Assembly (NCBI GenBank): GCA_963965975.1
Contig: OZ014416.1
Coordinates: 3,038,001-3,102,000, forward strand
Source of the DNA: Xestospongia bergquistia
Lineage: Eukaryota > Porifera > Demospongiae > Haplosclerida > Petrosiidae
Reading direction: 5' to 3'
DNA: 64,000 bases
Shown: positions 1-64,000 of the stretch, one piece after another
Layout: each line of letters opens with the position of its first letter
Numbering within the stretch: position 1 is the first letter of the stretch
Position numbers and translations under genes: made by a program
The notes under the pieces: model-generated
Told to the model about the DNA's origin: nothing
The model's database searches: none
The model's input: only the letters and a program-made list of their open reading frames with translations

Positions 1-592
1 TCTGGAGCACAAGGTAAGGAATATATTGTTGTGATGGAGTGTGTTAAATAAGAGTACAGTACAGACTGTTCAATGATAATTGAATATAATATGGCCCTGT
101 TCAATAGACATAGCATGAATATTTCCACCTGGCTTGATCAGGCAGTCATTTGGCATTTATATTTGTATGAAAGCTGAGTATAATGCAAGCACTACAACGA
201 TGAGCAAGATTCTGAGCTTTGTAATAATTATAGACTTGTGATGAAGCCTTGTCTAGCTTGTAACTTTACAATACCACTATTAAAACTGTCTTAGGTGATT
301 TTGATTTATCTCTTGTTGGTTGGGTTGTTCACCTACACCTAATTTGTTTTCAATGTCTCTTTGAAGTGCTCCAGAGTTACTAAAAAGAGCATAGCAACAA
401 CAAAATATTACACATTTAAGACCACCCACTGGGGCAGTTTAAGGGTTAAAAACCAATCTGTCCCTGTTCAAGTCATGTCTCAAAAAATATAATGTTGTAT
501 TTTTTCTCCCACAATAGTTAGACGTCTTCTCTGCAATTTATAAGCGTTTGACTGGGAAGACTGTGACATTTGAGTTTCCATCAAATGAATAA
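1..592 (+). CDS. 3' end of an unidentified multi-exon gene
   Basis: Bases 1-13 look like the end of an exon (donor gtaagg at 14), followed by an intron of about 500 bp with acceptor acaatag, and a terminal exon at 518-592. Read through, the C-terminus is LEHK then LDVFSAIYKRLTGKTVTF and EFPSNE, stop TAA at 590-592. The stop overlaps an AATAAA polyadenylation signal at 588-593, so the 3' UTR would be very short. I do not recognise the family from 28 residues. The gene converges on the minus-strand gene ending at 698. Confidence 0.55.
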
Positions 593-697
593 ATAATTGA
601 ACAAGAAAATAGTGATATCATAAAATGATAGTTGATATTTCTTTATGATGTTTTAATAAAGGGACTTACTACAACTATGAGATAAACACCTATATGA

Positions 698-2248
698 TTA
701 AAGCAATTTGATTTCATGAAATTTCTTCAAATAGGGGTGTTTTACTCTAGCTTTATCATCCCAGCATATATGAAATGCTCTGTTGCTGGCTTGTTTCTTG
801 TGATTCTGAGTTCGTAAAGCTATTTGCTTTTGAAAAGCTCCTCCACCAACAAGAATAACTTCTTGTGCTTTAGACAGTAATTCCATTTCAACGGCAGCCA
901 CAAAACCAGAGTCATGATGAGCATTGTATATAGAAGGATCAAAATACACTGGAGTAATACCATATACTTGTAGGAATTGTTGAACAGTTTTAGCACCTCT
1001 ACATTCAAAGCAAGAGTCACTTCCGTAAGGTCCATAATCAGTAAAAACTACTGTGGGAATATTTGAATTCTCTTTAATTAGTTGGTCTCTAAGCTTCAAA
1101 GTCTTTCGCAAACATTTCTTGGTAAAATTTTTAATTCTCATATCTCTAATACCAAGTTTTTCACTTCTAATATGAATTCCAATAAACTTGGCATTTGAGA
1201 GTTTTAAGCTTTCAAGAAATAAGCTAGTGTTGCCTAGTACTTGCCAACTATGACGAAGTATCATGTTTGTTCCTTTTGGATGTTCTTGTAAAGACAAATT
1301 AGAAATTAAGAGTCGCTGACTCTTATGTGTGCCCTTTGCTGATGCTTTAATAACTCGTTTTTCAGTTAATCCTCTCCAATTAAGAACAATTACAGATATA
1401 TTACCATTTAATTGACACTTATCTGCTAACTGTTTTGGCGTAGTTTCTCTTGATGCATTAATACAGAAATATTTGGCTAGTTGGAATTCTGGTACATGCA
1501 ATCTTTTGGCTTCTTTATTAAGTGAGGACATAATATCTTGAGCAATAGTATGAATGGGTGCTAAATGATCACACTCAAATATGAACTCAGTACGAAGTTG
1601 ATAATGTAGTTGTTCTCCAGCTCGACCTGACAAGACTGACTTCTCTCTTGGTTCTCGATCATGTATGAAATGCATTACTGTAATAGATCGTTGAGCAAAT
1701 AACAAAAAGTCATTTAATTCTGCAATATTGGAGATGCCATATGAACATGCTAAGAGATCTAAGTAGTTTGTATCAAATATCATGTTAAGAGGGAGCATTG
1801 AGGAGACATTAGATAACCATTTATCATCAGCTCTTAGATTTGGAAGACCATATAGTCTTGAGTTCAATGTAAAAGGCCTAACAATATGTGCAATCCAATC
1901 ACTTGCGAGGCAAGCTAAGGCAAACATATTCCCTAGAGCCATATTCATTTGTTCCCAATAATTTAGACTTAGTACATATCGTGGATTAGAGTGGTTGTGA
2001 TAATTGTAACATGTAGAATTGACTGCTAGAAAATGTTGTAATGTCCTGTGATGAGTTTTAGTTGAGGTTTTCTTCTGTGTTCGGAGTGAAATTTTATTGT
2101 ACTCTAGAGATTCTGGTTTTATTCTATTCAAAGGTAGAGATTCTTGGTCCCCGTTTCTCCAGAACAAGCAAAAAGTAATTAGTAGAAAAGTAACTGCTGA
2201 TAACACAGACAATACCGCATAAAGTCTTTTGATTGACCTAAACGCCAT
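698..2248 (-). CDS. O-fucosyltransferase-like type II membrane glycosyltransferase (intronless)
   Basis: One uninterrupted 516-residue frame. Residues 8-30 form a hydrophobic signal anchor after a short basic N-terminus (MAFRSIKR), followed by a Ser/Thr/Lys-rich stem, the layout of a Golgi type II glycosyltransferase with a lumenal catalytic part. Around residue 355 the segment FIGIHIRSEKL resembles the IHIR-type GDP-fucose binding motif of protein O-fucosyltransferases and related GT-B enzymes. A later TVVFTDYGPYGSDSCFE and a C-terminal GGGAFQKQIALR suit the same fold. Several N-x-S/T sequons support a secretory-pathway location. Family placement rests on motifs only and the acceptor is unknown. 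It is the only intronless gene in the window. The start codon lies 94 bp from the divergent MFSD2-like gene. Confidence 0.6.
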   Translation of the reverse strand: MAFRSIKRLYAVLSVLSAVTFLLITFCLFWRNGDQESLPLNRIKPESLEYNKISLRTQKKTSTKTHHRTLQHFLAVNSTCYNYHNHSNPRYVLSLNYWEQMNMALGNMFALACLASDWIAHIVRPFTLNSRLYGLPNLRADDKWLSNVSSMLPLNMIFDTNYLDLLACSYGISNIAELNDFLLFAQRSITVMHFIHDREPREKSVLSGRAGEQLHYQLRTEFIFECDHLAPIHTIAQDIMSSLNKEAKRLHVPEFQLAKYFCINASRETTPKQLADKCQLNGNISVIVLNWRGLTEKRVIKASAKGTHKSQRLLISNLSLQEHPKGTNMILRHSWQVLGNTSLFLESLKLSNAKFIGIHIRSEKLGIRDMRIKNFTKKCLRKTLKLRDQLIKENSNIPTVVFTDYGPYGSDSCFECRGAKTVQQFLQVYGITPVYFDPSIYNAHHDSGFVAAVEMELLSKAQEVILVGGGAFQKQIALRTQNHKKQASNRAFHICWDDKARVKHPYLKKFHEIKLL

Positions 2249-2342
2249 CAGCAGAAGCGGCTTAATGCTGCCTGTAGGCGTGGCCAGAAATTACTTGTGG
2301 GAGGGTCTAGTTAAATTTATGTCACCTGATTAGCAGTCGGCA
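2249..2342. promoter_or_regulatory. Shared 94-bp divergent promoter, FUT-like / MFSD2-like
   Basis: Only 94 bp separate the two start codons, so both 5' UTRs and core promoters must fit in or overlap this spacer. It contains a GGCGTGGCC box (CACCC/Sp-KLF-like) and is more GC-rich than its surroundings. No TATA box was noted. Function is inferred from position. Confidence 0.5.
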
Positions 2343-5300
2343 ATGGCTTCTTTCAAGAACAGTTTATCTCGAACTTTGAGTGCTTCACAAAATGAAAAGG
2401 AGGTAGAATCTATGCTTATGGAAGAAACTGATCATTGTAATATTGTTCCTTAATAGCCGTTGATATTCAGCAATCCACGCAAGTCTGCAGACCTAGTGAA
2501 ACTACCACTATGGAGAAAGATAGGTTTTGCTGTTGGATCAATGCCTTACTCCATGTGTTCTACAATAATGGGTTTCTACCTTACAGTTTTCTTACTAGAA
2601 GTTGCTTTGGTAAGTTTTTAAATAGCATTTATGTCTATGACATTGATAATAAGATGTAATGCATCTCACACTAAAATATGGGAGTGTCACTGCCAATTTA
2701 GGCAATGATAACTAGGATTTGGGTAGTGATAAAAGACTTTTGGGTGATGTAACTAATGTTAACTAGCACATTATAATATTGTACTGCTTTGTACACACAA
2801 ATTTCATTATCTTGATCCGTCAGTAATACTATATAATGTAACTCATAGTTTGTCCAAGTACATGTACATTAACAGGTAGTTGCTATACACCATCAATTGA
2901 CATTGTTATATGTCTCTACAATAAGAACATGCAAGTTAGACAAACATATCATTGGGTAGTGCTAAACAAATAATATTTTAGGCTCTGAACACAAGTCACT
3001 TTATTTAAACTCTAGGTAAACATTTTTATTTAAATGGAAATGCTTTTCTATAGGATTATTATAGTTAAAATCAATAATTAATTACTGGATCCAGAAGTGA
3101 TCTGGAGCTGTAATCATTATCAGATAGGGTATCAACCTATATATTTGTGTCATCCTTCAAAGCTTCCAAGAATACTTTATCGGTGTGGTTATGTAGTATT
3201 AAGGCTGCTCAGTTAACTGGGTACTGAGAACACAAATGATCTTACTAGAGAACTGTATGTGCTAAGTGATAAGAAAAGCAATCCATTCACCATTAGTTTG
3301 AGGAACCACTAGCTTATAATCAAATATAGGTTCCAAGTAGTTTCCATGTGTTTCACAGGTTTCAAATCTTACTACTTTTATCATGATGTTACTGTTACAG
3401 CAATATTATCATTGTTGTTTATTAAGTCTTTCTTGCTGCAAGAGGATGAATGAGAGATATTGCATTATTTCCTAGTACTATATCCAAAGCTGTAAACCTA
3501 AATGTATTGTTTTCATAATTGAAGTGTATGTATTATATTCAGTTAGCCAAATGAAACAAAATGTCCTTTCTGTTTACAGGTAGATCCTACATATGTGTTA
3601 ATTATTGTTTTCCTTGGTCGAATATGGGATGGTATTACAGATCCAATGGTTGGGTATCTTTGTACAAAAACAAAAACTAAACTCGGACAATTTAGACCAT
3701 GGTAAATTATCTTTGCTGGTATTTCAGATTGAGCATATTGATTATAGTGCTATTACTTATTTATAGGTTGTTACTATCAGCTGTTCCAACTTCTATAGTT
3801 TACTTCTTTTTATGGTATGTTCCAAAATGGGATATAGAAGGCTTGAAACTGGTATACTTCTTGTTACTTTATTTATTGCTTGAAGCAATGTTGACAGTAA
3901 GTTATAACAGACTTGTATTATCCCTGTATAATAATTTAACAAATGGAAAAATCTCACAATAAAAAGAATCTATGGACCTTCAAATCAGATATCAGTTACG
4001 TCATCAGTATTAATGATGACTTTGTACATAAAATAATCATATAGAAAAAAGAACAGTGTTCCATTCCTATATGAGCACTGCTACCTGACCTACTAGGCTA
4101 CTACTACATCTCTAGATAGACACAGACAAAATTTTTTGATTTTGTGAGTTGTTGAAATTACATCAATAATTATTTTTGGTATGGCAGTCAGTAATACAAG
4201 ATATCACAAATCAAAATTTTTAAAAATCTCAAAAATATAATTATGAAAATTTGAATCTATACAGTAAATTTGTTGTCCCTCACTTTGCAGTGTGTTCATG
4301 TACCATATACCTCATTGACCATGCATTTGTCATATAATCAAAAGGAGACAGACTCTGTGACCATGTTCAGTAAGTATTGCGTTGTATGTACTTTCCTAAA
4401 CAATTTTATTTAACATAATAGGGGTAGTATTTGAAGTCAGTGGTACTCTGATTGGTATAGCCATTTATACGTTGTACTATGCTTCAATAGTCAAAGGTCA
4501 GGAAGATGACTGTTCTGATGATTTTAGAACATATAATTCTATGAAGGTACTACTTAACTTGATATAAATTGAGTTTACCTTACTTTGCATATTATGTAGC
4601 TTAAGGCAAGCATCATATAATTATTGGTGGCTTGTAAATTATGGCTTATAGACTGATGGAATTATTAAAGTTAAAAATAGTAATGCTCCCCTGATCCATT
4701 TACACAAAATGAATATTATATAAATATGACAGTAAACTGCATCATTCTCTGGTGTTACTATTTTGCTCTTTATACCTTGGTAAAATTTCTTTAAGAATTT
4801 TCAGCCACAAAGAATGAAATATTTCATATAAAGCCTTTTCTTTCATAAAAATCTAAGCTGAATATTTATGTAATTAATAATTATATTTGCCATACTTAAA
4901 CTTCATTTCACAATAGGAACAGGCATATCGTTATCATGCTTTAACAATTGGAGTGCTTATTGTTATTCTGTTATTAATTACATTTCTGACAGTGAAAGAA
5001 CAAAGAGGTTTGTTTATATTAATATCGTATTTTCTTAACTATTATTAAACAAACCACAAAATATATTTTTTTTAGAAGTCACAGAAAGGAAGACCAGTAT
5101 TTCTCTCATATCTGTATTTCGTGAAACATTTGGTTTCAGACCTTATCGTGATTTGATACTAATGGAATTATTTGCATGGTTAGCTGTTCAGGTATGTAGT
5201 TAATTATGCTACAAGTTTGAAAAGTGTTTTTGTTTTTTAGTTTGTCCAGGGTAATTTTGCTTTTTACGCTAAGTACTCACTTTCATTATCCAAGCAATAT

Positions 5301-6790
5301 GTTTATGTCATAGCAGTTCTCCTGGTAGGCTAATTTTTCCAGTTAATTTTCAGTGATTTTATGTCAATATATTACAGGTATTTACAATATTATGGATGCC
5401 TGTATGGCACTTTATTATGTTAAAATTTGGTAAGAAGACTGCGTTCCTATGGGGAATGTGGGTAAGTACAAAACAACATTTTCAAGCTAAGATTGTATGG
5501 TTGGTAATGTTAACCTCCATGTTATAATCACATGGATGTCGTCTATATAATTCATATTCTTGCCATATTCCCCTTTTCCTGTATGATAAACTATCATGTA
5601 GTATAAATTTGTCAAATTTTAGCAAATTTCATTACTGTATCCACTTTGCATTACCACAAGTATTATTCTTATAAATTTTGACTCCCCAAGAAACAGTTTT
5701 AGAAGCAGTTATTTATTTCTCAGTGACTGTCTCTGCTATCCATATTTAATTCTCTTCTCAAATTTTATTTCCCATTAGGTTCTGATGCCATGTCTTCTTT
5801 CACTACTCTTTCTTGATTATTACCCACTTCTGATATATCCTGTTGCAATGGTTGGAGGGGGTGGGGTAGCTGCTGCTTACCTCTTACCTTGGTATGACAA
5901 TAAATGATGGGACACATTTTAAACACTATATTATTATCAGTATAATGAGACATATCTTTTATATCGTTTACAATCCCTGTCTTTTATCATCTCATATATT
6001 TGTTCTAGGTCTATGGTCCCTGACGTTGTTGATGCTGCATCACTTAATACTGGAATTAGAAGAGAAGAACTATTCTATGCCTTTTTTGTTTTTGGTAATA
6101 AGTTCAGTGCAGGAATCACACTAGGAATATCAACAGGATTATACAAGTAAAGACAAATTAACATATTATTTCATAGCTCTCTGAAAATTTAATATTGTGA
6201 CCAGATATAGAACTCAAAAGCATTTTCTTATTTTATCCCTAATAAAGCTTCATAGTGAACTGAGATAGTGTTTAGCAAATGTCCTACAACTTGGTACAAT
6301 AAAGCATTATATCAATATCTTTTACCTCATATAGACTAGCAGGCTATGATGAGAGATCATGTGACCAACCCTGGTCTGTACCACTTTTGTTTAAATTGCT
6401 AGTGTCATGTCCACCAATCCTTTTTATTCTATTGAGTCTTATATTTTTATGGCGCTACCCTATCAATAGAGAAATGAGAGCTGATATAAAACAAAGACTA
6501 CAAGCCAGAAGGTACTGTCTGTCATATTAATAACATTATACTCTAGATGTATTAACTCTTATGAGAACTACTATATATAAGTTCCTTACATAATGAAATC
6601 ATGGTTCTTTATTTCTGTGTACAGGAATTATTTCCAGAGCAATGCTGAAGAGACTGATGACAATCCAAATGGATTTGTTACTCCTTCTCTAAGCTCTAGT
6701 AGTAAAAGCAGTCCACAATTGAGTTTTCGTCAGCTTCACACCTCAGATGAAGTAACTTTAGACGGAGAAATACCTGTCTCAAAATTATAA
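2343..6790 (+). CDS. MFSD2: MFSD2-like sodium-coupled symporter (GPH/MFS_2 family)
   Basis: Fourteen exons: 2343-2402, 2457-2609, 3580-3701, 3767-3896, 4291-4369, 4422-4546, 4917-5007, 5076-5191, 5241-5324, 5378-5461, 5779-5891, 6009-6146, 6335-6511, 6625-6790; 545 residues, all phases consistent. It is a polytopic membrane carrier. TM1 is KIGFAVGSMPYSMCST; the cation-site loop reads GRIWDGITDPMVGYL with both conserved Asp, then TKTKLGQFRPW. Later come CVHVPYTSLTMHLS and the family signature WSMVPDVVDAASLNTG. Vertebrate MFSD2A imports lysophosphatidylcholine with Na+; whether this copy carries lysolipid or a sugar cannot be told. The cytosolic C-tail is Ser-rich. The first intron is only 54 bp, and the stop is 92 bp before the next gene's start. 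Confidence 0.9.
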
Positions 6791-6882
6791 TAAATTTAAT
6801 GATAGTTATAATGACTTTTTTTAACATTGTGAGAATGGTAATAAGCCACTCCCTACAGTATGATAATTAGTGTACACCCACA

Positions 6883-9610
6883 ATGGCTGCTTGCAGGAAA
6901 ACACTCTCTGCAGTGTTGTACGGCAAAGATGATTTGAGACTGGTAGGTTGATTATAAGATCAACCATTGTATTATTGTATAATATTGTTAAGGTGGAAAA
7001 AGAGTTGATTGAACCACACCCCAATAAAGGAGGTAAGTTGATAGCATTAAACTTATTTATCACAATTCAACCTTATAAAAGTCCTTACTGAATATATTAT
7101 AGCGAAGCGAGTAGATGTCTAGGCAATTTCTTTTGTGCCAAAAGTCTCCTTAGCTTCAGTAGCCAAGTTCTCCCCTAAAATGGAGTGTAACTAAAGCCAT
7201 GATTACTTTCCTGATCATGTTGCTTCAGTAAAGCACACCACACGAGGTTTATCATTTTGCTATAAGGCATAGCTTAAACATTGATTATTATCTTGGTAGA
7301 AGGTAATTATATTATTGGTTGCTTTGTGCATTGGTACTTATTAAGTACCAACGACTGCTCACATACAATGTGTAGTTTAATTTTGTGGTCACTAATGGTT
7401 ACTTGCTTTACATACAACAATAAAATAAATAATACAAAAAGGAAATACACTCTCATGCTTAATAATAATCATATAAGTGTTTGCAAATAACAACTTTCAA
7501 GGTGTACCTTATTGTTCTTAATTATATTTATTGTAACATTCTATTCTAAAATCAGCTTATCTCATGTTTTGCATAAAATAATAACCTCAGCTGTATATTA
7601 TTGTTGAGAAAAAAGTTTGATAAGATATGATCTCTGCCCTAACTATTATTATACCATGATTGAAAGTATAAGATAAATTTGGTTACATTTTATAGAGGTT
7701 TTACTGGCAATACAATCTGTTGGAATTTGTGGAAGTGATGTTCATTTCTGGGTAGATGGACATATAGGAGATTTTGCTGTTACAGCTCCTACTGTAATGG
7801 GACATGAGTCTAGTGGATTAATAATGGCAGTAGGTGAAGGAGTGACTCATCTTAAACCAGGTAATTTGCTGCTAAGTATAAGATTACATTAATATGTATT
7901 TGTATTAGGAGATCGAGTTGCCATAGAACCAGGTGTTCCATGTTATCAATGCTCTTACTGTAAAAGTGGTCGCTATAATCTTTGCCCAGATGTTAAGTTT
8001 GGATCAACTCCACCTGTTAATGGTTGTTTGACACGCTTCTTTGTTCATCCTGCAGACTTCTGTTTCAAGTACATTTGTTGTACATTAATGGTCATATCCC
8101 TTAAATCTTTTAGGTTGCCCAATCATGTTTCCTTTGATGAAGGAGCACTGGTTGAACCAATTAGTGTAGGGGTGTATGCCTGTCAGAGAGCTCAAATAAA
8201 AGCTGGGAGTAGAGTACTTGTATGTGGATCTGGTATGCAGATTTCTAACTATATATAATTTTATTATTACATTTAGGACCAATTGGCCTTGTATGTATGA
8301 TGGTCGCTAAAGCTTGTGGTGCATCTGAAGTAATCATTATAGGTAACTCTGTTTGTCTATATAATTATGTTTTTACTATGTCAAAGCATGTTGGTTATAT
8401 ACCTGAGTAAAGCCCTTTACCTTAGTATCTATACTTACATGTTCATAGATCTTGATATGGAAAGATTAGAAGTTGCCAAGAAATGTGGTGCTGATCATGT
8501 GCTTCAAGTTAAAACAACAGATAGCAAACAATTAGCTCAAGATATTACTGACTTACTTGGCTACAAGCCAGATCAAACAATTGAATGCACAGGAGCTAAG
8601 ACAGCTATTGCGACTGGAATATATGTACATGTAGTCTTGTTACAAGTGTTCTATCTCATATTAATATTATAGGCTACTCGTTCTGGTGGAGTCCTAGTTT
8701 TAGTTGGGTTAGGTGCTTCTGAGGTTGCTCTACCAATTATAGATGCAAGTGTCAGAGAAGTAGACATCCGTGGAGTCTTTCGCTACTGCAACTGGCAAGT
8801 TTTTAAAAAACCTCAGATTTATCATGTAAAAGTATGGTTATGTTAGAACACTGTAATTTGATGACTCCCATGATGACTATAGCTATGCAAAGAGAATGGC
8901 ATAGTATATCAGTAGTCTTTACCTATATTATATTACTGAAATATGATCATTTATACTAGGCACTGTTAAAATAGATTGGTTGTTTTAACCAATTCATTTA
9001 TCCCCATTAAATACATTAAAAAATATAAACAACTTCACTGTTATGATTACTGATTACTATGAAGTTCTTCATCGAATGATTTCTCATAAGGTATGAATGT
9101 ATTATTATAGAGAATCCTACTATAAATTCCTTAGTTACAACCTATACACACAATGAAACAACAAATTTACCATAGTGATAGCCCTCATTTAACTAATAAC
9201 ACATTGAACATAATCTTCATTATTCTAACAATTAACTAATTACTGTCAATCAGCATATAATAGTGACAACAATGTGATGTCAATGTCTTGTCCTGTGTTT
9301 TATATACAACATAATTTGGCTAAATCAAATGATTTATTTTTACAATGCATGCATGCATGAACTATGTTAGAAAGTGAATTTAAAATTATTTATGTTCATC
9401 ACATGCTCATATAGTAGTAGTAATACTCTTTGTTAATTTTGTCACAGTTATCCTGCAGCCCTGGATTTGGTTGCATCAGGATGCATCAATGTGAAACCAC
9501 TGATCACTCACAAGTATAAGCTAGAGGAAGCAGTTACAGCCTTTCAAACAGCCAAAACAGGAAAAGATGGAGCGATTAAAGTAATTATAAACTGTGCAGC
9601 TGATGAATAA
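6883..9610 (+). CDS. SORD: Sorbitol dehydrogenase / zinc polyol dehydrogenase
   Basis: Nine exons: 6883-6942, 6993-7032, 7696-7860, 7909-8068, 8114-8232, 8277-8342, 8449-8624, 8673-8794, 9448-9610; 356 residues, essentially the human length. It oxidises sorbitol to fructose with NAD+ in the polyol pathway. The catalytic zinc set is visible: [11 protein letters not shown] (Cys), VMGHESSG (His, Glu) and the following [12 protein letters not shown] (Glu). The Rossmann motif GSGPIGL is followed by an acidic residue in [10 protein letters not shown], which favours NAD+. Unlike human SORD it keeps four structural-zinc cysteines ([15 protein letters not shown]). Intron 8 begins with GC instead of GT (8795). 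The tail [18 protein letters not shown] is typical of the family. Confidence 0.93.
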
Positions 9611-9999
9611 TTATAGTTATAATATCTGATTGATAAATTATCTTTACAGCTGAGTCTTTTTGCCTAACATGTCTATATACACAAATAATTTGAATGTGAT
9701 TATTACCTAGTTCAATTAATTAATATATTTATAATCTTAACACTTTGATCACTCTAAAGTGATATTTGGGTAAGTTACTAAGCTTACAATCAAATTCTAA
9801 TCAGTGAGTCATTGCATCACATATTTAGTACATAACAGGCAGTATCCAATGTCTAGTAATATTAACTTACGCGAGAGGACGTATAGTTATTGCATTAATG
9901 AGTAATTTGATGGTATATGGTGCCAGTTCTCTTACGTCATAAGTACCAGTGTAACGTTACAAGTAATTATAGTACCTATTCTATGGCCTTTCGTAGAAA
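9611..9999. promoter_or_regulatory. Intergenic: SORD 3' side and receptor A promoter
   Basis: The first half is AT-rich 3' flank of SORD. At 9931-9943 lies CTTACGTCATAAG, containing the CRE-like core TTACGTCA, 57-69 bp before the receptor A start. The identical 13-mer occurs in the PDE7/LRR spacer (56681-56693). No other gene was seen here. Confidence 0.4.
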
Positions 10000-10501
10000 A
10001 TGCTCCAGATTGCAACTCTATTTTCTCTATTGGCGGTTACTCTGACTGCTTCAAGCAAATGTGATAAATTTGTTGGATATAGTAACACAGGTATTATTTT
10101 GTCTTAAAACTCGTTGTATAATTCTCGCTTTAACAGTCAATCAAACCAAAGATTACTTATTCATCAATGCTAGTTGCATTAATAATTCGTATGCAACTGT
10201 CACATGGAGACCAAAAAGAAATGTCAACATATACCAAGTAACTATTGAATATGCGTGTCGCAATACATCAACAAGCAGTTTGGTTAGTCTGTATATAAAT
10301 AATTCATAGTGTTAATCTACCTACATATAGTACAATTTATGCATGCATGTTTCAATAGAGACTTGTTCTCTTTTACTCAACATATTTCTTCCTTTTACTG
10401 TTTGGTGTATGAGTGTCAGTGATTTCATATTTAATGTTGTTGGATTCCAAAACACACTCCTACACCAATGATGAAATGTATATATATATAGATTGCAATA
10501 T

Positions 10502-10551
<50 letters not shown>

Positions 10552-13000
10552 TAGAAATAACTGAGTGTAGAATAGCCAGATTAAAAGCAATTTATTATAC
10601 TGTTATTAAATGCTATATTACAACTAACATTTCATTCACTTTTCACATTTTACCATTGTGCTTACAGCTTCCTGGCTATCCAAAGTATCTAACACAATTC
10701 TCTCAATTTCTATCTCATACAAAAGTTATTACTGACCTACCACTTGCTGAGGATGTGATATGCACATTTTTTGGTTGTGTTCTGGATCTTAATAGTGGAG
10801 GCTACTACTATCCTAATGAAATGACTGATCAGTGCTCTTTAGGTGGAGAAGAGATATTATATTGCTATATAATGTTATTATTATCCTTTCAATATACCAT
10901 TAGGTCTAGAGACTACATCATCTTCCTTAACATTTACAATGTCTACATTATATAATACGGTCAAGAGAACAAGTAAGATCAATGTACCTTCTACACTTTC
11001 CTCAATGTCCAGTTATCCCTTTATCTCTACCTAGAGACTACATCATCTTCCTTAACATTTACAATGTCTACATTATATAGTAGAGTTGATAGAACAAGTA
11101 AGATTAATGTGCTTTCTACACCTTCCTTCGTGTCCAGTCATCCCTTTATCTCATCTTCACCTATTACTTCAATTCGGAATAGTTAGTGTGTTTCTTTGTT
11201 TTAATGTTATTATATTTATTTACTACAGATAAACAAATAATTATTATATTTTTTGTTGTATTAATTATCACTGCCTTAATTTGTCTGGGAACCATGTTTG
11301 TTTTTGTTGTTGTCATTTATTTTGGCTACCAGAAGCAGACAAAAAGGTTAGTAAATATGAAGCTACGTTAAAGTATGTAACTATAAGCAATGTGATTCAC
11401 TTGTAATTGTAGGTTATCACATTGTAAAAATTAGAAATAAGTATCTATAAGTCTCTAAGAAATGAAAAATATTATTAGTTACTTGACAATGAGATTTTGA
11501 CTGCTCTATCACTTCATAGGTTAATTACAAGTCATGACATGGTCACCTTCAAAAAGGTTAGTTATCCAATGAAGCATAGTTCACTAATAATTAATATGAT
11601 TACGTATTATTTTTATTACTATTAAAATCAAGAATAACTGGTTGAACTGGCCAATACTAAATAAAAATTAAGTTATTCAATGAAGCATGGCTATTGGAAT
11701 TACAATTATTAAAGGAAAATTCTTGGTAGCTAAAGTCACTTTTGCGCTTTGCAAGTATTGTTTATTTAAGACTAATCAAAGTCATAACATGCAGCTTTGG
11801 AGTTTTTACACCTGGTCTATGATTTGTATTTTCAATGGAACAGTTATGATCATCCACTCATTATCTAATGTAAAGTTTATACAGAAGCATGCGATGCTAA
11901 CTGCCTTATAGTAATGTGTACTACATTTTGTGATTGTTATCATGATAGCTTCTCAAGTCTTTTACTCAAATCTGGTCATACATTTTCTTTAGGGCAACAT
12001 TGTCAACATCAGTATGTTTGATGACATCAGTATCACTGGGTCTATCGTTACTATTGAACAATCACTTCAAATTGCATCAAGTGCTATAATACAAGAAAAA
12101 AACATTGACTCGGATTTTACCAATTCTCTACTTCATTGTGATAAAGAGGTTATACCCATTCCACCAACACACATCACTTTAGAAAAGGAGACTGGCAAGA
12201 ATTTTCCTAAGAATACATTTAAGATCTCTCCTTGCATTTCCAAAACTGAGGCTTTTCCTCGTGATGATAATCATTTTATTAATGAAACCACATTAAATAA
12301 AAGTAGCAATGATGATCTTACAGCTACTAGAGTATTCCGTAGATCTCATGTGTCCAATTGCAATCCTCTTGCTAAACATGTCTTAAATTATACATCTACA
12401 TTGATTACTCCAGATTCAGAAAATGGCACAAACTATGTTCAGACCACTAGTGGTATAAGAAACACCAGTACAGATTATGTTTGTGACACTAATGATTATT
12501 CTTTGAATAGGAGACATGACTTGGCAGCTAAAGACACCAAACACCAGGTGCTTCATGCTGACTTGGAAATAGACTTACTTCTTGAATACAATGATATTGA
12601 ACAGTACGATTCTCAAATGATACGCACAATCTCTGATGACTGTACCACATCAAATCCACCTTCACGTCCACATGAAACTAGCTATGTTCATCATGAACCT
12701 GAGATCCACCACCAATCTGCTGTTGCAGCAAACTATCTATCAGCTCAATATTTAAGTACTCCCTCAATGACAAGTCATAACTTCTGTTCAACAACAAGTA
12801 TTGGTCCTGTTGCAAAGACTCCACGGTATTCCAGTGAAACTGACTATATCCATCTATCAACTGACACAGATGTTAGTGGATCGTTTTCTCATCAAGATTT
12901 AGCTTTTACAAACGGGTCCAAGCCATCTTTTGAAGCGTCGTGGTTAGAAACAAATATTTGCGAATCTGGTGTTCCAATTGCTGACAGTTATGTCAACTAA
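10000..13000 (+). CDS. Receptor-like protein A: single-pass membrane protein with long Tyr/Ser-rich tail
   Basis: Unrecognised family. Eight exons: 10000-10090, 10137-10282, 10668-10842, 10904-10972, 11035-11097, 11229-11346, 11520-11556, 11993-13000; 568 residues. Signal peptide (MLQIATLFSLLAVTLTASS), a roughly 100-residue ectodomain with six Cys (KCDKF, NASC, YACRN, ICTFFGC, DQCS) and N-glycosylation sequons, a Ser/Thr stalk on two near-identical exons, one helix (IIIIFFVVLIITALICLG...), then about 350 cytosolic residues with scattered Tyr motifs (TDYVCDTNDY, TSYVHHE, TDYIHLS) ending DSYVN, a Grb2-SH2-like YxN. A 46-bp first intron. Intron 2 holds a (TA)n tract. Exon 4 may instead start at 10910, dropping two codons. 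Minus-strand gene 39817-43203 is its paralogue with identical intron phases. Ligand and function unknown; signalling is inference. Confidence 0.75.
10505..10548. repeat. (TA)n microsatellite
   Basis: Uninterrupted AT/TA dinucleotide run of about 44 bp in intron 2 of receptor A. It creates spurious Tyr-Ile repeat frames on both strands. Confidence 0.95.
10906..11160 (+). repeat. Tandem duplication of stalk exon plus flanking intron
   Basis: Two imperfect copies with a 125-bp period (copy 1 from 10906, copy 2 from 11031). Each has a 63-nt exon core and the following intron start (gtaaga...). Both exons are phase 1-1 and encode nearly the same peptide (TTSSSLTFTMSTLY then NTVKRT or SRVDRT). The second exon uses an acceptor ctag whose counterpart lies inside exon 4 in copy 1. 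Confidence 0.9.
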
Positions 13001-13626
13001 TTATGCACATTATAGCTGTCATCATTACATAATGAATGTATTGGTTTGTTATAATTATAGTTGTCTCATTTTATTGCTGTTCATTTCTCAATATTTATAA
13101 TCTGTAGCACAAAAAGATGTTTTTGATACCTGATATAGATTTATTATTAAACACTTTTTATATTATAGTTAGTGTGGCCATGCCAATGAGTTATGTTGCT
13201 ACACAATACTAAGTGAAGAGTATCATTACAATATGGCTGTTATTCCATAATATAGTGAGGTTAACTGATTAATTGCTCTTACTGTAAACAAGAAGACAAT
13301 AATTTCAAAAAGAGACAGATAAAGCAAAGACACAAATTTATCAGAACTAGTGATACTGAAGAACTGACTGTACTCTTATCAATCATGTCTCTTTCATCAG
13401 TTTCTCATAACTAGATATTTTAGGAACATTGAATTTGTTGCGATGGGATATTTATATTTTTCCATCAACTCTCAGGGCCACATAAATAACACATAACATC
13501 AATGTATTATTAATCCAGAAAATGCTATCAAGTAGATATATTTTTATAATATTATGCAAAATGCAACCTAGAATGTTTATTCATATGTTTGTAATATTAC
13601 TTGTGATGATGACTTTTAGCTGTTCC
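13001..13626. other. Convergent 3' intergenic region
   Basis: AT-rich spacer between receptor A (+) and IFT52 (-), both ending towards it. It should hold both 3' UTRs. I saw no coding exon or RNA gene. Confidence 0.5.
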
Positions 13627-16600
13627 TCATGAACTATTATAAGTATGATCCTGTAAAGAAAGAATTGTTAGTACATGCAATTAAACAAGGTCTTAAGATA
13701 GTATTAATGAAATACTGGGAATAATTATTTACTTGATTTTGCTTCTTGTACTCCATAATATGTGACACAGCATGCAATAAAATCTGCTTTGTTGTTCGAG
13801 ATTCCTCTGGAAGTTGTCTAGTAATTCCTAAAATTTGTCCACATTCTCGAATATAAAACTCTATGTCTTCATCGTCAGAGCCTAATGATATAAAAGAGCA
13901 AGGCACAAAGTCTTGAATGATTGATCAACTTTCCTTACATTTGTTTGTCAACTGAGCTAAACGAACTTTTTCTGATGAAAAATGCTCATCTAGATCAAAT
14001 AGATCCAGTGCAGGAGGAAGAAGTTCATGAAAAGATGGTGGAAATATTGCAGGTTGAAGGGAAGGCAGAGGTGTCTCAAATTGAGGTGTTATAAGAGATA
14101 AAGTCTCGTGCTTCAAATGTAATTGATCATACGCTCTGAGGAGCAGATACATATAATCATAATGCTAATGGAGCAACAGATTGTCATCATAGTCTACATG
14201 ACAGTGATGACACTAATAGCATTTACAAGAAAAAAGGTTGTTTAGTTCAACTTATACCTCTATTGACTAAAGTCTCATACACATGTATATTTCGGTAACA
14301 ATCTGATTATTATACATCAGCATGGTCATAACATGGGATAGTTTACATTGCTCTACTAGAGTATAGTGCTAACTCTAATATTTAAAAGTCTTTTCATATG
14401 AATAGATCAAGCAAGCTTACTTTATCACATCTGGAAGTATATTGGTATCGAGAGAGTATTGAGAAGAATTAAATAATGAAGTAAAGTCCTGAGGGACCTG
14501 TAAATAAGAAACAAACAGTAATACAGTAAGCAAATGTATACAAGTTAAATTGAAAATACATACATGTAGTGGTAATCAATTATAAATAAAAAGCATTAAA
14601 GTGCAGAGTATTTACTGTAGACTTTGAATCATAAGAATAATATAAATATAATTCATTGACGTGTTATATATGCTTACTATTTAAATCTATGTTCAACAAA
14701 TAGACATGGATTTCAAAGTTACAATGTCAAACAAAATCACATGTAATCACAGCACACAAGAGAGTTTGTCATATGATTATGCGTATAATTCAATTCTGTT
14801 ACCAATCTCCTCTATCTCTTATCAGTGTTTATAGCATAGCAGTAGAAAGTGCTATCTACACATGATGTGGCAGGCTAACTTGGCACAAGTCCTTCCATTT
14901 GCTAAATGCAAGAGGGGACTTTAATCAAATTTCCTGATATTATGACCTCAACTTGCATAACTTGCAGACAAGATGGCAAAGGGTCCAACCCAATGGAAAG
15001 ATTTATCCAGATAATACGGGAACAGTTATTGCCTCATACTCTTAACTCCTTGAAAACTATACTTTGCCAGAAAGTGACTAGGACATATTGCTTATATTCA
15101 ATTATGACTCTACTACCATTTAAACACAATCTAGACTAAATTATACTTCAGTGTTTATTTACAGGAACCTAAAAATTTCCACACAATACCTCTTCACTTT
15201 CTTCAAGACAAGTTCTTAATCTGTCAGATGCCTTATCAATCACCGGTTGCAAATGAAAATCAGAAATCTACATGAACACATGGAATTCTATGATGGATAA
15301 AAAGTTTATACCTCTGGATCTTCAGCATCTATTTGATTTAGCTCTACATCCTCAGTGGTCAGCCATTGAAATATAACATTAAAAATCTATGGGAAAAACG
15401 ATATAATCTTGCATGATTACGAAGACAATTAACCAAGTTTTAAGATGCTAACATTTCACAAACAATCATTACCTTCTCATTCTCTTCTTTACTTAAAAAC
15501 ATATCAGAAAACATGTGTGCAGACCCAACAACTGCTAATTTGCCTTTATCTGACTATAATAAAATAATAGAAGAGTCAAGACAAGTAGGATCTATTTTAA
15601 TAGAATTTCGTTATATTTCCTGCTTTATTTACCTGCCCAGTGCAAAGAGCACAAAGTGGTCTATTTAGTGGGTATGATGTTGATCCTGATGACAGGATTG
15701 CTATAGCAGGTTTCTGAACAATTAAAGTAGCACCATAGGGATAAACAAATGTAAGACAGCTATGAGAAATGATAACATAAGTAATCACTGGGCCTCACTA
15801 CTCAAGTATTGAACATACTGCAAAAATGATGATTGTTGCTCAGTGTGAGTTGACATAATTTTACCAGCAACTTTGTTGATTTCTCTATAACAAAAATGAC
15901 CACCATAATATCACATTCAATAAATGTAATTGTAGGTAAAAATGTACTGTTTATAACATTGAACAAACACTAATGGTAAGGTGAGTTGGTACTCTCAATG
16001 GGACTGATTTGTTGATTGTTTGTCTACTGTAAATAACTATCTGATACCTGTTCAAAACTCCATTTGCTATTAGTACTTCCTTAGGATGTAAAAACTTGTG
16101 ATAGGATGTCCTTACAACTGAATCTATTGAATAGAAATGGATTAATAGTCAGTCATAAACTGTCATTCATTAGGAATTAGCAAATACTTTCATAACAAGA
16201 ATGGTATTCTCAACAAGAAGTATAAATAGAAAATAGTTAAAGAGAGTGGGGAGAGTAAAAGGTAGGATAGTGAGAGGAGGTAATGGGCCAAGTGGTACCT
16301 CAAAGAAGCACTTTCTAGAGGGATATGTGGCATGATCCCTCAGAATTTTTAATAAACACCAAGATACTATATGCTTGAGTTTGTTAGCAACAGCAACATG
16401 GAGTCTGTGCTTAAAACACACATACTCTTTCTTCAGATGGAAAAGAAATACAAAGTATACAAAATGCCATAGCATAACAATAACAACATTGTCTATACAC
16501 TTTAAAAATATATTTGTAGAGATTTCAAGTGGGACAACAGATTTCCAAGGGGAGGGAATCAGAGATATCACACCCCTCTACATGAACCCTATCAATGAAC

Positions 16601-18245
16601 ACTAAAGAATGAAATAACTAACCACTATTGATAAGAATTCCAAATTCTTCTAATAAGAAATTGATATTTGTATTGTACTTGTTTTCACCTCCTTCTGACA
16701 TCATAATGAGCACACTTCCACCATTGTCAATATATTTACGGAGAGCATTAAACTAAAAGAAAGGATTAAAAGACAAGGCATTTTTCTAATGTGTAGCTTT
16801 TTCACATCCGACAGCATACAACTACAGTACTATAACATCAAGCTAGGGTGTGTATCCATAATGTACTGCTTCAGAATGCCAATTGACAGGACTTTCAATC
16901 CCATCCCCAAACATTATAGTGTTGTTAACTAAACTAGATTTGATACAAGACTTACCTCTGCCATAGAAAATTTATCACAAGGTAATCCAAAAATGACTAG
17001 AGCTGCTGTTTTTAGTTTATCATAAGTAATTTCATCTTTTTGTTGCTTCACAGTCCAATGAACTTTCAGTCGACTGTGTAAAACTTTAAAGCCTTCATTT
17101 GGAGTAAAAAGTTCCTAAAATAAAAGTTGGTTAAATAATTGAAATAATCATTTGTTTATAAGTATGATGATAACTATAAAGAACTAACTGTTAAAATCAA
17201 ATTATATGTGTAATACAAGATGTAAGTATCCTATCAGATATAGTATATAATCATATAGCACCTTTTTTGAAGTATCAAATAAAATGACTTTACTCTCATC
17301 AGTTATAACTTGATCAGATAAGCCATCCTAAAAGAATAAGAAATTCAATTTACATAATACAAGCAAAAGCTGTTGGTAAATACTTTCCACTTACAAGTTG
17401 TATTAGTATGATCAAAAAGATGTTTTTTAACCACTACCAAATTGTTCATTGAACCAAATCCAAACACTAATCTAAAGTATAGCTTCTCTTAATTTAAATA
17501 TATTGCTCTATATATATACGTAATTGTACATTGATAACTCTGCACTTTTCTGCTTATGGTATAGTCTTACAAGGTAATCCCAACCCCTGTGATTAAACAA
17601 CGAACATAAAAGGATATAGGGAATTGTAATACAGTAACAGTAATGATGGATGGGACTGAAAATTTGATGTAATGTGATCTTATGTGATGTTTGAAGATGG
17701 AACTTGATAAAGCGAAATAGCTAAGCAGACTAGCTAATGCCCATTAAAAGAAGAGAAAGCTACTTTTAGGTTTTATTTATGGAAAATGTGATTTAATCTT
17801 GTTGGCTGTATACATTATTATGATCATATGCAGGATGTTTGCATCAAAATGTCTATGTGTTACAATTTGATTAGTACACAATATTTTATGTATGCAAAGC
17901 AAGATGATCTATTGCAATTCCCAAGAATCTTTTTATCTGTAATTCAATCGTAGTCTCATGTGCCACAAGAAATTGGTGTGGCATGTGAGACTAGCTCAAT
18001 CATAGGGCAAGTGACCCTTCTTGTCCATGAAGGCCACTCAAAACTGGACAAATACCACATCAGCCTACCTAATGCTGAGTAACTGACATGACCTAAACTA
18101 GACACTTTCCTTTTATTAAATATTATAGATAATAGATATTATTGCAAACAAGATATACATCCTATTTATGACTGATCACAAGAAAATAATTCTTACAATG
18201 AAACATACTTACAGGATAGTAGTTAGTTCTTTCAGGTTCAGGCAT
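13627..18245 (-). CDS. IFT52: Intraflagellar transport protein 52 (IFT-B)
   Basis: Fourteen exons in transcription order: 18213-18245, 17262-17327, 16956-17114, 16623-16752, 16048-16123, 15819-15884, 15633-15759, 15473-15553, 15312-15386, 15190-15267, 14421-14497, 13939-14135, 13733-13881, 13627-13650; 445 residues against about 437 in human. IFT52 is a core IFT-B1 subunit needed to build cilia. The N-terminal GIFT domain reads SKKELFTPNEGFKVL, then YIDNGGSVLIMMSEGGE and NTNINFLLEEFGI. Next come PYGATLIVQKPAIAILSSG and the very conserved FETPLPSLQPAIFPPSFHE with LFDLDEHFSSEKVRLAQL. Only the last exon (DHTYNSS) is poorly conserved. It shares a divergent spacer with WASHC5, with an X-box just upstream of its start. 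Confidence 0.95.
17951..17993. repeat. Small imperfect palindrome with TAGTCTC ends
   Basis: Arms 17951-17967 and 17977-17993 pair with two mismatches and begin and end TAGTCTCA...TGAGACTA. These are the same outer bases as the long-TIR element at 48254-48615. It sits in IFT52 intron 1. It may be a relic of that element family; no clear target-site duplication. Confidence 0.5.
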
Positions 18246-18700
18246 AGTTGTTTGTTTGGCCGTGTGATCACGTGATTTCCATGGCAACCTGGTTTTATTG
18301 TGACATTAAAAGGAAGTAAATCGAAGTCCATATTGTGACCAAAGAAATCCTTTTCAAAATTAAAGAATTTCTGATATCCGTTTAGTCACGTTTAGTAAAT
18401 AAGCTAAAAAGCTGTTATCTAAAGATAATGTGAAACTGGTAGTCTCATGAAGTCAGCCCCTTGTCTTTATCATACTTTTATTCTGTGCAAAGACTGGTTT
18501 AGGCTGGGGCTAGCCCACTTTATTAGTCATATAGCGTTGGCACTCCTCATGTCAGATATCATCACAAAACTGACTGAAAACATGTCTGCACCAAGTTCAC
18601 AAAATGCTAATAGCAGAGTAGAATACACATTCATGAGGGTGGAGACTAGGGAGTAACCTTCAAAGGGGGCGTAGCCAGAGCTTGCTCGTGATCTTCCAAA
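18246..18700. promoter_or_regulatory. Divergent promoter IFT52 / WASHC5 with X-box and E-box
   Basis: The spacer between the two starts is 455 bp. At 18275-18288 it reads ATTTCCATGGCAAC (reverse GTTGCCATGGAAAT), matching the RFX X-box GTHNYY-AT-RRNAAC at all but one defined base, 30-43 bp upstream of the IFT52 start codon. Seven bases away is TCACGTGA (18268-18275), a palindromic E-box of USF/TFE type. A GGGGGCGTAGCC box lies near the WASHC5 start. The region also holds a short unmatched pair of TAGTCTC/GAGACTA motifs. Confidence 0.65.
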
Positions 18701-30310
<11,610 letters not shown>

Positions 30311-30708
30311 CTTGAAGCACTATTTTTACTATACTATTTGTGTTATTTAAAACTTTGATGTGCTGTTAAACTGTAGAATTTGTTTTAATATTAGGTATCT
30401 ACAATGTATTTGTTTTGTTGTTCAGTACTTTATGTGTGAAGTATCATAAAAGTAATCTGTTAGAGCTAACTTTAATAAACTTTTCAATTGAATATTATGT
30501 TAATAACAACTAATGTTATGGTTGCTTTCAATTGTAATGGACCACTCGTGTTTCTTCCAAGTTCATAGATAGAATTGTATGAATTGATGAATTCTCTAAG
30601 GTTTTCATTCTTGAGATGTTTTAAGAAACTTTGACTTCATTGAGCCATGCGACCATAGCCACTAAGCTTGCTATTGTGCAATGCGCATGCGCGTTAGAAC
30701 ATAGAAAA
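30311..30708. other. Intergenic WASHC5 / DPY19-like
   Basis: Holds the WASHC5 3' UTR with AATAAA at 30474-30479 and the short promoter of the DPY19-like gene, which includes a local GC-rich ATGCGCATGCGCG tract (palindromic GCGCATGCGC, NRF1-like) at about 30681-30693. No further gene seen. Confidence 0.45.
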
Positions 30709-33700
30709 ATGAATCAAAGAAGGAAGAAGGTTACTAAACATAATCAGTCGTATGATTCGTCGACGGCAGACAAGTTGCAAGTCACAGCTAGTAAATGGAC
30801 ACTTATTATATTGGCAATTGGTAAGATAATTTATAGTGTCGACAACATGTGATAATGACAACAAGTATGCAAAATATTTCATATCAAACAGCTCAGATGC
30901 GGCCTGAGTTCTTTAAAATGATACAATGCTTGATCTTTGTCTGATATTAATTCCTTTTTGTTGGAGGATTGTCTTAATATGATGTCGTACTAATACTGCA
31001 ATGGGATCAAAATTACAATTCTAGGAACAGCCTTGATCTCTTAATTGGATCCCTTTAGTCATCTTGATTTCTTGACAATGATGTAATAACATGTAATGTT
31101 TAATAGCATGTTACTCCCAAAATTATGTTTAGTGGGTTACGATTTATTAATGTTATATTCATTTAATGTGGACATTTAGCATGTCTAATCATAGATACAT
31201 AACCTACATAGATAGTTATGTATTAATGGTTTAATTTAGTAAAATTGCTAAGTGAAACCCACATTAAAATTTCTCATAATATAGTAATATGAGTATGCAT
31301 ACAAAATTGCAGATCATAGCCAATATTCATGTACATCTTGTATCTGTAGACTGTAGATAATGTCTATGAAATTCATCTAAACTATTTGAATAAAAAGTAC
31401 TGAAGTGTTGCTGAGATATTAACACTATTCTGCTGATACAGCAAGTAGGCGTGGTCTTTTTGCAACTATACTTGCTATGGCAGTTTGCCTTCTTTTTGCC
31501 TGTGATTTTTCTAGTTAATTTTGCTTTTGATAGCACTCTTTATAGGAAGCAAGTTTTGGTGTCTGTTATGAAAAAATGACTGCCAAAGAGCCTACTATTT
31601 GTAAATATAACTCCTATAGTTATTGAACTTTAATTATTTCAAACACCATAAACACACCATAGACCCAATGTAATATTTAATGACAGGTGCTATTGTAGCT
31701 TTGGGTAACATCCTCTCATGGTCAACTCTCATTATTCCGCAAAATTGACTCCTTTAAAAGAGCTTAGAAATCTTTGTATTGAGTTTGAAGGTTTTAATAT
31801 TTCAGAGCTCAAAGATTATTTAGTTCAAGGAAGTTCATTTTGTGGAGTACTAAAATTAATATTGTATGAATTGGTTTAGCCACATAATAATATTTTCATT
31901 ATTTTTTTATAGTTGTGCTGATAGGGGCTCTCCACAGGTACTATATAAGTTTTTCTGATGTAACTTTGTTGTGATGTGTTGCCACTATTACCTTTTACTA
32001 ATTTAAATTATTTTTCTATTAGTCAACACCTGAATCTTTTGTTTGAAAATGATCGTTACTTCTCTGCACTTTCCCCTTTGGAGAGAGAACTCTCCTTTCG
32101 AACAGAGATGGTTTGTATTAAAGCACATGTATATTATTTTAGTATTGTTGAATTTTTCAAGGGTCTGTATTATTCTTACTACAAGACTATAGTTGATGCA
32201 AACAGTCTTAAGGAAGGCTTACATCTTCTCTTGTATGATAATGTCACTGAATACCCCAGCACTATGAATACTCTGAGGAGATTTAACCTATATCCTGAAG
32301 TATGTGTATTAAGACTTTCTACTTAAAATATTTCACAATTTTTTGAAATTTTAAACACTGTGTATAACATTTCATATGAGACAATGGGCTAGGTTCAATC
32401 TAACAAAGTGTTAGGCTTGAAATTCTTATTAGGATAAATTTGTGAAATAATTGCTCAAATTATATATTTTTGATATCTGTGACATGTCTATTAAAGGTTG
32501 TTCTAATCATTGTCATTATAGGTAATTATAGGAACATTATATAGAGGTCTTACTGCTTTAAATCTTGACTCAAATTGTTTTAAAGTATCACGTGGATATG
32601 GTCAATCTTCTATTGAAACATGCACAGGTAAATAAACTATAGTATCATTGATAATCACTAAATTAACATACAAGGAAAGAATTTTGTCATGTATTTACTT
32701 TGGACATTGAATAATCCACTGATATAAAACTATCTTACAGGCATCAGTGTGGCTCCTTATTTCTATGTTTACTGTGTCTTCGGGTTGAATGCTTTGTTGC
32801 CTATGGCTATTTTCTTACTAACTTATTATATGAGGTAATGTTAACTCTTGATAATGTCCTCAAATTTATAAAACAAGTTAAAAGAAGGATCATAGATGAT
32901 TGATTAGCTAAAAAGCATCATTTTGCCATAGTATGAAAATTAAAGAGCCAATTTTGGGAAGTCATTTTTATCTTTTTATATTTTTGCCTTCTTAAATTCC
33001 TGTTACTTACATTAAGTTTCATACACATACATTAGTGTATTGTTAAACTTAGCTTGTTTTGTCCTCTAAATCATGCCTATGGTTACTTTGACCATTGTGT
33101 ATTGAGGTTTATTTCAAACTGTTTGTCATTTGCTGTTGTAATAGTGCTACTTTACTTCATAGTGTGTGTATGTATTACTGCTACAAAGTCATTTACTTCA
33201 TAGTGTGTGTATGTATTACTGCTACAAAGTCATTTATTTAGTATAGATTTCTAATTTTGATAAGTATGTATATTGTAGCATAAATGTATTCTTTATCTAT
33301 TACAGCAATTCTATTATTGGAGGAGTTCTTTCTGTTGTTATGTTTTTCTATAACCACGGAGAGGTAAAGGATAATGTCTTGACAACCATTTTATAAAGTA
33401 ACACAGATTTTGGGTCTAGTCACTCTAATGCAGTGTGTGATTAGGACTATAGAAAGGCTTATTATCTTAAAATCAAAAGCTTTTATCAGTCACTCCTAAT
33501 AGCATGTTAAAAGTAATTATGTTTGTTGATTGCCATGTGCATATGTGGTTATTAATTTATGCCATTTTTTGCTCTACAAATGGAATAAATGATGTAAAAT
33601 AAATATAATTGTATATTTTTTAACAGGTAGTCTATAATAATTGTAGGACCATGTGTGCCAGGCAGAAAAATATAATGACTGATTAAACATGACTTGCTTA

Positions 33701-36700
33701 AAATGTTAATTATTTCACAAAAATTGTCACCCTTAAAAAACTCTTACTCAAGAGTAATACTGATCAATACCATTACATGTATTTGGTTTATCTAATGTTA
33801 CTAAGTATAACAACCTTTTGTAATGATCTTATATGTTATACTATGAAACATCTTTAATTTATAGGCTACTCGTGTAATGTGGACACCTCCATTAAGAGAG
33901 AGCTTTTCTATGCCTTTTCTGTTTTTGCAGTTTTTGGTATTGACCTGGATATTAAGGTATCATAAAACTTGTATAAATCCAGCATTCTAAGTTTAAAAAT
34001 AAATCTATAAATACCTTTATTATAATACTCTAATTTCTACAAATCTCTCTAACTCTGACAAACAAGCAAGCCTCCTATAACATATATAAGCTTAGGGGTA
34101 TGAATAAGTCATATTAGTGATTGCTTTCAAGTCAACTTCAGATCTGGAGCTACCAGCTGTGTTTGTTTGTATGATTTCTCCTTTAAAAACAGAGTTTACT
34201 GCTATGCAAACATCAGTACGTACAATCAATTTTTGAAGTGGTGACATCCTCTACTTTTATTTAATTAATTGTTCAAGTAATGAATAGTCTAATATGTCTA
34301 ACAGAGGAATTCTAATATGCTAAAGTTTTACAGAATATCAATATTAAGACTAGTTTAGCAAATACTTTCTGTGCTTGTGTAGTTTGGATCTACTTTGCTT
34401 GTCCATCCAAAGAATGCAAAAATGCCACAATTTACTCTTGTGGAACAAAGAAGCTTAGAAATCATATTTTCAAATCACAATTAAACCTGTGAAGCCACAT
34501 GCACCATTTGTCAGACCCCTGTACTCAGGTACGTCTGTCATAAGCTGGAAACAGTGCATGTGGCCATCAGTCTGGCATGCAAATTGTCTCATTCCCCAAC
34601 CCTTCTCTCCCCCTCCCCCCCCCCAGGAAAAGTGTGGGGGAGAGGCTGGAACAAGGCTAGCATACATAGGGTTAAATATTTGCTGCATTATCTGTAGAAA
34701 TTTATTTTTTTTGTTAGACAGAAGCATATTTCATTGATTCATTATATTATCTTTGGTGCTACAAGTCTGTTCTTTATGTTACCATGGCAGGTAAAATTTA
34801 TGTTTGTCAAATAATTCCAATTCATCTTTGCTTTTGATTTGTCACTCTCTCTGTGTTTTCATATTATGAATTTTATCCTGACCTTTATAAAATGTCCCTG
34901 TATCTTTTTACAGTTTGCTCAATTCACACTTTTAACTCAGGTAAAACTTAAATAACACTTTCTATATATATTTCAATTGAACTATTTACTTTGCAATGAC
35001 AATGTAAACATTAACTTTCTAGTTGTCAAGTTATATAATGTAGGTTTTTATATTTTCACTACCAAGCAGCTTATAGTGTTATGAAGTGAAAATATGACTC
35101 CAACCATTTATTTTCTACAGGTGGTAAGTCTTGCTGCTGTTTATAGCATTAACTTGATACCACCAAAGAAATTCTTGTTCTTAATAATAACATTGTTGGT
35201 AAGATGGCATTGTACTAGTTTCCAATATTAGATTAATCCTTGTAATCATAAACTGTTAACAGAGTTATCAGTTTTCTTTTTAGATTATGCTACTTATTAA
35301 TGTAGTATTGCAGTTTGGCAATGTCCTTCTGCTATCTTCTTACCTTGCATTCTGCTTACCTGTTTGTTTGGTAAGTACTAATATCAAATGTAACTGTTAA
35401 TGAAAAGCTTCTATTACTTACTGTATTAATAGGAGTACATGTTACCCCATTAATTGATGGTATTATTGCTATAACACTTATCCTATATAGAAATGCCTCC
35501 TCGATCAATATTACTCACATGTACATACCCATCATAGTTTAATATATACAATGAAGTAAGTGCTTATGTCTTTTACAGCAGCTAAATAAGAGACTGGAAT
35601 GCTTACTAATAATGTATAGCTCATGGTATCGTACTTACACACCCCTTGGCAATGACAAGTCCATTGTAATTTACTAGTATTTACTACATACTTGTAACAC
35701 AATTCAATATGAAATGCATGTAACACAACATATTTGTTACCTGATACACACACCATGCCAGGTAGTTCTATAATGATTTGGACCACATGCTGTATATGTA
35801 ATGGGTTGTCTTTGTTTTCATTACATGACCTTCAAGACCAAATGAAAATAAACCACATCCTTCAACTGCCAATGCATGTAACAACCAATGAATTTCATTA
35901 ACCCTAACTAGGAACACTATACAACAATGTACAATGCTTAAAGCTTCTCGCTAGAATGATTCTCTGCCTATATTTCCACTATACTATTCCTATAGTTTTC
36001 TACAGACACTGCTGGTTGTTATGTAATTTTTGTAGCTTTTGGCAGTGCTTTTGTAGCTTCAATGTGTGCAATATTAAATGTAAGCCACTCAATAGCCATT
36101 GTGTTCCATTTCCTTTTTGCCTTATATTGGCTCTTTGTTTTTGTGAGGATGCTACATTTTACTGAATTATCTTATCTTCTATAATAGGTAATGGTTGCTT
36201 GTCATAAAATATTTCAGCCTCTGAAATGGATTCCTTTGATATCAGTAAGGTGTTTATTTATTAACATATCAACATGCACGTATTTTTATACAGCTAAGTA
36301 AAATGTTGTTTGTATTGCTGGGAACAGTGATGTTAAAAGTGTTCAGTGGGCGTGTTCTAGGTGTTCAAGATGATGTATGTAATCTAATTAACTTACTGTA
36401 CAGTATTGTTATATATTAGCACTTGAATAATCAGATTTTATATGATTTTAGTATGCAGAATTAGAGTGTAGTTATTGGTGACTAGAAATTGTGTTCATTG
36501 ACAATATTTAACAAAGGATTTGTCCTTTTTACAGGCCCACATTGGATCTATTTTACTCTCCAAGTTTACCTCATACAAAGACTTCCATACACAATTGTAT
36601 ACTTGTGCAGACGAATTTAACTTTCTTTCATGGTCATATCCTGCTAAGCTTTCTTTAACATTACTTCTTCCACTTGCATTTGTTGTAACACTAAAAGTGC

Positions 36701-39700
36701 TATGGCAGGTAATGTATTGTTACTATGTGTTACTGTAAATTTATGTATATGTTATTTTGTATTATAGACAATCTTATATGTGATTTACACAGGTGAATCT
36801 TACCCAGTTAAGAAAGAAAGGTATGTCTAGTGGACACAAAACGTTTGCTTAAATAATGTTTTTGATACACAGCTTAGTTAATGTAGTTAGTACAGTGGTT
36901 TTATTCAGTAGAATGTTTAATAACTTTGTTTGCCCTGGCATGCAAAGCGTGCCTGGCAGACCTAAGATTGTTTTGGATTAGATATTGTAATATATACAGT
37001 TATGTCCACTAACTGTTTTGTAGTGTTGTTGCATTCACCTATCCATTAGAATTATCAACTTATATCACAACCAATGAATTTAAATTACTCTGTAACAACT
37101 TGGACAAGCTAAAGTGACTATAACACACTTTGTATATAGGACAATGGATACTGGTAGTATTCAATATTTGGTATTTTATTGTGACACCTGGATCACCAAA
37201 ACTACAATTTTTCATGATTATAATCTTACTTTGCTTTAGATCCAATTTGGAACATGATTCTAACAATGTGGAGGTATGTTTATATTAAATATAGCTGTTA
37301 TTATTATTATGTATATAAATATACATAATACTAATAGGTATTATGTATTTATAATATGTATATAAATTGAACAATACTATTTCGCATATATAATATGTAA
37401 AATAATATTGTTCAATGGTTTCTATCATGCAAACATTGTATACTTAAATTACCCATACATATTACCTTTTACAGCCTGGCATGCATAGCTTGTTGGGTAG
37501 TCCTATAATTGTTGTGGACCACATGGTGGTGTGTGTATGTGAGTGTTTCTATGTCTGTTTAGTATGTCTTAGCGTCTTACACTATTATTTGTGACATAAA
37601 TAACTATATATGTTGGTTTAATTAATGATCAGTTTTTTAAATGCAGAAATTGTGTGACTTATTGTTTTCTTACTCACTAATGGCTTTTATGTTATTAAGA
37701 CTGTATGCAGTCACATCTGCTATTATTACAATCTATTTTTATTATAGGGTAGTATTGTCTATCACATCTTGCAATGTCTCATGTTCACTATCATGTCTAT
37801 TTTGATAATGAGATTGAAACTGTTCCTTACTCCACAAATGTGTGTGCTGGCAGGAATGGTTACCAGCAAAAGGGTATGTAATTGTGCAAAATATTAGGTA
37901 ATTAATAGTAGTTACCCCTTTAAGGTCTTTAAATTGAACACTAAACAACGTTATTGGATAGCTGGTGGAATCATTGGTCTTGCATCTATTGCTGGATTTT
38001 GGAATTTGAATGAACAAATGGTCAGGATATTCATTTAACACTTCTCTCATATGCATTTTGAATTTATGATACTGCTTACCTTTTTGCATATCTTAGACCA
38101 TAATTGGAGAATATAATAATCCTGAAATGGAGCAGTTGGTAAGACTCACCATAATTGTGTTTGAAGTATGTACATGTTATCTGGTAGGTGTTGTGGGTTA
38201 ATTCCAGTACTCCAACAAGTAAGACATTTCTTACTATTGTTATTAATTGAATAATGAGTCATACAAATTATACCTTGTATCTTGTCTTAATCAGTTCTAT
38301 TACAATATAGATGCTGTTTTTGCTGGAGCAATGCCTCTTATGGCTACAATAAAGCTCAGTACTGGACGTCCTATAATTAACCACCCACATTATGAAGATG
38401 CTGGTATAAGGTATGTGTAAAGTGTAGATTACAATACAAGTGAGAAATATTGGTTGACAATTGTTGCCTGAAACACTTGTAAATTGGATTTTCGATATAG
38501 TAGTTTGGAGTGGCATGGTTTGGCTGTCATTGCTTACTGTTATTAAATCAATTTGAAGAAATTATTAAATGTATTATTTTAATACTTTTTTATCCTTGTT
38601 ATCACTTTGTCAAAAAGGTGAATAGCTTTTCATTTTTCCATTCTTTTTTCTGGCCAAGTGTTCTTTAATACTAAATATCTGGTTCTATAGCTTGAGTACT
38701 TTTAGGCAAGTTGACATGTAGTGCATATATCATTAGTGTTTGATAAGTGGCTAGACAAATGAAGAGAAACAAACAAGGTGTCAATGATAAGCATGGAGTA
38801 CATTAATGAGATCAAATGTTTTGTGTTGAACTTTGCACACCAACACCTTTTAACAATATGGACACACGTGTTAGTTGACATTTAATTTCACATTCACAGC
38901 TTGTATCTATATCTCAATACCAGGAAAAGTAAACAGTATTACTAACTTATACTCTAGAGGTCATAATCTTTCTTTAAATAATGTTCCTTTAAAGAATTAT
39001 ACAGTGTACATCAGGATGCTATTTAAGTTTATACATGATGGTTGTCTATTAAAAAGGTAAAGGTACATTCTGGATACCCAAAGAGATGCTATGTTTGTTC
39101 CATTCTTGTACTCCAAACATATTCCAAAAGTGGATATATAGGTTGAGATGTACACTGTCAAGATGTTATATATTCCTAGAATTATAACACTAAGATATAT
39201 TTATTCCTAGTATTGTAACACCGTCTAATTTATAGTCTACACAAAGCTGCTTGTTTTCCTGTTGACTTAAAAGGAATTCCATGTAGTGCATCCTTTATGA
39301 ACTAATTGAATTTAATTGGTGTGTGGTTTGTACATATATGGTTTGTTTATTTAATAATGAAAGACAATTTGGAACTAAAGCCATACTGATTTCATAATTA
39401 GGGAAAGGACATTCATGGTGTACACTATTTATAGTCAGAGAAACTCAGAGACTATTCACAGAAATTTGTTGAAGTTAAAAGCCGAATATGTTGTTGTAGA
39501 GGATGCTTGGTGTGATAAACACTATCGTCCAGGATGTGCATTTCACGATGCAAGTTATTTTCATGTTAATCAATTATAATATACAATATCTATTTTGAAC
39601 AGATTTATTTGTCCTATTTTCCAGAAGACAAATCAAATCCCTTATTTTGCAGCAGCCTTTCACAAAATGTTCCTCATCCTTTCACAAAGGTCTTTGACAA

Positions 39701-39728
39701 CAAAAGTTACCGAGTCTTCCGTCTATGA
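30709..39728 (+). CDS. DPY19L1: DPY19-like C-mannosyltransferase
   Basis: Twenty-five exons: 30709-30820, 31687-31704, 31913-31937, 32023-32110, 32162-32299, 32522-32627, 32741-32834, 33306-33363, 33865-33956, 34718-34790, 34914-34940, 35121-35198, 35284-35370, 36188-36244, 36294-36374, 36535-36708, 36768-36820, 37240-37273, 37748-37873, 37925-38020, 38097-38138, 38188-38218, 38311-38410, 39402-39564, 39603-39728; about 692 residues. DPY19 proteins are multi-pass ER enzymes that transfer mannose from dolichol-P-mannose to Trp of WxxW motifs, as in thrombospondin repeats. Marker blocks: [14 protein letters not shown] then [73 protein letters not shown], and [11 protein letters not shown]. Closest to L1/L4 by memory. 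An in-frame ATG at 30631 would add 26 residues. The boundary of the last intron (38 bp as given) is uncertain. Introns hold AT-rich DNA and a GC-rich patch near 34600. Confidence 0.92.
34493..34660. repeat. GC-rich patch with hairpin and poly-C tract
   Basis: Within a DPY19-like intron, GCCACATGCAC (about 34493) pairs with GTGCATGTGGC (about 34555). It is followed by a C-rich run around 34600-34625 and a GGGGGAGAGG block. Its composition contrasts strongly with the AT-rich intron. Short frames on both strands are composition artefacts. Possibly a degraded repeat. Confidence 0.5.
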
Positions 39729-39816
39729 ACACCTATTAATTTTGTGATTTTAACATATTACATTCATACAATCATGTTTTACTAGTTAATAAGAAGAATA
39801 CAGGATAATAAGTAGT

Positions 39817-42800
39817 TCATTTCATTATTGTTACTGGTATTTTAGTCATGTAATTTTGGCAAACTTTTCTTGAGATATGTTCGAAATCAGTTTCACTATT
39901 ATTAAGGGATGTGTTGTTAATGATGTTGTCTTCAGTACAGAAGTCGTATTCTTCATTTTCAAAATCATCATCATCTTTAAAATAGACAGGTGTATTTGAG
40001 TAATAATAATTACTGCTATCTGAATAATAGGCAGAGTCCCTGGTAACATTTGAACTGTCTGAAGTAATGTAACAATCTGATGGACAGTAATTTGACGTTG
40101 ATGGAAGAAATTTAATATGTGTATTTTCTTCTTGATGATTTTGAAAGGGACTGCTTGACAGTTCATTTGAATGATTAATTGGTGAAGTGTTTGTACGTGT
40201 ATTATTATTAAAAGGGGATTGGTTGGGTATGTAATCATTACAGGTGTCCTTAGTGTATAGAGTAGAATATCTCACATAACCATCGTGTGAAGAATGATCA
40301 CAAGGCTCATTTGTCTCATCAGTGCAAACTTCAAGTGCACTAGTTGATTGTACTATTGTCTTGTTTGAGTTTTTAATGTCACTGCTATCAAATGCTTGTA
40401 TTATAGATTTTGAATCAGAGGAATTGGGTGTATCATCCTCGTATTCAACTAGTTCAGTTTGTCTCCTGTTCATTTCAGCTACTGATAAAGTATCATCTCT
40501 TTTGATGCTGCTATAGTCTGATTCAGCTGTGACAGTTGTCAGTTCTAGTGAGTGTAGTATTGTCACCAATGAACTTGATGTACTGGTATTACTTAAAGCA
40601 TAAAAACTAAATGACTGTACTCCATTTGGTTCCTGTGTAGAAATATGAAGAAATGAAATTATCAAGAAGTGAAATTCAGGAAATCAAGATATAAATTATT
40701 AGTGCTTGTAAATTACAAGTAAACAGAAAGATTTTTAATTAAACTATTGTCCTTCTTTTCTGAGTAACACAGCATAGACATTCACTGAAACATTATTACC
40801 ATACAAACTATAATGAAAATGCTACAAAACCTGTTATTTTCAAAAGGCATAGAGTATAAAATTTTGTATCATTGGATGTCTGTACTCCGTTGCTTCCTTA
40901 CTGGTTTGTGTTGGGAGTTAACCTGATTTTCATCCTCCAGAAAAAACATATTTTTTTCTCTGTAAGTAGAAATAGATAACATTTATATCACATTAAACTA
41001 ATACCAATACATTGCTAACATGCAGTTCTTCTCATGAAGACATTCTAGAATTGATTATTTGTAAAGTATGATATATGCTCCCTTTCTTAACAGCATACAA
41101 GAGTTCTTAATAACATTAACAGTAAGGACAATATCCTCCAAACATCAGTCTTATCTAAAATTAAAATGACACTAGAAGATTTGGCAACAACAACACACCC
41201 AACAAACATCTAATTACATCAGACGTGACGTGACTTCCAGGAATGTTAACAACAAAAACTTACAAGGAAAGTCTTCTTTTCCATAATGTTAGACAAGATA
41301 TCAGCAAGGCTGCCAGACTTATTCCTCCAATAAACACAACCAGAATTACTATTACAATTGTCACAATTATCATAGTAATATTTCTGGAGGTGTCAGTAAC
41401 TAATATAAAATAATACAGATATTAATAACTTTACTTATACAAACAAAACATACAATACAATAAAAATATTCCATACATACCATTTGGAGTATTTGTCACC
41501 ATAGCTTGAGTCGAAGTAGTTATCACTTTAGATACAAAATAAATAAAGATGATTATGTTTTAAAATGGTACAAAATAATAATGTCTCATTTTATGTATAA
41601 AGCTATTGGTTGCTTATTATGTGGTGACAGGACATTAGGCAGCTGGCATGTCTTTATACATAACTAATGTAGTCCTATATGTATTACCTTTCAGAGTGTT
41701 TGGATAATATTTAATAAAATTAACATGCTAGTATGGTGTACCAATCAAAGTGAGCCAAAAGAAAGATCCTGTATTGTTAACATAACTAGTTTAACACTTA
41801 CTGTTTATTCTTTTTATCGTACTGGTAACTGACACTATAGCTGATGAAGTAAATGTAGTGTCTATTCCAGACATTAACGAAGTTTGTATAGAAGATGTAA
41901 TACTAATCTCAGGAGCTGGTGTTGACAATGTCATTGTGCCAGATGATAATTGCTGAACAGCTAGAGATAAAACATATACATTTTATTAATGTATTAGTAT
42001 TATGGCAGTAGCAAACAGGCCTGGGGTCAATTACATTGCAATATAATCTATTACTATTACTTCAAAATTTTCCTATTACTATTAATATTACTATTACTGG
42101 CTGAATTCATAGTAATATATTACTATTACTATTACTTGAAGTCTATTGGGTTAAGATTTTGTAATTTGTATTTAAGAACTTAAATCAAGCAGTAGTAACA
42201 TCACTAACATGTCCATTGCATTTATGGCAATTAGTTTTTGAAATACAGAGTCACTCAGGGATCACCTATCAGGTCGGAAAATCTTACCCGCTATACTGAA
42301 CAGCCGCTCTACAGGGGCCGATGATGTAATAGAGATGTAATATGAAATTACATATTACTTTCCCTTCTATTATTATTACTATTACTATTACACCACTATT
42401 TTCAAACATATATTACTATTACTATTACTATTACATGAACAAATATAATCATTATTATTACTATTACTATTACATATTACTACTACCCCAGGCCTGGTAG
42501 CAAAACAAAAACCAATTGATCACCTGTTTCACAATTAAAACAAAAACAAATGTCCTTAATTAATAGTAATTTACTACTTTACTTTTAAAGTCTTACATTC
42601 TAGTCTGCAAACATCAGTATCAGAGATGTTGTGCCATTCTCGATTATCAATGAAAACACAACCACTAAACTTACAATAAACTAAATCACTGATTGGTAGT
42701 CCGGCTCGAAAAAGTTTTTTGTTAGCATCAGATTTTACATTCTCTTCTTCATGAATGAGCAAACCTACTTTTGGTTCACTGAACTGTAAGAGATGAATGG

Positions 42801-43203
42801 CAAAATCACATTGTGACTGCTAATAAGGATATTGTAGTGAATAGTAAGACTATTTACTCAAATTAAATCAGATATGATAACGACTTCGTCGGTCTGCTAG
42901 TGTTAGACACATTCATTGTATAATCTTACCAAACTCCCATTTGTGTAGTAGCATGTGTAGTCAATTGTCAACGACTGAATGGTTGAATTGCTACGGAATG
43001 TGTAGTAATATACTGTTTCATCTCCACAATTTACATCAAAATCAACATCATTGATAACTACGATAAAACTTACATATAAGTTATAATCGTTCATCTGTCT
43101 TACTTTCTCCAGATATCGAGTGCAAATAACACGGTATTGACCACACTTTTCCTAATTGAAAAAACAACCAGACACAGACAGTAAGCACAGCTTCAAGTTT
43201 CAT
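39817..43203 (-). CDS. Receptor-like protein B, paralogue of receptor A
   Basis: Unrecognised family. Eight exons in transcription order: 43104-43203, 42930-43057, 42597-42783, 41802-41960, 41481-41525, 41264-41399, 40923-40959, 39817-40632; 535 residues. Signal peptide (MKLEAVLTVCVWLFFQL), Cys-containing ectodomain with the same landmarks as A (VNC, DYTCYY, VYCKFSGCVF, DVC), Ser/Thr stalk, one helix (IIVTIVIVILVVFIGGISL), a basic KRR stop-transfer, and a tail of about 285 residues rich in Ser, Asn, Asp and Tyr (DGYVRYSTLY, NDYIPNQ, NYYYSNTPVYF). Intron phases 1,0,1,1,1,2,0 equal those of A; exon 7 is 37 nt and intron 1 is 46 bp in both. Intron 3 carries a hAT element. It shares a 379-bp divergent spacer with DUSP12. 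Confidence 0.75.
42008..42504 (-). mobile_element. Non-autonomous hAT element with transposase C-terminal relic
   Basis: Element 42016-42496 (481 bp) has terminal inverted repeats CAGGCCTGGGGT at both ends and is flanked by a perfect 8-bp target-site duplication GTAGCAAA (42008-42015 and 42497-42504). Both features define hAT superfamily insertions. On the minus strand, 42336-42262 encodes SAPVERLFSIAGKIFRP followed by DR and a stop, the end of the hAT transposase dimerisation domain. The rest is dominated by ATTACT-type repeats, so it is a deletion derivative unable to move by itself. It lies in intron 3 of receptor B. Confidence 0.93.
42040..42485. repeat. (ATTACT)n-type microsatellite arrays inside the hAT element
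   Basis: Two blocks of ATTACT/ATT-rich repeats (about 42040-42135 and 42355-42485) on either side of the transposase relic. They probably grew from the subterminal sequence. Confidence 0.8.
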
Positions 43204-43582
43204 TTTGCAGACAAGAACGCGACAATTTGCCCCTTGCACAGTTTCGTCATTCAAAGTTCAAGGACGCACCCACCAGTGTTACGCCATACTGGAAGTTGAC
43301 AGTGTAAAGTGGTAAGTTTGATAGGGTTAATTGTTAATTCGTTTATGTTAAGGATGAAACCTGTAGTTAGTCTACCTGTATACAAGGCTTACCTTCCCTA
43401 GTGATATAGTTTGTCTGCTCATTTGCCTTCTGTTATGATGAAAGTAGTTTTTATGTTTACAATTCTCAAACTATAACAGTGACTACTTCATCCTGCTGTG
43501 TTAGTTCACCTACATATTGTGTACATGTGTGTGTGATATAATGTATATGTCCTTGTCATAGATTTTCATAAAAATCAGAAAG
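43204..43582. promoter_or_regulatory. Divergent promoter receptor B / DUSP12
   Basis: 379 bp between start codons. It contains a CACCC-type GCACCCACC box at about 43267, then AT-rich DNA. No extra exon was seen. Confidence 0.4.
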
Positions 43583-46100
43583 ATGGTGGAAGTTACACCA
43601 GGATTACTCATTGGTGGTATGGGAGATGTTTTGTATCTTCTGGGTAAGCACCCACCTCGTAGAGTGACTCACCTACTGTCTATTGTCAACAAGCCAATTG
43701 ATTGGTCAGAAATAAATACATCTCAAGGTTCCTTGATGGCAAAATTGGTTTCTGCTGCTGATATACCATCAACAGATCTTTTAAGTCATTTCCCCAGCTG
43801 TACAGACTTTATTATGGAAGGGTTGACAGATGGAACTGTACTCGTTCATTGGTGAGGTATTAGTAGAATAAACTAGCTCATATTAACCAATTAATACATT
43901 GTTACAATCCCTTGTCTTTACAGTTCCTGATACTGTCCATTCTATGACTAGTTATGCTCTATAGTTTGTGTATCTTTTTATCAATACCACATTTTATTAT
44001 TTCCATGTATTACTAAATTTACAATAAAGCAATAACTTAAGTAAAGTATCATTATAATGGACAATCCCATAGAGTGTTGACCAATCACATTCCTCTCTTT
44101 AGTATTCATGCATGTCTTCATTATCATATTTCTTTATATCTACATATAATAAAATAACATTTTAAATTGCTAATGTTATTAATCAACTCACATGTTTCTA
44201 ATTTTAGTGAGTATGGTATATCTAGAAGTTCAACTGTTGTCCTGGCTTATCTTATGAAAATTAAAAATTGGTCTTTAAATCCAGCTCTGGAATTTTTAAA
44301 GGAGAGAAAACCTGATGTAAGGTTAGTACCAGTTGTACTGAAAAACCAGAGTGAACATTAAAGTGATTGCTAAGAGTGATACTTTGCTGTACTTAAGTTT
44401 TTAGTTGTGATTTTAACTGTTATCAACTTTGCTGTTTTTAATATCAATTAATTGTTATTAATTAGCTTTGTTGTAATTCTATATTGTCATCAAAAATAAT
44501 CTTATTATTATATCAAGACCAAATGCAGGATTTATGCAACAACTCAAACTGTGGGGATTAATGAAGTACAAGTTAGATAATGGACACAAAGCTTATCGAG
44601 CTTATCAACTTCACCATCAAGCTTATCGTATGAAAGGTATTCAAATAACTAGCTAATATGATTATGTAGTATCTGAGCACAGATGCTGGTTATATAGAGA
44701 CTATGAACATGACTAGTGACCCCGCAGTCTGTCCTGTCGAATCATCTCTTTCTTTTAGCTGTAGAAAGTGCAGGTACAAATGTAATAAATAATATTGATT
44801 TGAATATTGATTTAATACTAGTGTTTTAATTTGTGTGCTCTTAGAGTTTGTATTTCATGTGGGTAATACACCTAATTGTAGTTTAAGCTGAATGCCTTCA
44901 AAAGATAAATCACAGTGTTGTTTTCAATGTTCTGTTAATAAGGCCTACATTATAAAGATTATTGATCAAAAGTAATGTTATTGTACCTTAGATATGTAGC
45001 ACTAACAATAGAATGCTGATAAAGTTATTAATAACATTTTTATGCATAGACGACTACTATTTAATGACAGCAGTATACTTCAACATGACCCAGGGACTGG
45101 CTTTTCTCAACAGCATGATCAATATTGGTGGGTACATATTATGGAGAGTCGTGTCAAAGAAGTTGAAAATATAGATCTTGTTGAAAGAGCTGGTGAACAA
45201 CAAACTACTAGTCAGGTGGTTATTGTGAAGTGGTAACTTAAAAGTCACCATTAACTGTGGAGATTTGCATTAAATTAGTTTAATAAAATACTCAAATTGG
45301 TTCTCTACAAAAACAAGCACTTGTTTAAACCACATTATTTGTTGTTTATAGGTACCCTCTGATGAAGAATCTATAATACTAGACAAGGTGAAGCAACTTC
45401 GCTGTGACATTGTAACAATGGCAAAAGGATCACATGATCCTCAAGTTACCTGTACTTCTGTTTTTGTTGAACCTGTTGAATGGATGGGTCCATTGTTATT
45501 AGGTCACAAAGATGGAAAGGTAAATTTGTTTCCACAAAATAAATTTTATTATTATACTAGATTGTATTATTGCTCATTGTGTTTTTATACAGTTGTTGTG
45601 TCCCAAATGTACTGCTAGGATTGGTTCATTTGATTGGGCAGGTCAGTTTAACTATTACTATTCACAATATATTCATTGATTATGTACAGTACATGTGTCA
45701 CCATTTTATGTGGCTACACAGGTGTAGGAGAATAATGTTCGTGAGATTATTATTATCATGTAACATCAGTTTCTATTCTATTAAAATGGCATAGATCTAA
45801 GAGGTGTTTAGAATTTTTTAGTTAACATTTCCTTTTCTGAAGCACTCAAAACAAGACCAATAGAATGCCTTTGTTAATGGTTATGGAATTATAGTGAACT
45901 GGAGAAAAGCAAGCATTTTTCACTGGTACATTTCAATGAATATCTAGGCCACCTTACATAGGCGGTTTTATCACATGCCTGCTACAATATAACCTTATTT
46001 TTATTCTTAAGGAAAACAGTGTTCTTGTGGTCAGTGGGTTACTCCAGCTTTTCAAATACACAAAAGTAAAGTAGACATAACTCATACTAAATTGAAATAA
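43583..46100 (+). CDS. DUSP12: Dual-specificity phosphatase 12
   Basis: Eight exons: 43583-43851, 44208-44321, 44518-44636, 44728-44773, 45050-45215, 45352-45519, 45593-45641, 46012-46100; 339 residues against about 340 in human. N-terminal phosphatase domain with active site VHCEYGISRSSTVVLAYLMK (CxxGxxR), and the general-acid Asp region at SAADIPSTDLLSHF. The C-terminal zinc-binding domain, special to DUSP12/YVH1, has CRKCRRLLFND, LLCPKC and CSCGQWVTPAFQIHKS. YVH1 orthologues act in late 60S ribosome maturation as well as dephosphorylation. The catalytic Cys codon is split by intron 1 (TG|T). The 46-nt exon 4 was found by phase; its acceptor is cccgcag. Confidence 0.94.
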
Positions 46101-46160
46101 AAATTTTAAATTATATTTTACCATTAAATTGAAAATGTATCAATATGCTCTTAGATAAAG

Positions 46161-49100
46161 TTAGATATACCAAGATTCATTTAGCATGTGTTTAACTGCT
46201 GCAGTTTTCTTCATTTGTTTTGACAACACTGACAGCTTGCTAATACTTTCATCAATATTAATGTATAGCCCCTAACAAAGATATATCATAGTGATCATGA
46301 CTTCATTAAAAGTTTACCTTTAAATGTCGATCACCACCATTCAATTTAAAAGAACGACGACCATGCAAAATACGTCTGTTGTTGAAAGACAACAATTGAC
46401 CAGGTAAAAGACGATGTTCAATCTATTTCATATAAAAACATATATATTACAAGTAAAAATTTTAGCAGGGGAGACATTGTTAATACATTAAAGGAACAGA
46501 TTCTTTTAGTAGGCCAAATTATCGCTGAATTAACTGTCCACTTTATTGTATGAAGCACTAAATTTGTGGCCGCTGCATGTGGTCCGTTGGCCTTTTAATC
46601 ATAACATCATAGGACCTTGTTAAAGAGGTTGTGGCCTTAACAACTTTGACTGTGATGGCCACTAGGCAAATTGCTCCCAAAATGGTATTTTAATGGTTAA
46701 AATTTGTAAATTTGTAAAAAAGTTCCAGCTATATGATATTTGTGATATATGCTGTTTAATTAGAAAAACACAGCACTATAGTTAAGTGTTCCCTACCCTA
46801 AATCCTAAACTTAAATCATAAAGCATAGACTTATAGACTATATACACTAGCAATAATAGTTTCTAAACAAACAGAAAGTAGCTTTTTTAAACATACTATT
46901 GAAGGAGATTCATTGAAGAGTTCATATAGTAGTATGTATGCATCATAATAGTCTTCTAGTTCTTCCTATCATTGAAATATAAAAAAAATCAACAAATGTA
47001 CTTTTCATGTAAATGAAAACAAAATAATGTGACTTAAGTTGTTGTTACAAAATTAATAGTATCTACCTCATATATTGTAAGGGTTCCTTGATGTGCAGGA
47101 GCCCAGTTAATACCAGTTACCTAATAGTGAGATTGATAACACTGGAATGTCTTGATAACAGATTACTCACCTGACCACTTCTGTCTAGATCTATATGAGG
47201 TCTCCTGTATGTCATACACACAGGTTTATCTCTGTTAAGATAAAAGACAATATTATTGAGTTTCATATAATAATGCCTAACAGCAAATAATTTATTAATG
47301 AAACAAATTTACAAGTAGACTTGAAAGCAATCACTGTTATGGCAGACTCATATCCTAAAGCACTGGCTTATAAAGTTATACTTCCTTATATCAGAATCTT
47401 TGGCAGCTAAGAATGCAATCCATCAATTTTAATTATCACACAAACAATAACACAATATGTATGAACATATACATATGGCTCATAAAACTGTTTGACACAT
47501 TAAGCAGAAAATACAGTTTCCAAAGTAACGGTAAAATGCTGACATTTAGAACATGGGAGAACTGGCAGATGATAATGAGAAACTACAGAATGCTGTAAGT
47601 CAGAGAAACTAACGAGAAATTTTAAAGTTTGATCAGTCACACCATAGCATGAGCAGTAAAAGGTTGAAAGTAAGCATAACACACAAATACATTTTAATGA
47701 GTTCATAGTCATGCATTTTGAATAGGAGAGTCAGTTATGTGCAGTGTTAAAACAGTAGAAGCTACAAACACAGTGCATTGAGTGCAGGCTTAATGTTTTA
47801 ACATTTGTTTTGGTTACACTGTCAAAATTGAGGTGTGTAACTCTAACCAGAAAATAGGATCAAAAAAGATGTAGACATTTTGGCTGTCTTTCAACATGAC
47901 TAATGTGGCATTCTTGACTACATCAAAGAGAGGGTGGGACAACTTTGGTTAATAACTATTCATGAAGTACTGAAGAAAGTTAAATATATTACTTATTTAC
48001 CTTTCATAATGAATTTTTTGAAAGGGGACTTGGACTTTGGTGAGTGTTTGAAACTGCTTTGGGTACCTTTCTCTTAACTTTGACACTACAGCATATCCAT
48101 CTAACAAAGTACTATCACCACCTTCAACACATGGGTCATTCCTAAGAGAAAAAATACTTTAATATTTCATAACAATATCAGTAAAGGGGGGCACTTAAGT
48201 CACTAGTGTGTGGTGTATTTGATGAAGTATATGCTGTCACTAGTCTTCTAGCTTAGTCTCGCGTAGCCAGCCCCTCCCCCTCGGGAAGGGTCTGGTCAAC
48301 TGTAAGTATAGCTCTCGTTCAGAGAACTACCGGAAATCCGGTAGTCTATAAGTGGTGTTAAGAGATAGGAGGGCAAACACCCACTTTAAAATTGCTGACT
48401 CAACAGAAGTACAATGTATTGAAAAGCTTGAGAGAACTGCTCGTGTATCTAGCATTGTACTTCTGTTTAGTCAGCAATTTTAAAGTGGGTGTTTGCCCTC
48501 CTATCTCTTAACACCACTTATCGACTACCAGATTTTCGGTAGTTCTCTGAACGAGAGCTATACTTACAGTTGACCAAACCCTTCCCAAGAGGGAGGGGCT
48601 GGCTACGTGAGACTATCTTCTAGCTCATTGATTTTGTTACTAATCTGCCAAAAGATCTTAAGACAATTTCATAATCTTGTTTGACAAATAGTGTTACGCT
48701 ATTAAAAACATACAAAATAAAGCTCTCACCTTAAACAATGTAATATTTGTAATCCTGGAGGAGACTGGTAATATAATAGGTCCATATGCAGTTCAAGACC
48801 AACTTCACTGTACGCTATATTGGTTAAATTTTTCTCAATAGTAACATCAAACAGCTATATCAAGACAAGTCATACATTACTATCAGTAAGGCAGTGATTA
48901 ATATGTAGTGTGACCTGGAATAAGGCTTCTTAAATCTATAATCATACATAAAAATTATTCAAAAATAAACCAAACTGATGATGGGACACTTATCTATCTC
49001 ATCCTGATCAGTTAAGTATATAACATAAAACAGGCAAACTTAGCTACAAATCAACAGTTAACATTGGGGCTGTCTTTAGAACAAAAAGCATGAAATAGTC

Positions 49101-51790
49101 CCAAAGCTAATTAGTGTAAACTGTAAAGTCAGTGACAGTGATTACAAAGATTATCAATCATAGGAGTCATACACATGAGTGCTAACTTACTTCTCCATAC
49201 AATGTTGTTTGAATATGTGAGATTCTATGGGCAACCTAGTAAAGGAAACACTAGTTAGGTAGAGTACTTTAAATAATTACAGACCTTCATTGTGTTTTCC
49301 TCAGCAGTTGGAACATCAGAAATAAGACAAATACCAGTGTAGTTGAGATAATGCAACCAACTAGAGGAAACAATAACAGTTCCACTCATACTGTACATTA
49401 ATTGCTGTAGATTTTTGCTTCTTAGAATACACCTTAACAATTGGGACACACTTTATATAATTAATTATGTAAAAAGGGAGTAGGCAAACCTGGAATGTAT
49501 GTTACAAAGTGACAACGTAGTAAATGATACATACAAAGAGTTGTACATGCCTTCATAGCATGTGAACAATACTCTGGTGTGCAGTACAAATAGATTTCAA
49601 ATTACATGTACTCTGTTGCTATCTAAGGTGCAGTAAAAATTTTCAAAAATGGATGTCATAATTACAAAAACAAAATCTCAATTGTGATTTGACAAATAAT
49701 TAAATGATAATTACAGTGTGATGGTATCTACAAATTAATTACATGTATTAGCACAGCTATACTACATTAGAAAAACAGGTAACCATTATGCCAACTTGAC
49801 ATGTTACCTCCATAATCCTTCGTGTGATTCCATAACATCCTTATATTGCAATGTAGGTAGTGCTGTCTACAAAAATTAGCTTGATTACATAGAAAAATTA
49901 AAAACATACTGCTGAATGGTTAGGAGCAGATTGTTGAATGTCATTTTCAAGTGTTTTTTTTGTCATATCTGCTATTAATTAGCCATGAAGTATCAAAATG
50001 GCCACTATGAATTGGTGTGTTATTTCTATTCCAGTTCACTAGAAGTTGTGAATCTATGAAATATATAATATAAGAATGATAATAGTAATCACGTTTTTGG
50101 AAATGTCAAACAAAAAGAAAGTTACTGTAATCTGGATCTTTATCAATGATTATACCTTAATGGTTTGGATCATTACCAAAACCCTACTAAATGGTGAAAA
50201 TCATCACAAAAAAGGATTACATACCCCAACTAGAGAACCTCTTTAACGTGACAACAAAACAGTAATAATAAACTGGTAGAGTTAATAAGCATTCCTCAAA
50301 TTTTGCTTGAAATCGAAGAAACTAAAACCTACATTTTTTCTGCATATGGTATGCTGTTTAAGTAATAGAAATTAAACAGAGTTAACAGGAGGTGCTGGAC
50401 GGGCAAGGAATGCCTATTAGCAGATGGAGACAGTGAGACACTACTCTAGATATTTAGGCAAAGTTACCTTGTGTCCTTAGCCAGAGAATCTAACTAACCT
50501 CTCACAGTTTGTATGGGTAAAGAGTCACTTATGTTTCTTTCTTTTACTATCATGCATAACAACTGTATTTGTGAATTGAGAAAACTGTTACTTTAATGAA
50601 GTTAGTAAGACTCATTCCATCTACACTTAAAAGAAGAAAGCTCTGCACCTTGAAAATCATACCCTAAACAGTGAAAGTAGAGAAAAGAGTGGCTAGAGAA
50701 AGTATAACAGAAAAAGAAAAGGCAGCGTCATCTTATTCCAAACCTCACTTGATGTGTGTGGGTTAAGTACTTGTAGAAGCTATTGGTTCAGTAAGCATAC
50801 TTAGATTTATAAGGTCTAGTATGGTGTCTGATGATCGTCATCATCAGATACTTTTACACTGTTACCACATTGCGGGAAATTTTTGTATATTGTGAAGGCT
50901 TCCTGGGGTGTTACAAATTAAAAGCTGCAAACTTTTATTCTTTGGCACATGCTTATATGAAGTTGTGTTTGATCTACAATAACTGTCTATTAATACTTTA
51001 ATCCAGCTACTGACCTTCCAAATCCTAATGATTTATTGTCCAATTTGCAATAAATGATGCAAACGATGCAATAAAATTCTCCAAAGCCTCCAAAATCTGG
51101 AGGTATGCACGTCAAGTTCATACCTAAGAAACAAGCAGTTATAGCTCAGTATGCTATGCTGTATAGCATTAAGGTAGCTACCTGTCATGGCTTCAATTGT
51201 AAAGAATGCTCTTCCATGACTACTACTACTATAGAGGATATGGTCAGTCAGAAATAAAAATGAAAAATTTAGAATTTTGAAATATAATTCTAAAAGATTT
51301 CGTAAATCTCATCAAAAATTTGCACCACTCAAAACTTCCCACTAACGGTACTAGACCCCACCTCTACATGTAAACCATATATACTTGAGTGTAAAATGCA
51401 CAGCCAGTAGTGAGCCACTTGTGTTACAGGAATATTTAATTTAGACTCAAATTAGACTAAACCATAGTCCATGGTTTAGGAAATGAACTCTGAGGTCACT
51501 ATTTATAGGGAAACAAGGAGATAATGTCACTCACCATTGAGTGAAGCATTTCCTATTGTCAAATCCTTTCGTAAATCCTTTCCACTAACTGTCTTCTGTC
51601 CACTAGTGGACCGACATGTACAGCACTGGCAGTTATGACGTAGCCACATGACGTCATAATGAGCATTGTTTCCACTTTCTGTGAGTAGTTGAAGGCTTCT
51701 ACCATCAGAACTGACTCTAACATTAGTGATAGAGCATACAGCTCTAGTCCATCTAAGCCTCAAGGTCCGGAAAAAAACACACGAAAGCAT
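46161..51790 (-). CDS. BBOX1: Gamma-butyrobetaine dioxygenase-like, with apparent frameshift in exon 2
   Basis: Twelve exons: 51535-51790, 49910-50038, 49808-49866, 49285-49360, 49191-49235, 48730-48854, 48001-48141, 47171-47231, 47067-47120, 46897-46965, 46318-46422, 46161-46271; about 409 residues if the frame is kept. Fe(II)/2-oxoglutarate oxygenase of carnitine synthesis (BBOX or trimethyllysine dioxygenase). The N-terminal zinc domain has MWLRHNCQCCTC and HSGHFDTSWL. Catalytic ligands: LELHMDLLYYQSPPG (H-x-D) and RRILHGRRSF (distal His, then Arg for 2-oxoglutarate). Sequence favours BBOX; the Arg-rich, acid-free N-terminus (MLSCVFFRTLRLRWTR) could be a mitochondrial presequence. Exon 2 is 129 nt where the phases demand 128: an A8 run (49954-49961) shifts the frame into a stop. 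See findings. Confidence 0.85.
48244..48625. mobile_element. Long-TIR palindromic element (Mutator-like MITE)
   Basis: Element 48254-48615 (362 bp) in a BBOX-like intron. Arms 48254-48416 and 48453-48615 are 163-bp inverted repeats, nearly identical, beginning TAGTCTCGCGTAGCCAGC and, in reverse, TAGTCTCACGTAGCCAGC, with a 36-bp loop. A perfect 10-bp duplication TCTTCTAGCT flanks it (48244-48253 and 48616-48625). Long TIRs with 9-11 bp duplications are typical of MULEs. No coding capacity. Confidence 0.9.
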
Positions 51791-51909
51791 GAATCTTTTA
51801 CTGTATCTATTACATACAGTATACAGTGTGATACAGGGGGCGTTACATGCTATAATAACAACTTACATTCGGTTAAAATACCAAAAAGGGGCGTGGTGGG
51901 TGTAGCTCG
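51791..51909. promoter_or_regulatory. Divergent promoter BBOX-like / sarcoglycan
   Basis: 119 bp between start codons. It contains GGGGCGTGGTGGG (about 51890-51902), a KLF/CACCC-type box, close to the sarcoglycan start. Confidence 0.45.
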
Positions 51910-53324
51910 ATGATGGAGAACAACAAGTGAGTGCCCTCACATTGATTACCTTAGTCTTTGTTAACAACTTAACATTCTATTGCTTCTCTTTCTATGCAGG
52001 ATTTCTGCCAATGTTGCTGTTGGCATTTATGGTTGGAGGAAAAGATGCCTCTATTGTCTCCTTCTGTTGCTGATTGTTCTCATATTAGTGAACTTATCAT
52101 TAACTGTGTGGATCCTAGTAGTACTGAGGTTTAACATTGTAAGTGCCAATCCTCATCCAAGTAAAACATAGTTCTCAGGCTCAACTTGAATTCTACCCTC
52201 TGATATTAGGACAAATTAAGGCAACTTTAGCTTCAATCTTTTAGATGAGTATTATACTCATTTAATAAATTGTTGTACATCACTACAGGATGGTATGGGC
52301 AGTGTTAGGATTACAGAGAATGGATTGCAAGTTCAAGGAGTATCTGAATTTCTAAATACTCTTTATACCAATGATATTTCTATGGATGAGGTATGTTTCC
52401 ATTCTTGGAGTACAGGATATATATTAAAACTTGACATGTTACATGGATTATGAAGCTGCAGACAGCAGTCAATTCCACAGTCCAACTAATGTACATGTTC
52501 TTTTTACCTTTCATATGTGAAATTTATCACTAAGCAGGAAATGCAGTAGAACTTCTGCTTAGTCATGTGTTCCCGACTTTATAAAATTCATTCTGATTTT
52601 ATTGTTATAGAACAGTCAGTTACAAATTCGATCACACCAAGATATTACAATGGAAACACAAGGAAGCATGTTGGAAATATCATCATCTCATATTAAAATG
52701 TCATCACAGAAGTTCAGTGTATATTCAAATGCCAGGTTTGTAGTGTACATACTGGTTGATTTCACACCACTCCATAGTTAGATATAATATGTAATATTTC
52801 AATTATTACTATAATAGGCCTAACATGAATGCACTCTTCTCTGTGCAGTCTAATGGAGAAGTGTCTGTTGCTTCATCTTCATTATATTTTGAGGGGTCTC
52901 AAGGAATTTCAGTTCTTAAGGACCTTGAAACTGGTCAAGTGACAGATTTGAACAATAATGGTATTCAATTAGAGTCATTCCGTGGGGATATCTCCCTGGC
53001 AGCTGATAAAACACTATTACTGGATTCTAGAGACAGTTCTATAGATCTTTTAAGTGGGGAAAATTTGACATTAAGCTCTTATAATGGAATGGTATGCTAA
53101 GCTTACTCCATTTTTATTATTGTACTCATACATAACAACAGATTAGTATTTCAGCTGGATCTGTTCTATTTGAGTCTCTTCCTTTGTCTACACAAGTGGG
53201 AAATCCCTTGTCTGATGTCTACCATTTGTGCATCTGTCCATCAGGAAAGTTATATCGAAGTTTGGCAAACCACACAAATCCACAAGGATGCTTGACTTCT
53301 GAAAACTTTTGTGAGAACATATAG
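51910..53324 (+). CDS. SGCD: Sarcoglycan, delta/gamma type
   Basis: Six exons: 51910-51926, 52000-52138, 52289-52390, 52611-52735, 52818-53091, 53142-53324; 279 residues. Type II membrane glycoprotein. Residues 14-20 read [13 protein letters not shown], the conserved juxtamembrane motif of delta/gamma/zeta sarcoglycans, followed by the helix [20 protein letters not shown]. The extracellular part is made of short beta repeats ([17 protein letters not shown]), and the C-terminus carries the Cys cluster ([24 protein letters not shown]). In muscle animals it belongs to the dystrophin-glycoprotein complex; in an animal without muscle it would link matrix to cortex more generally. Exon 1 is only 17 nt. 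Which of the three paralogues it matches best cannot be decided by eye. Confidence 0.9.
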
Positions 53325-53567
53325 TGCTTCTATAGTTACATACATAGAATATTAAACACATGTGGTTCCTTATATTAACATGTTTTAGCAAAAAGTATTT
53401 GGTAATCACAATAGATTAATAAAAAGATAAATAAAATCATTTAACACTGTGATATAGAGAAAGAAAAGATAAATGAAGAACAAGGACATAATTCAATAAC
53501 ACATAAATAAACAAATTACACAATAACAAATGGTAGACAGACAAAAGCATATTAGTCACAAACATTC
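53325..53567. other. Convergent 3' spacer
   Basis: A 243-bp AT-rich spacer between the sarcoglycan and PDE7 stop codons, with AATAAA-like hexamers in both directions. Nothing else seen. Confidence 0.4.
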
Positions 53568-56500
53568 TCAATCAGAGTCTGAAGATGAAGAAGAGAGAGT
53601 CTGCTCATCCCAATAAGACTTATTAGTAACAATATTGCGACACAGTTGAACAGAAAGTGGTGAACGTACAAACTGTGACCAAGCCTTGAAAAGAGGGAGG
53701 GCTACAAATTCAAAGAAACAAGATTGTGCCTTAGGAATGGGAGTGCTATATCGATCACACAGCTGAGATATTGGTAGGTTACGATGTCTCTCTAAGTCCC
53801 CTTGCTGGAAGAATTCTTCCATGATGTGTTTACTCCATTGTCGACTTAAGTTTAAAGATCGTGCTGGATTACTAATATCAGCAGTCTTAATGGCCATCTG
53901 AGGAGAAAGACAAATATCACATGGTTTTCTAGACGAAGATTAATACATGCCTACAACTAACATAAAGTGAAGATTCTTAAGCAATATATAGTGGTATATT
54001 ATTATCCTAGAATACATGATATAAACTCACCATTAAAAGAAAGTGTCTCTCCACTCCATTGGATAAATCAATCATATGATCAGAAACAAGCATCTCTTCA
54101 AAACGATTCATGAAGTCTTTATGTCTGCTCACATCAGTTGCTAGAATTAGGTCCTCAATGAGAGATATGATTTCTTTTCTCTGTAACAAAGATAAATGAT
54201 CTAACAGACCAGATTCTTTCAAAATGGCTCTGGATGAGAAGCAGTGATGTCTTTCCAGTAGACTGTGAGTCTATAAAGAGAGGAAGAAGTGATCACATGA
54301 TTTCCCTTCAGTTTACATGTTTGGTTATCAATAATTCAATAATTTAATTTAGTGACTTGGAACTTACTCCATGAATGGTTGCTAAGTAGCTAGAAGTATT
54401 AACAAGGTAAGTCTGATTGACACCTGGATGATCAAGATCATGACAAATTGCAGCCAAAAATAATGAAAGAAGTTCAACAGGAGAGAGTGAGCTGTAAATC
54501 TGAAAAAAGGAGAGAAAGGGACAATAAAAGCCTCAAACGAGTGACTTGTGATGTCAGTGTTTAGAGTTACTTTAGTTCAAGTTACTCCAACATTCATAGG
54601 TAAAGCTATCATTCAGTTGGTCATGTAATTTGACCTACACCAATCAATGAACTCTACATGCCTACTGTAACACAATGATCAGTCTGTACGACAATCATGT
54701 CAGGGGACCACAAAATGCATTCACCAGAAAATCACTTACAGTGCAGTCAGATATCAAACAGTGAAGGGCTTGTGCTACATCTGCAGCATGGGTAGAGTTA
54801 TGATAGGAATTTTCAGGATGATAATTATCTTCAATTTGTGTCAGAAACTTGTGCAATTTAAGGACGTTTAAATCAAAGTGTTCAATTAAATGATGTTTTT
54901 GAAATAAATGTAGGCCCAAGTGAAGCAAAGGACGACCTATAAAAATCATAAAAGTATAGCTCTTTAAATAGAACTGTATAGTTTCAGATGACATAATTAC
55001 ACAATGAGAACAAGAACTAAGTATATATGGCTTATGTACATTACCATATATATAGAATAGTTGGGAAATTCTATTATTTATAATTTAAGTAAGATACATT
55101 ACTCACCACATAATTTATATTTTAAATGATTAATTTAGATTTATTATTTCAGACTAGAATTCTATTTTAAGCAAGTCTATTATTTCAAACAAAGCGAAAG
55201 CTTATGAAGTCATAATGATGATGCTGTTTGACAATAAACACGTAACAATATTATTTGCATAGTGCGATGTCCTATTACATTCTAAAGTTACACTGTTAAC
55301 AATAAACAATGGAAAATATAAATTTATCCTCCAATTCAGTAAACCAGTAGTGGTCTATTATATTACATGGTACACATTATTTCTATGATCAATCTTTAAT
55401 TTTAATACTTTGATATGTTATTACATACCTTTAGTTATCCTTCGAAAAGCAAAGATGTCAAAGTCCCAGCTGTCCACATTTTTAAGGATATCCTGTAAAA
55501 ATAAACCAGACGTATCACAATAATTATAGTTGTCATAACAAGAATAAATTATATTAATATTTTTAAAACTTGATTAATTGGCTTTGTAATATTTATTATA
55601 ACACAATTGGTACACTTAGTAGCATGACAGTTAAGGATACCAGATTGAATGTTGTCATAAATAAAAGGATATAGGTTCAGCAAATTAACTAGTACTATGT
55701 GTGCAAGCTGAATACATAGTCGGGAGTTACATCATCTCCTGTTAACCACAAATGATTTTATCTGTTATTACTTCATGTGTGATGTTAACAACTTGTATTT
55801 AAGTTTTAAATAGCCTTTTGAACATCAATGTACACCAATTTCACAATTTCATACCTTAACATCCACATGTTCTTCTTCTACTCCTATGCATTCAATGACT
55901 GAGCCCTTCAATAACTCCTTAAAGCAGTTTGAAGTGGTAGCATATTTAATAGAACCTCGTCTACCATGCCGGCGAGCAATAGACAGCTTAGCCACTGAAA
56001 CCAGAAAGAAGCAATGAGGTCTATTGACACCAAACTTAAAATTCAATTTTTGGAAAGGAATTACAATTAGGGGGAGTCAACCATACTATTAATAATGCAT
56101 TGTTGGATTATTAGGGAATTATAATTGCATACACAAACATACACACACACGATTAAGACAAAAAGCGGTCTAGAAATGCCTATAATATAAACAGTACTTA
56201 CATTCGTTGCTAGGTAGTTCTGGCAACTCCCGTTGGCAGGCCACATTTTCTCTTTTAGCTAAAGCATCACCTAAAAGATTGATTTAGACTTGCGGTTTTT
56301 GGTCATAAAAAAACTTACCGAGATACCTAATGTACAGAGCACATGCATCACTTCTGTCATAGCTAATAGCTCCTCTTCTCTTCATTCTTGGTCGAGAATT
56401 GTAGGGCGACTCGCCACCGTTGCTAATAGCATGTCGGCGTCGAGATAACACGGCAGAAGGAACCTGTTGATCCAATGGAAGTCTAGGAAGCTCGCTGATA

Positions 56501-56601
56501 CTATCGAAATCAAGATTCCTCAGTGCAGGATGAAAAGATTCCATTTGTAACAGCGGGGCTGCACTTGGTATGGGCATATAGCTTGTAGTTGCTGTAGCCA
56601 T
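53568..56601 (-). CDS. PDE7: cAMP phosphodiesterase 7
   Basis: Eight exons: 56319-56601, 56202-56270, 55855-55994, 55429-55492, 54740-54936, 54368-54499, 54031-54270, 53568-53897; 484 residues. Hydrolyses cAMP to AMP. Catalytic core motifs: YHNSTHAADVAQALHC and CHDLDHPGVNQTYL (both HD metal sites), ATDVSRHKDF, KTADISNPARS (third metal Asp), and PKAQSCFFEFVALPLF with the purine-selective Gln. Assignment to PDE7 rests on the N-terminal RRGAISYDRSDACALYIRYLG-type block, which in PDE7A1 is a PKA-binding pseudosubstrate; a second RRGSIKYAT in exon 3 has a phosphorylatable Ser. The Ser/Asp-rich C-terminus is variable in the family. It shares a 151-bp divergent spacer with the LRR gene. Confidence 0.93.
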
Positions 56602-56752
56602 AACTTCACCAATTTGAAATTACGATCGCAATAGTTTAAGTGAAGGTGTAAGCTTCTCGTATTTATAGGGCAAACAATTTCTTACGTCATAAGAGTCATG
56701 ATGATAAAATGCAATAATCAACAACCCCCAGACCCTCTGAATTGTCGAAGTC
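56602..56752. promoter_or_regulatory. Divergent promoter PDE7 / LRR gene with CRE-like site
   Basis: The 151-bp spacer contains CTTACGTCATAAG at 56681-56693 (reverse core TGACGTAA, CREB/ATF-type), about 80 bp from the PDE7 start. The same 13-mer lies upstream of receptor A. A TATTTATAGGG element is at about 56660. Confidence 0.5.
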
Positions 56753-59700
56753 ATGAAAGTACTTTGTTGTACCGTATCCTGTACTGTAATTGCACTTCTT
56801 ATTCCCTTGAGTGCTACCGTGGAGAACTTTTGGTGCCCACCATCATGTCACTGTTCTGATCCGACAAGAATTATTGACTGTTCCTCACGACACCTTACAA
56901 CAATACCTTTAGTACCAAGGAACACCATACGACTGTAAGACTCTCTGTCCACAGCATCATGTCTTAAACTGTTTTAAAAACACACAAATTAACAGTTATA
57001 ACTTTAAAATAATGCTATACTTGTACACATGTAGTTGACTTTTAAACAATGAAGCATTGTTCACAATGACTGGGTGTGGTTTCTTTTATTTACAGGTATC
57101 TTGGTAGCAACAATATTGTAAAAGTGTCATCAAAAGACTTTCAAAATCTTCAGCAGCTCACTTACTTGTAAGTAAGTTGACTATTGTGATAAATTCATTT
57201 TTGAATCTATATTGAGATTATAATAAATATTATGAAATAAGATTATTTATAAGCTCAAACTTTTGCTTATCTTATTTTGTTTTATTTTACCACAGAATTC
57301 TCTCAAATAACCAGATACGTTTTATTCCAGAGGATGCGTTTCATGGCTTAATATCCTTGAAGTACCTGTAAGTCATGCTATAGCTGATATTTACTTTTTA
57401 GTTTATATTATATTAATATAGTGGTAATTAACTTTGCAACTATAATTATTGTTTTTGCCTATAACTGATATTATCACTGTTGTGTGGAACCAAGTACACA
57501 TGCATACTTGGAATGCACATGTTTTGTAAAAATAATAGTGGCTAGTCATGTTTGGAGATGATTTATTATTGATTCCATGCCAGTTTGTAAGTTATGTAAA
57601 GAGAATGTATTTAGAGGAGAAAATAAAATTATAGTTGAAAAGATCATTCTATAACAGTTTGGAAGACACTAGGAAATATGAATAAATCTTCAAAGATGCC
57701 ACAATTAGCAGCAGTGTCTGTGGAAGACAATTTCCATAGAATGATAGAATTTTGGCAAAAATGGAAGCTAGTGAGACACTTCAAACATGACTAGTCATTG
57801 TGGTTAGGTTTAATGATGAAGTTCAGTGGTTGCTATTTGCATTGACAGTTAAAGGATATGGATTTAGTTTTTTTCATCACTTTAAATTATCACATACAAT
57901 TATAGAATAGAAGAAGAAATAGACATACCTGTATACATAACATGTGGTCCAAAACAACTATAGTACTGTGGGACATACTGATAATTTGTCATATAAGTCT
58001 TTTTAGGAACAGTCAATTACCAGTGATAATACAAGTACAGGTGCCTATAAATAATGCCTCTTCCATGCTGTCAACTAATGGAATAATATAAACTATTTCA
58101 ATGTCTTTTTCTTTAGAGTTTTAGATAGCAATCATTTGGAATATCTACCTAGGAAGTTGCTATATGGTTTGAAGCACCTTTCCACATTGTTAGTTATCAT
58201 AGTTATTTAAATGTTATATTTTTTGTAATTTATCATTTGATTGCTAGTAGTCTTTTATGTACTTAGCTCACCATCTAATCCATGTATATTGTGAAGCAGG
58301 AATAATAATTATAACTGAGATTTATATTAATCTTTATAGAGGAATTAAAAATATATTTATTAAATGAGATGCTTAGTAACTAGTAATCAAAAAGAATGTG
58401 TTTTGAAAACTTAGTTGTCATAATAATATATTTTTTAACAATTTTCTATCGTCACTCTTTGTGGACACAACTAAACATGTGCTCTTGCATACCTGTGGTT
58501 CTCTGTTCCAGTAAAGTAATTATCACATTCTTAGCCTAGCCTAGTACAAATGCCTGGCTGCGAAGCTAATTGTTATAGCCATGACCACACAACACACATG
58601 AATATAAACTAAGTTGAAATTTGCTGTACTCTTCAGATTAGTTGTCTCACACTAAAGTGTTTGGGAATCAAGATCGTTCATTGCAAGAAAACAAAGAACA
58701 GACAATTTGAAAATACTTAAAAATTTAGAATGATGCCATACCCAGTTTGAAAGTGAATATATAGATCAAAGACTAAGTTAATGATGAAGTTTACTTCACT
58801 CTCTTTTCTAAAGTTTGCTTTTTTGGTTGTTGTTATTTTAATTATTGCTAAAGTTTACTTTATTCAGGACAACTAAGAGATGAAAGGCTTATCAATAATC
58901 TAGCCTTTCACTGCATGCAGGAAACCCCGAGTATCTATAGTATGATGAATACTTATTGACTATTTATGTGACATCTGATATCATGCATCATATTAGCACT
59001 TACTATTATAAGAATAGTAAGGGCATAGTTATCCTTTATATCATGTGATGTCATAGTCTTATGGACCAATTAGAATGTCTCTTGCTTCATACTATGCTAT
59101 GAACATTTATTAACACTTTCATAATACAATAAACAAAAAAATCTTGCTTTACCACCTTGACTCTCCTGAGCTAAAGAATGCAATTTTTGTCTGAGGTCTA
59201 TGATGTTATAATGTACTTTACTATAATTAATAGTACACATGATGCCATCCACAAAGCTATGCATGTATACTTGCTTTGTTGTACTTACATTGTAATGACT
59301 ATGTTGTTCTATTTGTCACCATCTACTTTATCATAAATAATGGCTAGGTCAATCATTAATGATTTCAAAAGTTATATGATAGTGCTTTGACTGAAGGCTA
59401 TAATCTTTACAATATTAAATACATTTGTCTTTAAAGTATATTTACATTGCTAATATTTTTGGTTTCCTAAGTTCTTTTTTAACAGATACTTTTGAGTGTT
59501 GACCCTTGTCATATATAGTACAATATTAGTCTTAGTAATACTGTCTCATGTTCCTCTTCTTTTAATTATATCTATAGCAACAACTTTATAAATATATTTA
59601 TCATCAGCAAATGTCATCACATGTACATGCACATTAAATGTTAAGATTTCTGTTTGTTATTAGTAGCCAGCCAATTGTAAAGTGATACTGTTAAACAGAA

Positions 59701-62700
59701 TAGTGTGATTAGTGAAACAATATAATAGAATTTTAGTTATATTATTATTTGAATGTGTAAAACAGATGTCTAGATTTTTGAAGTTTTAGTGTATAGAGAA
59801 GTATCAATTGGGTCTGTTATTAACATGGTCTTGTTCGTATACAGCTTTAATTGTATGCCTCTCTTTAATGTTTTCACTACAGTCATAAACCATATTATGA
59901 ATTTATTAGACGTTGTCACTGTATTACTTTATCACTAATTAGGGTTGACACTTATTAAGACAAGAGTGAGCACAGATTATCATTATTTAGTAGAGTAATT
60001 AAGCCATCATGGCACCTCTCTGTCAACTTCACAACATCAAAGACTAGTGTTAAAGGTCATTAACTCATCATGATGATGTCAATAGATTAGCAGTTAATAT
60101 GTGCAATGTATGACAACACAAACATGAGGTACTATATGTGCCTTTATCATTTAACTTACTTAATTCTTTGTAGTGTCTTTGTACAATGTTTATTTTCAAC
60201 CATATTTTATTATAGAATTTCTACTTATAGGAGTCTTGCAAACAATAGGCTGATAAGTGTTCCAAAGGACTTTCTGATTCACAGTAGATCTCTTTCACTT
60301 CTGTAAGAATTTGAAATATGTACTTAACACAAAATGTAATCATAGTGTAACCTCCAACTTTATATCATGCATAAGGTCCAAGTTTAATATAAAAACATGC
60401 TGATACTTTTTATATACATATGTCATGCAACAGATATAAAGTTAGATACGGTACAACTTTAAATTAATAGTATGTATAGATGGACTTAAAGAAAACATAG
60501 ATAAATTGGCAGCAGATAACAAGGAGAATAAGATATGACTTTCTGAATGGTTAATATATATACTACTACCTTATATAAACTTTAACAAGCACGTTGCCAA
60601 AAAGTCAGTTAGTTATCATGAATAGACATGACTCTTCACTTTAATATTTTTACAGAAACCTCCAGAATAATGAACTGACAAAGATTTTTGAGGGGACTTT
60701 CAGTAGTTTGAGCAGACTCCATTCACTGTAAATATGTAATTGGTAGTAGCATGTGGATATATTAATTTTTGAAAATTAGAGATTATGTTTGTGAAGAAAT
60801 TTGTATCAAGATATGTTTAATTTTCTTTTGAGAATATTATTGCTATTTTACTTGTAGCAATTTGCAGCAAAACTACTTCACTGATGATGTGTTAAAGGAG
60901 GTGTCACATTGTACCACTTTGTGTATACTGTAAGTCAATGGCATCTTAGTCACACCTAATACTAGAACACACAAGTCCTATACTTATGTGTGTTCAATGG
61001 TTTTAATTTTATAGGAGATTAAATCATAATTCCCTGTCTACATTTAAAACATTGTCGTATTACAAATTTCCAGCTCTCCAGTCACTGTGAGTTTACAATA
61101 ACTTATTAGTTTAGGTAATTTTTAGTATGATCTCATAGTGTGAGTTTGTTTATTCATTACTGCATTTATATTCCCCGTATCCTGTTTGACAACAGGGAGT
61201 TGGCAATGAAATTGATTCATCAAATGCAGTTTACAGGCTGTAGTATTGCTCTATAGTTGTACAGATGTCTTCTTGAAGCAATAAATATTTATTTCATTAT
61301 ATTGTATTGTGTAATCATGCAGCATCAAATCAAATTACTTTATTCACATTATATTGTGTAGTCACATAGCATCAAATCAAATTACTTCATTCTCTGTTCC
61401 TCTACTTCGTGATTGTTCTAAACTGCAGCTGCTGTAAGTTGATTGTTCCTTTGAGAGATGTGTAGATGGAATGATGGATGGGTGGGTGATGGATGGATGA
61501 AAATGGATAAGTAGTTAAATTAATGTATGTAAGTACAGACAACAATAATAAAGATGGAGAGAAAGAAAAAGAATAGTAACTTCAAATTTAATTTTGGTTT
61601 CATTCGTAGAGATGTGTCCAATAACTCTTTAGTGGAATTACATAGAGATCATTTTGAAGGTTGTTATTGGTTGCAAAAAATGTGAGTAGTAGTTACATTT
61701 ATATAACCTTTGGTCACTTTTCTAATCGTGCTCCGTAGTGTAAGTGTGTAATGTTGATATTATCTTTTAATACAACATTATTAATTGTCTTTATTTATTA
61801 GTTAGTCTATCTTTAATTACTTTTTGTTATGTAGTCGTTTAAATCAAAACAAGCTATCCAATATCTGGGCAGCTCTTACTGACCTCCAAAATCTTAATAG
61901 TTTGTGAGTTAACAGTAGATTATTATGTTTACATGTCATTATGTGCAAAAGTCCCATGTCATGTCCACTCCATTCAAAAAAAAATAGTATAAATTTGTAA
62001 AATGACATCATATGACATCAAAATAATTACCTTTAAAATATCATATTTGTAATTTGTTATGACATGACATGACACTATGAGTAACTGCTTATTCATACAT
62101 TCTCTACCTCAATGGACTCATGATCCACTATGTGACAACAACACAGCATGATATAGCAATCCTTATTTATTTTGTATAATTCTAATTGGCTAATTATGAT
62201 CATGACATCAAATGATGCAATATGTTTGCTAACTCAGACTCGCTATATATGTGACACTATTCATGGTTTCTGATTGGTTAATTATGATCATGACATCATA
62301 TGATGTATGTAGTATGTTTGCTGACTCAGATTTGGTATGTGAAAATGTTCACTGTTTAATCTAGAGTTCTTCCTTCTTCTCTTCTAAGTATTACTTGTTA
62401 TTCTTCTTTTGTGATTCTTTTAAAATAGGCCTAAACCTATCCACCCTTGAGGGATATTTATTCTACACAAAGAGCATTTATAATAGTAATGAAAGAGTTG
62501 TTGCTATAATAAAATTCAGATCAAATAATGATGTGTTAAAGGACTGTTATGCCACATTGAGGTGTTGTCAGTCCATCTAATGAAACGTATTAAGTTTTTA
62601 TGAATTACTGTTTTTATTCACTGTAGATATTTAAATCACAATTATATTACTAATATATCTGTGACTGCTTTTAAAAATTTAACCTCTTTGAAAAATTTGT

Positions 62701-64000
62701 AAGTTCATCAAGTGTCACAAACACAATCATTTTGCACACATTATACATTTATATAAATATATATTGTATATTCTATGTCTAGTACTATAATTATAACTGC
62801 ATTAAATGAGCAACTATTAATTGTATATGTTGTTTATTAAAAATGTTAATTCTCATATCATTAGGTATCTGTATGGGAATAATCTCACATTTCTTCCACT
62901 GGAAGTATTACAACCATTACACAATCTCTCACTATTGTAAGTTAGTTTGATAGGCAAGTAATATGTTTGTTGAATATCATTGTTGTTTCCATTTTTGCAA
63001 ACACTAGTTTTTATGTGAGTATATCCTTATTGGCCTTTGTACATAATGAAAGCATGAAAGTGTAGAACCCTCACCACAGTTGTGGTTGAGTTATACTGAG
63101 TGATGTTAGTTGACCATACCAACACTCCATCAAAATTTTAAAAATCAGAATAAAATGAGCAACAAAATTGTCTCAAGATTTTAATGATTATTGGACAAAT
63201 TGTTGGATGTGCCATTTGTGTCAAAATGTTCTGATGATTGTGGAAATTGTGTCATCACATCAGCACTATGCTATACTTTTACACTGTTACTAGACCCCAC
63301 CACAAAACCTAAACCCTAAAATCTCAACCATATGATGCACAACCAGTAGTAAACCACTTCTGTTATTGCAGTATTTAATTTTGGCATAAACAAGACACCT
63401 TTTAAAATTACAGGTGTAACACTTAATTGTTTCATGACAGTAACAGATCTCTCCACATGAGCTATAACTTTTAGCAAGGAAGACCATCATGGTACATAAA
63501 TTTTCCATAAGTTCAAAACAAAACGTTTTTATGAAATTCCCACATTATATTACAAAACTGTAGTTTTATTGTAGCCTGCTGTTCTTCTACCTTGACTGGG
63601 TTGTTTTTGCCATCTCACTACTAAGTTTTGTGGTTATAGACACTATTGTGGCCAAGTTAGAGCAGTCAACTGCCCAGTACAGATATACACACACACAATA
63701 CATTTTGTTAAAAAGGCTATAAAGAAGTTTTTATGATCACAAACGTCCTGTTATGCATAGTAAATTATCATTTATGGTGGTCTCATAGAAACACATAATT
63801 TTATGTAGTTAACGTTTAGGCTTATATAATATGCTAATTTAATGTTTAGACAAAGTGGCATGATTTATGACGTCAGTACTTGCGGGAGTCCCATGATCTG
63901 TCAAATCAAGTTCATTCCATTCACACAATGATAATGCAAAATTAATTCCACTTTTCAAGTGACATCATATGACATCATAATAATTACCTTTAAAATATCA
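56753..64000 (+). CDS. Secreted/membrane LRR protein, 3' end outside window
   Basis: Exons seen: 56753-56934, 57096-57167, 57296-57367, 58117-58188, 60231-60302, 60656-60727, 60858-60929, 61015-61086, tentative 61196-61239 and 61370-61433, 61610-61681, 61835-61903, 62627-62698, 62865-62936. Signal peptide, then an LRR N-terminal cap (CPPSCHCSDPTRIIDCSS). At least eleven 24-residue leucine-rich repeats follow, each on its own phase-2 exon of 72 nt (69 nt for one), e.g. LYLGSNNIVKVSSKDFQNL. One-repeat-per-exon is seen in LGR-type receptors and in other LRR proteins such as LRIG, so a hormone-receptor relative is possible; no transmembrane or C-terminal domain is in view. No LRR exon was found after 62936. 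Confidence 0.85.
58189..60230. other. Long intron of the LRR gene
   Basis: A 2.0-kb AT-rich intron, large for this window. At about 57925-57975, just before it in the previous intron, lies a copy of the GTGGTCCAAAACAACTATAG-type dispersed motif. I found no LRR exon or other coding segment in it. Confidence 0.5.
61306..61392 (+). repeat. 40-bp imperfect direct repeat carrying duplicated acceptors
   Basis: Copy 1 61306-61345 and copy 2 61353-61392 (ATTGTGTARTCAYRYAGC... ending TTC). Each includes an AG just before CATCAAATCAAATTAC. Only the second acceptor (61368-61369) leads to an open LRR exon; use of the first meets a stop. Confidence 0.75.
61461..61505. repeat. GATG/GGAT simple repeat
   Basis: Short degenerate tetranucleotide run (GATGGATGGGTGGGTGATGG) in an LRR-gene intron. 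Confidence 0.75.
62001..62046. repeat. Dispersed repeat, copy 1 (second copy 63958-64000)
   Basis: The stretch TGACATCATATGACATCA followed by an AATAATTACCTTTAAAATATCA block recurs almost exactly at the window end (63958-64000). A related ATTATGATCATGACATCA motif occurs twice at about 62195 and 62285. It looks like a dispersed non-coding repeat in this gene's introns. Confidence 0.7.
62937..64000. other. Intron or 3' continuation of the LRR gene
   Basis: No further LRR exon recognised. At about 63290-63375 lies a copy of a repeat also present at about 51349-51440 (shared TACTAGACCCCACC and CCAGTAGTRARCCACTT). The end holds a copy of the 62001 repeat. Confidence 0.5.

Follow-up and report, generated by a model that had tools for sequence, protein, structure and literature searches.

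Within a 64,000-nucleotide stretch of the genome of the sponge Xestospongia bergquistia (the window; C6:3038001-3102000), two genes, here termed A and B, encode putative cell-surface proteins of weak mutual similarity on what appears to be a single exon plan. This raises the question of whether the two descend from one gene, what type of protein they specify and how such a protein would work. Gene A runs on the forward strand from its ATG at 10000 to the end of its stop codon at 13000, and gene B on the reverse strand from 43203 down to 39817, each with 8 exons, for products of 568 and 535 aa, respectively (Table 1). Both models were rebuilt base by base from GT-AG sites, with manual choice, and GT-AG borders are present in all 14 introns. 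The preliminary description of this locus had claimed a common blueprint for A and B, and the rebuilt models confirm it, with intron phases of 1,0,1,1,1,2,0, an exon 7 of 37 nt and an intron 1 of 46 bp in both genes. Seven identical phases would arise by chance with a probability of ca. 5e-4 to 8e-4 if phases were independent, a value that serves only as a guide because the models were picked by hand. In A, a 125-bp tandem duplication (10906-11152; 2.0 copies, 88% matches) has doubled the stalk exon to give exons 4 and 5.

Table 1. Exons and juxtamembrane boxes of genes A and B, in window coordinates.
Feature	Position	Strand	Basis
A exon 1: start codon, signal-peptide-like start, first Cys; then phase 1	10000..10090	+	rebuilt model
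A exon 2: first half of predicted FN3-like domain (Trp, Tyr landmarks); then phase 0	10137..10282	+	model, alignment; fold via paralogue
A exon 3: second half of predicted FN3-like domain (DLP...DVxCxFxGC...C); then phase 1	10668..10842	+	model, alignment; fold via paralogue
A exon 4: Ser/Thr-rich stalk, phase 1-1	10904..10972	+	model
A exon 5: tandem copy of exon 4	11035..11097	+	model, repeat detection
A exon 6: transmembrane segment; then phase 2	11229..11346	+	model; paralogues
A exon 7: juxtamembrane, 37 nt; then phase 0	11520..11556	+	model; paralogues
A exon 8: cytoplasmic tail with 12 tyrosines	11993..13000	+	model, tail comparison
A juxtamembrane box FDDISITGSIVTIEQSL	12017..12067	+	tail comparison
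B exon 1: start codon, signal-peptide-like start; then phase 1	43104..43203	-	model
B exon 2: first half of predicted FN3-like domain; then phase 0	42930..43057	-	model, alignment
B exon 3: second half of predicted FN3-like domain; then phase 1	42597..42783	-	model, alignment
B exon 4: Ser/Thr-rich stalk	41802..41960	-	model
B exon 5: stalk	41481..41525	-	model
B exon 6: transmembrane segment; then phase 2	41264..41399	-	model
B exon 7: juxtamembrane, 37 nt; then phase 0	40923..40959	-	model
B exon 8: cytoplasmic tail with 17 tyrosines	39817..40632	-	model, tail comparison
B juxtamembrane box LSNTSTSSSLVTILHSL	40546..40596	-	tail comparison

Elsewhere in the window, genes resembling sorbitol dehydrogenase (7893-9620), DUSP12 (43562-43855), butyrobetaine dioxygenase (51033-51862), sarcoglycan (52220-53100) and PDE4 (53568-56619) were recognised by eye. 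A stop-to-stop frame of 530 aa at 698-2290 on the reverse strand has, again by eye, the look of a glycosyltransferase, with no Pfam match at E≤0.001, and a minisatellite of four copies of a 54-nt unit (93% matches) occupies 27385-27601.

Direct pairwise alignment of A and B alone is insufficient to establish homology, the best shuffle scoring higher in both trials. The ectodomains align with a score of 54 (shuffle mean 28.8, maximum 60; 500 shuffles), and the proteins up to exon 7 with a score of 90 (shuffle mean 38.4, maximum 91; 300 shuffles). Against a profile of 13 other ectodomain rows, from which B was excluded, the B ectodomain scores 38.7 bits, compared with 11.5 bits for the best of 1000 shuffles of that ectodomain and 7.5 for the best of 23 FN3 domains. 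Because B so exceeds its best shuffle on a family profile to which it did not contribute, A and B are, on the evidence of their sequences, homologues. Eight residues are invariant in all 11 aligned ectodomains, five of them cysteines (C13, Y38, C40, C80, F82, G84, C85 and C104 in the numbering of the A ectodomain); this alignment covers 11 of 17 loci, with C11a, C11b, C11c, C1b, C6b and C6d omitted. The CxFxGC, EYxC-type and terminal Cys landmarks occur in A and B alike, and the alignment of CxFxGC and YAC/YTC cysteines previously remarked between the two holds throughout the 11 rows.

The preliminary description pointed to the host genome as the place to look for further 8-exon paralogues, and searches of its 146.46 Mb (21 contigs) yield at least 17 ectodomain loci, with full exon 1-8 models for A and B only. 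Residues 1-233 of A return 35 matches at E≤10, the exons of A itself among them, in clusters on C11 (0.77-0.78 Mb), C3 (7.37-7.39), C1 (17.04, 17.05), C10 (5.39) and C6 (1.29, 2.93-3.00); B returns six matches, all to its own exons, and queries with paralogues C6f and C6a add exon-3 matches at C6:2.989 and 2.999 Mb. Counted by exon 3, the loci comprise A, B, six others on C6, two on C1, two on C3, one on C10 and four on C11, a lower bound from a genome search that scores the best candidates only. C1 also carries an exon-2 fragment (22.98 Mb), and ca. 19 kb beyond the end of the window a stretch with a tail-like exon only (C6:3120696-3121208) matches the C6a query at 85% and 93%, much as the tail of C6c does. 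In a maximum-likelihood tree B has a very long branch; of the 10 inner branches, 7 are open and 1 starred. In viral, bacterial/archaeal and phage collections a pattern search gave no match, another search gave 20 stretches of which 0 were confirmed, and one 40-residue query matched nothing; among the literature matches listed, composed of titles and starts of abstracts with most subscription journals beyond reach, there is no published account of the family. The genome searches, the profile score of B and the tail comparison described below bear out the earlier suggestion of a duplicated family of cell-surface proteins; its members span the membrane once and have tails rich in tyrosine, and the family and its architecture can be regarded as practically certain.

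Retroelement-like open reading frames, seen by eye, lie between or beside members of the family (L042 1818-5028 and L044 3-1286, oriented). On C13, at ~5979001-5980500 (L078), the genome search reported a 41,554-aa open frame; the 1500 bases inspected contain no N and one stop-free frame, with repeated domain-like units by eye, and the frame, if real, would encode a giant intronless repeat protein, longer than titin.

Exons 2-3 were modelled in 12 paralogues and exons 6-8 in 9. The motif LP[DG]YP opens exon 3 in 9 of the 12, and in 9 of 9 paralogues searched there are candidates for the transmembrane exon and for a short exon 7, the latter picked from several by a common peptide pattern and a GTTAGT-like donor. 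It measures 40 nt in seven paralogues (C3a, C3b, C11c, C6e, C6a, C6b and C6c), 43 nt in C6f and 49 nt in C10, while candidate first introns span 48-164 bp in 11 of 12 paralogues, none of 46 bp, with none at all for C10. These lengths rule out the 37-nt exon 7 and the 46-bp intron 1 as family constants; they are common to A and B only. A transmembrane exon running from phase 1 to phase 2, an exon 7 of length 1 mod 3 and a phase-0 tail exon opening with a Ser/Ser/Leu box are found in A and B and, as candidate exons, in all nine paralogues searched, a result that represents consistency and not independent proof, because the phases were imposed during the search.

Clustering of this kind, on C11, C3, C1 and C6, is also what would be anticipated of variable immune-recognition receptors, whose tandem, fast-changing ectodomains would bind microbial or self ligands above immunoreceptor-like tails, with no cytokine-like ligand. 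We consider this unlikely. The substitution rates, which come from few sites and are given without significance test, point in both directions: dN approximates or exceeds dS in 4 of 10 ectodomain pairs tested (dN/dS of 0.094/0.062 for C3a/C3b, 0.086/0.083 for C6a/C6c, 0.081/0.067 for C6a/C6d and 0.035/0.014 for C6c/C6d), but falls below it in 5 of 10 (for instance 0.009/0.052 for C11a/C11d and 0.42/1.53 for A/C3a), one pair being identical, and in 6 of 7 tail pairs.

The preliminary description could link the ectodomain to no known domain. With regard to sequence libraries this still stands: Pfam recognises no domain in A or B and gives no significant match for any of 11 ectodomains (fn3 in 0 of 11, a single CRLF2_D1 at E 1.9), and a PDB sequence search of the ectodomain gives 0 matches at E≤10. 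It no longer stands for structure, where the AlphaFold2 model of paralogue C6a displays the seven-strand sandwich of FN3 domains. The family ectodomain is accordingly predicted, with moderate confidence and from this one paralogue, to be a single FN3-like domain, which we consider likely. The first AlphaFold2 prediction reached a pLDDT of 37.5; the good model is that of C6a, neither A nor B, and it contains a 26-residue intron insert. Foldseek returns no match at E≤0.001, the rows listed include some glycosidases or channels, and cytokine receptors do not stand out from other FN3 proteins among the tied rows.

Profile tests give a weak signal, with P 0.0045 for exon 2 (0.016 for a reversed FN3 control), 0.31 for exon 3 and 0.014 for exons 2 and 3 together (control 0.018). 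Against an FN3 HMM built from the same genome, A scores 7.4 bits, above 300 of 300 shuffles, and no other row clears its shuffles, the 11 others being equalled by 2 to 75 of 300, with some reversed rows scoring higher. No sequence match links the family ectodomain to the FN3 domains of CRLF3, receptor phosphatases or Robo2, proteins which presumably have architectures other than that of A and B. FN3 domains are often adhesive, and they are very abundant in this genome, with at least 150 listed matches, all above the cut-off, from the 150 scored among 2143 candidates. Together with the placement of one domain on a stalk, this is compatible with adhesion or allorecognition proteins that attach to neighbours by the FN3-like domain and use the tail as a scaffold, a proposal we find distinctly improbable, given that a conserved juxtamembrane box and repeated tyrosine sites in the tail suggest signalling.

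Those tail features were compared across 12 tails, with the box counted in 11 (C6x, the tail of C6d, being omitted). The box lies near the membrane, early in exon 8, with the consensus D..S...S[IV][VI]T[IVF]E..L. All 11 tails keep both Ser and the Leu of this consensus; the Asp is present in 10 of them and the Glu in 9. With the box profile, sequence searches of Pfam and PDB give no informative match, those to syntenin-1 (E 0.64 and 0.72) being taken as chance. Further along the tail, the motif [DG]Y[ILV] occurs 28 times against 2.8 expected, 23 times against 2.0 in the eight less redundant tails and 15 times against 1.6 when the repetitive C6f is left out, and in each case none of 1000 shuffles reaches the count. 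Within single tails the signal is modest, A and B having two copies each (reached by 13 and 27 of 1000 shuffles, respectively). YxN is rarer than chance over the 12 tails (5 against 11.2 expected), as is Yxx[LI], and YxxQ is not enriched. The C-terminal YVN of A had been taken as a Grb2-SH2-type motif, a view that the tails, with YxN depleted, do not support; because [DG]Y[ILV] is enriched across the same tails, YVN would be better read as a further Tyr-aliphatic site, and a tail devoted to Grb2 docking is rejected. Neither ITIM nor Yxx[LI] spacings are enriched in the family tails, which argues further against immune recognition.

Some members may lack such a tail. C11a, C11b, C11d, C1a and C1b have an ectodomain and no tail box found nearby; a transmembrane segment was sought in four of them and seen in four, including C11a, C11b and C11d of the C11 cluster (L032/L033). 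C11c has an in-frame stop in exon 3, and its tail exon is still counted among the 12. A fused Death domain in C1a/C1b was entertained from an open reading frame seen by eye ~1.6 kb downstream of the transmembrane segment, and was rejected with Pfam silent at E≤0.01 and no exon link shown. The Death-domain-looking frames lie, in reverse-strand coordinates, at L038 5193-5519 and L039 5711-6001, the Pfam check covering the L038 copy.

Members without a tail box would suit receptors that lack a kinase and serve receptor tyrosine kinases as co-receptors or decoys, a kinase-bearing partner phosphorylating them in trans. Tyrosine-kinase-type domains are numerous in the genome. Two of them (C6:1295896 and 1302394) lie on the strand of C6e, 7-14 kb downstream of it, and at least 156 matches to the tyrosine/serine-threonine kinase Pfam family were obtained (129 of 1201 candidates scored), not all of them tyrosine kinases. 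Such a role is nevertheless very unlikely in our estimation, as 12 tails are kept, including that of C6e with its own stop codon, and no kinase-bearing gene with an A/B-type ectodomain was noticed among the matches listed.

Other components of tyrosine-phosphate signalling are only partly visible. A STAT domain gives one match in the genome (E 2.7e-14), and three JAK-specific Pfam families give none above the cut-off, in an exon-by-exon search that can miss them and that found no match in any control genome either. In its accessible text, a 2026 survey places JAK and STAT in Porifera and traces the IL6 receptor to molluscs only (PMC13203501). Sponge-specific receptor diversity, comprising receptor tyrosine kinases and "putative cytokine receptors", is described for Halichondria panicea in the accessible part of that report (PMC8242945); A and B have no Pfam-recognised domain.

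Because they combine an FN3-like ectodomain, a tyrosine-rich tail and a cytokine-receptor-like gene layout, A and B are, on balance, plausible candidates for receptors that use the tyrosine-phosphate signalling of the animal. Their build comprises a signal peptide, one predicted FN3-like domain with conserved cysteines, presumed to bind ligand, a Ser/Thr-rich stalk, one transmembrane helix and a kinase-less tail. Contact of a ligand or partner receptor with the FN3-like domain would bring the chains together. The juxtamembrane box would retain or attract a cytosolic tyrosine kinase, which may then phosphorylate the Gly/Asp-Tyr-Ile/Leu/Val repeats, on which SH2 proteins, STAT among the candidates, could dock. 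Of the roles considered, the family would most likely work like cytokine receptors; the full account of A and B as type I membrane receptors operating in this way is the best explanation at hand, and we judge it evenly poised between right and wrong. For the position upstream of JAK/STAT in sponges, these kinase-less, single-FN3 proteins with a tyrosine tail provide a concrete, testable candidate.

Class I cytokine receptors (IL2RG, IL7RA, EPOR) resemble A and B in being single-pass and kinase-less, with a tyrosine-containing tail and an FN3 domain adjoining the membrane. For IL2RG, we assume the assignment of exons to domains and a fourth intron presumably after c.594, in phase 0. Its other introns lie after c.115, 269, 454, 757, 854 and 924, in phases 1, 2, 1, 1, 2 and 0, according to splice variants in the accessible part of the source (PMC9304939), and IL7RA has introns after c.82, 221 and 876 among 8 exons, exon 6 being transmembrane and exons 7-8 intracellular, in the available text (PMC6966522). 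The layout of A and B reads SP-1-FN3a-0-FN3b-1-stalk-1-stalk-1-TM-2-JM-0-tail. That of class I, with intron 4 and the exon-domain assignment of IL2RG as assumed above, reads SP-1-D1a-2-D1b-1-D2a-0-D2b-1-TM-2-JM-0-tail. From D2 onward order and phases are therefore the same, save for the phase-1, Ser/Thr-rich stalk exons (4-5) that class I is without, and the D2a-0-D2b-1-TM-2-JM-0-tail arrangement, which is our own definition and not a published criterion, is found in A and B at the positions available for IL2RG and IL7RA. The short juxtamembrane exon measures 70 nt in IL2RG (855-924) and 37-49 nt in the A/B family, each 1 mod 3. Strand-B Trp and strand-C Tyr are 15 residues apart in A and in D2 of IL2RG (13-17 across the family), and a phase-0 intron follows that Tyr after 10 residues in A, 9 in B and 9 in IL2RG, at the site assumed for the latter.

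Membership of class I is a different matter. Its defining list includes two FN3 domains, WSxWS and Box1, in the accessible text of PMC7444064. A and B have one FN3-like domain (exons 2-3) without the D1 cysteine pairs and their bridges; no W[SG]xW[SG] occurs in 14 of 14 ectodomain rows, and a PxP Box1 is found in 0 of 11 juxtamembrane stretches of ~60 residues. Because the second FN3, WSxWS and Box1 are absent, the family is, as far as sequence can define it, cytokine-receptor-like and is not filed with the class I cytokine receptors. The family box, hydrophobic and then Glu, early in exon 8, is loosely like Box2 of class I, with the Box2-like Glu in 9 of 11 tails, but Box2 is too loosely defined for comparison, judging from the available part of PMC5394478. 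A match to the pocket-binding Glu of the IFNAR1 Box2 was rejected, the same text placing Glu497 elsewhere. Class II receptors (interferon/IL-10 receptors), with intron phases 1-2-1-0-1-0 in the accessible text of PMC8863823, share with A and B, on our reading of the domain assignment, phases 1-0-1 around the second FN3 and 0 before the tail; they differ in having two FN3 domains and phase 0 after the transmembrane exon, and hence no separate 2-0 juxtamembrane exon.

With respect to descent, and not function, the class I match is probably coincidence. Phase-1-bordered modules are common, leaving three informative phases (0 within FN3, 2 after the transmembrane exon, 0 after the juxtamembrane exon), which would match by chance in ~1 in 27 cases, in a comparison made after the fact and with parts of the human layout as assumed above. 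The spread of the Trp-to-Tyr spacing within the family points the same way, as does the cytokine-receptor homology domain of Drosophila Domeless, which is a single exon in the accessible text of PMC1963337. According to that text, a gp130-like gene of Ciona keeps a vertebrate-like splice structure. Against coincidence, the separate short juxtamembrane exon of 1 mod 3 matches too, as does the position of the phase-0 intron 9-10 residues past the strand-C Tyr, given the assumed IL2RG site. A shared ancestral gene, in which a single-FN3, D2-TM-JM-tail blueprint would predate D1, WSxWS and Box1 and would give sponge STAT signalling upstream receptors that searches for IL6-type receptors miss, is a doubtful proposition at present. 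If the layouts are homologous, the exon blueprint dates to early animals; if convergent, one receptor design has arisen twice. A receptor of the A/B type would correspond to a cytokine receptor cut down to its membrane-proximal half.
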